Assembly: GCA_028687425.1 (NCBI GenBank)
Contig: JAQUAD010000006.1
Coordinates: 1-64,000 of the forward strand
Source of the DNA: Sideroxydans sp.
GTDB lineage: Bacteria; Pseudomonadota; Gammaproteobacteria; Burkholderiales; Gallionellaceae
DNA length: 64,000 bases
Direction of reading: 5' to 3'
Shown: piece after piece, positions 1 to 64,000 of the stretch
Layout of the letters: each line of letters opens with the position of its first letter
How positions within the stretch are numbered: the stretch's first letter is position 1
Notes under the pieces: model-generated
Databases searched by the model: none
The model's input: the letters and a program-made list of their open reading frames with translations, nothing else
What the model was told of the DNA's origin: nothing
Program-made: the position numbers and the translations under genes

Positions 1-332
1 CCGAGGAAGACAAGGCGCGCATCCGCGAGATCATGGGCGACAAGACCAAGATGATCACCGACGGCAGCCCCAAGGCGCTGCTCGGCGTGGTGAAGGAATA
101 CCAGGCCGACATCCTGATCGCGGGCGGCCGCAACATGTACACCGCGCTGAAGGCGCGCATCCCCTTCCTCGACATCAACCAGGAACGCGAATTCGGTTAC
201 GAGGGTTACAGCGGCATGATCGAACTGGCCCGCCAGCTCGCGCTGACCATCCAGAGCCCGGTCTGGCCGGGTGTCCGTAAACCAGCGCCGTGGGCGAAGT
301 CGTCCGTGCCCGGCATCGAATTGGGAGCGTGA
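1..332 (+). CDS. nifE: Nitrogenase iron-molybdenum cofactor biosynthesis protein NifE, C-terminal part (5' end outside window)
   Basis: Open reading frame from the window edge; C-terminus ...[45 protein letters not shown]; directly followed by nifN. Confidence 0.9.
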
Positions 333-333
333 C

Positions 334-1725
334 ATGGCCGAGATCCTGAAACGCAACAAAGCACTCGCGGTGAATCCGCTCAAGGCCAGCCAGCCGGTCG
401 GCGCATCGCTCGCCTTCCTCGGCATCAACAAGGCCATCCCCATGCTGCACGGTTCGCAGGGCTGTACCGCGTTCGGCAAGGTGTATTTCGTGCGCCACTT
501 CCGCGAGCCGATCCCGCTGCAGACCACCGCGATGGATCAGGTCTCCACGGTGATGAACGCGGACGAGAACGTGGTCGAAGGTCTGCGCGCTGTGTGCGAG
601 AAGAGCAAGCCCGCGATGATCGGCCTGCCGACCACCGGCTTGTCCGAGACACAGGGCACGGACATCAAACGTCTGGTGAAGGATTTCTACGCCAAGTATC
701 CCGAATACGCGCACGTGGCCGTGGTGCCGGTGAATACGCCGGACTTCACCGGTTGTCTGGAAAGCGGCTATGCGCTGGCGGTGAAGGCGACGCTGGAAGT
801 GATGTTGCCGGAGAAGACGAGCAACGTGGGCAAGCGCAAGAAGCAGGTCAACGTGCTGGCGGGTTCCTTCCTCACACCGGGCGACATCGAACACATCAAG
901 GAACTGATCGAAGCCTTCGGCCTGCGTCCGCTGGTGTTGCCTGACGTCGGCGATTCGCTGGACGGCCACCTGACCGAGATGGAGTCCTCGCCGCTCACCG
1001 TGGGCGGCACGCCGGTCAGCGACATCGCCAGCATGGGGGAATCCATCGCCACGCTGGTGCTGGGCAACTCACTGTTCGACGCGGCGAATTTCCTCAAGGC
1101 GCAGACCGGCGTACCCGACCATCGCTTCGATTGCCTGATGGGCCTGGAGGCGGTGGACAGTTTCATTTACGCATTGGCCGACATCAGCGGCAAGCCGGTG
1201 CCGGAGAAGATCGAACGCCAGCGCGCGCAGTTGCAGGACGCGATGGTGGATGCGCACTTCATGCTGGGCTTCGCGCGCGTGGCCATCGCGGCCGACCCCG
1301 ATCTGCTCTATGGCATGTCGCGCCTGGTGACGGAGATGGGCTGCGAAGTGGTGGCGGCAGTCGCGCCGGCCCGCGCCAACATCCTGGAGAGCGTGGCAGC
1401 GGAACAGGTGGGCATCGGCGATCTGGAAGATCTGGAGATCACCGCCAGACGCAAGGGCGCGCAACTGGTCATCAGTAATTCGCATGCGGTGGAGACCGCG
1501 CGCCGCCTCGGTGTGCCGCTGCTGCGCGCAGGCTTCCCGCAATACGACCTGCTCGGCGGCTATCAGCGCCTGTGGGTCGGTTATCGCGGCACGCGCCAGG
1601 CCTTGTTCGATCTGGCGAACCTGCTGGTGGAGCACGGGCATGTCGAGCCTGAACCGTATGTCTCCATCTATGCACAGCGGACAGGAGAGAGTCGTGCGAC
1701 ACCTGCGTCTGGTCAAACCCACTGA
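334..1725 (+). CDS. nifN: Nitrogenase iron-molybdenum cofactor biosynthesis protein NifN
   Basis: [69 protein letters not shown]; typical NifN; ATG at 334 chosen over upstream start 271. Confidence 0.95.
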
Positions 1726-1735
1726 GGAGGCTGAT

Positions 1736-2146
1736 ATGACAGTGAAGATCGCATTCGCCACCAGCGACCGCAAGGCGGTGAACCAGCATTTCGGCGCGGC
1801 CGAGGCATTCGCCATCTATGAGGTGAGCGAGACCGACGCGAAGCTGATCGAGGTGGCAGAGTTCATGGAAACCGCGATGGACGGACACGAAGGCAAGCTG
1901 GCCGCCAAGGTGGAGCTGCTCGGCGATTGTGCGGCGGTGTACTGCAATGCCGCAGGCGCATCCGCCATTCAGCAACTGCTGGCTGCCAGCATCCAGCCGA
2001 TGCGCGTGGATGAAGGTTCTGCCATCGAGGAACTGCTGTGCGGCCTGCAGAAGAACCTGGTGGAAGAGCCGCCGGTGTGGCTGGCGAAGCATCTGAAGAA
2101 ACAGTCTGGCAAGAGCTTCGATGACGAAGAGGAGTGGCAGGAATGA
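1736..2146 (+). CDS. nifX: Nitrogen fixation protein NifX
   Basis: MTVKIAFATSDRKAVNQHFGAAEAFAIYEV...; dinitrogenase iron-molybdenum cofactor binding family; follows nifN. Confidence 0.9.
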   Translation: MTVKIAFATSDRKAVNQHFGAAEAFAIYEVSETDAKLIEVAEFMETAMDGHEGKLAAKVELLGDCAAVYCNAAGASAIQQLLAASIQPMRVDEGSAIEELLCGLQKNLVEEPPVWLAKHLKKQSGKSFDDEEEWQE

Positions 2147-2565
2147 TCTCGGCGCCGGTGCGTGTGATCGCGGTGCAGGATCGGGTGGCGCGCGTGGTGC
2201 CGACCGAAAAGTCCGGTTGCGGCGGCTGTGCATCGCGCGAGGCGTGCGGTGTGTCCGGGCTGGGTAAATATTTTTCGTCACGTCGCAAGACCATAGCTGT
2301 GGCCTGCGATGCGCAAGTGCGCAGTGGCGATGAGTTGCATCTGTCGCTGAGTGAGGGCGATCTGATCAAGGCCGGTCTGCTGGCGTATCTGTTGCCGTGC
2401 GTGGCGGCGGTGGCGGGTGCGGCGCTGGCTTCCGGCTACGGCGATGTGGGTTCCGCGCTGGGCGCGGCCGTCGGCGCGGCAAGTGGTTTCGTATTGGCTC
2501 GCGTGTCCAGCTGGGCGCCGCGTGTTGTCGTGGAAACAAGTTCAACCAAAGGAGAAACACCATGA
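2143..2565 (+). CDS. RseC/MucC-family (SoxR-reducing system) protein
   Basis: Cys-rich N-terminus CGGCASREACG followed by two hydrophobic helices; ATGA overlap with nifX stop. Confidence 0.75.
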   Translation: MISAPVRVIAVQDRVARVVPTEKSGCGGCASREACGVSGLGKYFSSRRKTIAVACDAQVRSGDELHLSLSEGDLIKAGLLAYLLPCVAAVAGAALASGYGDVGSALGAAVGAASGFVLARVSSWAPRVVVETSSTKGETP

Positions 2566-3023
2566 ATCAAGCAGTCGCAGAAGATCCGTTGATGACCACC
2601 GATTTCATCAAGGAGATGGTCAAGCAGATGCGCGCCGTCGACAGCTACGGCACCTACGACGGCTGGCCTGCAGAGCGCGTCCTCGCACCGTATGTGCTGA
2701 CCAAGGAGCAGAAGCGCGAGATCCCCATCATCGGCGATCCGGACGAGATCCTGCTGTCGCGCATCAAGTGCTTCTACAACGCCATCGCTTCGCTGATCGA
2801 AAAGGAATGCGGCCAGATGGCCGTGCCGATGATCAACATCACGCATGAAGGTTTCGGCCGCGCGGTGATCACTGTAGGCAAGCTGGTGGTGATGGACAAG
2901 ACGCTGCGCGACGTGCACCGCTACGGCTACGAGAGCCTGTCCAAGATGAAGGACGAGGGCGACAAGCTGCTCTCCGTGGCGCTGGAGATCATCGGCAAGT
3001 ACCCCGAAGTCGCCGGGATGTAA
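2562..3023 (+). CDS. NifX-associated nitrogen fixation protein (DUF269)
   Basis: MNQAVAEDPLMTTDFIKEMVKQMRAVDSYGTYDGW...; position in nif operon. Confidence 0.88.
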   Translation: MNQAVAEDPLMTTDFIKEMVKQMRAVDSYGTYDGWPAERVLAPYVLTKEQKREIPIIGDPDEILLSRIKCFYNAIASLIEKECGQMAVPMINITHEGFGRAVITVGKLVVMDKTLRDVHRYGYESLSKMKDEGDKLLSVALEIIGKYPEVAGM

Positions 3024-3033
3024 GGAGGTTGAG

Positions 3034-3252
3034 ATGACTGAAGACGAACTGAAGGCGCTGGACAAGGAAGTGAAGAAGCTCAAGCGCATCTCCAGCGAAT
3101 GGGCATCGCAGTTGCATGACCTGGTCGAAGACAAGTTGCCGGCCGGTTACCTGGAATTGCCCGGCATCGCGCAATCCACATTCGAGGCTTGCCAGACCTG
3201 GGCGGAAGCCAACAAACGATTGATCGAAGCACAGAAAGCAGCACAAGTTTAA
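3034..3252 (+). CDS. CCE_0567-family metalloprotein (DUF683), nif-associated
   Basis: 72-aa two-helix protein MTEDELKALDKEVKKLKRISSEWASQLHDLVEDKLPAGY. Confidence 0.85.
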   Translation: MTEDELKALDKEVKKLKRISSEWASQLHDLVEDKLPAGYLELPGIAQSTFEACQTWAEANKRLIEAQKAAQV

Positions 3253-3266
3253 GTAAAGGAATAGTC

Positions 3267-3557
3267 ATGTCTAACATCACTGGTATCACACGAGGCGGCA
3301 CATCTTACGAGCCGACCTTCCTCACCGATCTGAATCAGGCCAACTGCATCGGCTGCGGCCGCTGCTTCAAGGTTTGCCCGCGCAGCGTGTTCGAGCTGCT
3401 GGAGCGCGACGAGGATGACGAGAACTACGACGAGGACGAGGACAACATGATGGTGATGGCCATCAAGGACGCACTGGATTGCATCGGCTGCGGTTCCTGC
3501 GCGCGCGTGTGTCCGAAGCAATGTCATACGCATCAAGCGATGCCGGTGGGAGCATAA
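3267..3557 (+). CDS. fdxB: Nif-specific ferredoxin III
   Basis: Two 4Fe-4S motifs CIGCGRCFKVCPR and CIGCGSCARVCPK with acidic insert. Confidence 0.88.
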   Translation: MSNITGITRGGTSYEPTFLTDLNQANCIGCGRCFKVCPRSVFELLERDEDDENYDEDEDNMMVMAIKDALDCIGCGSCARVCPKQCHTHQAMPVGA

Positions 3558-3559
3558 CC

Positions 3560-3883
3560 ATGCCTAAGCCAGCAAGACACGTATTCGTGTGTTCGCAGAA
3601 TCGTCCCGCCGGTCATCCACGCGGTTCCTGCGGCGCCAAGGGTTGTGCCGCCGTGGTGGACGAGTTCATGCAGCAGTGGCAGCAGCGCATGTGCTTCGCC
3701 GAAGTGCAGGTGACGCCCAGCGGCTGTATCGGTCCGTGCGGCATGGGGCCGAACGTGCTGGTGTATCCGGAAGGCGTGATGTACTGCAATGTCACCAAGG
3801 AAGATGTGAGCGAGATCTTCGAACAGCATCTGCTGGGCGGCAAAGTGGTCGAGCGTCTGCAGGCACCCGCCGACGTATGGTAG
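3560..3883 (+). CDS. 2Fe-2S thioredoxin-like ferredoxin
   Basis: FVCSQNRPAGHPRGSCGAKG...GCIGPCGMGPNVLVYPEGVMY; thioredoxin-like 2Fe-2S ferredoxin signature. Confidence 0.85.
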   Translation: MPKPARHVFVCSQNRPAGHPRGSCGAKGCAAVVDEFMQQWQQRMCFAEVQVTPSGCIGPCGMGPNVLVYPEGVMYCNVTKEDVSEIFEQHLLGGKVVERLQAPADVW

Positions 3884-4251
3884 TGCTGGACACATCGCGA
3901 GCTTTGCCCGCCGCTTTGGAGGCGGTGGCGAAACGCATCGTCATCGCCTTGCAGCTGGAGGCGGAGCGTTTTACCGCCACCGGCGCTGCGCCTTACATCG
4001 ACCTCGCGGCAGCGCAGTTCACGCGCGTGGTCGACCCCGCCAACCAATTGCCGGGCTACGAAGGAATATGGCGCAACGCGCGCAAGGAGCGTTGCGGCAG
4101 CATCACCTTCAATAGCGACGGCAGCTTCTTTGCCGAATACGACCTGTTCTGTCCGCACCCGCGCGATGCGCGCTGGTTCGTGGAGATGGTCACCGCCTGG
4201 GGCAATGCCGACAGCATCAGCAGTGAAGCGACACTGATCCCCGCGCTGTAA
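3877..4251 (+). CDS. Conserved nif-cluster protein of unknown function
   Basis: ATG at 3877 overlaps the preceding stop; MVVLDTSRALPAALEAVAKRIVIALQLEAERFT... Confidence 0.6.
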   Translation: MVVLDTSRALPAALEAVAKRIVIALQLEAERFTATGAAPYIDLAAAQFTRVVDPANQLPGYEGIWRNARKERCGSITFNSDGSFFAEYDLFCPHPRDARWFVEMVTAWGNADSISSEATLIPAL

Positions 4252-4589
4252 GCCGACGCGCCACGAAATCTGGCCGAACGGGCATGGCAAAGATGCCCAT
4301 ACTGAGGATGAAGTGCCATGCCCGTTTCCCTCCCTTGCAGGGCGCGTTGCGGCAGAGCCGCAACCGCTCGCAAGGCGTGGCGCATGCGCCACGAAACCCC
4401 TTGCTTGCCCCCCCGTTCCCCCTCTGATGGAACTACTAGCCAATCCACTAAGCGCGATGAAACATGCGCTAAGTGGCTGGTTATCCCGGAGGGCGAGGGG
4501 TACGGTCGGTCGCTACGCGTATTTCACGTTAACGGCTATGATGCGCACCATTCGCGGCAGTGCTGCCGCTGAGTTGGAAAGGTGGCATC

Positions 4590-5933
4590 GTGTCTGAAGA
4601 AAATCGAGAGATGAATACCGAAGAGGCGCGCGAGGAATTGCACGTCTCTTTGCCCATGCAGGCGTTCAAGGCGGCGCTGCCGTATCTGGTCGCATTCGTG
4701 GCCATCCTGTTGCTTGCGTACTGGCTGATCGATCCCGCACCGCCGAAGAAGATGGTGATCTCCATCAGCAAGGAAGACGGCAACTATCAGGCGTATGCCA
4801 GCCTGTACGCGGCGCTGTTGCAGCAGGACGGCATCACGCTGGAGATCCGCGAGACCGAGGGGCCGATGCAGAGTCTGGAGGAATTGCGCCAGACAGATTC
4901 CGGCGTCGATCTGGCATTCGTACCGGGCGGCATGGCGGGCGGGCAATCCACCGTCGGCCTTGAGTCGCTGGGCAGCCTGTACTACGAGCCGTTGTGGATA
5001 TTCCACAAGGGGCAGCAGAAGATCGAACATCTGTCGCAGCTCAAGGGGCTGCGCGTCGGCGTGGGTCGGCCAGACAGCAGCACCCGCCTGATAACCAAGG
5101 TGTTGCTGGATGCGGCGGGTGTGACCGAGCAGAACGCGACGCTGTACGAGATTGGTCTGGACGATTCCATGGAAGCCATGCGGCATGACATCGTGGACGT
5201 GATCTTCCTGACCGGTGTGCCGAATTCGCCGCTGATTGCGGACGTGGCGAACATGCCCGGTGTGTCGCTGGTCAACCTGAACGATTCCGAGGCCATCGCG
5301 CGCCAGTACAGTTTCCTGCACCACCTGGTGCTGCCGGAAAGCGCACTGAGCCTGAAGGCCAACATTCCGCCGCGTCGTGCGCATCTGTTAGCGCCCACTG
5401 TCACACTGGTGGCGCGCGATACCCTGCATCCGGCACTGACCTATCTGCTGTTGAAAGTGCTGACGCGGGTGCATGGCGGGGCGGGCATGTTGCAGGATGA
5501 ACATGAGTTCCCGGCGGACAAGGATTCCGATTTCGAGCTGAGCAGCCAGGCTGCGTATTTCTACCAGTCCGGCCCGCCGTTCCTTGATCGCTATCTGCCG
5601 TTCTGGGCGGCCACTTTCGTGAGCCGGGTGCTGATCATCCTGCTGCCGTTGCTGGCGCTGGCCATCCCGCTGAGCCGGGTGGCGCCGGCCGTCTACAACT
5701 GGCTGATCAAGTCGCGCATCCACAAGCTGTACGGCGAGCTGCGGTTCCTGGAATTGCAGTTGCGTACCGCCGCGCCGCCGGTGGATCTGGCCCGTTTCCG
5801 TCGCGAGCTGGATGCGATCGAGAACAAAGTCAATCACTTGCGTTTGCCGGTGGCGTTCTCCAGCCATCTGTACGAATTGCGCAGCCATATCGGGCTGGTG
5901 CGTAACCGCATCGAGCAGTACGCAACGCTCTAA
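4590..5933 (+). CDS. TAXI-family (TRAP-type) solute-binding protein with N- and C-terminal transmembrane helices
   Basis: PPKKMVISISKEDGNYQAYASLYAALLQQDGITLEIRETEGPMQSLEELRQ; TM helix near N-terminus and FVSRVLIILLPLLALAIPL near C-terminus; GTG start 4590 (alternative ATG 4560). Confidence 0.75.
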   Translation: MSEENREMNTEEAREELHVSLPMQAFKAALPYLVAFVAILLLAYWLIDPAPPKKMVISISKEDGNYQAYASLYAALLQQDGITLEIRETEGPMQSLEELRQTDSGVDLAFVPGGMAGGQSTVGLESLGSLYYEPLWIFHKGQQKIEHLSQLKGLRVGVGRPDSSTRLITKVLLDAAGVTEQNATLYEIGLDDSMEAMRHDIVDVIFLTGVPNSPLIADVANMPGVSLVNLNDSEAIARQYSFLHHLVLPESALSLKANIPPRRAHLLAPTVTLVARDTLHPALTYLLLKVLTRVHGGAGMLQDEHEFPADKDSDFELSSQAAYFYQSGPPFLDRYLPFWAATFVSRVLIILLPLLALAIPLSRVAPAVYNWLIKSRIHKLYGELRFLELQLRTAAPPVDLARFRRELDAIENKVNHLRLPVAFSSHLYELRSHIGLVRNRIEQYATL

Positions 5934-6004
5934 ACTTTTCTCGCGTTACGCCGATACATTGTTCACAGGGGCGCGATGTCGCTCCGCAGTGAAGGAGGTG
6001 TGAA

Positions 6005-6220
6005 ATGACTATCGTGATGAACATGAGCAGCTACGAGATCGAGCGCGCGGAAGAGGTCGTGGAGACTTACGGCGACGAGGTGATGTACGCAGGCTGGAAC
6101 CCGCAACTGGCACAGACCGAGGTCGCACACATCGCTCCGGCACATGCAGCTTTCCCGCCGTCACTTGCGGATGTCGATGTCGAAGGCTTTCTGCGCAAGA
6201 TGTACGCAAACCAGCGCTGA
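6005..6220 (+). CDS. Small hypothetical protein downstream of nif cluster
   Basis: 71 aa with strong GGAGG ribosome-binding site and a downstream terminator. Confidence 0.6.
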   Translation: MTIVMNMSSYEIERAEEVVETYGDEVMYAGWNPQLAQTEVAHIAPAHAAFPPSLADVDVEGFLRKMYANQR

Positions 6221-6236
6221 GTGGAACGTATGTTTC

Positions 6237-6272
6237 AAACAAAACGCTCCCGCTTGGGGGCGTTTTGTTTTT
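6237..6272 (+). terminator. Rho-independent terminator
   Basis: AAACAAAACGCTCCC-GCTT-GGGGGCGTTTTGTTTTT. Confidence 0.85.
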
Positions 6273-6356
6273 GGCGTGCCGCACATCGAGCGAACAGGAA
6301 AATTTTAGGCTTGGATCAGGACCGCGCTGCCGCGCAGTGTGGTTAAATACGGCTGT

Positions 6357-6710
6357 ATGTCGAAACGCCTCCTCCATTCCCTGCTGACCCTGGTCTTCGC
6401 ATTCCTGCAATGCGTGTCGCCGCTCGTGCATGCGCACGCGGAAGGCGAGCAGAGCGGTATGCTGCATATCGCCGCGGCAACGCAGATGGCGGTGCAGGAT
6501 GGATTGTCCACCGATTCATCGGCGATCATCAGTCTGACCGATGACATTCACCGTTACGCACAACTGGCATTGCCGCCGGCTTGCAGTTCGCCGTTCCCCG
6601 TTCAGGCTACGGGAGTGCAGACGCACGACCTGCCTTATCTTTCAGTCATCCGTATCCAGCGTGCCACCTGCTGCACGCCGCCGCCTCAGGCCCCGCCGAT
6701 CCTGAGCTGA
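6357..6710 (+). CDS. Hypothetical exported protein
   Basis: MSKRLLHSLLTLVFAFLQCVSPLVHAHAEG; signal-peptide-like N-terminus. Confidence 0.5.
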   Translation: MSKRLLHSLLTLVFAFLQCVSPLVHAHAEGEQSGMLHIAAATQMAVQDGLSTDSSAIISLTDDIHRYAQLALPPACSSPFPVQATGVQTHDLPYLSVIRIQRATCCTPPPQAPPILS

Positions 6711-6941
6711 TCCATCGGGCATCTGCCCGGACCCCGCACGTAACCCCTGTCGCACCGTACACACGGGCGCATTGCCATGCGTGGAGCGTGGCGCTGTGCT
6801 GTTCCCTGTTTTCGATTCGATCCTGTGCGGGCATGGATCGCACACGAATTCTTCGGAATAACGGGGCAGCGCCGTTCCGCTGCATGCAATGCACCCTGCT
6901 GCATAGAGTCGGCAGGGAACATGAAATAGAAAGGAAGTAGC

Positions 6942-7253
6942 ATGAAGTTCAAGCAAGTAATCGTATTGTCCGCGGCGCTGATGTTGGCCGGTAACGCAGC
7001 AGCCGACGAAGCGCTGTTCAAGAAGAGCACCTGCTCCGCTTGCCACAATGCGAACAAAAAGGTGGTTGGCCCGGCGCTGAAAGACATCGCTGCCAAATAC
7101 GCAGGTGATGCAACTGCACAAGCCCGTCTGGTTGCCAAGGTACGCTCCGGCGGCAAGGGCGTCTGGGGCGCCGTGGCAATGCCGGCGGCACCAAAAAGCG
7201 TCAGCGATGACGACCTCAATACGCTGGTGAGCTGGATCCTTTCCATGAAGTGA
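6942..7253 (+). CDS. Class I c-type cytochrome (c551/c552-like)
   Basis: Signal peptide; CSACH haem motif; distal Met in AVAMPAAPKSVSDDDLNTLVSWILS. Confidence 0.9.
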   Translation: MKFKQVIVLSAALMLAGNAAADEALFKKSTCSACHNANKKVVGPALKDIAAKYAGDATAQARLVAKVRSGGKGVWGAVAMPAAPKSVSDDDLNTLVSWILSMK

Positions 7254-7271
7254 TCCAGAGTTGTAATGCAG

Positions 7272-7297
7272 CCGGGGAGAATCTCTCCCCGGTTTCA
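7272..7297 (+). terminator. Probable terminator hairpin
   Basis: CCGGGGAGA-AT-CTCTCCCCGG then short T run. Confidence 0.6.
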
Positions 7298-7448
7298 GTC
7301 CTCCTTATAAAGCATGTAGTTAGCCTGAAGTGTCTATTCACTTTCGGCTTGCAACCATTGTTGCTTCATCCCATTGCGCTACCTCCCTGCGTACCGGTCC
7401 GGGGTGGCGGCTGTGTTATCCTTTGACAGAGTTGTTCAGGATTTCCTC

Positions 7449-9377
7449 ATGCGTTTCATTTGCCTGCTCATGCTGTTGTCGCCGCTGCCGTCCTTCGCTG
7501 ATGAAGCAAAGGATTTCATGGCCGTGCGCGCAGCATTCGCCTCCGGCAAGGAGGCCGGAACGCAAGAGGCACTCAAGCGTTTGCAGAGTTCTTCGCTGGA
7601 ACCCTACGCCACTTATTACCGTTTGCATGCGCATCTGGACGACAAGGATACGAGCGCCATCCATGCTTATCTGGCGCGCGAGGAAGATACGCCGGTGATC
7701 GACCAGTTCCGCGGTGAGTGGCTGAAGCAGATGGCAAAGCAAAAACGCTGGGACGAGTTTGCCGCCGAATACCCTTACCTGATCAATACGGACGCGGAGC
7801 TGACCTGCCATGCGCTGGGTTGGCAACGGGTGCAGAACGAGGCGCTGGCGTTGCGCGCCGCACGCAAACTCTGGTTCGAAGGCGAGGCGGATGCGAACAG
7901 TTGCGATGCCATATTCGATGTGGCGATCAAACGCGGCGTCATTACTGAACAGGACGTGGCGCAGCGCATTCAGACCCTGCTTGAGTCAGGCGAGTTGAAA
8001 GATGCGAAGAAGCTGGTGCGTTATCTGCCCAGCGCCGAACGTCTGCCCTTGGCGGAGCTGGATGACGCGCGCCGCAATCCGCAACGCTATCTGGGGCGCG
8101 TCAAGCTGGCCAACGCCGGCAGCGGACGACGCAAGACGGCGATGTTCGCTTTGCAACGGCTGGCACGTCAGGCTGTGAAGCCGGCCTATGTGCAATGGCA
8201 ACAGCTGAGCAAGTATTTCTCGCCTGAAGAGCAACAATATTTCTATTCATGGCTGGGCTATGAAGCGGCCCGTCAGCACGACCCGCGCGCGCTGGAATGG
8301 TATGCGGCGGCCGGAGATATCAGCCTCAATCCGCAACAGCTGGCATGGCGCGTGCGCGCGGCGTTGCGCGAGCAGAACTGGCACGCGGTGTGGGAAGGCA
8401 TTTCTTCCATGTCAGTGGCACAGCAGAACGAACGCAGCTGGCGCTACTGGAAGGCGCGCGCTCTGATCGCACTCGGGCACGAGCGCGATGCGGAAGCGAT
8501 CCTGACGCCGCTGAGTCGCGAGTATCGTTTCTACGGTCAACTGGCCGCGGAAGAATTGGGGGCTGCACCGGCAGCGGGTATCGTGACGGCGAAGTTCGTG
8601 GTCGATGAACAGGAAGTGGCGGCCATGCAGGCGCGCCCGGAGATACAGCGCACGGTGCTGCTGTACCAGATGGGGCTGCGCACGGAAGCGGCGAAGGAAT
8701 GGGATTGGGCGATGCGCGGACTGGACGATCGCGAGTTGCTGGTGGCTGCCGAAGTCGCGCGTCGCAACGAGATGTACGACCGTTCCATCAATGCCGCGAA
8801 TCGCACCGTCGAACTGCACGATTTCAACTTGCGCTATCCGGCGCCGTATCGCGATGCCTTGCAGGCATCCATCGACGAGCACGATGTCGAGGAAGCTTGG
8901 GTGTACGGCTTGATGCGTCAGGAGAGCCGCTTCGTGACCTATGCAAAATCCGATGTCGGTGCTGCCGGCCTGATGCAGATCATGCCCGAGACGGCGCGTT
9001 GGGCCGCACGCCGCATCGGCCTCAAGGGCTATCGCAAAGGTCTCATCCATCAGCTCGATGTGAACCTGCGCCTCGGCACCTATTACATGAAGAGCGTGTA
9101 CAGCCGCTTCGACGACAATCCGGTGCTGGCTTCCGCCGCCTATAACGCGGGGCCGACGCGTGCCAATCGCTGGCGTGGCGAAGTGCCGCTGGAAGGTGCG
9201 ATCTACGCCGAGACCATCCCCTTCGACGAGACGCGCGACTACGTGATGAAAGTGATGAGCAACACCATCTACTACGCAAAGCTGTTCGGTCATCCATCCG
9301 AATCACTCAAGCAGCGGCTGGGCGTCATCGCCACCAACAAACCGAAACAGGCGCCGGCGCATGCCTCCGCGATGTGA
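7449..9377 (+). CDS. slt: Soluble lytic murein transglycosylase
   Basis: Signal peptide and C-terminal [30 protein letters not shown]...[16 protein letters not shown]. Confidence 0.92.
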
Positions 9378-10599
9378 GGGCCTGAAAGTCTACTGTGTGG
9401 GCGGCGCCGTGCGCGACCGCTTGCTCGGCTTGCCGGTGCAGGATCATGACTGGGTCGTGGTCGGCAGCACGCCGGAAGAAATGGAAGCGCGCGGTTTCAA
9501 GGCAGTGGGAGCGGACTTCCCCGTATTCCTGCATCCCGATACACATGAGGAATATGCGCTGGCGCGCACCGAGCGCAAGACGGCTGCAGGCTACAAGGGT
9601 TTCAACATCTACGCCTCACCCGATGTCACGCTGGAGCAGGATCTGTTGCGGCGCGACTTCACCGTCAATGCCATTGCCGAAGACGAGCATGGCAACCTGA
9701 TCGATCCGCACAACGGACAAGCCGACCTGAAAGCGGGCGTGTTGCGCCACGTCAGCGATGCCTTCGCCGAAGACCCGGTGCGCATCCTGCGCGGCGCAAG
9801 GTTCGCAGCGCGTTTCGGGTTCTCCATCGCACCCGAGACGCTGGAATTGATGCGCGCCATGGTGACCAACGGCGAAGTGGACGCGCTGGTGGCCGAACGC
9901 GTATGGCAGGAACTGTCGCGCGCGTTGATGGAAAGACATCCATCGCGTTTCTTTTTCACGCTGCGCGAAAGCGGCGCACTGAAAAAGATATTGCCGGAAG
10001 TGGACGCACTGTTCGGTGTGCCGCAACCCGTGCACTACCATCCCGAGATCGACTGCGGCGTGCATGTGATGATGGTGCTGGACGACACTGCCAAACTGAA
10101 CCGCACACTCGAAGTGCGTTTCGCTGCGCTCGGTCACGACCTGGGCAAAGCCACCACGCCCGAAGAGACCTTGCCCAGACACCTCGGTCACGAGCAACGC
10201 AGCATCGATCTGGTGAAGGGTGTATGCGAACGACTGCGCGTCCCCGGCGACTGCCGCGACCTTGCGTTACTGGTTGCGCAATATCACAGCCACGTCCACC
10301 GCGCCCGCGACCTGCGCCCGGACACCATCGTCAAACTGTTCGACCGCTGCGACCTGTGGCGCAAACCGGAGCGCTTCACAGAAATATTGCACGCTTGCGA
10401 ATCCGACGCCCACGGTCGCACCGGACACGAGAACGATGCCTATCCGCAGGCCAGCTATCTGCTGGAATGCGCGCGTGCGGCACAGGCGGTAAATGCAGGT
10501 GAGATCGCACGCGCCTGTGTGGACAAGAATCTCATCGCAGACAAGGTGCGCGAAGCGCGCATCGTGGCGGTGGAAGCGGTGGTCAGCAAGAAGACGTAG
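9361..10599 (+). CDS. cca: Multifunctional CCA-adding tRNA nucleotidyltransferase
   Basis: [35 protein letters not shown] motif region [11 protein letters not shown]. Confidence 0.93.
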
Positions 10600-10610
10600 C
10601 ATCCATCCAT

Positions 10611-11180
10611 ATGGTCGAGACAAGCAAGGAGCCGGCTCAAGTGAAATACAGCGCAACATTGACAATCCTTTTGCTACTGGGCGTGCTGTTATTCGGCGGC
10701 TGTGCCAATAATGATTGGCGGACGGCCAGTCGAGCCTCTGCCGGCATCGCGCCCGACCCGGCAACCACTGATGAAGCCGTGCTGATCGTGTTCGGTGCGA
10801 ATGCTTGGGGTTGGCGCGGCTGGTTCGCCATTCATACCTGGATTGCGGCCAAGCACGGCGGCGAGTCTGCGTATACGGTCTATGATGTGGTCGGCTGGCG
10901 CGCACGGAATGGACAGCCGGTCATGCAGGTCACGCAGGACATCCCGGATCGCTACTGGTTCGGAGAGCGCCCCAGGATCATCAAGCAATTCCGCGGAGCA
11001 GGGGTCGACAAGCTGATCGCTGAAGTCGATAAAGCCGCTCAAGAGTATCCGTGGAAAGATACATATACGGCCTTTCCCGGCCCCAACAGCAATACATTCG
11101 TTGCGTGGATCGGTAAGCGTGTGCCGGAACTGCAGTTGACTTTGCCGCTTTCGGCGATCGGGAGCGGTTACGCCGATTGA
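10611..11180 (+). CDS. DUF3750-like lipoprotein
   Basis: Lipobox LLFGGC; VFGANAWGWRGWFAIHTWIAAK. Confidence 0.7.
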   Translation: MVETSKEPAQVKYSATLTILLLLGVLLFGGCANNDWRTASRASAGIAPDPATTDEAVLIVFGANAWGWRGWFAIHTWIAAKHGGESAYTVYDVVGWRARNGQPVMQVTQDIPDRYWFGERPRIIKQFRGAGVDKLIAEVDKAAQEYPWKDTYTAFPGPNSNTFVAWIGKRVPELQLTLPLSAIGSGYAD

Positions 11181-11689
11181 CGATGCACCGGGCTGGACCT
11201 GTTCACGATACCTCTCCATTCCTGCAGCTTTGCTGCATAACGCATCCCGGCATGTGCCGGACTGGTTGAAGGCAAACGCGACATTTCCAGTTCCGGCAAC
11301 TCCTGCTTTCCTAAGACGAACTTCCTGAAGCTCTGCTCCGCTTTCGCGCCGTTGAAGTACACGTGCGCGATACTGGGATGTTGCGCAAGGAAGGTGGCGA
11401 AGTCGTTGGCCTGTTCCAGTTTGATGTCGCTGTCGAGACTGCCCTCACGTTCGCATGAGTGCAGCACGTCCCACAGGGCGATACCTGCCTGCTTGAGTCT
11501 TTCCAGTCTTTGTTCGTAGGGCAGGTGCGGATGCGCGCCGACCAGTTCACCCATGATCTTCCAGAATGCGTTGTGCGGATGGGCGTAGTACTGCTGTGCG
11601 TCGAGTGAGCGCTGGCCGGGCATGCTGCCGAGGATGAGGATTCTGGCTCTGCGATCCGCAACAGGCGGGAAACTGTGGTGACGCGACAT
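11168..11689 (-). CDS. DNA-deoxyinosine glycosylase (uracil-DNA glycosylase superfamily)
   Basis: ILILGSMPGQRSLDAQQYYAHPHNAFWKIMGEL...IALWDVLHSCEREGSLDSDI. Confidence 0.85.
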   Translation of the reverse strand: MSRHHSFPPVADRRARILILGSMPGQRSLDAQQYYAHPHNAFWKIMGELVGAHPHLPYEQRLERLKQAGIALWDVLHSCEREGSLDSDIKLEQANDFATFLAQHPSIAHVYFNGAKAEQSFRKFVLGKQELPELEMSRLPSTSPAHAGMRYAAKLQEWRGIVNRSSPVHRQSA

Positions 11690-11694
11690 GCCGT

Positions 11695-12849
11695 TCAGAG
11701 CATGCGCGAACGGTCGCCCGACATGAAGTTGTGCAAGGGTGTGTCGATTCCCTTACCCATCACCAGTACCTTGAACAGTTCGCCCATCTCGGCCGGGCTG
11801 GTGAGTTTCTGAACCTGTTTGGCGAGCGGCAGGTATTCGCGCACGTTCTCGGGCGATGTTTCGCCGAGCAGGTCGGGCAGGCCGTTGTTGAGCAGGAAGT
11901 GCGCTTGTGTGGTGTAGCCGAGCAAATGGGCACCGTAGTCGATAGCGGCTTCGGCAGCCGCAGTGAAATCGACGTGCGAGGTGATGTCCTGCAGGCCGGG
12001 CAGGTAGAAGGGGTCGTCGTGCGAGTGGTGGCGGTAGTGGCACATCAATGTGCCGCGATGGCGTTGCGGGTGGTAATACTCGCGCTCACCGAAGCCGTAG
12101 TCGATGAACAGCAGCGCGCCGCGTGTGAGGCGCTCGGCCAGGCTGGAGACCAGGCCGCGCGCAGCGAGCGAAACTTCGCTGAGATAGTCGTCCGGGACGG
12201 CGATGCCCTTGGCGATGTCGTGCAATGCCTCGTTCTGCGGCACGCGGTCGGCCCAGACGAATCGGTTGTCTTCGGTGGCAACGCCGCGCTCCATGATGCG
12301 ACCTTCGTTCCAGAACACCAGATGTACCGGCAATGCGTCCAGCACTTCGTTGCCGAACACTGCGCCGCTGAGGGTGTCTGGCAGTGTATCCAGCCAGTGG
12401 ATGCGTTCCACCAGATGCGGCAGGTGTTCTTGCAACATTGCCTGCTGGCGTTCGCGCAAGTCAGCGCTGACTTCAAGGATGGAATAGGTCTCCGGCAGGG
12501 CGTCGAGACGTTCCAGTTCATGCAGGACGTCCAGAGCGAGCTTGCCGCTGCCTGCGCCGAGTTCGAGGATGTGCGGCGTACTGGCCTGCATCACATCCTG
12601 CAGTTGTCGTGCGAGTGTGCGGCCGAACAGGGATGAGATCTCCGGTGCGGTGACGAAATCGCCCGATTCGCCGAATTTCCGTGCCCCGGCAGTGTAGTAG
12701 CCCAGGCCCGGTGCATACAGCGCCAATTCCATGAAGCGCGAAAAGGGTATCCAGCCGCCCTGACTCAGGATGTCGTTGCGGATCAGCTCGCACAGGCGGG
12801 CGCTGTGGGCGAGGGCGTCGGTGCTAGGGGGCGGAAGGTTTACTTGCAT
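11695..12849 (-). CDS. MidA/NDUFAF7-family SAM-dependent methyltransferase
   Basis: GGWIPFSRFMELALYAPGLGYYTAGARKFGESGDFVTAPEISSLFG...LELGAGSGKLALDVL. Confidence 0.88.
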   Translation of the reverse strand: MQVNLPPPSTDALAHSARLCELIRNDILSQGGWIPFSRFMELALYAPGLGYYTAGARKFGESGDFVTAPEISSLFGRTLARQLQDVMQASTPHILELGAGSGKLALDVLHELERLDALPETYSILEVSADLRERQQAMLQEHLPHLVERIHWLDTLPDTLSGAVFGNEVLDALPVHLVFWNEGRIMERGVATEDNRFVWADRVPQNEALHDIAKGIAVPDDYLSEVSLAARGLVSSLAERLTRGALLFIDYGFGEREYYHPQRHRGTLMCHYRHHSHDDPFYLPGLQDITSHVDFTAAAEAAIDYGAHLLGYTTQAHFLLNNGLPDLLGETSPENVREYLPLAKQVQKLTSPAEMGELFKVLVMGKGIDTPLHNFMSGDRSRML

Positions 12850-13050
12850 GCTCGGTTATAATCCCCGAAGCGTCATAAATCTACTGCGCGACTCCATGCC
12901 GAGGTTGGGCGGTGCTCGCACTCCTCACATACTATTTGTATGCTGCGGGTGCTGTGCGCCGTCCGCCCTCGCCATGAAGCCGCTCGCTACGATTTCTGCT
13001 CGCTTCGGTAGTGAGTGTTGTCGATGGGCCAAAGTTTAGTGGGGATTGCT

Positions 13051-13791
13051 ATGCAGGGCAAAACAATATTGGTCACAGGCGGGGCGAAGCGCGTCGGCGC
13101 GGCGATCGTGCGTCGTCTGCATGCAGCCGGCGCGAATGTCGCCATCCATTTCCGCAGCTCGGTTTACGAGGCCTTCGCTTTGCGCGGCGAGCTGAACGAC
13201 CTGCGCGAGAATTCCGCGATCTGTGTGCAGGCTGACTTGCTGGAGAATGCCAGCCTGCCAGCTATGGTCGACGAGGTGGTGCGACATTTCGGTCAGCTGG
13301 ACGGGCTGATCAACAATGCCTCCAGTTTCTATGCCACGCCCTTGGCCGAGATCGATGCCTCGCAATGGCATGATCTGATCGGCACCAATTTGCAGGCGCC
13401 GTTGTTCCTGGCGCAGGCGGCGGGAGCTGAGCTGCGCCGTCGGCATGGCTGCATCGTGAACATCGTGGACATTCATGCCGAGCGGCCGATGCAGGGACAC
13501 TTGTTGTATAGCGCGGCCAAGGCCGGCTTAGTGGCGCTGACCAAGGGGCTGGCTCAGGAAATGGCGCCGCAGGTACGCGTGAATGCCGTTGCACCCGGCG
13601 TCATCGTCTGGCCGGAAGGCGATGAGTGGCAAGACGAAGAGAAGCGGCGCAAGATCGTGGCGCACACGCTGCTCAAACGCGAGGGCAGTCCGGAAGACAT
13701 CGCCAAGGCGGTGCAATTCCTGATCGCGGATGCGCCATATATCACTGGCCAAGTCATCGCTGTCGACGGCGGCCGCAGCATCAACCTTTGA
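13051..13791 (+). CDS. Pteridine reductase-like short-chain dehydrogenase
   Basis: [40 protein letters not shown] catalytic motif. Confidence 0.82.
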
Positions 13792-13798
13792 GACAAAA

Positions 13799-14644
13799 AT
13801 GAACGACATCACCCAACCTATCCATTTTGAACACCACTCCACCAACTTCAACCGCCTCAAGGGGCGTCTGGAAAGTTCGGTGGGCAAGGCCATCGGCGAT
13901 TTCAACATGATCGAGGACGGCGACGTGGTGATGGTGTGTCTGTCCGGCGGCAAGGATTCCTACACGCTGCTCGACATCCTGCGTACCTTGCAGAAACGCG
14001 CGCCCATCGACTTCAAACTGATCGCGATGAACCTGGATCAGAAGCAGCCGGGCTTTCCGGAAGACGTGTTGCCGAACTATCTGAAGTCCATCGGGGTGGA
14101 TTTCCATATCGAGACGCAGGACACCTATTCCATCGTCAAGGAGAAGATCCCCGAGGGCAAGACCACCTGCTCACTGTGCTCACGCCTGCGTCGCGGCATC
14201 ATCTACAAGGTGGCTGGCGAGCTGGGTGCGAACAAGATCGCGCTGGGTCATCACCGCGACGACATGATCGAGACGCTGTTCCTGAACATGTTCTTCGGCG
14301 GCAAACTGAAGGCGATGCCGCCCAAGCTGGTGACCGACAAGGGCGACCATGTGGTGATCCGTCCGCTGGCCTATTGCGTGGAGAAAGACATCGCCCGTTA
14401 TGCACGCGGCATGGAATTCCCCATCATCCCGTGCAATCTGTGCGGCTCGCAGGAGAATCTGCAGCGGCAGAACATCAAGCAGATGTTGACCGAGTGGGAG
14501 CGTCAGTATCCGGGACGTTCGCAGACCATCTTCACAGCTATGCAAAACGTGCGTCCCTCGCACTTGCTGGATGGTAGCCTGTTCGACTTCAAGGGCATCA
14601 AGGCTGGCGATCACGTCGCGGAAGGCGACGTGGCATTCGACTGA
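13799..14644 (+). CDS. ttcA: tRNA 2-thiocytidine biosynthesis protein TtcA
   Basis: PP-loop [48 protein letters not shown]. Confidence 0.95.
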
Positions 14645-14708
14645 GTGCGGTGACCGCACGATCACTCCCGCCCGCGGCGGTTGCCGCCATGCTGCAACAC
14701 CACCCAGC

Positions 14709-15140
14709 CTAGTCGTGGCCGGGCCTGCGTAGCATCTTGTTCACTTCATCCTGATGCGCGGTCTCCGTGGCGACCATGCTGCGGGCATATTCTTCCAGCC
14801 GGACATCCTTGTCTTTGGCCAGCGCCAGCAACTCGTGATAGCAGTTGAGCGCCTCGGTCTCGTGCGCCAACGATTCGCGCAGGATGTCGCCGATGTCGTG
14901 GCTGTGCGATTCCAATAGCGGGCCGATCTTCAGCGACGGGTAACCTTGCAGCCAGGTCACCATTTCACCCGCCAGGCGCGCATGCAGCAGGCCTTCTTCT
15001 GCCTGCTTGTTCAGCCATTCGACGACGGGGATGCGGTTGTAGCCGTAGACCATCAGCGCGTAGTGGGTGTAACGCACCGTACCGGCCAGTTCGAGTTCGA
15101 GGATGCGGTTGAGTGTTTTGAGAACAGCGTCTTTGTCCAT
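14709..15140 (-). CDS. Ferritin-like / bacterioferritin-type protein
   Basis: LELELAGTVRYTHYALMVYGYNRIPVVEWLNKQAEEGLLHARLAGE. Confidence 0.8.
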   Translation of the reverse strand: MDKDAVLKTLNRILELELAGTVRYTHYALMVYGYNRIPVVEWLNKQAEEGLLHARLAGEMVTWLQGYPSLKIGPLLESHSHDIGDILRESLAHETEALNCYHELLALAKDKDVRLEEYARSMVATETAHQDEVNKMLRRPGHD

Positions 15141-15245
15141 GATGACCTCCTTGCTTCAGGTGGTTGCGGCGGACGGACTGCCGTCGGGACATTTTATGCC
15201 TTCTGCCGCGCGGTGCAATCACCCGCGCGGGTGGGGACAGAGACG

Positions 15246-15692
15246 CTAGACCGCGACCTTGAAGATCACCTTGCGCACCGTACCGGTGCCTATCAGCGGC
15301 GCATGCGCATCCTCCGGGAAGAAGATGCAGAAGTGATCCGGCGGCACCGGCACGTAGGAGGCAGGCGCGTCGTGGAAGAAGCGGATGTCTTTCTCTGCGC
15401 TGTGTTCGCTCACCGGATTCAGGCAATCGGCCAGCGGCTTCCAGCCCATCGTCTCGTCGCCTTCCAGCACCAGCTGGATGTCGATGTATTTGCGGTGCGC
15501 TTCCAGATTCGCCATTTCTTTGGTTTTGGCGGGCACCTGTTCCACGATGGCGATCAGATCGTCGCCGATGATGGGATAACGCCCCGGCGGAAGACTGAAG
15601 AAATCCGTGTTGCGGATGTGCGCGAACGCACGCGCGAATAGCGGATGCAGCCCTTCGTAACGCTCGGACTGTGACATGGCTGAGAGGATCAT
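15246..15692 (-). CDS. YhcH/YjgK/YiaL-family protein
   Basis: FFSLPPGRYPIIGDDLIAIVEQVPAKTKEMANLEAHRKYIDIQLVLEGDETMGW. Confidence 0.85.
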   Translation of the reverse strand: MILSAMSQSERYEGLHPLFARAFAHIRNTDFFSLPPGRYPIIGDDLIAIVEQVPAKTKEMANLEAHRKYIDIQLVLEGDETMGWKPLADCLNPVSEHSAEKDIRFFHDAPASYVPVPPDHFCIFFPEDAHAPLIGTGTVRKVIFKVAV

Positions 15693-16285
15693 GACGGGTT
15701 CTCTTCTGGTTTTTTCTTGCGATAGGGCGAGGTCCACCATGCGGCGCAGATGATGCCGATCAGGCAGCCGGCAAGCACGGCGGAAAGCGTGTGGGCGTCC
15801 AGCATCAGGCGCGCGCCCATGGTGAGCAGCAGGATGGGCAGCAAATAGAGCAGGTGCCACGGTCCGTAGCGGCGCGCCACGAAGTACACGGCGCAGGACG
15901 ACATCGACGAATGTCCGGAGGGCATGTTGTGGCGGCTATCTGGCGCGTAGGGGCGTTCACCGATGCGCGTTCCACCGACTTCTACATCGTTCACGATGCG
16001 CTTCAATCCTTGCGTGGCGACGGTGGTGGTGACGGCGATGGTGAGCAGTTGCACTATGCCTTCCTTGTCGCGTAGCAGCAAGGGCAGGCCGACCTGGGCG
16101 ATGGTGTTGACGAAGCGCAACTTGGTCTCGGTCGGTTCCACCCAGGACGGTCTTTCCGCATTCAGGTTTTCGCGGTAGCTGGCGAGGTCGGACGGATAGA
16201 ACACGCACACCAGCAGACTCAGCAGGCAGGCGGTAATGAAACCCATCGGGCGTTTTTTCGGCAGATAGTCTCGCCACTGGCTCAA
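15689..16285 (-). CDS. PAP2-family phosphatase
   Basis: MPSGHSSMSSCAV and LDAHTLSAVLAGCLIG motifs; probable TTG start; follows eptA. Confidence 0.8.
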   Translation of the reverse strand: MSQWRDYLPKKRPMGFITACLLSLLVCVFYPSDLASYRENLNAERPSWVEPTETKLRFVNTIAQVGLPLLLRDKEGIVQLLTIAVTTTVATQGLKRIVNDVEVGGTRIGERPYAPDSRHNMPSGHSSMSSCAVYFVARRYGPWHLLYLLPILLLTMGARLMLDAHTLSAVLAGCLIGIICAAWWTSPYRKKKPEENPS

Positions 16286-16295
16286 AGCGGATTCC

Positions 16296-17921
16296 TTATT
16301 GTTGCTTGCTCGGGACATCCTTGAAGATGTCCAGCGCTGGATCGTAGATGCCGCTGCGCAGATCGAAGGCGCCCATGATGCTGTGGAACACGGTCTGCTG
16401 CGCATGCTTGGCGTGTGCCAGTGCGGCATCGGCATTCAATATCTTGTGCTGCCGGAATGCATCGGACGTCCACACGATGTAGGGGATGTTCTTCTGTACG
16501 TTCGGTGCCAGCGAATACGGGGTGCCGTGCAAGTATAAGCCATACTCGCCGAGCGACTCGCCGTGGTCGGAGATGTACATCATCATCGTCTGCGCATTCG
16601 GGAGGCTGCGCAGGATGTCTATCGTTCCGGACAGGAAACGGTCCGTGTAGAGGATGGTGTTGTCGTAGGCGTTGGTCACCGTCTCGGGTGAACAATCCTG
16701 CAATTGCACCGAGCGGCAGACCGGCGTGAACTTCTCGCCGTCCGCAGGGTAGTGGTTGTAGTAGTCGGGGCCATGGCTACCGGACTGGTGCAACACCACG
16801 AACACTTTGTCATCGCCGGTGCCGGCGATGCGTTGCTTAAGATCGGTGAGCAGCACTTCGTCGTAATCGCAATGCGGGCCGGCGCAGGTGTTGCGGATGT
16901 CGGTATCGCGCAGATAGGTTTGCACTTTTAGCGGCGGTTCGCCCCAGTTGCGTGTGAGCCAGATCGTGGCGATGCCGCTACGCTGCAGATAGCTGGGCAG
17001 TGCTTCGTAGTTGTGGAACAGCGTGTTGCTGGTGTCGACATGCGACAACATGCATTGCAGCGAGGCGGTGGTGTAGGTGGAGCAGGCATGTGCGTTGCGT
17101 ATCGCGGTGACACCTGCTTTTGTCAGCATGGGATTGGTGTCGCGTGCGTAGCCGTACAGCGAGAAGTTTGCCGCACGGGCTGATTCGCCTATCACCAGCA
17201 CGACGACGGTTTTGCCGGGCGCGGTGAAGTGCGCCGCGGGCAGCAATTCCAGTTCACGTGACTGCATGGCTTTTTCGGTCTGGTACCGCGTCGCGTTGAT
17301 CACGTATGACCACGGCAGGATCATGCCGCCCAGTTTGCGTCCGTGTTTATCTATCCACAGCCAGCTTTGTGCGTTGCCATACAGCCAACCGATACCGACG
17401 ACGAACGAGATCAGTAGCGCGGCGATGGTGCGCAGGCGGGACACATGGCGGATGGTGATGCGCGAGATCAGCCAGGCAGGCAGCACGCCGAACAGCAGCA
17501 CATGCCACATGAACGAGAAGCTGAGGTAGCTGTTTGCCTCGCCGGTGTTGGTGTTGAACACGTTGCCCATCATCGTCTTGTCCAGCACCACCTGATAAGT
17601 CTGGATGAAGTACAGTGCGAAGGCATTGCTGAATACGATCAGCATCGCCAGCGGCTTGAGCAGGCGTTGCGAGACCAGCGCGAACAGAAACATCACCAGC
17701 ACTGTCAGTAGCATCACCAGCACGAACAGCGTCAGCAGCGTGAGCACGCTGGCGAACGAGAGCGGGGCGAGGTCTTTGACGGCGAATGAGTACAGCGGCA
17801 GGTGAAACAGAACGCCGTTGAGCGCGGCGAAGATCAGGATGAAATTCGTCGCGCTCGGATTGAAGCGCAAGCGTTCGCAGAACGCCTTCAATCTTTCGGG
17901 GATCCGGTCACGCAAGCTCAT
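16296..17921 (-). CDS. eptA: Phosphoethanolamine--lipid A transferase
   Basis: VVLVIGESARAANFSLYGYARDTNPML...YISDHGESLGEYGLYLHGTPYSLAP. Confidence 0.93.
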   Translation of the reverse strand: MSLRDRIPERLKAFCERLRFNPSATNFILIFAALNGVLFHLPLYSFAVKDLAPLSFASVLTLLTLFVLVMLLTVLVMFLFALVSQRLLKPLAMLIVFSNAFALYFIQTYQVVLDKTMMGNVFNTNTGEANSYLSFSFMWHVLLFGVLPAWLISRITIRHVSRLRTIAALLISFVVGIGWLYGNAQSWLWIDKHGRKLGGMILPWSYVINATRYQTEKAMQSRELELLPAAHFTAPGKTVVVLVIGESARAANFSLYGYARDTNPMLTKAGVTAIRNAHACSTYTTASLQCMLSHVDTSNTLFHNYEALPSYLQRSGIATIWLTRNWGEPPLKVQTYLRDTDIRNTCAGPHCDYDEVLLTDLKQRIAGTGDDKVFVVLHQSGSHGPDYYNHYPADGEKFTPVCRSVQLQDCSPETVTNAYDNTILYTDRFLSGTIDILRSLPNAQTMMMYISDHGESLGEYGLYLHGTPYSLAPNVQKNIPYIVWTSDAFRQHKILNADAALAHAKHAQQTVFHSIMGAFDLRSGIYDPALDIFKDVPSKQQ

Positions 17922-18481
17922 GCAGCCGTGTCACCCTTCTTCGGAAGCATGCGGGTCATGGTGTCGTCGCGCACGATGAGGTGGTGATAGAGCGCTGCCA
18001 GGAAGTGCGCGCCGATCAGGAAATAGCCGGTGGTGCCGATGACTTCATGCACTTCCTTGATCTGCTTGGACAACTCCTTGTCGGTATCGATCAGGGCAGG
18101 CAGTTCCAGCCCGAAGAATGGGATGGGCTTGCCGGCGGCACTGAGCAGCAGGTAACCGCTGATCGGCATCGCGATCATCAGGGCATAGAGTGCCAGGTGC
18201 AGCAGTTTGGCAGCGAGTTGCTGCACTTTTTCGGGTTCGGGGGTGATGGCGGGCGTCGGGCCGCTCAAGCGTGCGGCGATGCGCAGCCAGACCAGCACGA
18301 AGACCAGCAGGCCCAGCATGAAGTGCCAGGTCTTCAGCATCTCGCGCGGGTCGCTGCCCTTGTCGAACAGTTCGCGCAGTTCGATAGTGCCGTACACTGC
18401 AACGAACAACAGCAACATCAGCCAGTGGATGCCGATGGTCAGTGAGCCATAACGGCTCGTGGTGTTTTTCCAGTTCATCAC
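17918..18481 (-). CDS. Cytochrome b561-family protein
   Basis: IGIHWLMLLLFVAVYGTIELRE...WHFMLGLLVFVLVWLRIAARL. Confidence 0.88.
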   Translation of the reverse strand: MMNWKNTTSRYGSLTIGIHWLMLLLFVAVYGTIELRELFDKGSDPREMLKTWHFMLGLLVFVLVWLRIAARLSGPTPAITPEPEKVQQLAAKLLHLALYALMIAMPISGYLLLSAAGKPIPFFGLELPALIDTDKELSKQIKEVHEVIGTTGYFLIGAHFLAALYHHLIVRDDTMTRMLPKKGDTAA

Positions 18482-18633
18482 ATTTCTCCTTCGACTTGAT
18501 AAGGTTGGCCGGCGTGACCGACCGGACAGGCACGGATCACATGCGGCGGGAACGGATCATAGTGAGCAGATATTAAGCTTTGCTTAACTGGGGCGAGCGG
18601 TAGAGCGTTCATCTGCGCGAGCGTTGATGCGGT

Positions 18634-20046
18634 TCAGATGAAGCGCGCGATCATGCCCTTGGACAGATCGCCCTGCATCGGGATGCGCACATGATGGCCG
18701 CTGCCGGGGGCTACAGTGAGTGTCTCGCCATCGAGGTTTTTCATCTCGCTCAGTTCGACGATGCTGTTGCCGGAAGGATGGATGATCTCCAGTTTGTCGC
18801 CGACCGAGAATTTGTTCTTCACTTCGATCTCGGCCATGCCATCCGCACAGGCGACGATATCGCCCACGTATTGCTGGCGGAAACTCTCGGAATGCCCGCG
18901 CATGTAGTTCTGCTGTTCGTGCGTGTGGTGGCGTTCGTAGAAACCATCGGTATAGCCGCGGCTGGCGAGTGCATCCAGTGCGCCCAGCAGCTTGAGGTCA
19001 AACGGTCGGCCCTTCATCGCGTCATCGATGGCTTGTCTGTATACCTGGGCAGTACGTGCCACGTAGTAGATGGACTTGGTGCGGCCTTCGACCTTCAGTG
19101 AATCGATACCGATCCTCACCAGGCGCTCGACATGTTCCACCGCGCGCAGGTCCTTGGAGTTCATGATGTAGGTGCCGTGTTCGTCTTCCAGCACCGGCAT
19201 CAGTTCTTCCGGATGATCCGGCCGCGAGATCATGTACACGCGATCCGCCAGCGGATGGCGCGGTTGCGAACCGCAATCGGACAGGGCGGATTCGCTGAGC
19301 GCCTTGTCGAAGTCGAAATCCAGCTTTCTATAAGATTCGCGTAGCGATTCGTTCGCCCCCTCTCCCTCTGGGGGAGGGGAGGGGTGGGGGGGCGCAGCCT
19401 TCTGGATGTGCCCTGTGCCGTCTTCGGCGGCATTTTCCACCTTGTAATCCCAGCGGCAGGAGTTGGTGCAGGTGCCCTGATTCGCGTCGCGGTGGTTGAA
19501 GTAGCCGGACAGCAGGCAGCGGCCGGAATAGGCGATGCACAGCGCGCCGTGCACGAACACTTCCAGTTCCATGTCGGGGCATTGCTGGCGGATCTCTTCG
19601 ATCTCGTCCAGTGATAGTTCGCGCGACAGGATGACACGTGACAGGCCGACCGACTTCCAGAACTTCACCGCCGCATAGTTGACGGTATTGGCTTGCACGG
19701 AAAGATGGACGACCTGCTCTGGCCAGCGCTCGCGCACCATGGCGATCAGTCCCGGGTCGGCCATGATCAGCGCGTCCGGCTTCATGGCGATGATGGGCTC
19801 CATGTCCGCCATGTAGGTCTTCAGCTTGGCGTTGTGCGGCATCAGATTGCTGGCGACATAGAACTGCTTGCCCAGGGCATGCGCTTCCTCTATGCCCTGC
19901 GCGAGTTGCTCCATCATGAACTCGTTGTTGCGCACGCGCAGCGAATAACGCGGCTGGCCGGCATAGACCGCATCCGCACCATAGGCATAGGCGGTGCGCA
20001 TCTTTTCCAGCGAGGCGGCGGGCAACAGGAGTTCGGGTTTCTTCAT
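18634..20046 (-). CDS. trhP: U32-peptidase-family tRNA hydroxylation protein TrhP (YegQ), with internal low-complexity insertion
   Basis: KKPELLLPAASLEKMRTAYAYGADAVYAGQPRYSLR...NQGTCTNSCRWDY...DEHGTYIMNSKDLRAVEHVERLVRIGIDSLKVEGRTKS. Confidence 0.9.
   Translation of the reverse strand: MKKPELLLPAASLEKMRTAYAYGADAVYAGQPRYSLRVRNNEFMMEQLAQGIEEAHALGKQFYVASNLMPHNAKLKTYMADMEPIIAMKPDALIMADPGLIAMVRERWPEQVVHLSVQANTVNYAAVKFWKSVGLSRVILSRELSLDEIEEIRQQCPDMELEVFVHGALCIAYSGRCLLSGYFNHRDANQGTCTNSCRWDYKVENAAEDGTGHIQKAAPPHPSPPPEGEGANESLRESYRKLDFDFDKALSESALSDCGSQPRHPLADRVYMISRPDHPEELMPVLEDEHGTYIMNSKDLRAVEHVERLVRIGIDSLKVEGRTKSIYYVARTAQVYRQAIDDAMKGRPFDLKLLGALDALASRGYTDGFYERHHTHEQQNYMRGHSESFRQQYVGDIVACADGMAEIEVKNKFSVGDKLEIIHPSGNSIVELSEMKNLDGETLTVAPGSGHHVRIPMQGDLSKGMIARFI
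19350..19394. repeat. GC-rich palindromic repeat (CCCCCTCTCCCTCTGGGGGAGGGG type) inside the trhP ORF
   Basis: GCCCCCTCTCCCTCTGGGGGAGGGGAGGGGTGGGGGGGC; related copy at 60895-60941. Confidence 0.75.
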
Positions 20047-20066
20047 GGTTCCAACTTGCTTTCGAG

Positions 20067-20909
20067 TTACGCGTGATAGCCCAGGCGTTGCAGGATATCG
20101 ATGGAGGCTTTCGCCTGGTTCAATGTGTAGAAATGCAGCGCGGGTGCACCGCCAGCGATGAGTTTTTCACAGAGCTTGGTCACCACATCGAGGCCGAAGT
20201 TCTGCACCGATTCCACATCGTCGCCGTAGCCTTCCATGGTCTTGCGCATCCAGCGCGGGATCTCGGCGCCGCACATGTCGGAGAATCTAGCCAGCTGCGA
20301 GTAACGCACGATGGGCATGATGCCGGGCACGATGGGCGCTTCCACGCCCAGCTTGCGCGTCTCGTCGACGAAGCGGAAGTAGGCGTCGGCATTGTAGAAA
20401 TACTGCGTGATGGCCGAGTTGGCGCCTGCATTGATCTTGCGCTTGTAGTTGAGCATGTCATCACGCACAGATTTTGCCTGCGGATGGAACTCGGGATAGG
20501 CGGCTACCTCGATGTGGAAGTGCTCGCCGGTCTGCGCGCGGATGAAGCTCACCAGTTCGTTGGCATACTGGAACTCGCCGATGCTGCCCATGCCGGAAGG
20601 CAGGTCGCCGCGCAACGCGACGATGCGCTTGATGCCCATGTCCTTGTAGGTGTTCAGCAGGGCGCGGATGTTCTCGCGTGTACTACCTACGCAGGACAGG
20701 TGCGGTGCGGCGCTGTGGCCTTCAGCATGGATCTGTCTGATGGTCTCCAGCGTGCGGTCCTGTGTGGAGCCGCCTGCGCCGAATGTGACTGAGAAGAACT
20801 CCGGTTTGAATGCGGCCAGCCGCTGGCGTGCGGCAGTCAGTTTGCTGACACCTTCCGGTGTCTGCGGCGGAAAGAATTCAAAACTGATCGGGGTCGTTGG
20901 ATTTCCCAT
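20067..20909 (-). CDS. metF: 5,10-methylenetetrahydrofolate reductase
   Basis: ISFEFFPPQTPEGVSKL...FSVTFGAGGSTQDRTLETI...HLSCVGSTRENIRALL. Confidence 0.95.
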   Translation of the reverse strand: MGNPTTPISFEFFPPQTPEGVSKLTAARQRLAAFKPEFFSVTFGAGGSTQDRTLETIRQIHAEGHSAAPHLSCVGSTRENIRALLNTYKDMGIKRIVALRGDLPSGMGSIGEFQYANELVSFIRAQTGEHFHIEVAAYPEFHPQAKSVRDDMLNYKRKINAGANSAITQYFYNADAYFRFVDETRKLGVEAPIVPGIMPIVRYSQLARFSDMCGAEIPRWMRKTMEGYGDDVESVQNFGLDVVTKLCEKLIAGGAPALHFYTLNQAKASIDILQRLGYHA

Positions 20910-21267
20910 GTTTCCTCACCAATAGTTGTGCGGCAGCTGAGGACAGCGCCCAGGAAAATATGCTGAACAGCAAGGCACCCATCATGGCCGGCCAGAAGCC
21001 ATCTACGATGAAACCGCGCAGGATGGAGCCTGCGAACCAGAACATCAGGCCGTTGATGACCAGGATGAACAGCCCCAGCGTGAGCACGGTGACAGGCAAG
21101 GTCAGCACCAGAAAGATCGGTCTGATCAGTGTGTTTACCAGTCCCAGCACCAGCGCGGCCACGAAGGCAGCCAGAAAACCGTCTACATGGATGCCGGGCA
21201 CGAAGCTCGCCACGGCGATCAATGCCAGCGAGTTCAGGCTCCAGATGAGTAGCAGTCGTAGCAGCAT
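20878..21267 (-). CDS. Phage-holin-family (4-TMS, YvlD-like) membrane protein
   Basis: VLGLVNTLIRPIFLVLTLPVTVLTLGLFILVINGLMFWFAG. Confidence 0.85.
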   Translation of the reverse strand: MLLRLLLIWSLNSLALIAVASFVPGIHVDGFLAAFVAALVLGLVNTLIRPIFLVLTLPVTVLTLGLFILVINGLMFWFAGSILRGFIVDGFWPAMMGALLFSIFSWALSSAAAQLLVRKHGKSNDPDQF

Positions 21268-21336
21268 AATTCCAAAACAAGTTAAGAGGGGCGAACCTGA
21301 CGTCCGCCCCTCGCCATCATACCCGCAACAAGTTGC

Positions 21337-22758
21337 TTAGTAGCGGTAGTGGTCGGCCTTGTACGGACCTTCCTTAGGCACGTTGATGTAGGCAGCCTGC
21401 TGGTCGGTCAGTTCCGTCAATTGCGCATTCAGCGTTTTCAGCTGCAGGCGTGCAACCTTCTCGTCCAGATGCTTGGGCAGGGTGTACACGCCGACCGGGT
21501 ACTTGCCGGAGTCGCGCTCTGTCCACAGTTCGATCTGGGCGATGGTCTGGTTGGCGAACGAGGAGCTCATCACGTAGGACGGATGGCCGGTCGCACAACC
21601 CAGATTCACCAGACGGCCCTTGGCCAGCAGGATGATGCGGTTGCCGTTCGGCTTGTCCCCGCTAGGGGGGAAGATCACGTGGTCGACCTGCGGTTTGATC
21701 TCTTCCCACTGGTATTTCTCCAGCGAGGCGACGTCGATCTCGTTGTCGAAGTGACCGATGTTGCACACGATGCTGTTGTTCTTCATCTTGATCATGTGGT
21801 CATGGGTGATGACGTGGAAGTTGCCGGTCGTCGTCACGAAGATGTCGGCCTTGTCGGCGGCATATTCCATGGTCACCACGCGGTAGCCTTCCATCGCGGC
21901 CTGCAACGCGCAGATCGGGTCGATCTCGGTCACCCACACTTGCGCGGAGAGTGCGCGCATGGCTTGTGCAGAGCCCTTGCCCACATCGCCGTAACCGCAG
22001 ATCACCGCGATTTTGCCCGCGACCATCACATCGGTGGCGCGCTTGATGCCGTCCACCAGCGATTCGCGGCAGCCGTACAGGTTGTCGAACTTGGACTTGG
22101 TGACGGAGTCATTGACGTTGATGCCGGGGAACTTCAACTCGCCGCGCTGGTGCATCTGGTACAGGCGGTGCACGCCGGTGGTGGTCTCTTCGGTCACGCC
22201 CTTGATCTGCGCCAGACGGGTGGAGTACCAGGTCGGGTCAGTTGCCAGCTTGGCCTTGATCGCCGCGAACAAGCAGGTCTCTTCTTCCGAGGTCGGCTTG
22301 CTGATCAGGGATGCATCCTTCTCGGCACGCGCACCCAGGTGCAGCAGCAGGGTCGCGTCGCCGCCGTCGTCCAGAATCATGTTGGAATAACCGCCGTCAG
22401 CCCATTCGAAGATGCGGTGGGTGTAGTCCCAATATTCGGTCAGCGATTCGCCCTTGACCGCGAACACGGGGATGCCTTCGGCGGCGATGGCCGCAGCGGC
22501 GTGATCCTGCGTGGAGAAGATGTTGCACGAGGCCCAGCGCACTTCGGCGCCGAGTGCGACCAGCGTCTCGATCAACACAGCGGTCTGGATGGTCATGTGC
22601 AGCGAACCGGTAATGCGTGCGCCCTTAAGCGGTTGAGTCTTGGCGAATTCTTCGCGGATGGCCATCAGGCCGGGCATCTCATGCTCGGCGATAGCGATCT
22701 CTTTGCGGCCCCAATCGGCCAGTTTGATGTCGGCGATGACGTAGTCTTGAGTAGACAT
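21337..22758 (-). CDS. ahcY: Adenosylhomocysteinase
   Basis: [34 protein letters not shown]...[14 protein letters not shown]...ending KADHYRY. Confidence 0.97.
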
Positions 22759-22791
22759 AAAGCACTCCATTCATTTAGTAAGTTAATGAAT

Positions 22792-22880
22792 GGGCGCCGT
22801 TGCTACATGTTGAGCCATCTCCGCCGAGCCTGACAGATTCACCTTGCGGTGACTGCTGCAGCGCCCCTCGGCGGGATGGG
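22792..22880 (-). promoter_or_regulatory. S-adenosylhomocysteine (SAH) riboswitch upstream of ahcY
   Basis: Minus strand: CCGCCGAGGGGCGCTGCAGCAGTCACCGCAAGGTGAATCTGTCAGGCTCGGCGG...AACGGCGCC, matching the SAH riboswitch core, with the AACGGCGCC pseudoknot strand just before ahcY. Confidence 0.9.
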
Positions 22881-22889
22881 TGATGCGAA

Positions 22890-22934
22890 TTACAGTCCTG
22901 CGTCAGCCTTGAGTGCGGCCGCCTTGTCGGTGGC
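22890..22934 (-). pseudogene. Residual 3' end of a second metK copy
   Basis: Minus-strand translation ATDKAAALKADAGL* versus the intact metK end [14 protein letters not shown]; 12/14 residues identical, about 30/45 nt identical by hand count. Confidence 0.75.
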
Positions 22935-23037
22935 GATGGCTACGGCCACCGCTACGCGGTTTAACTTGCTGCGCAAGTTCCCCCATGCGGGGACAAGAGC
23001 CTGCGCCGAAACACTGTTAAGCATCTTCGATGTGGCC

Positions 23038-24213
23038 TTACAGGCCAGCATCGGCGCGAAGCGCCGCTGCCTTATCAGTGTTTTCCCAGGTGAACTCCGG
23101 CTCTTCGCGGCCGAAGTGGCCGTAAGCGGCGGTCTTCTGGTAGATCGGGCGCAGCAGGTTGAGTATGTTGACGATGCCTTTGGGACGCAGGTCGAAATGC
23201 TTCTTCACCAGTGCGGTGATCTTCTCGTCGGAGATCTTGCCGGTGCCATAGGTACTCACCATGATGCTGGTCGGCTGCGCCACGCCGATGGCGTAGGAGA
23301 CCTGCACCAGGCACTTGTCGGCCAGGCCGGCAGCGACGATGTTCTTTGCTACATAACGGCCGGCATAGGCTGCGGAGCGGTCCACCTTGGACGGATCCTT
23401 GCCGGAGAATGCGCCGCCGCCGTGCGGCGCTGCGCCGCCGTAGGTATCCACGATGATCTTGCGGCCGGTGAGGCCGGCATCGCCGTGCGGACCGCCGATC
23501 TCGAAACAACCAGTGGGGTTGATCAGATACTTGATGTCGCCTTTGATGAGCTCTTTGGGCAGCACCGGCTTGATGATGTCTTCGATCACGGCCTCGTGCA
23601 GGGTCTTCTGTTTGTCTGCAGGCGAGAATTCCGGCGTGTGCTGGGTGGAGAGCACTACAGTGTCAATGGAGTGCGGCTTGCCATGTGCATATTTGACTGT
23701 GACTTGCGACTTCGCATCCGGGCGCAGCCAAGGCAGGCGGCCATCCTTGCGCAACATGGCCTGGCGCTCAACGATACGGTGCGACAGGTAGATGGGCAGC
23801 GGCATCAGGGTGTCGGTCTCGTTGCAGGCGTAGCCGAACATCAGGCCCTGGTCGCCGGCACCCTGATTCAGGTAGTCGTCTGAAGCGCGGTCCACGCCTT
23901 GCGCGATGTCGGGGCTCTGCTGGCCGTAGCACACATGCACCGAACAACCGTCTGCGTCAAAACGCAAACTTGGGTCGTCATAGCCGATGCGGCGGATGGT
24001 CTCGCGCGCCACCTTTGCGTAGTTCACGTTGGCAGTAGTGGTGATCTCGCCGGCGAGAACTGTCAGTCCGGTGGTGACCAAAGTTTCGGCGGCTACACGC
24101 GCCGTGGGGTCTTGGGCTAAAATCGCGTCCAGGATTGCATCTGATATCTGGTCTGCTACCTTGTCCGGATGGCCCTCGGACACGGATTCGGATGTAAAGA
24201 AAAACTCGCTCAT
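23038..24213 (-). CDS. metK: S-adenosylmethionine synthetase
   Basis: [28 protein letters not shown]...[16 protein letters not shown]... Confidence 0.97.
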
Positions 24214-24295
24214 GGCTCTCCGATCACTACTTCAATGTTTAAATGGGCGCGCAGTATATCAAATCCCCCTTCTCTTAATGTAATGGGTTCTCAGG

Positions 24296-25156
24296 ATGAC
24301 TTGGCTGTTTGAATTATTGGCTCGACTCCCTTTGGCATGGCTTTATCGGCTGGGCGGGCTGGCGGGGTGGCTGATCTACGGCTTGTCAGCCCGATATGCA
24401 TCGCGATTACGTGAGAATCTGCGTCTGGCCGGGGTCGCCGATGGTGAAGCAGGGTATGAAAAGTTATTGCATGCCAATATTCGGGAAGCAGGCAGGGGCG
24501 TGATGGAATTGCCGTGGGTATGGCTGCGTCCCTATGAGGAAGTACTGGGCAGTGTGCGGCATTGCGAAGGTTGGTCGCATGTTGAAACTGCGCATGCGCA
24601 GGGCAAGGGGGTGATCTTCCTGACCCCTCACCTGGGATGTTTCGAGATGCTCAGCCTGTATATCGCCGCCCGTTACCCGCTGACCACCATGTATCGCACC
24701 CCCCGGCAGCCTTTTCTGGATGCGCTGATGCAGCGGGGCCGCTGCCGCGGGCAAGTCAAGCTTGCAGCAGCAGATATGAGTGGTGTGCGCTTGTTATTGA
24801 AGGCGCTCAAGCAAGGCGAATGCATCGGCATCCTGCCCGACCAGGCACCGGGCAATGGCGAGGGCGTGTGGGCACCTTTCTTTGGCCGGCCTGCGTACAC
24901 CATGACGCTGTTCGGACGGTTGCTTGCAGCTCGCAAGGCATCGGTGTTCCTGTGCCACAGTGTGCGGCTACCGCAGGGACAAGGTTATGACCTGCATTTC
25001 GAACCGCTGACATTCGACATGACGCAGTCGGTGGAGCCGCAATTGAATGTGGCGCTGGAGCGGCTCATCCGCACTTGCCCGGAACAATATCTGTGGAGTT
25101 ACAACCGTTATAAAGTACCGCGCGGCGCGAATCCGCCGACGGAGAGTGAGGGCTGA
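24296..25156 (+). CDS. LpxL/HtrB-type lysophospholipid (lipid A) acyltransferase
   Basis: GVIFLTPHLGCFEMLSLYIAARYPLTTMYRTPRQPFLDALMQRGR...GILPDQAPGNGEGVWAPFFGRPAYTM. Confidence 0.88.
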   Translation: MTWLFELLARLPLAWLYRLGGLAGWLIYGLSARYASRLRENLRLAGVADGEAGYEKLLHANIREAGRGVMELPWVWLRPYEEVLGSVRHCEGWSHVETAHAQGKGVIFLTPHLGCFEMLSLYIAARYPLTTMYRTPRQPFLDALMQRGRCRGQVKLAAADMSGVRLLLKALKQGECIGILPDQAPGNGEGVWAPFFGRPAYTMTLFGRLLAARKASVFLCHSVRLPQGQGYDLHFEPLTFDMTQSVEPQLNVALERLIRTCPEQYLWSYNRYKVPRGANPPTESEG

Positions 25157-26025
25157 TGGGCGCAAGACTGGGGGTATTCATATTCTGGCTGATGCACTTC
25201 CTGCCATTCCGTGTGATCGTGGCTATCGGCAATGGGCTGGGCGAGATCATGTATCGTCTGGCGGGCAGCCGTCGCCGCATCGGGCGGATCAATCTCGCCT
25301 TGTGCTTCCCGACGATGAGTGAAGCAGAGCGCGAGCGTTTGTTGCACGAGCATTTCCGCATGTTCATGCGCGGGCTGATCGAGCGCACCATCCTGTGGTG
25401 GTCGAGCGCCGCGCGTATCAACAGCCTGATCCGGGTGGAAGGTGCTGAACACTTCGAAGCGGTCAAGGACAAGCAGGCGATCCTGCTGCTTCCACATTTC
25501 GTCGGACTGGATGTGGCCGGCCAGTGGATCACCCAGCGCGCAGACATCGTTTGCATGTACTCGAACCAGAAGAGCCCATACCTGACGCAACTGTTGAAAG
25601 ACAAGCGCAGCCGTTTTGGTTCGCAACTGCTGTGCTCCCGTCAGCAAGGACTGCGCCCGTTACTCAAGGGTTTGAGATCCGGCCACCCCCTGATCTATCA
25701 ACCCGATCAGGATCAGGGCATCAAGGACGGGGCGTTCGTGCCGTTTTTCGGGATACCGGCTGCGACTATGACTTCCTTACCGCGCATCGCGCAAATGACG
25801 GACAGCAAAGTGGTGCCGGTTGTTGCGCGCGTGTTGCCGGGTAATGAGGGGTATGCGCTGACTTTCTATCCCGCCTGGGAGAATTATCCAAGCGGCGATG
25901 ATGTTGCCGATACGCGACGCATGAACGAATTCATCGAGCAACGTGCGCTGGAGATGCCGGAGCAATACTTCTGGCTGCACAAACGATTCAAGACGCGCCC
26001 CGAGGGCGAGCCGAAATTCTATTGA
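25156..26025 (+). CDS. Second LpxL-type lipid A acyltransferase
   Basis: ILLLPHFVGLDVAGQWITQRADIVCMYSNQKSPYLTQLLKDKRSRF...YQPDQDQGIKDGAFVPFFGIPAATM. Confidence 0.88.
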   Translation: MGARLGVFIFWLMHFLPFRVIVAIGNGLGEIMYRLAGSRRRIGRINLALCFPTMSEAERERLLHEHFRMFMRGLIERTILWWSSAARINSLIRVEGAEHFEAVKDKQAILLLPHFVGLDVAGQWITQRADIVCMYSNQKSPYLTQLLKDKRSRFGSQLLCSRQQGLRPLLKGLRSGHPLIYQPDQDQGIKDGAFVPFFGIPAATMTSLPRIAQMTDSKVVPVVARVLPGNEGYALTFYPAWENYPSGDDVADTRRMNEFIEQRALEMPEQYFWLHKRFKTRPEGEPKFY

Positions 26026-26067
26026 ACAAGCGCTCGCACCGTGCGGGCGAGGGCAGGGGAGAGGGCA

Positions 26068-27531
26068 ATGAAATATCACGACCTGCGCGATTTCATCGCG
26101 CAACTGGAAAGCATGGGGGAACTCAGGCGCATCACGGTACTCGTCTCCACTCATCTGGAGATGACCGAGATCTGCGACCGCGTGTTGCGTACGCAAGGTC
26201 CGGCACTGCTGTTCGAGAACGTGGCCGGACACAAGATGCCGGTGCTCGCCAACCTGTTCGGAACGCCGCGCCGCGTGGCGCTGGGCATGGGCGAGGAGGA
26301 TGTCGGGGCGTTGCGAGAAGTCGGCAAACTGCTTGCCTACCTGAAAGAACCGGAGCCACCCAAGGGCTTGAAGGACGCCTGGGACAAGTGGCCCATCCTT
26401 AAACAGGTGATGACCATGTCGCCCAAGGTCTTGTCATCGGCGCCTTGTCAGGAAGTCGTTTGGGAAGGTGCGGACGTCGATCTGTCCAAACTGCCGATCC
26501 AGCATTGCTGGCCGGGCGATGTCGCGCCGCTGATCACCTGGGGGCTGGTGGTCACGCGCGGTCCGAACAAGACGCGCCAGAATCTGGGTATCTATCGCCA
26601 GCAGGTGCTGGGGCCGAACAAGGTCATCATGCGTTGGCTGGCGCATCGCGGTGGCGCGCTGGATTATCGCGATCACTGCGAGAAGAATCCCGGTCAGCCG
26701 TTCCCGGTGTCGGTGGTGATCGGTGCCGATCCGGCGACCATCCTCGGGGCTGTGACGCCGGTACCTGATTCATTGAGTGAATACCAGTTCGCCGGGCTGT
26801 TGCGCGGCAGCAAGACAGAGCTGGTGCAGTGCATCGGCAATGACTTGCAGGTGCCGGCCTCGGCAGAAATCGTGCTGGAAGGTGTGATCCATCCCGGTGA
26901 GACTGCACTAGAAGGGCCGTATGGCGACCATACCGGCTACTACAACGAGCAGGATCATTTCCCTGTGTTCACCATCGAGCGGATCACCCTGCGCAAGCAG
27001 CCAATCTATCACTCGACCTACACCGGCAAGCCGCCTGATGAGCCCGCGATGCTGGGCATGGCGCTGAACGAGGTGTTTGTGCCATTGCTGCAAAAGCAGT
27101 TCCCGGAGATCGTTGATTTCTACCTGCCGCCGGAAGGATGCTCGTATCGCATGGCGGTGGTCAGCATCAAGAAGCAATATGCCGGGCATGCCAAGCGGGT
27201 GATGTTCGGCATCTGGAGTTTCCTGCGTCAGTTCATGTATACCAAGTTCATCATCGTGGTAGATGACGACATCAATACACGTGATTGGCAGGAAGTGATG
27301 TGGGCGATCACCACGCGCATGGATCCGGTGCGCGACACCTTGCTGGTGGAGAACACGCCGATCGACTACCTCGACTTCGCGTCGCCTATTTCAGGTTTAG
27401 GTGGCAAGATGGGGCTGGATGCGACCAACAAATTCCCCGGTGAGACGCAGCGTGAATGGGGCACGCCTATCGTGATGGATGCAGCGGTGAAAGCGAAGGT
27501 GGATGCGATGTGGGGCGAGTTGGGATTGTGA
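26068..27531 (+). CDS. ubiD: 3-octaprenyl-4-hydroxybenzoate carboxy-lyase UbiD
   Basis: [22 protein letters not shown]...; [25 protein letters not shown]. Confidence 0.95.
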
Positions 27532-27535
27532 TCGC

Positions 27536-28327
27536 TTAGAACGGGCGGCTCAGTTCGAGACCGACTTCCGTTGTCTTGTTGTGCGGCTCCCTGCCGTAGT
27601 CGATTAACATGCCGTTGCGATAAGGCATGATGGCAGAGTCCGCGATGTTCCAGTAATGCAGATATGGTCCGACAGACCAGTTCGGTGTTACGTAGCTCAA
27701 CCTTATCTTGATGCCATATCCATCCGATTGCTTGTTATTAAGATCACTGTAGTTTGTCGAAACGTCTGATAGTTTTGAGAACTGATTGCCTGAAAGGAGT
27801 TGGTCGTATTCGATCATGCTTGCTATTTCGTTGCCGCTGTTCAGCGTTTCCCGCAGGATGAGTCCGGCCGGCAGATAAAAATAGGTGCTCTCGCGGCGGT
27901 AGCCGGCGTGCCCGGTGCTGGTGATACCGCGGCCATCGTTCAGCAGGAACCTGTAACCGAGACCGATATAGCTTGAAACGGTTGCTGAGCGCAGAAGCCA
28001 GTCGCTGCCGATCAGTGCGCGTCCTTCAATATACCAATCCGGTTCGCCACTGCTGCTTCCAGTGCCGTTGCTGGCGTAATCCACCGTGCCACCCGCATAG
28101 CGTAATTCGCCACGCAAGAAAGTGTGGCGGTTGGGATAGGCTTTGGTGGTGCGCAGATCGAAACCGCCTTTGAGACCCTGCAAAGACATCAAGCCGGGTT
28201 CTTCGTAGCGGTAGAAGCCAAGTGATACACCCAATTCGTTGCCGCCTGGGGTTGTGCCGGATGCATGGGCGGCCGTGCAAGACAGCAATATCACTAAGGC
28301 AACAGGATGTGCAACATCTCGGTTCAT
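27536..28327 (-). CDS. Hypothetical outer-membrane beta-barrel-like protein
   Basis: Signal peptide; alternating aromatic/beta pattern; C-terminus GLELSRPF. Confidence 0.55.
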   Translation of the reverse strand: MNRDVAHPVALVILLSCTAAHASGTTPGGNELGVSLGFYRYEEPGLMSLQGLKGGFDLRTTKAYPNRHTFLRGELRYAGGTVDYASNGTGSSSGEPDWYIEGRALIGSDWLLRSATVSSYIGLGYRFLLNDGRGITSTGHAGYRRESTYFYLPAGLILRETLNSGNEIASMIEYDQLLSGNQFSKLSDVSTNYSDLNNKQSDGYGIKIRLSYVTPNWSVGPYLHYWNIADSAIMPYRNGMLIDYGREPHNKTTEVGLELSRPF

Positions 28328-28349
28328 GATGAGCGTTTAAGATTGAGAT

Positions 28350-29801
28350 TCAACTGCGAGCCGCCAGCCATTCAAGTAGGGCATCCTGCGCATCCTGTCC
28401 ATATTTGGCATTGGGATGATTGATGAGGAACACCACCACCCACTCTTTGCCACTCTTTGAACGCATGTAGCCGGAGATCGCTTTGACGCCTTCCAGGGTG
28501 CCGGTCTTGAGATGGGCGTGGCTGGCGGCTGGACTGTCGGTCAGGCGCTGCTGTATGGAGCCGTCCACGCCGAGGATGGGCATGGATGCCATCAGCTCTG
28601 CGCTGAGCGGGTGGGCGGCGGCATGTTCGAGCAGATCTGCAATATGCGCGGCACTGATGCGCTCGATGCGCGACAGGCCGGCGCCGTTCTCCAGTACAAG
28701 CTCCTTGAATTCCAGGCGTTCGCGCGTCAGCCAGTTCTGCATGGCGAAGACGCTGCGTTCGATGCTCATGCGGCGGCTGGTCTCGCTGCCAGAGAAGACG
28801 GCCGGCATGTCGCCGGGTTCGTTCTCCAGTGGCAGCGTCTCGCCCAGTGTCAGGAACAACTGCCGGGCCATCACGTTATTGCTGAATTTGTTGATGTCGC
28901 GAATGATGCTGCTCAGCGGTTCGGAGCGATGGGTGGCAAGCAGGCGTGCACTCTGGGGGACTGTGCCTTCGCGCTGGATGCCGTCCAGTGTGCCGCCCAG
29001 TTCCTGCCAGATCGCGCGGAACACGGCTTCTACATAGCGCGTGTGCGGCATCACGTTCAGACTCTGTTCGCGCTCGCCGCAACCTATCGGGTAGTCGCCC
29101 AGCAGCACGACGCTGTCACCGCCGGGCTGTATGGTCACCTTGTCGTCCCAGTTGCGGCAGTCGGTGGCGCGGCCGTTCGGGGCAAGCTGGTTGTCGAGGG
29201 TGACGCCGGCGATACGCGGTTCGCTGACCACTTTCAATTTGTCGCCGTTGGGCAGATATCGCAGGCGAAGGGTGTTGAAGTTCAACAGCAGCGCATCCGG
29301 GCCGACGTTGTAGGCGCGCATCGGATCGTTGTCGAACTCTGCGGGGTCGTGCGGGGCCAGGTCGAAGTAACTGCGATCAAGTACCAGATCGCCTTTGATC
29401 TCGCGCAGACCGCGTGTGCGCAGATCGGAGAGCCACAGCCAGAATTGCTCGATGGTGAATTTCGGATCGCCGTAACCTTTCAGGATCAGATCGCCATACA
29501 GCACGCCGTCATCCAGTTCTCCATCGGTATATGCCTCGGTCTTCCAGCTGTACGCAGGGCCGAGCATATCGAGCGCGGCAAAGGTGGTGAGCAGCTTCAT
29601 GTTGGAAGCCGGGTTCATCGCCAGTTGGGAATTTAGGCTGATCAGGCTGTTCGAGCGGCCGGCCTCGCGCACTTCGACGGCGATGGCGGACATCGGTATG
29701 CCTGCTTTCTTGAGCTCCTCCTTTACCGTCGACGGCAGGGAAGCAGCGCCGGCATGGTGCGAGATGAACAAGGTTGCGAATATCGTGACAAGCAGTTTCA
29801 T
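28350..29801 (-). CDS. dacB: D-alanyl-D-alanine carboxypeptidase/endopeptidase (PBP4)
   Basis: NPASNMKLLTTFAALDMLGPAYSWKTEAYTDG; LKTGTLEGVKAISGYMRSKSGKEW. Confidence 0.92.
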   Translation of the reverse strand: MKLLVTIFATLFISHHAGAASLPSTVKEELKKAGIPMSAIAVEVREAGRSNSLISLNSQLAMNPASNMKLLTTFAALDMLGPAYSWKTEAYTDGELDDGVLYGDLILKGYGDPKFTIEQFWLWLSDLRTRGLREIKGDLVLDRSYFDLAPHDPAEFDNDPMRAYNVGPDALLLNFNTLRLRYLPNGDKLKVVSEPRIAGVTLDNQLAPNGRATDCRNWDDKVTIQPGGDSVVLLGDYPIGCGEREQSLNVMPHTRYVEAVFRAIWQELGGTLDGIQREGTVPQSARLLATHRSEPLSSIIRDINKFSNNVMARQLFLTLGETLPLENEPGDMPAVFSGSETSRRMSIERSVFAMQNWLTRERLEFKELVLENGAGLSRIERISAAHIADLLEHAAAHPLSAELMASMPILGVDGSIQQRLTDSPAASHAHLKTGTLEGVKAISGYMRSKSGKEWVVVFLINHPNAKYGQDAQDALLEWLAARS

Positions 29802-31114
29802 GGCAGTTCGTCGATGACGGTCAGCGTGCGCGAGACCATCAGTTGCATTTCCTCTTCGGTGATGACGTAAGGTGGCATGAAATATACCGTGTTGCCCATG
29901 GGGCGCAACAGCAATTCCTGTTGCAGACCGAGGCTGAAACAGCGCTGCGCGAAATCCGCATGCGACGATTCGACCTCGAACGCCCAGACCATGCCGGTGT
30001 TGCGGAAGTCGCGCACGCGCGGATGGGTGCGCAGCGGTTCGGCGATGCGGTTGAGGAAGGCGGCCTTGCCGCGATTGACATTGAGCACATCGTCCTGGGC
30101 AAAGATGTCCAGCGTCGCCAGCGCGGCGCGGCAGGCCAGCGGGTTGCCTGTATACGAATGCGAATGCAGGAAGCCGCGTGCGCTCTCATCGGCGTAAAAG
30201 GCCTGATAGATGTCATCGGTGGTCATCACCACTGACAACGGCAGGTAGCCGCCGGTGATGCCTTTGGATAGCAGCAGGAAGTCGGGCCGGATGTTGGCCT
30301 GTTCGCAGGCGAACAGCGTGCCGCTCCGTCCCATGCCGACCGCGATCTCGTCCGCGATCAGGTGCACGCCATAACGTGTACACAGTTCACGTGCAGCACG
30401 CAGGTAAGCGGGGTGATACATCGCCATACCCGCCGCGCCCTGGATGAGCGGTTCGACGATCATCGCGGCGATCTGCGCATGATGCTGTTGCAGATGCTGG
30501 TCGAGCGCGTCGGCGCAACGCAGTGCAAACGCCTCAGCACTTTCGCCCTGCCGCGCGTTGCGACTGTCCGGACTGGGCACGGTCGCGTTCTGTCGGATCA
30601 GTGCCCCGTAGGCATCGCGGAACAGTGCCACGTCAGTCACCGTCAGCGCACCCAGCGTCTCGCCGTGATAGCTGTTCTGCAGGCTGAGAAACTGCGTCTT
30701 TTGAGTTTGTCCATGGTTGCGCCAGTAGTGTGCACTCATCTTCAGCGCAATCTCGGTGGCCGATGCGCCGTCTGAACCATAGAAGCAATGGCCCAGCCCC
30801 GACGGCGCCAGTTCGCGCAGGCGCTCGGAAAGCTGCACCACCGGCTCATGGGTGAATCCGGCCAGCATCACATGTTCCAGCTTGCCGAGCTGGTCGGTGA
30901 GGGCAGCGTTGATGCGCGGCTCGCTATGTCCGAACAGGTTCACCCACCAGGAGCTGACCGTATCCAGATAGCGCTTGCCATCGAAGTCATAAAGCCATAC
31001 GCCTTTGCCATGGGCAATGGGTACCAGCGGCAAGGTTTCGTGCCGCTTCATCTGGGTACAGGGGTGCCACACGGCGGACAAGCTGCGCGCGAGCAGGGAG
31101 GGGTTGGATGTCAT
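29798..31114 (-). CDS. bioA: Adenosylmethionine--8-amino-7-oxononanoate transaminase
   Basis: WHPCTQMKRHETLPLVPIAHGKGVWLYDFDGKRYLDTVSSWWVNLFGHSEPRIN; ATG at 31114 (track ORF extends too far 5'). Confidence 0.93.
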   Translation of the reverse strand: MTSNPSLLARSLSAVWHPCTQMKRHETLPLVPIAHGKGVWLYDFDGKRYLDTVSSWWVNLFGHSEPRINAALTDQLGKLEHVMLAGFTHEPVVQLSERLRELAPSGLGHCFYGSDGASATEIALKMSAHYWRNHGQTQKTQFLSLQNSYHGETLGALTVTDVALFRDAYGALIRQNATVPSPDSRNARQGESAEAFALRCADALDQHLQQHHAQIAAMIVEPLIQGAAGMAMYHPAYLRAARELCTRYGVHLIADEIAVGMGRSGTLFACEQANIRPDFLLLSKGITGGYLPLSVVMTTDDIYQAFYADESARGFLHSHSYTGNPLACRAALATLDIFAQDDVLNVNRGKAAFLNRIAEPLRTHPRVRDFRNTGMVWAFEVESSHADFAQRCFSLGLQQELLLRPMGNTVYFMPPYVITEEEMQLMVSRTLTVIDELP

Positions 31115-31165
31115 GCGGCTAATCATAGCGTAAGATGAAGCCTCATCCGAAGCGAGGAGACTGCC

Positions 31166-32062
31166 ATGGACATTCTGCTCACTGGTGGCACTGGGTTGAT
31201 CGGTCGCGCCTTGTGCCGTGCCTTGCGTAATGAAGGACATTCCCTGACCGTATTCAGCCGTCAGCCGGAGACGGTGGCCGTCAAGTGCGGCGCCGGGGTG
31301 CTGGCACTGCGCTCGCTTGATGACTGGCGGCCTGAGCGGCATTTCGATGCCGTGGTCAATCTGGCAGGCGAGCCTATCGTCGATGCCGCCTGGACAGAAA
31401 AGCGCAAACAAGTGTTGCGCGACAGTCGTATCGTCCTTACGGAAAAGCTGGTTGCATGTATCGCGCAGGCCGAGCGCAAGCCTGCTGTATTACTGTCGGG
31501 ATCTGCGATCGGCTACTACGGCGGGCGCGGCGACATGGAACTGAATGAAACGTCAGGGCCGGGCACGGATTTTCCGGCCCGGCTCTGCGTGGACTGGGAA
31601 GCGGCGGCCATTGAAGCTGAAAAGTACGGAGTGCGAGTCTGCCTGCTGCGTACCGGGCTGATCCTTTCCAGTGATGGCGGTCTGTTGGCCCGCATGCTGC
31701 CGCCGTTCCGCCTCGGGCTAGGGGCCCGGCTCGGTGATGGCAAGCAGTGGATGAGCTGGATCCATATCGACGACTATGTACAGCGGGTGCTGCGCCTGTT
31801 GCAGGATGCGCAACTGAGCGGGGCTTTCAACATGACCTCACCCAAGCCGGTCACCAATGCCGAATTCACCCGCACGCTGGCTGCGGTCCTGCGGCGTCCC
31901 GCTCCGTTCTCAGCGCCAGCGTTTCTGCTCAAACAGGTCATGGGCGAACGTGCCGGTCTGGTGCTTGAAGGACAGCGCGTGCTGCCGGTACGGATGGAAG
32001 CTGCAGGGGCACATTGTCGTTATCCTGATCTGGAGGCCGCCTTGCGTGCGGTCTTGGCCTGA
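31166..32062 (+). CDS. TIGR01777-type NAD-dependent epimerase (YfcH-like)
   Basis: MDILLTGGTGLIGRALCRALRNEGHSLTVFSRQP; SGSAIGYYGGRGD. Confidence 0.88.
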   Translation: MDILLTGGTGLIGRALCRALRNEGHSLTVFSRQPETVAVKCGAGVLALRSLDDWRPERHFDAVVNLAGEPIVDAAWTEKRKQVLRDSRIVLTEKLVACIAQAERKPAVLLSGSAIGYYGGRGDMELNETSGPGTDFPARLCVDWEAAAIEAEKYGVRVCLLRTGLILSSDGGLLARMLPPFRLGLGARLGDGKQWMSWIHIDDYVQRVLRLLQDAQLSGAFNMTSPKPVTNAEFTRTLAAVLRRPAPFSAPAFLLKQVMGERAGLVLEGQRVLPVRMEAAGAHCRYPDLEAALRAVLA

Positions 32063-32117
32063 TTTTCAAAAGAAATACCTTCGCTGCTCTTGAATTGGGC
32101 GGACGGCGCCCATATCA

Positions 32118-32144
32118 TTAGCACTCGCTGGCGGGGAGTGCTAA
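32118..32144. promoter_or_regulatory. CIRCE element (HrcA operator)
   Basis: TTAGCACTC-GCTGGCGGG-GAGTGCTAA, perfect 9-9-9 match, upstream of groES. Confidence 0.97.
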
Positions 32145-32192
32145 GTCTCCGCTGACGCAAATCATCAACTCACTGATTTAGGAGAAATAAGC

Positions 32193-32483
32193 ATGAAAAT
32201 TCGTCCTTTGCACGATCGTGTCATCGTCAAGCGCATGGAAGAAGAGCGCAAGACCGCTTCCGGCATCGTCATTCCCGACGCTGCAACCGAGAAGCCTGAC
32301 CAAGGCGAAATCATCGCTGTAGGCAACGGCAAGATCGGTGACGACGGCAAAGTGCGCCCGATGAACGTGAAGGTCGGCGACAAGGTGTTGTTCGGCAAGT
32401 ATTCCGGTCAGTCCTTCAAGATGGACGGTGTCGAACTGCTGCAAATGCGTGAAGACGACATCATCGGCATCATCGAAGCCTAA
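32193..32483 (+). CDS. groES: Co-chaperonin GroES
   Basis: [44 protein letters not shown]. Confidence 0.98.
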
Positions 32484-32508
32484 GCAATCAACGAATTCAG
32501 GAGAATAA

Positions 32509-34146
<1,638 letters not shown>

Positions 34147-34166
34147 TTTGCCTGCTCAGGCAGACC

Positions 34167-34199
34167 AACAAACCCCGCCTTGTGCGGGGTTTGTTTTTT
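34167..34199 (+). terminator. Rho-independent terminator of groESL
   Basis: AAACCCCGC-CTTGT-GCGGGGTTTGTTTTTTG. Confidence 0.9.
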
Positions 34200-34278
34200 G
34201 TGTTGCCCATAACGCCGCTTATGGCTACAATGCGCGCCTTCGTTTTGACCGACCCGTCCGGGAAGGAAGAATAAAAAC

Positions 34279-34354
34279 GGCTCGGTAGCTCAGTTGGTAG
34301 AGCAGCGGATTGAAAATCCGCGTGTCGGTGGTTCGATTCCGCCCCGAGCCACCA
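34279..34354 (+). tRNA. tRNA-Phe (GAA)
   Basis: GGCTCGGTAGCTCAGTTGGTAGAGCAGCGGATTGAAAATCCGCGTGTCGGTGGTTCGATTCCGCCCCGAGCCACCA; cloverleaf pairs, anticodon GAA, encoded CCA. Confidence 0.96.
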
Positions 34355-34361
34355 GAATACG

Positions 34362-34390
34362 AAAAGGCCCACCTGACCGGTGGGCCTTTT
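34362..34390 (+). terminator. Terminator downstream of tRNA-Phe
   Basis: AAAAGGCCCACC-TGAC-CGGTGGGCCTTTT. Confidence 0.9.
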
Positions 34391-34534
34391 GCTTTCTGTG
34401 TACCCAAAACGTAACGACATATCCTTGTTCTGGTAATAGAATGCGGCGAAGAACCAGACGCTCGCAAAGAGAAGCTGCGCGAATATTGGTGGCATTGCCG
34501 GTCCGAGTCACCATGAATCATCGAAGGAGTAAGC

Positions 34535-35974
34535 ATGGGACGTATCTCGTTACGAAGTTTCACTACTATTGTTTTGTTCATGAGTGTTGGACTGCAGGGG
34601 GCTGCCTATGCAGCGGGTGGAGTGGTCATCAGGGCATTTTCGGCGCCTTCCATTCCGGCGACTCCGTCAGTTGAAGAACAACCTATTGTATTGGCGGGTA
34701 CATCAGTCAGTGTGCCAGACCAATTGCTGAAAGAGGCGGAAGCCTTGCTTAATGCAGGCAAGCCGGAAGAGGCATACCAATTGTTGTCGGCCAAGGACTT
34801 CGAATATTCGGGCAATCAACAATTCGACTACTTGCTGGGTATCGCGGCACTGGATAGCGGGCATCCCGATAAAGCGACGCTCGCATTCGAGCGAGTATTG
34901 GCAATCGATCCCAACTTTGCTGGTGCAAGACTGGATATGGCGCGTGCATATTTCCATCTCGGTGATCTGCCGCGCGCCAAGACCGAGTTCGAATCGGTGA
35001 TGAAGCAGGAGCCACCGGAAGCCGCACGTATCACTATCGAGAAATATCTGGCTGCCATCGAGTCGGCGGAGGATGCCAGGAAGACCCGCTACTCGGCTTA
35101 TGTGGAAGGCGCGATCGGTCGCGACACGAACGCCAACAACTCCACCAGTCAATCGGATGTGGCAGTTCCTGCCTTCGGCGATCTAGTGTTCACACTGAAT
35201 CCCACCAGCCTCAAAACGCCGGCGACCTATTTCACTGCTGCCACGGGCGGCGAGGTAACGCGCATGTTCAACGAGCAGTGGAGCGCGTATGGCGGACTCG
35301 ACCTGCGCCAGCGCAACAATAACAAGATGCACGACTTTGATTCGGGCGGCCTGGATGTTCGTGCAGGAGCCGCTTTTGCTGCGGGGGACGAGGTATTCAG
35401 ACTGGGCGTCACCTGGGGTTTCTATGAGCAAGCGCATGTAAAGAACAGGAATGCTGCGGGGCTGACAGGCAGTTGGCAGCACAATTTCGGTTCAAATGAT
35501 CAGCTCAACCTGTTCGGTCAATACAGCAGGAATCGCTATTCCGAAACCACCTATCAGGTGAATGACTTCAATCAATCCGTCATTGGTGCTGGCATATTGC
35601 ACCTCATGGGGGATGGCACAACAGTGTTGTTCGCAAGCCTGAACGGGTTGAAAGAGGCTGCAGTGAACGACCGGGCGGATGGCAGCAAAGTCGGCTTCGG
35701 CTTGCGGTTCGGCGGACAAATGACCTTCGCTGAAGCATGGGCGGTGTTTGTCAGCGCAGGTTATCAAAGAGGGCGCTATGACAAGGAAAACCTGGCCTTC
35801 CTGACCAAGCGCGATGACGAACAGTACGACGCGGTTTTGGGCAGCAATTGGACGTTTGCCAAGTCATGGTCGCTCCGTCCCCAGCTGACTTACACGCGAA
35901 ATAAATCCAATATCGCCATTTACAGTTTTGATCGTGTCGATGCATCCTTGGCTGTGCGTCGGGATTTCAGATAG
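34535..35974 (+). CDS. TPR + C-terminal outer-membrane beta-barrel protein (surface lipoprotein assembly modifier/DUF560-like)
   Basis: TPR-type segments (LLNAGKPEEAYQLLSAKDFEYSGNQQFDYLLGIAALDSGHPDKATLAFERVLAIDPNFAGARLDMARAYFHLGDLPRAKTEFE), then about 300 aa of beta-strand-like sequence ending VDASLAVRRDFR. Confidence 0.65.
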   Translation: MGRISLRSFTTIVLFMSVGLQGAAYAAGGVVIRAFSAPSIPATPSVEEQPIVLAGTSVSVPDQLLKEAEALLNAGKPEEAYQLLSAKDFEYSGNQQFDYLLGIAALDSGHPDKATLAFERVLAIDPNFAGARLDMARAYFHLGDLPRAKTEFESVMKQEPPEAARITIEKYLAAIESAEDARKTRYSAYVEGAIGRDTNANNSTSQSDVAVPAFGDLVFTLNPTSLKTPATYFTAATGGEVTRMFNEQWSAYGGLDLRQRNNNKMHDFDSGGLDVRAGAAFAAGDEVFRLGVTWGFYEQAHVKNRNAAGLTGSWQHNFGSNDQLNLFGQYSRNRYSETTYQVNDFNQSVIGAGILHLMGDGTTVLFASLNGLKEAAVNDRADGSKVGFGLRFGGQMTFAEAWAVFVSAGYQRGRYDKENLAFLTKRDDEQYDAVLGSNWTFAKSWSLRPQLTYTRNKSNIAIYSFDRVDASLAVRRDFR

Positions 35975-36010
35975 TCGGATATGTCGCAATATTCCTGAAA
36001 GAGGTTGATC

Positions 36011-38635
36011 ATGAAAACCATCAAACAAACCAATTGTCTTTTCATCATCGTGCTGGCCAGCCTGACGTTGTTCGCGCCAGCAGCGCAGGCGGCGATTGCG
36101 GGTAAGGTCCAATTCGTCTACGGGAATGTGCAGGTCACGACTGCAGGTGCTACGCGATTGCTGAAAAAGGGCGACAGGGTTGCCGAGGGAGACACCATTG
36201 CGACGGCTGTTTCCTCTTCGGCCCAGATCAAAATGCTGGACGGCGGTTTTGTGGCGATCCGTCCCAATACGCAGATGAAGTTCGACAAGTTCGTCTTCAA
36301 TGGCAAACAGGATGGCAGCGAACGCAGTTTCTTTTCCCTGCTCAAAGGCGGCTTCCGCGCAGTGACCGGTTTGATCGGTTCCCGTAACAAGCACAATTAC
36401 AGGATCAAAACGCCGTCGGCTACCATCGGCATTCGCGGCACCGACCATGAATCGTTCGTCGTTCCCGTCGGCGATGCTGCCGTACTCGCCGGGACATACA
36501 GCAAGGTGAACGTAGGCGAGACCACCCTGACGACCAATCTGGGCACGATCAACGTGCGCCCCAACCAGATGGGCTTTTCCAGCGGACTGAACGCATTGCC
36601 GGTGCTGGCGCCTATCAACACCAATATCTTCACAGTCGCGGCCGCCCCGAATAAAACCGTTCAGGAAAATGCCGAAGAGCAAACAGCCAAGGCCGAGCAG
36701 GCTGATTCTGGGCCAAAACCTGCAGGCCAAGGGCCGAATAATGGCGATGCAGGTACGCCGGGTAGTGGCGATGCCCAAGGCGCTGAGGGTGGGGAAGTTC
36801 AAGGCCCGCGTCCCGGCGCAGCCGGCCCTGCACCGATCCGTACGGCCACAGCAGACGGAGCACCGCTGCAGCCGCTCCCGCCGCCACCGTCTGTGGCACC
36901 CATGCCCGGGCAGGCGATAGAGGCACCGCCATTGCTGGTGCCGGTCGTGCTGGTCAATACCACCACCGGTGCGATATTGAACTCCACCACGCAAACGCTG
37001 GTTCAGGGGGGCTCGACCACGACCTTGACCACGCTGGTGACCAAACCGGTGACCAATCCATATGTGGTGACTTCCTTGATCTTAGCCGATAGTTTGTCGT
37101 TCAGTTTCTACCCGTACCCATACAGTCTGGAAACCTTGCCGACTGCCATTGCACCCAATGCAACGAATCCCAGCTTCTCGGTAACATGGGGAGGGACCTG
37201 TTCGATCTCGCCTTGCAGCACGGGGGAGACCTATACGCTGACCGGCGCATCGGGTGCGGTGACGGGCGAAGCAAATAGCGTATCTTCCACAGGCATCAAA
37301 TTCGGGCGCTATGCCGTGGTGCCATCTTTGACTACCACCACGCTGTACTCGGGTTCGCCTTCTAGTTCATTTACGCAGACCTTCTCCGGCGGCTACGGCA
37401 GCTGGATCACCGGCCCCAGCGTGAATCCGTTCTATCTGCCGGAAGCCCTGGTCGGTACCGCGACCTACGTGCTGGATGGCGGTACGGCGCCAGTTACCCA
37501 GTCGGGCGTTACGGGCGTGATCGGTTCCGCCAGTCTGTCGGTCAACTTCACCAGCCAGACCGTGGCAGCGAATCTGGCAGTGAGCGGCGGTGGCCATAGC
37601 TGGACAGCCGCAGCCAGCGGGATGCAGCTGACTTCCAACAGTGGCGTCGGCAATTCCCGTGCGCATTTCGATAGCTTCAACGGCGGCACTCTGGATATCG
37701 TGATGGATGGCGTGACTGCAGGACAGGGATATATCACCGGGCAGCTCACCGGCAACGGAGTCAATGGTGCCTTCATGCAGTATTACTTCACCGACACCCT
37801 GGCGCAGAGCATCAGCGGCGCCACCGCATTCAGGCTGGATACTGTGAACGGAGCACCCGCAACCACGGTCGACCTGGCAACACCGTATCAATTGGTGGCA
37901 ATTTCCAGATATGACCCAATGGGTATTGCCGGCAATAACGGCGCGTTCTATGACATCAACGGTGCCTTCAATAATGCAGGGCGCGTGATCAGGGACGCGG
38001 CAGGGAACCTGACTCGCTTTGATATGGCGCTGAACAACAGTGACACAACCGCCGGCATGAATTCCAACATCGTCATGTCCATCGGCACGGCCATTGCAGT
38101 CGATCAGGGAAAAGATCCTGTTTCTGGAATCAGCTGGGGGCGTTGGCAAGGTGGCAGCCTGGGGATGGCCGACCGCGTGACCAATACTGCCTTGACGCCA
38201 ATCGATAACACCAAGAGCAGTCTGCACTGGCTGACAGCACCGGTGATGAACGGGCCGGTGACCTTACCCGCTTCGGGAACGTATAACTACACACTGGGTG
38301 GCGGCACCAGCCCGACCGACAATCAGGGTAACGTCGGCACGCTGAACAGCGCGATGTTGCAGGCCGATTTCTCCGCGATGACAGTGAATGTGGGCGTGAA
38401 TGCCACCGTGGCGGGCACAAACTATGTGGCGACCGGGACCAATTTGCCGATCCAGCAAACCATCTTCGGTGACGGAAATGGCGGCGGTACCTTCACGGCC
38501 ACTGCCAACGGGGTGGCGATCCAGGGCGGCATCGGCGGCTCATTCACAGGTTTGGGGGCGACCGGCGCCGGTGTTGTTTACGGCTTCCAGGACAGGGCAA
38601 CAACAGTGAACGGCGTTGTTGCATTCCATCGCTGA
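36011..38635 (+). CDS. Large exported FecR-domain protein with Pro/Gly linker and two C-terminal beta-rich repeats
   Basis: Signal peptide; IAGKVQFVYGNVQVTTAGATRLLKKGDRVAEGDTIATAVSSSAQIKMLDGGFVAIRPNTQMKFDKF = FecR domain; ATG at 36011 (track uses TTG at 36005). Confidence 0.8.
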   Translation: MKTIKQTNCLFIIVLASLTLFAPAAQAAIAGKVQFVYGNVQVTTAGATRLLKKGDRVAEGDTIATAVSSSAQIKMLDGGFVAIRPNTQMKFDKFVFNGKQDGSERSFFSLLKGGFRAVTGLIGSRNKHNYRIKTPSATIGIRGTDHESFVVPVGDAAVLAGTYSKVNVGETTLTTNLGTINVRPNQMGFSSGLNALPVLAPINTNIFTVAAAPNKTVQENAEEQTAKAEQADSGPKPAGQGPNNGDAGTPGSGDAQGAEGGEVQGPRPGAAGPAPIRTATADGAPLQPLPPPPSVAPMPGQAIEAPPLLVPVVLVNTTTGAILNSTTQTLVQGGSTTTLTTLVTKPVTNPYVVTSLILADSLSFSFYPYPYSLETLPTAIAPNATNPSFSVTWGGTCSISPCSTGETYTLTGASGAVTGEANSVSSTGIKFGRYAVVPSLTTTTLYSGSPSSSFTQTFSGGYGSWITGPSVNPFYLPEALVGTATYVLDGGTAPVTQSGVTGVIGSASLSVNFTSQTVAANLAVSGGGHSWTAAASGMQLTSNSGVGNSRAHFDSFNGGTLDIVMDGVTAGQGYITGQLTGNGVNGAFMQYYFTDTLAQSISGATAFRLDTVNGAPATTVDLATPYQLVAISRYDPMGIAGNNGAFYDINGAFNNAGRVIRDAAGNLTRFDMALNNSDTTAGMNSNIVMSIGTAIAVDQGKDPVSGISWGRWQGGSLGMADRVTNTALTPIDNTKSSLHWLTAPVMNGPVTLPASGTYNYTLGGGTSPTDNQGNVGTLNSAMLQADFSAMTVNVGVNATVAGTNYVATGTNLPIQQTIFGDGNGGGTFTATANGVAIQGGIGGSFTGLGATGAGVVYGFQDRATTVNGVVAFHR

Positions 38636-38655
38636 AGAGACGCGCTGAAGATCGG

Positions 38656-38685
38656 GAAAAAGGCCTGCCGCGCGCAGGCCTTTTT
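38656..38685 (+). terminator. Rho-independent terminator
   Basis: AAAAAGGCCTGC-CGCGC-GCAGGCCTTTTT. Confidence 0.9.
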
Positions 38686-38956
38686 GTTGCGTGCATACAA
38701 CTTGCTGAACAAACCTCCCGCAACGGGCAGTGAAGCCCGCCAGCGCCTGTCGGGGGATGCAGTGTCGGATCACACTTAATAGTTTCACCCACCCCCCATC
38801 AGGGTTATGCCCGTGTTATTGACTTCATAATCTTGTCGGGTATACGATTCGCTTCCGCGCTTGGCGGCTCATTGCAAGATGAGGCGTTGAAGGTGGATCA
38901 GGCAGGCGAATGTGCAGTTCTTGTTTTAATAACGAAACGGGAAAGGGAGAATCTTG

Positions 38957-39436
38957 ATGAACAAAGAGATAGATCTGGGACGTCGCAAAGCATTATCTAC
39001 CGGGGGCATAGGCTTGCTGGCCTTGTTCGGCGGTGCGAGCCTGCTGCGTCCGAGCGAAGCGCTGGCGGAATGGAACAAGCCCGCATTCACATCCAAGGCA
39101 GTCGACGAAGCATTGAGTTCGCTCGGGGCGACCAACCCTGAAGAGAATTCGGCCATGATCCGTTTGACAGTACCCGAGATCGCCGAGAACGGCGCAGTGG
39201 TACCGGTCGGCATCTCCACCTCACTGCCCAAAGTCGAGCAGATCGCCATCATGGTGGACAAGAACCCCAACGTGCTGGCGGCCGTGTTCACCATTCCTGA
39301 AGGATCCGCACCCGAGATCACGACCCGCGTGAAGATGGGCAAGACTGCCCACGTGGTCGCGTTGGTCAAAGCCGACGGCAAGTACTACCAAACTTCGAAA
39401 GAAGTCAAAGTCACTGCGGGCGGCTGCGGCGGTTAA
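38957..39436 (+). CDS. soxY: Thiosulfate oxidation carrier protein SoxY
   Basis: Tat-like leader LGRRKALSTGGIGLLALFGG; C-terminal swinging arm GGCGG. Confidence 0.95.
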   Translation: MNKEIDLGRRKALSTGGIGLLALFGGASLLRPSEALAEWNKPAFTSKAVDEALSSLGATNPEENSAMIRLTVPEIAENGAVVPVGISTSLPKVEQIAIMVDKNPNVLAAVFTIPEGSAPEITTRVKMGKTAHVVALVKADGKYYQTSKEVKVTAGGCGG

Positions 39437-39474
39437 TCGCAGCGGACATCATTCACTCGGATAAGGAAGACAAA

Positions 39475-39786
39475 ATGGGCAAGCCAATGAAAATACGCGC
39501 CTCTGTCAAAGAGGGCATGACCGAAGTCAAGATCCTGATGCAGCACGACATGGAAACAGGCCTGCGCAAGGACGCAGACGGCAACCTGATCCCTGCCTGG
39601 TTCATCACCGAAGTCAAAGCGGAATATGAAGGGCGCATCGTGCTGGAAGCACAGTTCGGCCAGTCGATCTCCAAGAACCCCTACCTGATGTTCATGTTCA
39701 AGGGCGGCAGTGCAGGGGGGAAGGTCAAGGTCAGCTGGGTTGACAACAAGGGCGACAGCCGCAGCGACGAGGTGACCATCTCGTGA
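39475..39786 (+). CDS. soxZ: Thiosulfate oxidation carrier complex protein SoxZ
   Basis: MKIRASVKEGMTEVKILMQHDMETGLRKDADGNLIPAWFITEVKA. Confidence 0.95.
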   Translation: MGKPMKIRASVKEGMTEVKILMQHDMETGLRKDADGNLIPAWFITEVKAEYEGRIVLEAQFGQSISKNPYLMFMFKGGSAGGKVKVSWVDNKGDSRSDEVTIS

Positions 39787-39846
39787 TGATGTGATGAACG
39801 AATTGGCTATGCGACTGCATGGCCATTTTTATATCAGGGAGAACAA

Positions 39847-40665
39847 ATGAACACCAATCAGATATGCAAAGCAGTGATGGTGCTGTCCTTGACCATCGGC
39901 GGCGCGGCCTGGGCCGAGCCGGAAATCACCGACTCGGATCGTATCGCGCAATACCGCGAGATGATCAGCGACGGCAATCCCGCCGAATTCGACGAGATGC
40001 GCGGCGAAGAGCTGTGGAAGACCCCGGGCGGCCCGAACAAGGTCAGTCTGGAGAAGTGCGATCTGGGCAAAGGCAAGGGCGTGGTCAAAGGCGCCTATGC
40101 CGAAATGCCTCGCTACTTCAAAGACACCAAGAAAGTGCAAGACCTGGAATCGCGTCTGCTCACCTGCATGACCACCTTGCAAGGCATCCCCGAAGAGCAG
40201 ATCACCGCCAAGCCTTTTGCCTCCGACAAGAAAGAATCCGACATCTCATCCCTGGCGAGCTATGTGGCCGGCCAGTCCAAAGGCATGAAGATGAAAGTCT
40301 CCACCAAGCATCCCAAGGTGAAGGAAGCCTACGAGATCGGCAAGCGCATCTTCAACTACCGTGCCGGCCCGTACGACTTCGCCTGTTCCACTTGCCATGC
40401 CACCAGCGGCGTACGCATCCGCATGCAGGATCTGCCCAACATGCGCAGTAGCAAGAAGGACGCTCAGGCAGCCTACACATCGTGGCCCGCTTACCGTGTT
40501 TCGCAAGGTCTGACACGCTCCTTCCAGTGGCGCCTGAATGACTGTTTCCGCCAGCAACGCTTCCCGGAACCGAAGTTCGCTTCCGAAGCAACCATCGCAC
40601 TGACCACCTATCTGGCAGTGAGTGCGAACGGTGCAGAGTATGCCGGCCCAGGTCTGAAACGCTAG
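39847..40665 (+). CDS. soxA: L-cysteine S-thiosulfotransferase subunit SoxA
   Basis: Signal peptide; single CSTCH haem motif; NDCFRQQRFPEP. Confidence 0.93.
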   Translation: MNTNQICKAVMVLSLTIGGAAWAEPEITDSDRIAQYREMISDGNPAEFDEMRGEELWKTPGGPNKVSLEKCDLGKGKGVVKGAYAEMPRYFKDTKKVQDLESRLLTCMTTLQGIPEEQITAKPFASDKKESDISSLASYVAGQSKGMKMKVSTKHPKVKEAYEIGKRIFNYRAGPYDFACSTCHATSGVRIRMQDLPNMRSSKKDAQAAYTSWPAYRVSQGLTRSFQWRLNDCFRQQRFPEPKFASEATIALTTYLAVSANGAEYAGPGLKR

Positions 40666-40668
40666 GAG

Positions 40669-41304
40669 ATGACGAACATGAATACGAAATCGATGATTGG
40701 ATTCGCGGTCAGCCTCTCACTGGCCATGGTTGCAGCACAGTCGCAGGCGGCGGACAAGGCAAAGGATCTGGACGCCAAGACTGCCATGATCGTGAAGCGT
40801 GACTTCCGCGACAAAGGCATCGCCAAGGCGACGCGCGTGAATCAGGACGAGCTGCAGGCCGCATGCAGCAAATATGTCGACAAGCTGCCCAAGAAGCTGA
40901 AAGCCAAACTGGAAGCCAAGGAATCGGAAGCCATCAAATGGCCTGCCGACGGCAAATACATGGGCGACTGGAAAGCAGGCGAGAAGCTGGCACAGAGCGG
41001 CAAGGGCATGACCTGGAAAGACAAGGCCGAAGACCCGCGTGGCGGCAACTGCTACAACTGCCACCAGCTGTCTGCTACCGAGATCGCTTACGGCACCATC
41101 GGCCCCAGCCTGCTGCATTTCGGCAAGGAACGCGGCTACGGCGAGGACATCCAGCGTTATGCCTACGGCCGCATCTACAACGCCAAGGCAGGCAACGCCT
41201 GCGCCAACATGCCGCGTTTCGGCCACATGGGCATTCTCACCGAAGAACAGATGAAGGACCTGGTAGCGCTGCTGCTGGACCCCGAGTCGCCCGTCAACAA
41301 GTAA
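40669..41304 (+). CDS. soxX: L-cysteine S-thiosulfotransferase subunit SoxX
   Basis: GGNCYNCHQLSATEIAYGTIGPSLLHFGKERGY...NMPRFGHMGILTEEQMKDLVALLLDPESPVN. Confidence 0.93.
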   Translation: MTNMNTKSMIGFAVSLSLAMVAAQSQAADKAKDLDAKTAMIVKRDFRDKGIAKATRVNQDELQAACSKYVDKLPKKLKAKLEAKESEAIKWPADGKYMGDWKAGEKLAQSGKGMTWKDKAEDPRGGNCYNCHQLSATEIAYGTIGPSLLHFGKERGYGEDIQRYAYGRIYNAKAGNACANMPRFGHMGILTEEQMKDLVALLLDPESPVNK

Positions 41305-41385
41305 CAACATACCGGACCGTCCCGCTCCTCCTCGTCGGGGCGGTCTGGTATGTCCCCGCATCAGCCTGCTTTCTATAAAGGAAAC

Positions 41386-43110
41386 ATGATGGGCATGAAT
41401 CGACGCGAATTCTTACAGATACTGGCTATCGCCTCGGCGGGCGGCTTCGTACTGAACAGCAACGAGTCATACGCCGCCAGCGATGCCGCGCGCATGTACG
41501 ACCTGCCGCGCAAAGGCAATGTCAGCCTGCTGCACATCACCGACAGTCACGCACAGCTCAACCCTGTCTTCTTCCGCGAGCCGGAGATCAACCTCGGTAT
41601 CGGTGCGATGAGCGGCAAGCCGCCGCATCTGGTCGGCAATGCATTGCTCAAACATTTCGGCGTCAAACCCGGCACCGCACAGGCGCACGCCTACACCAGC
41701 CTCGACTACGTAGAAGCCGCACGTCACTACGGCAAGGTGGGCGGCTTCGCGCATCTCGCGACACTGGTCAAACAAGTGCGCGCTGCGCGTCCCGGTGCTT
41801 TGCTGCTGGACGGCGGAGACACCTGGCAGGGCACCGGTCAGGCTATGTGGACCAACGGTCAGGACATGGTCGATGCCTGTCTGCAACTCGGTGTGGATGT
41901 GATGACCATGCACTGGGAATGCACCTACGGCGCAGACCGCGTGAAAGAGATCGAAGATCAACTGCAAGGTAAGATGGACATTGTCGCGCACAACGTGCAG
42001 ACCACCGACTTCGGCGACCCCGTGTTCAAGCCCTACGTCATCAAGGAGATGAACGGCGTACCCGTCGCCATCATCGGCCAGGCCTTCCCCTACAGCACCA
42101 TCGCCAACCCGCGCTACTTCGTGCCGGATTGGTCCTACGGCATACAGGAAGACCATCTGCAGGAGATCATCAATGAAGCGCGCGGCAAGGGGGCACAAGT
42201 CGCCGTGCTGCTGTCGCACAACGGCATGGATGTCGACCTCAAGCTCGCCTCGCGCGTGACAGGCCTTGATGCCATCCTCGGCGGCCACACCCACGACGGC
42301 ATCCCCGCACCCATCCCGGTCAAGAACGCAGGCGGCGTCACGCTGGTGACCAATGCCGGCTCCAACGGCAAGTTCCTCGGCGTGCTCGATTTCGAAGTGA
42401 AGGGCGGCAAGGTCAAAGGCTTCCACTACAAACTGCTGCCGGTGTTCTCCAACCTGCTCGCAGCGGACAAAGACATGACTGCGCTGATCCAGAAACACCG
42501 CGCACCCTATGCCGCCAAGCTGGATGAAAAGTTGGCGATCACCGACGGCCTGCTCTATCGCCGCGGCAACTTCAACGGCAGCTTCGATCAGCTCATCCTC
42601 GACGCATTGATGAAAGAGAAGGACGCACCGATCGCCTTCTCCCCCGGCTTCCGCTGGGGCACCTCTCTGCTGCCCGGTGCCACCATCACCATGGAAGATG
42701 TGCTGAATCAAACCGCGATCACCTATCCCTACACCACCGTCACCGAGATGACCGGCACACAGATCAAGACCATCCTCGAAGACGTGGGCGACAACCTGTT
42801 CAACCCCGATCCCTACTACCAGCAGGGTGGCGACATGGTGCGCGTCGGCGGGCTGGAATATACGTGTGAGCCGAACGCCAAGATGGGCAGCCGCATCCAG
42901 GACATGCGCCTCAATGGCAAACCGCTGGAAGCCAGCCAGACCTACAAGGTCGCAGGCTGGGCGCCTGTGTCGGAAGCCGCAAGAGACCGAGGCGGCGAAC
43001 CCATCTGGGACCTCGTCGCGCGCTACCTGCGCAACGAGAAGGAAGTGAAAGTCACGCAGCCGAACGTGCCGAAGCTGAAGGGGGTAGCAGGTAATCCGGG
43101 GATAGTCTGA
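41386..43110 (+). CDS. soxB: Thiosulfohydrolase SoxB
   Basis: Tat-type leader NRREFLQILAIASAGG; LLHITDSHAQLNPVFFREPEINLG; LLLDGGDTWQGTGQAMWTNGQDMVD. Confidence 0.97.
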   Translation: MMGMNRREFLQILAIASAGGFVLNSNESYAASDAARMYDLPRKGNVSLLHITDSHAQLNPVFFREPEINLGIGAMSGKPPHLVGNALLKHFGVKPGTAQAHAYTSLDYVEAARHYGKVGGFAHLATLVKQVRAARPGALLLDGGDTWQGTGQAMWTNGQDMVDACLQLGVDVMTMHWECTYGADRVKEIEDQLQGKMDIVAHNVQTTDFGDPVFKPYVIKEMNGVPVAIIGQAFPYSTIANPRYFVPDWSYGIQEDHLQEIINEARGKGAQVAVLLSHNGMDVDLKLASRVTGLDAILGGHTHDGIPAPIPVKNAGGVTLVTNAGSNGKFLGVLDFEVKGGKVKGFHYKLLPVFSNLLAADKDMTALIQKHRAPYAAKLDEKLAITDGLLYRRGNFNGSFDQLILDALMKEKDAPIAFSPGFRWGTSLLPGATITMEDVLNQTAITYPYTTVTEMTGTQIKTILEDVGDNLFNPDPYYQQGGDMVRVGGLEYTCEPNAKMGSRIQDMRLNGKPLEASQTYKVAGWAPVSEAARDRGGEPIWDLVARYLRNEKEVKVTQPNVPKLKGVAGNPGIV

Positions 43111-43171
43111 CAGCGTCAGGCAGAGGCATCTATATTTCAACGATGAAGTTAAAAAGAAAGGGGAGAAGGAA

Positions 43172-43468
43172 ATGGAATCACAAGTGATCTTGGGTATAAA
43201 CATCGCAGCGATCGGTGTGATGCTGATCTGTATGTATCTGGTGTATTCGCTGCGCAGCAAAATACCCGGTGGCGTCGTGGGCAAGCAGTGGGGATTCTTG
43301 ACCATGCTGGTCACCCTGTTCACGGCGGGTTACTTCGTCACGCCTTTCTTCACCCATCTGCCGCCGAACATCATCAACATGATCGTTGCCCTGATCTTCC
43401 TGTTCGGTGCGGTCTATGTGCTGATCACCGTGCGGCTGATCTTCCGTGTCATCGAAGAGCTGGTCTAA
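43172..43468 (+). CDS. Small membrane protein downstream of sox cluster
   Basis: 98 aa with about three hydrophobic helices; good RBS. Confidence 0.6.
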   Translation: MESQVILGINIAAIGVMLICMYLVYSLRSKIPGGVVGKQWGFLTMLVTLFTAGYFVTPFFTHLPPNIINMIVALIFLFGAVYVLITVRLIFRVIEELV

Positions 43469-43474
43469 GTCCTC

Positions 43475-43951
43475 ATGGATAGCGCCGCTGTATTAGTCAA
43501 AACAGACAAGGGGACAGAAGAGCTGGCACGACGCAGCGATGCCGTGCCGCAAAAACTGCGTGCCATCCTCATCATGGTCGACGGCAAGACCAGTCGGGGC
43601 GACTTGCTCGATCGTTACGCTGGCTTGCCCGAATTCAACGAGCAGTTGGTATGGCTGCTAGACAACGGATATGTCGAGGTTGTGGGCAGTTCGGCGGGTG
43701 TGACTGCCCATGCAGCTGCTGATCATGCTGCGTTCAAGCCTGCATCAACAGGTCGGGCTGGGCTCATTGAACTGGCTCGCCACTTGCTTGGTGCGCACGG
43801 GAGCAAAGTCATTGAGCGCCTGCAGGATACAGAAGATGTGAAAGAAGCACTGACGCAGACGCTGGAGCGTTGCTGCAAGCTGATCCGGCTGTCCATAGAT
43901 GAAAGCAAAGCAGAGCAATTCCGTACGCAGGGCTTGAGGCTGCTGGCCTAG
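43475..43951 (+). CDS. Hypothetical cytosolic protein downstream of sox cluster
   Basis: ATG 6 bp after preceding stop; LVKTDKGTEELARRSDAVPQKLRAILIMVDGKTSRGDLL. Confidence 0.6.
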   Translation: MDSAAVLVKTDKGTEELARRSDAVPQKLRAILIMVDGKTSRGDLLDRYAGLPEFNEQLVWLLDNGYVEVVGSSAGVTAHAAADHAAFKPASTGRAGLIELARHLLGAHGSKVIERLQDTEDVKEALTQTLERCCKLIRLSIDESKAEQFRTQGLRLLA

Positions 43952-43994
43952 TAGATCGCTCTCATCAATGTCGCATGCAATGAAAGGAAGCAAA

Positions 43995-44489
43995 ATGAAA
44001 ACACTGCAAGCCCTGTTCGCCATCCTGCTGCTGGCCGCCGCACAACTCGCGGACGCAGACGGACTCAGCTACACCAACGTCCAGCTGCAGATCGCCAGCG
44101 TCCAGGTGCAGGACGACATCAGCTTCGACGACGCCGTGGAATCGCTCAAGCTGCGCGCCAACCAGCACAACCTCAAATTCGTCGGCGTCAACAAACTCTA
44201 CAAAGAGATCGAATCCCTCACCGGCAAGCCCGCCAAGCGAATGGAGATCTTCAATTTCTGCGACGGCCTCACCGCCAACAAACTGCTCGCTGCCGACCAC
44301 ATGATGATCGCCTTCATGCCCTGCCGCATCGCCATCATCGAAGACAAGACCGGCAAGCGCTGGGTCATCTCCATGATGATGGACCTGAAGATGATCCAGG
44401 CCATGCCGGAAGACACACGCAAGAGCGCCGAGAAAGTGATGGCCGCCATGAAGGATATGATGGTGGCGGCGAGTACGGGGGATTTGTGA
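43995..44489 (+). CDS. DUF302-like exported protein
   Basis: Signal peptide; DDISFDDAVESLKLRANQHNLKFVGVNKLYKEIESLTGKPAKRMEIFNFCDG. Confidence 0.75.
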   Translation: MKTLQALFAILLLAAAQLADADGLSYTNVQLQIASVQVQDDISFDDAVESLKLRANQHNLKFVGVNKLYKEIESLTGKPAKRMEIFNFCDGLTANKLLAADHMMIAFMPCRIAIIEDKTGKRWVISMMMDLKMIQAMPEDTRKSAEKVMAAMKDMMVAASTGDL

Positions 44490-44496
44490 TTTTGAT

Positions 44497-44567
44497 GTAG
44501 GGCGGGTTAGTAACCCGCCGGATGTTTTGCATTCGGCGCATTATGCCTTGCGGCTAATGCGCCCTAC
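44497..44567. repeat. 71-bp palindromic intergenic element with GTAGGGCG/CGCCCTAC ends
   Basis: GTAGGGCGGGTTAGTAACCCGCC...GGCGCATTATGCCTTGCGGCTAATGCGCCCTAC; two internal hairpins. Confidence 0.8.
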
Positions 44568-44585
44568 GCAGGCTTTATGAGGGGG

Positions 44586-45083
44586 TTAAGAGTCTTCATC
44601 TTCTTCATCGATTTCTGATGACACAATTAAGGAATTGCCAGCCAAGGCGGAGAAGGAATTAATAATGTACGCAGCTTCAGTTATTACTCTTGTAGCAGTA
44701 CTTTTTGCTTTGAACTGGCCTCGATGAACAACATTGTTGCGTTCGTCATTAATATCTTCAGAACGTTTTTTAATATTCCTCAGTTCTTGTTCTTTTTCGG
44801 TTCCTTTGAATATTGGCAAAAGAAGCCGATCCACTTTTCCCATTAGGCCATTCGCCCACATCATTAGGTTTTCTACAAAATTCTCTGGGAGCTGACGGTT
44901 TTCCTGAAACTCTGCTTTTATGAGTAGGTTCGATGCTAGCTCTATGGTTGTCGCGGCTCGAATTACGACTGTAGAGTATTCCCCCCTTCGGAATAGGCCC
45001 AGTGTCTTTGCCCAATTCGAGGTTATCTTTTCTTCCAGTGATCTATCGCTATACGGTTTCCTCGGTCTCTTCGAAGTGGTCAT
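44586..45083 (-). CDS. Hypothetical protein, possible HEPN domain
   Basis: Helical protein with DERNNVVHRGQF (R-x4-H) and YSTVVIRAATTIELASNLLIKAEF; AT-rich locus. Confidence 0.55.
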   Translation of the reverse strand: MTTSKRPRKPYSDRSLEEKITSNWAKTLGLFRRGEYSTVVIRAATTIELASNLLIKAEFQENRQLPENFVENLMMWANGLMGKVDRLLLPIFKGTEKEQELRNIKKRSEDINDERNNVVHRGQFKAKSTATRVITEAAYIINSFSALAGNSLIVSSEIDEEDEDS

Positions 45084-45201
45084 ATTATTTACCCCTAACA
45101 ATTACTAAAATTTACCCGCCAGACCAAACTGGCAATGATATGCGGGCAGATGATAGCCGTCGGTTGGCTGATAACGTCTATTAAGATGATTGAGTGAAGG
45201 T

Positions 45202-46107
45202 CTACTCCCACTCTAACACCGGAAACACCCGCGCAACATTCCGTCGGTTGGTGCTATCAAACAGCACCCATTTCCCCTTCTCCGATTGCGCCGCCGTGTC
45301 GATGGTTTGCTCCATGCTGTCGCCGCGTTTGATCGCGGCGCGCACGTCACTTAGCAATACCGTCAGGTAACGCTTCTCATCATCCAGTGCGACATCGCCT
45401 TTCGTCGTGACCGGGCCGTGGCCGGGCACGATGCGGGGGGATTTTTCTGCGCGTAGTTGTTCGATGACGTTGAGCCAAGATGCGATGTCGCCATCGACTG
45501 ACGGCGTGCGTTCGATGAACAGCAGGTCGCCGGTCCACAGTATCTTGCTGGCGCTGTCTTGCACGCTGAGGTCGGAAGGGCTGTGCGCGATGGGGTGGGC
45601 GGTGAGGTGCAGGGTGCGGTCGCCGAGGTCGAGGTCGTGGGTGGTCTCAACAGACAGATCGGGCGGGATGAGTTCTGTGCCTTTTGCATCTGCGTCTATC
45701 CATACGTTCTGGTTGCGCAGATAAGCTTCCTTGCGCAGCGCCATCTCGTTCGCCAGTTTGCTGTGGCCGACGAAGGTGGGCTTGTCCTGTTTGAAGGCGG
45801 CGCTGCCCATGGCGTGGTCGGGGTGCACGTGGGTCTGGATCACATACAGGATGGGTAGCTGGGTGACCTTGCGAATCTCTTTACGCAGTTTTGCGCCAAC
45901 GGATGGCGAGCCGCCGGTGTCGATCACGGCCACGCCTTTACTGCCGACGATGAAGCTGAGATTGCAGATGTCGCCGCCGTAATGTTCGGCGAGGTCTTTG
46001 TGTTCGCCGTGGTGTACGTACACGCCGGGGGCGATGTTCTCGATGTTGAAAGGTGATGCGAACGCGAGGGCGGGGAGGAGGGTGAGCAAACCTAGCAACG
46101 TTTTCAT
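45202..46107 (-). CDS. Exported MBL-fold hydrolase (SoxH / quinoprotein-relay zinc metallohydrolase-like)
   Basis: Signal peptide MKTLLGLLTLLPALAFASPF; TQTHVHPDHAMGSAAF-like motif (VIQTHVHPDHAMG); VPGHGPVTTKGD. Confidence 0.8.
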   Translation of the reverse strand: MKTLLGLLTLLPALAFASPFNIENIAPGVYVHHGEHKDLAEHYGGDICNLSFIVGSKGVAVIDTGGSPSVGAKLRKEIRKVTQLPILYVIQTHVHPDHAMGSAAFKQDKPTFVGHSKLANEMALRKEAYLRNQNVWIDADAKGTELIPPDLSVETTHDLDLGDRTLHLTAHPIAHSPSDLSVQDSASKILWTGDLLFIERTPSVDGDIASWLNVIEQLRAEKSPRIVPGHGPVTTKGDVALDDEKRYLTVLLSDVRAAIKRGDSMEQTIDTAAQSEKGKWVLFDSTNRRNVARVFPVLEWE

Positions 46108-46146
46108 ATGCGCCTTTCTGTGAAAGAGGAACATCGAATTCATTTT

Positions 46147-46210
46147 CCGTTCGCATTGAGCTTGTCGAAATGTGAACGGGGTTGTGCTTCGACAAGCTCA
46201 GCACGAACGG
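46147..46210. repeat. REP-like palindrome (CCGTTCGyryTGAGCTTGTCGAA)
   Basis: CCGTTCGCATTGAGCTTGTCGAA...TTCGACAAGCTCAGCACGAACGG, 23-bp arms with 3 mismatches. Confidence 0.85.
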
Positions 46211-46218
46211 TTTTTAGT

Positions 46219-47604
46219 TTAAGTGCGACGCTCCAATTGATGCGTGCAATCCAGCGCGGCCAGCTTATAACACTCGGCCAGCGTCGGGTAGTTGAACACG
46301 TTGCTGATCAGGTCGCGCACGCTGCCGTTGAGGTTCATCACCAGTTGGCCGATGTGCACCAGTTCGCTGGCTTGTTCGCCCACGATGTGTACGCCCAGCA
46401 GTTTCTCGGTGTCGGCATCCACCACCAGTTTCAGCAGGCCGTGCATGTCGCCGTTGATCTGGCCGCGCGCGCTGTCCTTGAAGTAGGCGCGGCCGACCAC
46501 GTAAGGGGCATTGGTTTGCTGCACTTCCTTCTCGGTCTTGCCGACGTAGGAGATCTCGGGGATGGTGTACACCGCCATCGGCAGGTTCTCGGCGGACTGT
46601 TGCTGCCCGCCGCCGAAAGCGTGCTGCACCGCCTGACGGCCTTGCTCCATGCCGGTAGAGGCGAGGGCGGGGCGGCCGATCAGGTCGCCCACAGCGTAGA
46701 TGTGCGGCACGCTGGTCTGGAACTGTGCGTTGACGGTGACCCAGCCTTCGTCGAGTTCGATCCCGGCATTCGCAACTTGCAGGCCCGCGCTGTTCGGTTC
46801 GCGGCCCTGCGCGAACAGCACCGCGTCGGTGCGGAATTCCTTGCCGCTCTCCAGACGTGTCAGCACGCCGTTGTCTTCGCGCTTGATCTCGGCCACGCGT
46901 TCCTGCATGTGGAAGTCGACGCCCATGGACAGGAAGCTGTCGGACAACACACCGACCACGTCTTCGCTCAGGTAGGTGAGCAATTGCTTGTGGCTGTCCA
47001 CCACCGATACGTGCACGCCGAGCGCGGCGAAGATGGATACGAATTCACAGGCGATCACCCCGCCGCCGACCACCAGCAGGCTGTCGGGCAGGTGGCGCAG
47101 GTTGAGGATGGAGGTGGAGTCCAGCACCGTGCGTTTGTCGAACGGGATGTTGGCCGGGCGGCGCGGACGCGAACCTGCAGCGAGCAGGATGAACTGCGCT
47201 GTGATCTTGCGCGCGTTGCCGGAAGCATCGGTGACTTGCAGCGTGTGTTCGTCGATGAACGATGCTTCGCCGGGGATGAGCGCCACGCCGTGTTTCAGCA
47301 GGCGTTGCAGGATGACCGATTCCTGTTGCGCGATCACGCCTTCCTTGCGGCGCACCGCATCGGCCAGCAGGCCGTGGCGGTTGCGGCTGTCCGTGGTGAG
47401 CGGGGAACGCATGCCGCCGGAACGCGACAACAGATACGCCACTTCGCGCATCGCCTTGCTGGGGATGGTGCCGGTTTGTAAGCCCGCACCGCCGATCTTC
47501 GGTTTACGCTCGATGATCGCCGCGCGCTTGCCCATGCGGGCCGCTTGCCAGGCTGCGTGTTGACCGGCGGGGCCGGAGCCGACGATGAGTATGTCGTAAT
47601 CCAT
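46219..47604 (-). CDS. sthA: Si-specific NAD(P)+ transhydrogenase (soluble pyridine nucleotide transhydrogenase)
   Basis: DYDILIVGSGPAGQHAAWQAARMGKRAAIIERKPKIGGAGLQTGTIPSKAMREVAYLLS. Confidence 0.9.
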   Translation of the reverse strand: MDYDILIVGSGPAGQHAAWQAARMGKRAAIIERKPKIGGAGLQTGTIPSKAMREVAYLLSRSGGMRSPLTTDSRNRHGLLADAVRRKEGVIAQQESVILQRLLKHGVALIPGEASFIDEHTLQVTDASGNARKITAQFILLAAGSRPRRPANIPFDKRTVLDSTSILNLRHLPDSLLVVGGGVIACEFVSIFAALGVHVSVVDSHKQLLTYLSEDVVGVLSDSFLSMGVDFHMQERVAEIKREDNGVLTRLESGKEFRTDAVLFAQGREPNSAGLQVANAGIELDEGWVTVNAQFQTSVPHIYAVGDLIGRPALASTGMEQGRQAVQHAFGGGQQQSAENLPMAVYTIPEISYVGKTEKEVQQTNAPYVVGRAYFKDSARGQINGDMHGLLKLVVDADTEKLLGVHIVGEQASELVHIGQLVMNLNGSVRDLISNVFNYPTLAECYKLAALDCTHQLERRT

Positions 47605-47628
47605 CTTTTCGACTCCTTGGCTGGGTGA

Positions 47629-49695
47629 TTACTTGATGCGCATGCCCGGCTGTGCGCCGTCATCCGGTGACAGGATGAACAGGCCGGGTTCGCTGCCGGA
47701 AGCGGCCAGCACCATGCCCTCGGACATCCCGAACTTCATCTTGCGCGGGGCGAGGTTGGCGACCATCACAGTCATGCGGCCTTTCAGCTTCTCGGGATCG
47801 TAGGCGGACTTGATGCCTGCGAACACGTTGCGCGGTTTTTCTTCGCCGATATCCAGCGTCAGCTGGATCAGCTTGTCCGCACCTTCCACGTGCTGCGCAT
47901 CCACGATGCGTGCCACGCGCAGGTCGATCTTCACGAAGTCGTCGATGGCGATGGTCTCGGCGATCGGCTCGATGGCTTTCTGTTGATGTTCGGCGTGGCG
48001 TTGCTCGGAATGTGATTCGGTCATGTTCTTCAGACTTTCCTGGTTGGCGGCGACCATCGCTTCGATCAGTTTGGGATCGAGGCGGGTCGCCAGATGTTGA
48101 TAGGTGTTGATACTGTGGCCGGCGGGCAGCGGCTGCCATGCACCACTCCATGTCAGCGGCGCGATGTTGAGGAAGCTTTCCACCTGTGCAGCGAGTTGCG
48201 GCAGCACGGGCTTCAGGTACAGCGTGAGGTCACGGAACAGGGTCAGGGCGGTGGAGCAGACTTCGTGCAACTCGGCTTCCTTGCCTTCCTGTTTGGCCAT
48301 CGCCCAAGGCGCTTTCTCTGCGATGTACTGATTCGCCAGGTCGGCCAGGCGCATGATCTCGCGCAGCGCACGGGCGAAGTCGCGCTCCTCGAAGCAGCGT
48401 GCGATCTCGTTGCTATCGAACGCGGCCTTGAACTCTGCACTGGCAGCGGCATCGCAGCTGCCCAGCTTGCCGTCGAAGCGCTTGCTGATGAAGCCCGCGC
48501 AGCGGCTGGCGATATTGATGAACTTGCCGATCAGGTCGCTGTTCACCTTGGCCACGAAGTCTTCGAGGTTGAGGTCGATGTCTTCCATGGTGCCGTTCAA
48601 CTTGGCAGCGTAGTAGTAGCGCAGGTATTCGGTGTTCTTGATGTGGTCCACATAGCTGCGCGCAGTGATGAAGGTGCCGCGCGACTTGCTCATCTTCTCG
48701 CCGTTCACGGTGAGGAAGCCGTGCGCGAACAACTTGGTCGGTGTGCGGTAACCGGCGTGCTGCAACATCGCGGGCCAGAACAGTGCGTGGAAATACAGGA
48801 TGTCCTTGCCGATGAAGTGGTACAGCTCGGCGTCCGAACCCTGCTTCCAGTAGGCGTCGAAGTCTATGCCTTTCTTGTCGCACAGCTGTTTGAAGCTGCC
48901 CATGTAACCCACGGGTGCATCCAGCCACACATAGAAATACTTGCCCGGTGCATCGGGGATCTCGAAACCGAAATAGGGGGCATCGCGCGAGATGTCCCAG
49001 TCGGAGAGTTTGTTCTCGCCTTCTGCGCCCAGCCATTCCTGCATCTTGTTCGCGGCTTCGTTCTGCAGCGCGCCGCCGCGCGTCCACTGGCGCAGGAACT
49101 GCTGGCAGGTGTCAGCGGAGAGCTTGAAGAAGTAATGATCGGAGTTGCGCAGTTCGGGTTTGGCACCGGATACGGCGGAGAATGGTTCGATCAGGTCGGT
49201 GGGCGCATAGGCTGCGCCGCACACCTCGCAGTTGTCACCGTACTGGTCCTTGGCGTGGCACTTGGGGCACTCGCCCTTGATGAAGCGGTCCGGCAGGAAC
49301 ATGTTCTTCACCGGGTCGAAATACTGCTCGATGGAGCGCACATCGATCAGGTCGTTGGCCTTGAGGGTCTTGTAGATGCCTTGGGCGAACGCCTTGTTCT
49401 CGTCCGAATTGGTCGAGCCGTAGTTGTCGAAATTGACGTGGAAGGCGGAGAAGTCGTCGAAATGCTCCTGCCACACACGGGCGATCAGTTGTTCCGGAGT
49501 GACGCCTTCCTTTTCTGCACGCAGCATGATGGGCGTGCCGTGGGTGTCGTCGGCGCAGACGTAATGGCATTCATGGCTGCGCATCTTCTGGAAACGCACC
49601 CAGATGTCGGTCTGGATGTATTCAACGAGGTGGCCGAGGTGGATGCTGCCATTGGCGTAGGGCAGCGCGGAAGTCACTAAAATTTTGCGGGTCAT
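47629..49695 (-). CDS. metG: Methionine--tRNA ligase
   Basis: [66 protein letters not shown]-terminal tRNA-binding domain. Confidence 0.97.
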
Positions 49696-49792
49696 ACGGG
49701 ATTCCTTGAGTAAGGCGCGATTGTAGCAAAAGCCACGCACTGCCGAGGAATTAGGTAAAATCGCGCCCGCTTCAACCTATCAAGGAAACGAG

Positions 49793-50359
49793 ATGAGCAT
49801 CAAGTCAGACAAGTGGATACGTCGCATGGCCGAGCAGCACGGCATGATCGATCCGTTCGAGCCTAACCAGGTGAAGGAAGTGAACGGCCAGAAGATCGTG
49901 TCCTATGGCACTTCCAGCTACGGTTACGATATCCGCTGCTCGCGTGAATTCAAGCTGTTCACCAACATCAACAGCACCATCGTCGATCCCAAGAACTTCG
50001 ACCCGAATTCCTTCGTGAGCGTCGAGGCTGACTATTGCGTCATCCCGCCCAACTCCTTCGCTCTGGCCCGCACTGTGGAATATTTCCGCATCCCGCGCAA
50101 TGTGCTGACCGTCTGCCTGGGAAAATCCACCTATGCCCGTTGCGGCATCATCGTCAACGTCACCCCGTTCGAACCCGAGTGGGAAGGCTATGTGACGCTG
50201 GAGTTCTCCAACACCACGCCGCTCCCCGCCAAGATCTACGCCAACGAAGGCGTGGCGCAGGTGTTGTTCTTCGAGAGCGACGAAGTGTGCGAGACCTCCT
50301 ATAAAGACCGTGGCGGCAAGTACCAAGGCCAGGTCGGCGTGACCCTGCCCAAGACCTGA
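49793..50359 (+). CDS. dcd: dCTP deaminase
   Basis: [24 protein letters not shown]...[30 protein letters not shown]. Confidence 0.96.
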
Positions 50360-50580
50360 TGGACAAGATCAAGGACATCGTCTGGCGCTCACCCGAAGGC
50401 GAGGTGGTGGCCTGTTACGAGAAGAACAAAGTCATGCAGGAGAACCTGGCCGAGATCGGTCAGATCTGCCGCGACGCACTGGAAGACGCCGTGCTCATGG
50501 GCTGCGACGAACAGCAGTTCCGTGAGGTGCTGGCTGATCTGGTCGCCACCCTCGCCAGTCCGTATCCGGCTGGCAAATAA
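50359..50580 (+). CDS. Small conserved hypothetical protein
   Basis: 73 aa, start overlaps dcd stop. Confidence 0.6.
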   Translation: MDKIKDIVWRSPEGEVVACYEKNKVMQENLAEIGQICRDALEDAVLMGCDEQQFREVLADLVATLASPYPAGK

Positions 50581-50647
50581 GTCCCTTTCATTCACCGCTC
50601 AATCTGCGACAATCCGCGCAAAATTCATTCCCCTTGGGAGATAGCTA

Positions 50648-52894
50648 ATGAAATTCAGGTTCCCTATCATCATCATTGACGAAGACTTCCGTTCGGAGAA
50701 TGCCAGCGGCTTGGGTATCCGTGCGCTGGCCGATGCCATCGAGAAAGAAGGCATGGAAGTGCTGGGCGTCACCAGCTACGGCGACCTGACTTCGTTCGCG
50801 CAACAGCAGAGCCGCGCGTCGGCCTTCCTGCTGTCTATCGATGACGAGGAGTTCGGCGGCGGCAGCAAGGAAGAGACCGAGGCGGCGTTGAAGACCCTGC
50901 GCGCGTTCGTTGCCGAGATCCGCTTCCGCAATGCGGACATCCCCATCTACCTGTACGGCGAGACGCGTACCTCGCGCCACATCCCCAACGACATCCTGCG
51001 CGAGCTGCACGGCTTCATCCACATGCACGAGGACACGCCGGAGTTCGTGGCACGCCACATCATCCGCGAAGCGCGCAGCTATCTTGATTCGCTGGCACCG
51101 CCGTTCTTCCGCGCGCTCACCCATTACGCGCAGGACGGCTCCTATTCCTGGCACTGCCCCGGCCACTCCGGCGGCGTGGCGTTCCTGAAGTCGCCGGTGG
51201 GGCAGATGTTCCACCAGTTCTTCGGCGAGAACATGCTGCGCGCCGACGTGTGTAACGCGGTGGACGAGCTAGGTCAGTTGCTCGACCACACCGGCCCGGT
51301 GGCGGCTTCCGAACGCAATGCCGCGCGCATCTTCAATGCCGACCATCTGTTCTTCGTGACCAATGGCACTTCGACCTCGAACAAGATCGTGTGGCACTCC
51401 ATGGTGGCGCCGGGCGACATCGTGGTGGTGGACCGCAACTGCCACAAGTCCAACCTGCACGCGATCATGATGACCGGCGCGATCCCGGTGTTCCTGATGC
51501 CCACGCGCAACCACTACGGCATCATCGGCCCCATCCCGAAGTCGGAGTTCGAACCGGCGAACATCCAGAAGAAGATCGACGCCAATCCCTTCATCACCGA
51601 CAAGACCAAGAAGCCGCGCATCCTCACCATCACGCAGAGCACCTATGACGGTGTGGTGTACAACGTCGAGATGCTGAAAGAGATGCTGGACGGCAAGATC
51701 GACACGCTGCATTTCGATGAGGCATGGTTGCCGCATGCCGCATTCCATCCCTTCTACAAGGACATGCACGCTATCGGCCGCAATCGTCCGCGCGCCAAGG
51801 ATTCGATGATCTTCTCCACGCAGTCCACGCACAAGCTGCTGGCCGGCCTGTCGCAGGCCTCGCAGATCTTGGTGCGCGAATCGGAGACGCGCAAACTGAA
51901 CAGCCACATGTTCAATGAAGCCTACCTGATGCACACCTCCACCTCGCCGCAATACTCCATCATCGCCTCGTGCGACGTGGCGGCCGCGATGATGGAACCG
52001 CCCGGCGGCACCGCACTGGTGGAAGAGTCCATCGCCGAGGCGCTCGACTTCCGTCGCGCCATGCGCAAGGTGGACGAAGAGTACGGCGAGGACTGGTGGT
52101 TCAAGGTGTGGGGGCCGGACAACATCGCCGAAGAGGGTATCGGCGAGCGCGACGACTGGATGCTGCACCCGCAGGACAAGTGGCACGGCTTCGGCAAACT
52201 GGCCGATGGTTTCAACATGCTGGACCCGATCAAGGCCACCGTCATCACCCCGGGTCTGGACGTCGACGGCGACTTCGCCGACAGCGGCATCCCGGCTTCC
52301 ATGGTCACCAAATACCTAGCCGAGCACGGCGTGATCGTGGAGAAGTGCGGCCTGTATTCCTTCTTCATCATGTTCACCATCGGCATTACCAAGGGCCGCT
52401 GGAACACGCTGCTCACCGCCTTGCAGCAGTTCAAGGACGACTACGACAAGAATGCGCCGATCTGGCGCATCCTGCCGGAATTCGCCGCCAAGCGTCCGGA
52501 GTACGAACGTACCGGCCTGCGCGACCTGTGCCAGCAGATCCACGACACCTATAAACAGAACAACGTGGCCAAGATGACCACCGAGATGTATCTGTCCGAC
52601 ATGCAGCCTGCGATGAAGCCGTCCGACGCTTTCGCCAAGATGGCGCACGACGAGATCGAGCGCGTGCCGGTGGACGAACTGGAAGGCCGCATCACCGCCG
52701 TGCTGCTCACACCGTATCCGCCGGGCATCCCGCTGCTGATCCCGGGCGAGCGCTTCAACAAGACCATCGTCGATTACCTGAAGTTCGCGCGCGAATTCAA
52801 CAAGAAGTTCCCGGGCTTCGAGACCGACATCCACGGACTGGTGTCGGACAAGATCAACGGAGAGCGTGTGTATTTCGTCGACTGCGTGAAGTAA
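50648..52894 (+). CDS. Arginine/lysine/ornithine decarboxylase (PLP fold I)
   Basis: [69 protein letters not shown]. Confidence 0.92.
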
Positions 52895-52904
52895 GCCTGC
52901 GGCC

Positions 52905-53411
52905 ATGAGCGCTGTGATCCGGGCGATACAGGCGGACATCACGACGCTCAAGGTCGATGCCATCGTCAATGCGGCGAACAACTCGCTGCTGGGCGGCGGC
53001 GGGGTGGACGGTGCGATCCATCGCGCAGCAGGAACAGCGTTGCTTGACGAGTGCCGCACGCTGGGAGGCTGCGAAACAGGCGACGCCAAACTTACGCATG
53101 GTCACCGTCTCGCCGCCAAGTACATCATCCACACCGTCGGGCCCGTCTGGCACGGCGGCGCACAAGGCGAAGCGGCGCTGCTGGCAGCCTGCTATCGCCG
53201 CTCGCTGCAAGTCGCTGCCGAGCACGGTATCCGCACCATCGCCTTTCCTTCCATCAGCACAGGCGTATACGGCTATCCGAAGGAAGCCGCTGCACGCATC
53301 GCAGTGGCAACTGCGCGGGACTTCCTGAGCCAGCGCAGCACGCTACAGGAAGTTATCTTTTGCTGTTACTCGGAGCTGGATCTGGAGATATACCAAGCGC
53401 TGCTGGTTTGA
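52905..53411 (+). CDS. Macrodomain O-acetyl-ADP-ribose deacetylase (YmdB-like)
   Basis: [56 protein letters not shown]. Confidence 0.93.
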
Positions 53412-53469
53412 GGCGTTTGCCGGTAGCCTGTCCCTGAGGCTTTGCGATGGGTTGTATGTCGCGTAGCGA

Positions 53470-54414
53470 TCAATGTTGGTGCCCCAGTCGCACTTCAATT
53501 GCCGGGTGGCGCGCGACCAGTTCTTTCATGCTTTTCAGGTTCTTCAGATTGCGTTCGTGATCCGCCGTGAAATCGCCCGGCTCCACCGTATGTTCCCAGC
53601 CCCAGCGTGTGATGCATGCATCGCCGGTCATCAACACCGGGCCGCGCGTGGTGCGGATCAGGAAGGCGACGCTGCCCGGCGAATGTCCCGGCACGCTGAT
53701 GACGAATGCCGATCCGTCGCCGAAGAGGTCGATGATGCCTTCGAAATTTCCCTGCGGATCGGGCTGGAAATGCCATTCCTGCAGCGGCTGTTTACCTTTC
53801 AGGAGCTGGTCGGTCGCGCCGCGCACGAACAAGTTCTTGAAGTGGGATGCCGAGGATTCCGTTGCGCCGATATACAGCGGGACATCAGCCGCGATGTCGG
53901 GCATGCCGGCGATGTGATCCAGATGCAGGTGGGTGAAGAACACGCCCGACAATTTTCCGTTCAGCTCTTGCAGCATCTCGTCGGTGCTCTTGCGGATATG
54001 CAGCTTTTCCAGATGCATCGCTTGTTGGATTATCCAGTTCAGCCCGTGCTTGCCGGGATCGTCCAGCAGCTTTTGTGACACGCCGGTATCGATGATGAAG
54101 TTTCCGTAGCGCGGGTGTTTCAGCAGGTGCGCATAGATCTGTATCGGCTCGTCTCTATCCTCGAGTCCTGCCTGGGTGGCTGCTGCGCTGTCCAGATTCA
54201 GCAGGCCTGCGAGCGATACGGACCAGTCCGCGCTGTTGATCGTTTCCAGTTCGACGGGGCCGGCTTGATCGATCATTTGCTCCATCTCTGCGCTGCCGGA
54301 AGGCTGGCCGAGGGCGGGTTGTTGGGCCAGCGTATGGCTGGAAAGGCTGCATCCCTGCAATGCCAGCAGCAGCGTGCAGGCGAGCATAGTGAATACGGTA
54401 TGGTTGGTTTTCAT
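53470..54414 (-). CDS. MBL-fold hydrolase, N-acyl homoserine lactonase-like, lipoprotein leader
   Basis: LLLALQGCSLS lipobox; FFTHLHLDHIAGMPD; VISVPGHSPGSVAFLI. Confidence 0.82.
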   Translation of the reverse strand: MKTNHTVFTMLACTLLLALQGCSLSSHTLAQQPALGQPSGSAEMEQMIDQAGPVELETINSADWSVSLAGLLNLDSAAATQAGLEDRDEPIQIYAHLLKHPRYGNFIIDTGVSQKLLDDPGKHGLNWIIQQAMHLEKLHIRKSTDEMLQELNGKLSGVFFTHLHLDHIAGMPDIAADVPLYIGATESSASHFKNLFVRGATDQLLKGKQPLQEWHFQPDPQGNFEGIIDLFGDGSAFVISVPGHSPGSVAFLIRTTRGPVLMTGDACITRWGWEHTVEPGDFTADHERNLKNLKSMKELVARHPAIEVRLGHQH

Positions 54415-54479
54415 GTGGACGCTCCCGAAAAGTGCCACCATACTCACACATCCGCATATCGCTTAACAATTGGCGAAAT

Positions 54480-54497
54480 ATGGATGTATTCATCCAT
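54480..54497. promoter_or_regulatory. Candidate LysR-type operator palindrome
   Basis: ATGGATG-TATT-CATCCAT perfect 7-bp inverted repeat in the divergent promoter region. Confidence 0.45.
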
Positions 54498-54532
54498 TAT
54501 CGGATGGACTCTTCGATCACATGGAGGCGGGT

Positions 54533-55402
54533 ATGAACCTGAGATGGGATGACCTGAAGCTGTTCCTTGCCGTGCATGAATATGGCAGTTTGAGTGCTGC
54601 CGCACGCATGCTGAGGCTGGGGCAGCCGACATTGAGCCGGCGTATCGCCGAACTGGAAGCGGCGGTGGGCGATGCGTTATTCGAGCGCAAGAACCAGGGC
54701 ACCATCCTGACCGCTGCGGGAGAAAAGCTTTTGCCTGCTGCGCAGCGCATGGCCGAGTGGGCGACCGAGGCTGAGCTGAGCGTGAAGAAACAAAGCAATC
54801 TGCCCGAAGGAAAAGTGCGCATCGCAGCCCCGCCCGGCATCGCCTATGAAGTGGTCGCACCGCTGGCGGCCAGAATACGCAAACAACATCCGCAGATACG
54901 GATCGAAGTGCTGTCCGGTGTGGAGGTGCTCAATCTGGGACGCGGCGAGGCGGATCTGTCGTTGCGCTCCGAGAAGCCGGTCGATGCCGATCTGATCTGC
55001 GTGGATGAGATATGCAGCGCGATGCGCGTGTACACCAGCAAGGCCTATGCAAAAAAATTACCTGTGAAGCCGGGCCTCGCCGATCTGGACTGGATATGCT
55101 GGGCTGCGCCCTACGATACGATGCGCACCAATCTGGAACTCAGTGCGCTGATCCCGGATTTCAAACCCGCTTTTACCTCCGACGATTACATCGTGCAGTA
55201 CGCAGCCTGCGTGGCCGGGGTGGGGGCCATGGTTCTGCCGCAGATATTGCATCAAGGCAGCGCTTTGCAAGAACTGGATATCGATCTGGGGCCGGGTGCG
55301 GTCGGCTATCTGTACATGGTGAGCCATAAGCGGCATCGCCACCTGCCCAAGGTGCAGCTGGTGATGGACTATATTTCCCGTGAGTTCGAGGCGTTACGCT
55401 AG
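54533..55402 (+). CDS. LysR-family transcriptional regulator
   Basis: LRWDDLKLFLAVHEYGSLSAAARMLRLGQPTLSRRIAELEAAVGDALFER. Confidence 0.93.
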   Translation: MNLRWDDLKLFLAVHEYGSLSAAARMLRLGQPTLSRRIAELEAAVGDALFERKNQGTILTAAGEKLLPAAQRMAEWATEAELSVKKQSNLPEGKVRIAAPPGIAYEVVAPLAARIRKQHPQIRIEVLSGVEVLNLGRGEADLSLRSEKPVDADLICVDEICSAMRVYTSKAYAKKLPVKPGLADLDWICWAAPYDTMRTNLELSALIPDFKPAFTSDDYIVQYAACVAGVGAMVLPQILHQGSALQELDIDLGPGAVGYLYMVSHKRHRHLPKVQLVMDYISREFEALR

Positions 55403-55427
55403 GCGGTACGGCGATTCCAACATCCAG

Positions 55428-56636
55428 CTACTCATGCCTTAGCGCTTCGATCGGATCGAGCTGCGCCGCACGACGCGCCGGCACATAACCGAAGATCACC
55501 CCGATGGCTGCCGAGAAGCCGAAAGCGAGCAGGTTGATGCTGGGGCTGAACAGGAAGGGCAGCGACAACACGATCGACAAGCCGTAGCAGGCGATGGCCG
55601 CCAGCAACAATCCCACCAGACCGCCGAATGCGGACAGCACCACCGCTTCGGTGAGGAACTGCATCAGCACTTCTTTTTCCAGTGCACCGATGGCGAGGCG
55701 GATGCCGATCTCGCGCGTGCGCTCGGTCACCGACACCAGCATGATGTTCATGATGCCGATGCCGCCCACCAGCAGGCTCACTGCAGCTACGGCGCCCAGC
55801 AGCGCAGTCATGGTGCCGATGGCGCCGGACAGGGTTTTGGCGATCTCCTTGGTGTCCTGCACGCTGAAGTTGTCGTCCTCGTTGTCAGAAAGTTTCCTGC
55901 GCTCGCGCATCAGCAGCGAGATCTGGTTGATCACCTGCTCGGAGGATGCGCCGTCCTGCATGGAGATGAGGATGGTGTTCACATCCTGCTTGCCGGTGAG
56001 GCGACGCTGCACGGTACGCAGTGGCATCACCACCGTGTCGTCCTGATCGCGTCCCATCGCGCTCTGGCCTTTGGCGGCGAGCACGCCGATCACCTCGCAG
56101 GAGAATTGCTTGATGCGCATCGTGTCACCGACCGGGCTGTGCGCTTCGAACAGTTCCTTGCGCACGGTCGCGCCGATGATGCACACGGCTTTGCCAGCGC
56201 GCTCTTCCGTGGCATTGAACAGGCGGCCGTCTTCCAGCGTCCAGTTGCCGGCGGTGAAATAGTCGCTGTTGCTGCCAGTGATGGATGTCGCCCAGTTCTT
56301 GGTGCCGACCACGACTACGGTGGTGCGGTTCACGGTGGGGGCCACGGCTTTGAGCGAGCTCACCTGTACCCGGATCGCTTCCGCATCCTCGGCCTTGAAG
56401 CTGGGCGCACCCAGGCTGCCGCTGCCCGGCCCCATGCGCTGGCCGGGGCGGAGCATCAGCAGGTTGCTGCCGAGGCTGGAGATCTGGTCCGACACCGACT
56501 GCGTCGCACCGTTGCCCAGCGTCACCATGGTGACCACGGCGGCCACGCCGATCACGATGCCGAGCACGGTCAGGAAGGAGCGCATCAGGTTGCGCCGTAT
56601 CTCGCGCAAGGCCAGCAGTAGTATGGTCCAGCCCAT
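55428..56636 (-). CDS. MacB-like ABC transporter permease
   Basis: LREIRRNLMRSFLTVLGIVIGVAAVVTMVTLGNGATQSV; C-terminal FtsX-like domain. Confidence 0.92.
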   Translation of the reverse strand: MGWTILLLALREIRRNLMRSFLTVLGIVIGVAAVVTMVTLGNGATQSVSDQISSLGSNLLMLRPGQRMGPGSGSLGAPSFKAEDAEAIRVQVSSLKAVAPTVNRTTVVVVGTKNWATSITGSNSDYFTAGNWTLEDGRLFNATEERAGKAVCIIGATVRKELFEAHSPVGDTMRIKQFSCEVIGVLAAKGQSAMGRDQDDTVVMPLRTVQRRLTGKQDVNTILISMQDGASSEQVINQISLLMRERRKLSDNEDDNFSVQDTKEIAKTLSGAIGTMTALLGAVAAVSLLVGGIGIMNIMLVSVTERTREIGIRLAIGALEKEVLMQFLTEAVVLSAFGGLVGLLLAAIACYGLSIVLSLPFLFSPSINLLAFGFSAAIGVIFGYVPARRAAQLDPIEALRHE

Positions 56637-57361
56637 CAGGCCGCCTCCCCGTTCTGTCTGTCGTGTGCGATCTGGCCGTCGACGAAATGCACGACGCGTT
56701 TGGCATAGGCAGCGATGTCCGGTTCATGCGTCACCATCAGGATGGTGATGCCGTGGTCGCGGTTCATGCTGACCAGCAGTTCCATGATCTCGTGGCCGCG
56801 CTTGGAATCGAGGTTGCCGGTCGGCTCGTCGGCCAGCAGCACCTTGGGATTGGTGACGATGGCGCGCGCGATGGCAACGCGCTGTTGCTGTCCGCCGGAA
56901 AGCTCGGACGAAGTGTGGTGCGCCCATGCTTCCAGCCCGACCGAGCGCAATGCAGCCATGCCCATTTCGTGCCGGGCCGCCGCGCTCTCACCGCGATACA
57001 GCAGCGGCAGTTCCACGTTCTCCTGCGCCGAGGTGCGCGCCAGCAGATTGAAACCCTGGAACACGAAACCGAGGTGGTTGCGACGCAACAACGCACGCTG
57101 GTCGCGCGACATGCTCTCCACGTGCACACCGTTGAACAGATAAGCGCCCGAGGTCGGCGTATCGAGGCAGCCGAGGATGTTCATCGCGGTCGACTTGCCG
57201 GAGCCGCTGGGGCCCATGATGGCGACGAATTCGCCCTGGCGGATGCTCAGGTCGACACCGCGCAACGCCTGGAATGCAGCCTGCCCGTGGCCGTAGGTCT
57301 TGGTGATGCCGGCCAGTTGGATCAGCGCATCGGGTTCTGCGGTGAGTGCGGCATCATTCAT
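56636..57361 (-). CDS. MacB-like ABC transporter ATP-binding protein
   Basis: GPSGSGKSTAMNILGCLDTPTSG; LSGGQQQRVAIARAIVTNPKVLLADEPTGNLDS. Confidence 0.95.
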   Translation of the reverse strand: MNDAALTAEPDALIQLAGITKTYGHGQAAFQALRGVDLSIRQGEFVAIMGPSGSGKSTAMNILGCLDTPTSGAYLFNGVHVESMSRDQRALLRRNHLGFVFQGFNLLARTSAQENVELPLLYRGESAAARHEMGMAALRSVGLEAWAHHTSSELSGGQQQRVAIARAIVTNPKVLLADEPTGNLDSKRGHEIMELLVSMNRDHGITILMVTHEPDIAAYAKRVVHFVDGQIAHDRQNGEAA

Positions 57362-58629
57362 TTGGCGGATTTCTGTGTGCCGATGATGACGCGTGCACCT
57401 GCCTGCAGTCCGCCGCTGACGATCTGCGTGCGGCGTCCGTCGCTGAGGCCGATGCTGACTTCGACCGGCGTCGGTTTGTTGTCCTGCAATACCCAGAGGG
57501 TGCGCGAACTGCTGCTGGCCGACGTATTCTCCTTCGCCTGCTTGGGTTGCTGCGGGCGGCGCGGCATCAGGCTGGCGACGAAGCCGCTGCTGGACGAGGA
57601 TTTGCCGGCCGAAGGCGTGAAGCGCAAAGCGGCATTCGGCACCAGCAGGGCATCGTGCAGGTTGGCGGTTGAGATCTCGGCGGTGGCGGTCATGCCGGGA
57701 CGCAGGCTGAGGTCGGCGTTGGAAACGTTGAGGATGGTCTTGTAGGTCACCACGCCGTCCGTGGTCTGGGCGCCGAACCCCACGCGCGAGATCTCGGCCG
57801 GATACTTGCGTCCCGGCCAGGCGTCCACCATGAAGTAGGCCTGTTGCCCGTTCTTCACCTGGCTCACGTCGGCCTCGTCCACATCCACCTGCAACTGCAT
57901 GCGCGACAGGTCTTCCGCGATGGTGAACAGCACCGGTGCCTGCAACGAGGCCGCCACGGTCTGTCCCGATTCGATCTTGCGCGTCAGCACGATGCCGTCG
58001 ATGGGCGAGCGGATGCTGGCTTTGGAAAGATTGGTCTGGTCCGAACGCAGGCTGGCGGAAGCTTGCGCCGCGGCCGCACGCGCATTGGCTTCGTTCGCTT
58101 CGGCACGTGTCACGGCCGCTTCCGCCGCTTCCAGTTCGCTGCGCGACGGCACCTTGCCGCCGGTCAGTTCGGCCACCTGGCGCAAGCGCGCCAGCGTGGC
58201 GCGCGATTCCTTCACCGTGGCCTGCATCTGCGCCACCTGTGCTTGCGCGGCGAGTACGGCGGCTTGCGATTTGACCACCTGGTCGTTCAGCTTGGACAGG
58301 TCTAGCCGCACCAGCACCTGGCCGCGTTTGACCAGATCGTTCTCGTCCACCAGCACGCTCTCGACGATGCCGGACAGTTCGCTGCCCACGTCCACCTGAT
58401 TGGTGGGATACAGGTTGCCGGTGGCCGACACTGTCACCGACAGATCGCCGAGTACGGCTTCCTCGGTGAGGTAGCTGCCATTGTTCGTGCCGTTCGATCT
58501 GGGCCAGGCGAGCCAGCCGGCCAGCAGGATGGCGACGGCGATCAGTGCGAGCAGCAGCAGGCGGTTGCGTTTGCTGTTGTCTGGCGTGCGGGCGATGGCG
58601 AGTAGCGGATCGTTGGTTGTGTCATTCAT
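57358..58629 (-). CDS. MacA-like periplasmic adaptor (membrane fusion) protein
   Basis: VTVSATGNLYPTNQVDVGSELSGIVESVLVDENDLVKRGQVLVRLD; SPIDGIVLTRKIESGQTVA. Confidence 0.92.
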   Translation of the reverse strand: MNDTTNDPLLAIARTPDNSKRNRLLLLALIAVAILLAGWLAWPRSNGTNNGSYLTEEAVLGDLSVTVSATGNLYPTNQVDVGSELSGIVESVLVDENDLVKRGQVLVRLDLSKLNDQVVKSQAAVLAAQAQVAQMQATVKESRATLARLRQVAELTGGKVPSRSELEAAEAAVTRAEANEANARAAAAQASASLRSDQTNLSKASIRSPIDGIVLTRKIESGQTVAASLQAPVLFTIAEDLSRMQLQVDVDEADVSQVKNGQQAYFMVDAWPGRKYPAEISRVGFGAQTTDGVVTYKTILNVSNADLSLRPGMTATAEISTANLHDALLVPNAALRFTPSAGKSSSSSGFVASLMPRRPQQPKQAKENTSASSSSRTLWVLQDNKPTPVEVSIGLSDGRRTQIVSGGLQAGARVIIGTQKSAK

Positions 58630-58795
58630 GGTCGTAAACTTTCGTCCTGATAACTGCAATTCAAGTCACAGAGAATACCGAGAAAGGAAAGGGCTCTGCA
58701 TATTTTGCGAACCCGCCCCAAAGGTAAAGTGACAGTTGCTGATAGCCATTTGTTTTTCTCTGTGACCTCTGTGTACTCTGCGGCAAATAAAGGTT

Positions 58796-60208
58796 TCAAG
58801 GTTCATGGGTAGGCGCAACAGGCAGGGCGGCATCTTCGTTCCAGCCGCCGCCCATGGCTTTGTACAGGCTGATCAATGCGGTGCGTTCGTCCAGCTCTGC
58901 GCTGGCCAGATTATCTTCGCTGGAAAGCAGGGTGCGGTCGGTGTCGAGCACGCTCTGGAAATCGACCAGGCCGCCTTCGTAGCGCTGGCGCGCCATCAAT
59001 GCGGCATTGCGCGCGGAGGTCGAGGCGTTCTGCAGGGCGGCGCGGCGTTCGTGGCTGTTGGCATAGCTGGTCAGTGCATTCTCCATGTCTTCCAGCGCGA
59101 CCAGCACCGTTTGCTCATAGGCGATCAGCGCCTGTTGCTGCACCGCGTTCTGCGCGGCGACGCGGCTGCTCAGACGGCCGCCGTCGAAGATGGATTGCGC
59201 CAGACTGCCCGACAGCGAACGCGTCAGGTTGGCACTGTCGCCCAGTGCACCGGCAGTGAGTGCCTTCCAGCCCAGGCTGCCGCTCAACGAGAAGGATGGA
59301 TACTGTGCCGCTGTCTCCTGGCCGATGCGCGCGGTCTCGGCTGCCACGCGTCGTTCCGCGGCCTGCACATCGGGGCGCTGGCGCAAGGTATCGGCGGGGA
59401 TGCTGAGCGCGACCTCGTCCGGCAGCGGCGGCAACGCGGCGGGCGTGCCCAAGCGTTCATGCAGTGCAGCGGGGAACTGTCCCAGCAACACCGCCAGGCG
59501 ATTCTCGGCCTTGACCAGATTGGTGGCGAGCGTGGGGATGCCGGCCAGTGTTTGTTGCAGATTGCTGTTCGCCTGTTCCACTTCCATCGAGGTCACCAAT
59601 CCGGCCTGCGCGCGCCACTCGGTGATCTTCAGCGTCTCGCGCTGCGCGGTCAGGTTGTTGCGTGCGATGTCCAGACGCTGCTGCAGACTGCGCAATTGCA
59701 CATAGTTGAGCGCGACCTCGGCGACGAGCGTGACCTGCGTGTTGTACAGGTTCGCCAGCGTCGCACCGGCATCGGCTTGTGCCGCTTCCGAGGCGCGGCG
59801 CAGGCCGCCGAACAGGTCGATCTCCCAGCTTGCATCGAAACCCGCATTGAACTGGTTGGCGGGCGAAGCGCTGCCGCTCTTGCTGCGGTTGGCGCCGAGC
59901 GAGCCGTTCAGCCTGGGCATGAAGTTGGCATCGGAGATGTCGAGACGCGAGCGCGCCTCCAGCAGTTTGGCGCGCGCGCTGCGCATGTCCGGGCTGTTGC
60001 GCAATGCCGTCGCGATCAGCTCGTTCAACAAGGGATCGTTCAGGCGCAACCACCATTGCGAGATGTCCTGCGGCTGTTGCGCGGGGCGCGTGCCGCCAGC
60101 GTTGTGCCAGTTCGCCGGTGCGGCGGGGTCTTGTTTGACGTAGTCCGGTCCCACGGCACAACCGGCCAGTGGCACGAGCAACATCAGTGTTCGGAACGAC
60201 GCTTTCAC
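58796..60208 (-). CDS. NodT-family outer membrane efflux (TolC-like) lipoprotein
   Basis: LLVPLAGCAVGPDYVKQDPAAPANW...; two TolC-type repeats. Confidence 0.93.
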   Translation of the reverse strand: MKASFRTLMLLVPLAGCAVGPDYVKQDPAAPANWHNAGGTRPAQQPQDISQWWLRLNDPLLNELIATALRNSPDMRSARAKLLEARSRLDISDANFMPRLNGSLGANRSKSGSASPANQFNAGFDASWEIDLFGGLRRASEAAQADAGATLANLYNTQVTLVAEVALNYVQLRSLQQRLDIARNNLTAQRETLKITEWRAQAGLVTSMEVEQANSNLQQTLAGIPTLATNLVKAENRLAVLLGQFPAALHERLGTPAALPPLPDEVALSIPADTLRQRPDVQAAERRVAAETARIGQETAAQYPSFSLSGSLGWKALTAGALGDSANLTRSLSGSLAQSIFDGGRLSSRVAAQNAVQQQALIAYEQTVLVALEDMENALTSYANSHERRAALQNASTSARNAALMARQRYEGGLVDFQSVLDTDRTLLSSEDNLASAELDERTALISLYKAMGGGWNEDAALPVAPTHEP

Positions 60209-60425
60209 ATCTGCCTTTCAAATGGGTGGCCGCTGCGGCCGGATACAAGCCGAATTCTATAGAGGATGGTGGGCAATTTGTATAAACCTGTAGTGTCATG
60301 CCGGGTTTGACGCATCATTCCGGCTCACCCACAATCCGTGCATCGGATCGCAGTATGTCGCAATGGTTTCCGCGCGAGGCAAACTTTACAATTCTTCACA
60401 GGCACGACCTTTCAAACGGAACAAG

Positions 60426-60848
60426 ATGAACGAAACGGCAGAAAAACTTCGCGTCGACAAATGGCTGTGGGCGGCGCGCTTCTTCAAAACACGCAGCATC
60501 GCCGCCGACGCGGTCGAGAGCGGCAAGGTGACCATGGACGGCGCCCGCATCAAGCAGGCCAAGACCGTGGGCGTGGGCGACGTGCTGGTGATCCGCCTCG
60601 GGCCATACCAGCATGAGATCGAAGTACTCGGTCTGTCGAACAAGCGCGGTCCGGCACCGGTCGCGCAGCAGCTGTATCGCGAGACGGAAGAGAGCAAAAA
60701 GAAGCGCGCGATACAGGCGGAGCAGAACAAGCTGCTGCCGCATTCCGACCTGAAAGGCCGACCGACCAAGCGTGACCGCCGCGAGATCGCGCGCATGGTG
60801 GAAGGCAAACCCTCCTCGCGCAAGAGTGCCTGGGGCGATTTCGACTAA
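60426..60848 (+). CDS. hslR: S4-domain RNA-binding protein (Hsp15-like)
   Basis: LRVDKWLWAARFFKTRSIAADAVESGKVTMDGARIKQAKTVGVGDVLVIR. Confidence 0.88.
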   Translation: MNETAEKLRVDKWLWAARFFKTRSIAADAVESGKVTMDGARIKQAKTVGVGDVLVIRLGPYQHEIEVLGLSNKRGPAPVAQQLYRETEESKKKRAIQAEQNKLLPHSDLKGRPTKRDRREIARMVEGKPSSRKSAWGDFD

Positions 60849-60894
60849 CGATCATGGAGGCCCATCCGAATGATGAAAGCGTTCTCGCACATGA

Positions 60895-60941
60895 TCGTTC
60901 CCCCTCCCCAACCCTCCCCCCGAGGAGGAGGGGGCAAACGA
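60895..60941. repeat. Second copy of the GC-rich palindromic repeat
   Basis: CGTTCCCCCTCCCCAACCCTCCCCCCGAGGAGGAGGGGGCAAACG; reverse complement resembles 19350-19394. Confidence 0.7.
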
Positions 60942-60967
60942 GCTTCGCGTATTTCATACCTTGGGGC

Positions 60968-62524
60968 ATGACCACGCTTGCCGATCAGCGACGTTTGATC
61001 ATCGCGCTGCAGGAAGCGCATGCGGCACAGGTGATCGAGACGCATATCTCATGGGTGTTGCTGATCGGTGAATACGCTTACAAGATCAAGAAGGCGGTCG
61101 ATCTCGGTTTTCTCGATTATTCATCGCTGTCATTACGCGAATATTTCTGTGCAGAAGAGTTGCGCCTCAACCGGCGCACCGCACCCGATCTCTATCTGGA
61201 AGTGGTGAGCATAGGCGGCATCGTGGAGGCGCCGCAGCTCGCTGCGCGACCCGCCATCGAATATGCCGTGAAGATGCGTCGCTTCACCGATGATGCGCTG
61301 ATGGATGCGCGCTTGCGGCAGGGCGCTGTCCAAGCGTCGCACATCGATGCGCTTGCGGCCGAGATGGTGCGTTTCCATGCACAGGCTGTCGAGCTCGATC
61401 CGCATTCCTCATACGCCACGGCCGAATCCATCCGCGCCGCTGCGATGCAGAACTTCGCGCAGATGCGCACGCTGCTGCATGACGAGAGCGACCTGCAGCA
61501 GCTGGTTGCGCTGCAGCGGCGCACAGAGGAGGAATGGCAGGCATGCCGTGCACTGTTCGAATCGCGGCGCAGTGCAGGCGCGGTACGCGAATGTCATGGC
61601 GACCTGCACCTGGGCAACATCGCGTTCATCGGCGAGCGACCCGTGCCGTTCGACTGTATCGAGTTCTCGCCGTCCTTGCGCTGGATCGATGTGATGGACG
61701 AGGTCGCCTTCACCATGATGGATTTGCTGCATCACGGGCGCAGCGATCTTGCATGGCGTTACCTGAATGCCTATCTGGAAGCGAGCGGCGACTATGCCGG
61801 CGTGGGCGTGTTGCGTTTTTATCTGGCCTATCGTGCGGCGGTGCGCGCCAAGGTGGAGGCGATCCGCGCCAGCCAGTCCGCGCATCGCGCTCAGGCACGC
61901 CGACAGATGCTGCAGACCAGCAGGGCCTATCTGGGCCTGGCGCAAGCCTGCCTGTCCGGGCGACACGCTGCCTTGATCATCACCCACGGTTTGCCAGGTT
62001 CGGGCAAGACCACTTTTGCCCAGTATGCTTTGGAGCAGATCGGTGCCGTGCGCATCCGCTCCGATGTCGAGCGCAAGCGCTTGTTCGGTTTGTCGGCGCT
62101 GGAGCAGAGCAGCCGGCTGGACACGGACATCTACAGCAGGGACGCAACGCAGCGGACCTACGCCAGATTGCATGAGCTGGCGCACATGCTGCTGGGGCTG
62201 GGCTACACTGTGCTGGTCGATGCGGCATTCCTTCGCATCGAAGAGCGCCAGCAGTTCCGTGCGCTGGCACTGTCGCTGGACGTGCCGTTCGCGATCGCCT
62301 CGCTGGATGCGGAAATGCGGATATTGCGCGAGCGTCTCGAAAGGCGTCGCTGTGATGCGTCGGAGGCGGATGTGCAGGTGCTTGGCAAATTGAAGACAGT
62401 GCGTCAGGAATTAACGGTGGTGGAGCTGGGCGAGGCGTTGCACTTCGATACTGCGCGGTCGCCCCTGTCACGCATGAACAATTCCGGCTGGCGGGGATTG
62501 CTGCAGCGCATCAGGTCATTCTGA
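60968..62524 (+). CDS. Fusion of phosphotransferase (APH-like) and P-loop kinase domains
   Basis: VRECHGDLHLGNIAFIGERPVPFDCIEFSPSLRWIDVMDEVAF and ITHGLPGSGKTTFAQYALEQIG; ATG at 60968 preferred over ORF start 60854. Confidence 0.85.
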   Translation: MTTLADQRRLIIALQEAHAAQVIETHISWVLLIGEYAYKIKKAVDLGFLDYSSLSLREYFCAEELRLNRRTAPDLYLEVVSIGGIVEAPQLAARPAIEYAVKMRRFTDDALMDARLRQGAVQASHIDALAAEMVRFHAQAVELDPHSSYATAESIRAAAMQNFAQMRTLLHDESDLQQLVALQRRTEEEWQACRALFESRRSAGAVRECHGDLHLGNIAFIGERPVPFDCIEFSPSLRWIDVMDEVAFTMMDLLHHGRSDLAWRYLNAYLEASGDYAGVGVLRFYLAYRAAVRAKVEAIRASQSAHRAQARRQMLQTSRAYLGLAQACLSGRHAALIITHGLPGSGKTTFAQYALEQIGAVRIRSDVERKRLFGLSALEQSSRLDTDIYSRDATQRTYARLHELAHMLLGLGYTVLVDAAFLRIEERQQFRALALSLDVPFAIASLDAEMRILRERLERRRCDASEADVQVLGKLKTVRQELTVVELGEALHFDTARSPLSRMNNSGWRGLLQRIRSF

Positions 62525-62543
62525 CATTCAGAAAAAGGGAGCA

Positions 62544-62975
62544 ATGAACATGGCGATAGCATGGCGGGAACAGCTGAGTGTCGGCAACAACATCATCGAC
62601 GACGATCATAAATACCTGATCGAGATCATCAACCGCGTCGAGGCGTGTCTGGGCAGGAAGGATATGGCCGCACTACAGGCGGAATTGAGGCGCCTGCATG
62701 AATATTCCTTGCTGCACTTCGATCGTGAAGAGCGGATCGCAACTGCGATCGGCTATCAGCAGACGCCCGGCTTGCAGCAGTCGCATCAAGTGCTGATGGA
62801 AAAACTGGCGAAGATGCAGGCGGATTTCGTGAGTGCGGAACAGTCGTGGTCGCCTGATCTGGTGAAGGGCTTTGCCGATTTCCTGCGCAACTGGCTGATC
62901 GATCACGTCATCAAGGAAGACCTGCTGATGAAGCCGTCCCTGCAGAAGTATTCGCCTGCCTATACCCCCTGGTAG
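62544..62975 (+). CDS. Bacteriohemerythrin
   Basis: WREQLSVGNNIIDDDHKYLIEIINRVEA...HFDREERI...HQVLMEKL...LIDHVIKED. Confidence 0.93.
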   Translation: MNMAIAWREQLSVGNNIIDDDHKYLIEIINRVEACLGRKDMAALQAELRRLHEYSLLHFDREERIATAIGYQQTPGLQQSHQVLMEKLAKMQADFVSAEQSWSPDLVKGFADFLRNWLIDHVIKEDLLMKPSLQKYSPAYTPW

Positions 62976-62978
62976 GTT

Positions 62979-64000
62979 TCAGCGGCCGCTCGTTTTGCAG
63001 TGATACATCGCCTGGTCGGCGGCGGCGATCAACGTGGAAGCGGTGTGCCCGTCCTGCGGGAAGCGGCTGTAGCCTATGCTGCCGCCGGAGTGCAGCTCGA
63101 TATCCTGATGCGGGATGGGGGCTGCCAGTGCTGTGCTCACCTTGTCTACCATCTGTGCTATCTGCGCATCGTTCCACTCTCCCTCGAGCAGGATGATGAA
63201 CTCGTCGCCGCCCAGTCTGGCCGCCGTATCGGACTCCCGCAGCAGACCGCGCAAACGCTGCGCGACTGCCTGCAACACGCCATCGCCCGCGGCATGTCCG
63301 TGCGTATCGTTGATGGTCTTGAAGTTGTCCAGGTCGACGAACAGCAACAGCAATTGTTCGTTCTGTCGTTTGGCGCGCGCCAGTGCATGTTCCAGCCGGT
63401 CCAGGAACATGCGCCGGTTGGGCAGGCCGGTCAGGCTGTCGTGACTGGCCAGATGATCGAGCATCTCCTGCTGCATTTGCAGGTCATCGATCTGGTGCTG
63501 GATCTGTTTTTCCATCTGCTGGATGCTGTGCGCCAGTTCGCCGATTTCGTCCTTGCGTTTCACCGGCAAGGTGCCGATCTTGCCGTCGGCAGAAAAGCGC
63601 CTGACTTCCTCCACGATGCGATACAGGGGGCGGTTCAATGCGCGCGCCAGGACGATGGCGAGCAGGATAGACAACGCGCTGAAGCTCAGCACGATCCAGA
63701 AGATGATCGAGGCCAGCTGCTCGCTTTCCGCCAGCACGCTCGCCAACGGTTGCGACAGCCCGAGGATGAAGCCGTTGCCGCCTTGCATGCCGAGGATGCG
63801 TTTCTGATCGAAGGCAGCCACCAATGCCACCGGGGAGGACGCAAGGTTGGCAGTGACCAGATGCCATCCTTCCCGGGTGTGCTCGTCCAGCTTTGCGGCG
63901 ACGGCAGGGAATTCATCCTGCACGCGCGCATCCTGTCCGCGGTCGAAGGCGAAGCTGCGCGACGGGTCGGGATGGATCAGGTAGTCGCCCCGCGTGTTTG
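62979..64000 (-). CDS. Diguanylate cyclase (HAMP-GGDEF), N-terminus outside window
   Basis: HAMP-like region ALNRPLYRIVEEVRRFSADGKIGTLPVKRKDEIGELAHSI; GGDEF motif LGGDEFIILLEG; reads beyond the window edge. Confidence 0.88.
   Translation of the reverse strand, partial: NTRGDYLIHPDPSRSFAFDRGQDARVQDEFPAVAAKLDEHTREGWHLVTANLASSPVALVAAFDQKRILGMQGGNGFILGLSQPLASVLAESEQLASIIFWIVLSFSALSILLAIVLARALNRPLYRIVEEVRRFSADGKIGTLPVKRKDEIGELAHSIQQMEKQIQHQIDDLQMQQEMLDHLASHDSLTGLPNRRMFLDRLEHALARAKRQNEQLLLLFVDLDNFKTINDTHGHAAGDGVLQAVAQRLRGLLRESDTAARLGGDEFIILLEGEWNDAQIAQMVDKVSTALAAPIPHQDIELHSGGSIGYSRFPQDGHTASTLIAAADQAMYHCKTSGR

Follow-up and report, generated by a model that had tools for sequence, protein, structure and literature searches.

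The gene pair and its setting

The window, by which we mean the whole stretch of 64,000 nucleotides of DNA that was analysed, derives from an iron-oxidising bacterium of the family Gallionellaceae and contains, among groEL, tRNA-Phe and sox genes, a two-gene unit that recurs across many other bacteria. The first gene encodes a Slam/T11SS-type outer-membrane protein of 479 aa with a signal peptide, a periplasmic TPR domain and a 14-stranded barrel (34535..35974, + strand), the second an exported FecR-TbpB-like protein of 874 aa, a putative T11SS cargo delineated by its ORF, Pfam, a structure model and Foldseek (36011..38635, + strand). A TPR and C-terminal barrel gene directly upstream of an exported FecR protein had been described in a first-pass annotation, and the ORF listing of the window indeed holds both reading frames at these positions on the + strand. 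The second open reading frame (36005-38635) comprises 876 codons if started from TTG 36005 and 874 from ATG 36011, the likelier start, which leaves a spacing of 30-36 bp between two genes whose adjacency is conserved.

The approximately 30 window proteins tested include no TonB receptor, no sigma factor and no FecR anchored in the membrane, in agreement with the annotation, which had seen neither an iron sigma factor nor a TonB receptor nor an inner-membrane FecR nearby, and no polysaccharide synthase genes were found near the pair. Classical FecI-FecR-FecA signalling was rejected for this locus, as its partners are absent near the pair and an apparently normal FecI-FecR-receptor set is located on another contig of the genome (L283).

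A Slam-type outer-membrane protein

The upstream protein, the only SlipAM match in the genome, scores 39.3 bits against PF04575 (SlipAM, Slam/DUF560), for which the curated cut-off is 22. Its TPR domain (residues 62-181; 34718..35077, + strand) consists of helices in the model and matches general TPR models over cut-off (TPR_19, 51.7 bits), and the subsequent beta-barrel, the PF04575 region (residues 184-478; 35084..35968, + strand), has 14 strands in the AF2 model (pLDDT 87.9), the strand number predicted for Slam (PMC5449769), with a TM-score of 0.60-0.66 by target to the 14-strand OmpG. The Slam-specific TPR model TPR_Slam (PF24575) is not reached (16.9 bits vs cut-off 35.2), a score that we treat as divergence within PF04575; we do not take PF24575 to define the family in its wider sense.

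BcsC is the best match of the barrel model in a Foldseek search against the PDB, which would suit an unrelated outer-membrane protein with TPRs, for instance a BcsC/PgaA/PelB-type polysaccharide exporter, with FecR as an incidental neighbour; because no Slam structure is among the PDB matches, however, the fold alone is undiagnostic for the barrel. Sequence families, strand number and neighbours all disagree with such an exporter: PF04575 is over its cut-off and the polysaccharide-exporter models are all below theirs (PRK11447 BcsC, 21.8 bits vs 858), the barrel has 14 strands, synthase genes are absent nearby, and FecR co-occurs at 71/78 and 73/80 loci (detailed below). A PgaA/BcsC-type exporter was consequently rejected and the incidental-neighbour explanation is highly improbable, so that the assignment of the barrel to Slam/DUF560 and not to PgaA-type porins, suspected initially, stands on PF04575 and the 14 modelled strands.

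A FecR protein with two TbpB-like lobes

The downstream protein carries, as read from the sequence, an SPI-like signal peptide (MKTIKQTNCLFIIVLASLTLFAPAAQA) ending in AAQA without a lipobox, followed by the N-terminal FecR domain, by a Pro/Gly linker that is disordered and by two lobes of a handle plus a barrel each, a plan that had been anticipated as FecR domain, Pro/Gly linker and Gly-rich beta domains. The FecR or retention-module-like domain (residues 24-205; 36080..36625, + strand) matches PF04773 with 40 bits (cut-off 24) as well as retention-domain profiles, and is recovered by Foldseek; no cytoplasmic anti-sigma region and, beyond the signal peptide, no transmembrane helix are present in the exported protein. 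The Pro/Gly-rich linker (residues 206-312; 36626..36946, + strand) has pLDDT values mostly <50. Model and hhalign then delineate handle 1 (residues 313-480; 36947..37450, + strand), homologous to handle 2 (hhalign 96.2%), the TbpB-like barrel 1 (residues 481-612; 37451..37846, + strand), also supported by Foldseek, handle 2 itself (residues 613-752; 37847..38266, + strand) and the terminal TbpB_B_D-like barrel 2 (residues 753-874; 38267..38632, + strand), a putative T11SS targeting domain modelled with 8 strands and a pLDDT of ~90 over most of its length. As barrels 1 and 2 are 32% identical to each other (hhalign, E=2e-11), the handle-barrel lobes are, judged by internal homology, a tandem.

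The C-terminus had been compared with TbpB-like barrels from its sequence, and structure and profile searches bear this likeness out. With the model of the FecR protein, the best 23 Foldseek matches in the PDB are TbpB and the best 31 all TbpB/LbpB (E 9e-10 to 2.8e-5), followed by hemophilins and PupR/anti-sigma FecR domains; the low TM-scores against whole TbpB (0.22-0.27 by target) are due to the uncertain placement of the domains relative to one another in the model of the whole protein (pTM 0.59). Barrel 2 aligns with the SLAM-linked TbpB_B_D profile at 94.2% in hhalign (controls <=0.2%) and with broader TbpB_B_D sets at 87.5-95.4% (reversed/shuffled profiles <=0.7%); for barrel 1 taken by itself, the match to the TbpB_B_D profile is weak (19.8%). 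PF01298 (TbpB_B_D) has no match in the window protein nor in any protein of the genome, and searching the PDB with the sequence of the terminal barrel gave no match; the TbpB link therefore rests on fold and profiles, and the protein is filed as TbpB-like on these grounds and not as a PF01298 member.

At locus L138, one protein, encoded beside a SlipAM gene, combines FecR (51.7 bits) with TbpB_B_D (30.3 bits, cut-off 26). Compared directly with the four L138-group FecR-TbpB proteins alone, whose alignment is too shallow for the purpose, the window-type barrel gives no match in hhalign (1.4%); both groups match the wider TbpB_B_D set. Close to the C-terminus, the motif GGSFTGLGATGAGVVYGF (38534..38587, + strand), which has drifted from the barrel motif GxFxGPxAxExGGxF, lies where the C-termini of relatives carry the TbpB-barrel motif, with NGVFSGPNAYRAGITY (L150), NGFFAGANASRAGLSY (L036) and KGAFFGPAAQNIGGAF (L138) as intermediates, which substantiates the resemblance first noticed in the Gly-rich ending.

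Conservation and selection

Within the family Gallionellaceae, 71/78 Slam-like genes have an adjoining FecR gene. Of the loci found with the FecR domain, 73/80 have a Slam gene directly upstream, so that both genes co-occur in other genomes as the pairing proposed at the outset requires. Since the pair, its order and its spacing recur in most same-family genomes having the Slam gene, and also in other families and classes, the adjacency is not due to chance. FecR-linked Slams form a well-supported subclade (25 rows, 23 with FecR, support 100/98) that spans many families of the phylum, and a separate FecR+TbpB clade (support 100/100) includes one member that carries FecR and TbpB_B_D over cut-off. 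Distances of SLAM and of the FecR domain are correlated (r=0.64; 0/2000 permutations as high).

Purifying selection on amino acids is clear in the structured parts, where dN/dS is 0.04-0.16 against three Sideroxydans-type relatives; the FecR domain evolves slowest (0.04-0.05), conservation is highest in FecR and barrel 2, and the linker, with 51-53% identity to near relatives, is the fastest-evolving and least conserved segment. Approximately 26 same-family FecR proteins adjoining a Slam gene are short (<=315 aa) and without lobes, one of them being a contig-edge fragment; thus the pair does not in every case include a barrel.

Retention-module likeness and genes adjoining the pair in relatives

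A FecR-domain profile of 12 relatives matches the MpIBP retention domain 5ix9 (E=2.2e-4), and the LapA retention module NF033682 matches 12/12 relatives at E<=0.1, below the curated cut-off (25.8 bits vs 50). The LapA system proper was ruled out, as LapG protease (PF06035) is not encoded in the genome.

In relatives, CHASE2 plus adenylate/guanylate cyclase genes lie on the same strand beside SLAM-FecR at six loci (L063, L073, L075, L077, L090, L147) and beside FecR-TbpB at four (L138, L180, L184, L186), and CHASE2 kinases are paired with FecR-like proteins in the Burkholderia BiofilmReg operon (PMC5192318). Both observations would favour a relay from the Slam-like barrel via FecR to a CHASE2 cyclase of the inner membrane, in which protein export would have a small part or none. 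The window pair, though, has no adjoining CHASE2 gene; a CHASE2 partner in this genome was rejected, as its four CHASE2 genes have no SLAM-type FecR gene for a neighbour in the stretches examined. Signalling without export furthermore leaves the TbpB-like lobes and the PF04575 assignment unexplained and lacks a TonB receptor and a sigma factor nearby, and we regard it as improbable.

An HMW1C-like GT41 gene comes after FecR at six loci of the family and in L137, as one would expect if the surface protein is glycosylated, and none is found beside the window pair. The chaperone Skp, which Slam1 uses (PMC9090332), is encoded in the genome.

A probable translocator with its own cargo

Protein families, domain plan, conserved pairing and purifying selection are established here, and the gene pair is quite probably a type XI (Slam) translocator with its own dedicated cargo, the lobes of which would be exported to the surface. 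What we infer in the following scheme is translocation, its direction, the ligand and the location of FecR in the periplasm. The cargo would reach the periplasm by Sec, where its terminal TbpB-like barrel would be recognised by the Slam protein; the two handle-barrel lobes would cross the 14-stranded barrel and fold on the cell surface, probably to bind a ligand. The FecR domain would fold in the periplasm and hold the protein in the envelope, like the LapA/MpIBP module in type I secretion, with the linker of ~100 residues threading the outer membrane and the periplasmic FecR part acting as an anchor or relay.

Whether FecR is exported separates two forms of this proposal. The published scheme of an N-terminal effector followed by a C-terminal barrel for targeting (PMC12282271), the existence of soluble SPI cargo (PMC8406197) and the FecR region common to the leptospiral surface lipoproteins LipL45/Lsa33 speak for an ordinary T11SS cargo, exported as a whole with FecR as its extracellular N-terminal effector domain. 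Such a cargo would nevertheless have its surface effector as the slowest-evolving part (dN/dS 0.04-0.05), which is unusual, whereas FecR resembles periplasmic anti-sigma and retention domains, relatives encode adjoining inner-membrane CHASE2 cyclases and short FecR versions without lobes keep the pairing. Export of the entire protein appears rather unlikely on balance, and we lean slightly towards a FecR domain that is not exported but retained in the periplasm.

More speculatively, FecR-linked Slams might constitute a distinct type XI branch whose cargo is never released, with FecR as a plug on the periplasmic side, the linker running through the Slam barrel, the lobes sensing the outside and FecR signalling to inner-membrane CHASE2 cyclases. 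We consider this extension unlikely; if true, it would make the secretion system a trans-envelope receptor as well.

Most type XI (DUF560) clusters belong to soil and water bacteria and are without a characterised member (PMC8406197; PMC12282271), and no mention of FecR was found in the T11SS cargo papers examined. The FecR-TbpB-like class would supply a cargo class for one whole Slam branch, with a testable putative targeting domain, and would join Slam export, retention-module adhesins and FecR/CHASE2 signalling, links absent from the literature found. It suggests that two-lobed TbpB-like proteins are not confined to the host-iron capture of pathogens but are also present in iron-oxidising and other environmental bacteria.

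Comparison with known systems

Like the Neisseria type XI systems Slam1/Slam2-TbpB, the pair combines a TPR protein having a 14-stranded PF04575 barrel with an adjoining two-lobed handle-barrel protein, but its cargo, without lipidation as judged from the sequence, differs by the FecR domain at its N-terminus and by a long linker, is too distant in sequence for PF01298 and lacks a TonB receptor nearby. Soluble T11SS cargo such as hemophilin/HrpC with HrpB (TXISS-1B) shares the C-terminal barrel and has the SPI-type signal peptide without lipobox that the window protein, read from its sequence, would have too, and hemophilins are among the structure-search matches of the FecR protein; unlike the window protein, this cargo is single-lobed, without FecR, host-associated and tied to haem uptake. 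The marine cluster 3 T11SS is equally not of the cluster-1 type and has an unusual co-occurring partner (PMC12282271), which is however DUF1194, with barrels rare, instead of FecR with TbpB-like lobes.

Beyond type XI secretion, the LapA/MpIBP retention module likewise is an N-terminal beta domain before a long surface part (5ix9, E=2.2e-4), yet its machine is TolC and not Slam, the present genome is without LapG and NF033682 is sub-cut-off. FecR/PupR cell-surface signalling regulators have the same FecR fold (PF04773; PupR 6ovk among the matches) but differ in the cytoplasmic anti-sigma part, the transmembrane helix (signal peptide aside), FecI and the TonB receptor, all missing from the window protein or from its vicinity. 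Finally, HMW1A/B/C, a two-partner secretion system with a GT41 glycosyltransferase, differs in its Omp85/TpsB translocator, here Slam, and the window pair is without an adjoining GT41 gene; in some relatives, a GT41 gene follows the FecR cargo just as in HMW1A/B/C.

Slam-like gene and FecR partner

The first-pass annotation proposed a Slam/FecR pair, both reading frames of which are present as described in the window sequence. The first (34535-35974, +) encodes a protein with TPR repeats (TPR_19 at 51.7 bits) that in the Pfam search scores 39.3 bits, versus a cut-off of 22, for PF04575 ('Surface lipoprotein assembly modifier'); it is the only PF04575 match in the 2.79-Mb draft genome (99% complete). 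For the second, ATG 36011 is the best start (to 38635, +) and PF04773 FecR (40 bits) the only family found in the Pfam search; close relatives of its FecR domain carry Sideroxydans, Gallionella and other Gallionellaceae names. The pair is preceded by groEL, assigned by sequence, and tRNA-Phe (34279-34354), and followed after 318 bp by soxYZAXB. Elsewhere, 27536-28327 (-) encodes a 263-aa outer-membrane-barrel-like protein (PF13505 slightly under cut-off), adjoined by a gene that by eye is D-Ala-D-Ala carboxypeptidase-like.

The AlphaFold2 model of the Slam-like protein (44 aligned relatives, mean pLDDT 87.9) has its TPR helices in residues 62-181 and, in residues 184-478, 14 strands; Slams have been described as TPR proteins with a predicted 14-stranded barrel (PMC5449769). 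A PDB fold search with this model retrieved BcsC, which combines TPR and barrel, and simple porins including the 14-stranded OmpG (TM 0.60-0.66 by target), with no Slam structure among the matches, so that membership in the Slam family is based on the sequence profile.

Co-occurrence and phylogeny

PF04575 occurs in 65 of 150 Gallionellaceae genomes and, at the fetched loci of this family, 71 of 78 Slam-like reading frames have FecR directly next on the same strand, mostly at a gap of 10-35 bp; of the seven exceptions, one runs into the end of its contig and another is L031, the canonical TbpB-type locus. FecR genes are common (130/150 genomes, usually 1-7 each); since these are few in an estimated roughly 2,600 genes, well under one Slam adjacency is expected by chance. 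Reciprocally, a scan of GTDB contigs with the FecR domain as query yielded 80 loci, 73 with a Slam gene directly upstream; of the rest, four start where the contig does, two are separated from the Slam gene by one small gene, and one is without a Slam gene. Many relatives are metagenome-assembled genomes. Phylum-wide, PF04575 was found in 71 of 398 genomes and, at 60 loci chosen across the score range, which are not an unbiased sample, FecR is the commonest Pfam family among same-strand downstream neighbours (15/42) and the second upstream (6/39, after TbpB_B_D with 14).

When 72 Slam barrels were placed in a maximum-likelihood tree, 25 rows, 23 of them FecR-linked, formed a supported clade (100/98) drawn from Gallionellaceae and from many further families in the phylum. 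A second, separate clade (100/100) holds the four FecR+TbpB proteins, L176 stands apart, and supported branches require the FecR label to have changed three times or more. Distances between Slam proteins correlate with those between FecR domains (r=0.64, 73 pairs; higher than all 2000 permutations), which shared ancestry by itself can produce. Within the cargo, the rate of evolution is lowest in FecR and highest in the linker.

Similarity of the putative cargo to TbpB

The AlphaFold2 model of the FecR protein (25 relatives) comprises FecR at residues 29-200, a linker without order at 206-312 and two lobes of handle and barrel, with a pLDDT of ~90 over most of the terminal barrel. Between the barrels, identity is 32% (blastp E=2e-11; hhalign 99.7%), and the two handles are likewise related (96.2%), which is the two-lobe plan of TbpB. 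In Foldseek against the PDB, ranks 1-23 are all TbpB (E from 9.1e-10), followed by LbpB at rank 24 and TbpB again through rank 31, below which stand hemophilins, anti-sigma FecR domains (4m0n, PupR 6ovk), fHbp and the anchoring domain 5ix9; uncertainty in how the domains are placed keeps whole-chain TM-scores low.

A PF01298 search left the window cargo undetected. Its terminal barrel (residues 753-874) matched a profile of 13 SLAM-linked cargo ends with strict TbpB motif, among them that of L031 (PF01298, 65.6 bits), at 94.2% (E=1.2e-7), versus ≤0.2% for the FecR and handle controls. A second, independent profile set-up gave 87.5% for long-type and 95.4% for GT41-type barrels; profiles that had been reversed or shuffled stayed at ≤0.7%. 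The TbpB motif itself grades from canonical to drifted through KGAFFGPAAQNIGGAF (L138), NGAFFGLNARELGGNW (L176), NGVFSGPNAYRAGITY (L150), NGFFAGANASRAGLSY (L036) and GGSFTGLGATGAGVVY (window). L138 unites FecR (51.7 bits) and TbpB_B_D (30.3 bits, cut-off 26) in a single protein, encoded directly upstream of a SlipAM gene. Canonical TbpB_B_D-type cargo of type XI secretion (T11SS) also occurs within Gallionellaceae (L031:5239-7419, L084:7026-7970), in L031 as two in tandem.

Variants of the FecR partner

Long cargo proteins (800 to >2,000 aa) keep FecR and terminal barrel constant. A second form, FecR proteins of ~450-520 aa with one barrel, is followed directly 3' in L036, L039, L042, L046, L048, L053 and L137 by a GT41 glycosyltransferase, HMW1C/OGT-like with TPR; the cargo there may be a glycoprotein. 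A third combines a divergent Slam, FecR with a Gly/Pro tail and a CHASE2 cyclase (L063, L073, L075, L077, L090, L147), and CHASE2 lies downstream in the FecR-TbpB group too. Such CHASE2 and adenylate/guanylate cyclase genes, which adjoin the pairs in several lineages (L063:9185-11362, L090:5015-7189, L147:2803-4980, L138:3821-5887), suggest envelope signalling. The fourth, short FecR proteins (≤315 aa; 26 cases, including some of the third form and one contig-edge fragment), is without lobes; it shows that what stays constant in the pairing with the FecR-linked Slam branch is FecR rather than the barrel.

Upstream of Slam and short FecR, 12 Gallionellaceae loci (including L047:5878-7458, L045, L037, L049, L069) encode a lipoprotein-like IgGFc_binding protein (~520 aa, PF17517 224 bits, lipobox-like start), possibly a non-barrel surface lipoprotein handled by Slam. 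In family f55, proteins of 1243-1308 aa that match the CHASE2-cyclase query follow SLAM-FecR (L154:915-4841, L158:7663-11394). Exported proteins of ~868 aa lie between FecR and a CHASE2-type gene (L151:7821-10424, L168:2143-4749); the second neighbours include Big_9/cadherin-like matches. An odd variant (L263:6935-8101, L264) has the order SLAM, 219-aa Pro-rich exported protein and FecR protein, whose C-terminus by eye resembles a peptidase S74-type tail-fibre end; the FecR proteins of L089 (12899-16348) and L074 carry tandem short repeats (YPVGWIGG.., APGMYGAPAPG..) instead of lobes.

Proposed export and retention, and known systems

This analysis establishes the families, domain plan, pairing and selection of the Slam-FecR unit. 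By analogy with Slam1-TbpB, which has been reconstituted (PMC9090332), and with HrpB-HrpC secretion (PMC8406197), the Slam protein would export the lobes. Signal peptides were read by eye. The FecR region has a match to 5ix9, the anchoring domain of MpIBP (E=2.2e-4), and 12 of 12 relatives tested also hit, under its cut-off, the LapA retention module, which stalls its adhesin in TolC (PMC10225607). Because of these matches, the TolC stalling and the slow evolution of FecR beside a fast linker, we lean towards a FecR domain that stays in the periplasm, while export of the whole protein, FecR included, seems less likely.

The main texts of two T11SS surveys mention neither FecR nor CHASE2, that of the 2025 survey is also silent on retention, and literature searches, with supplements and subscription journals outside reach, found nothing on Slam combined with FecR. 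Soluble TbpB-type cargo and the cluster 3 T11SS with DUF1194 are the closest cases known.
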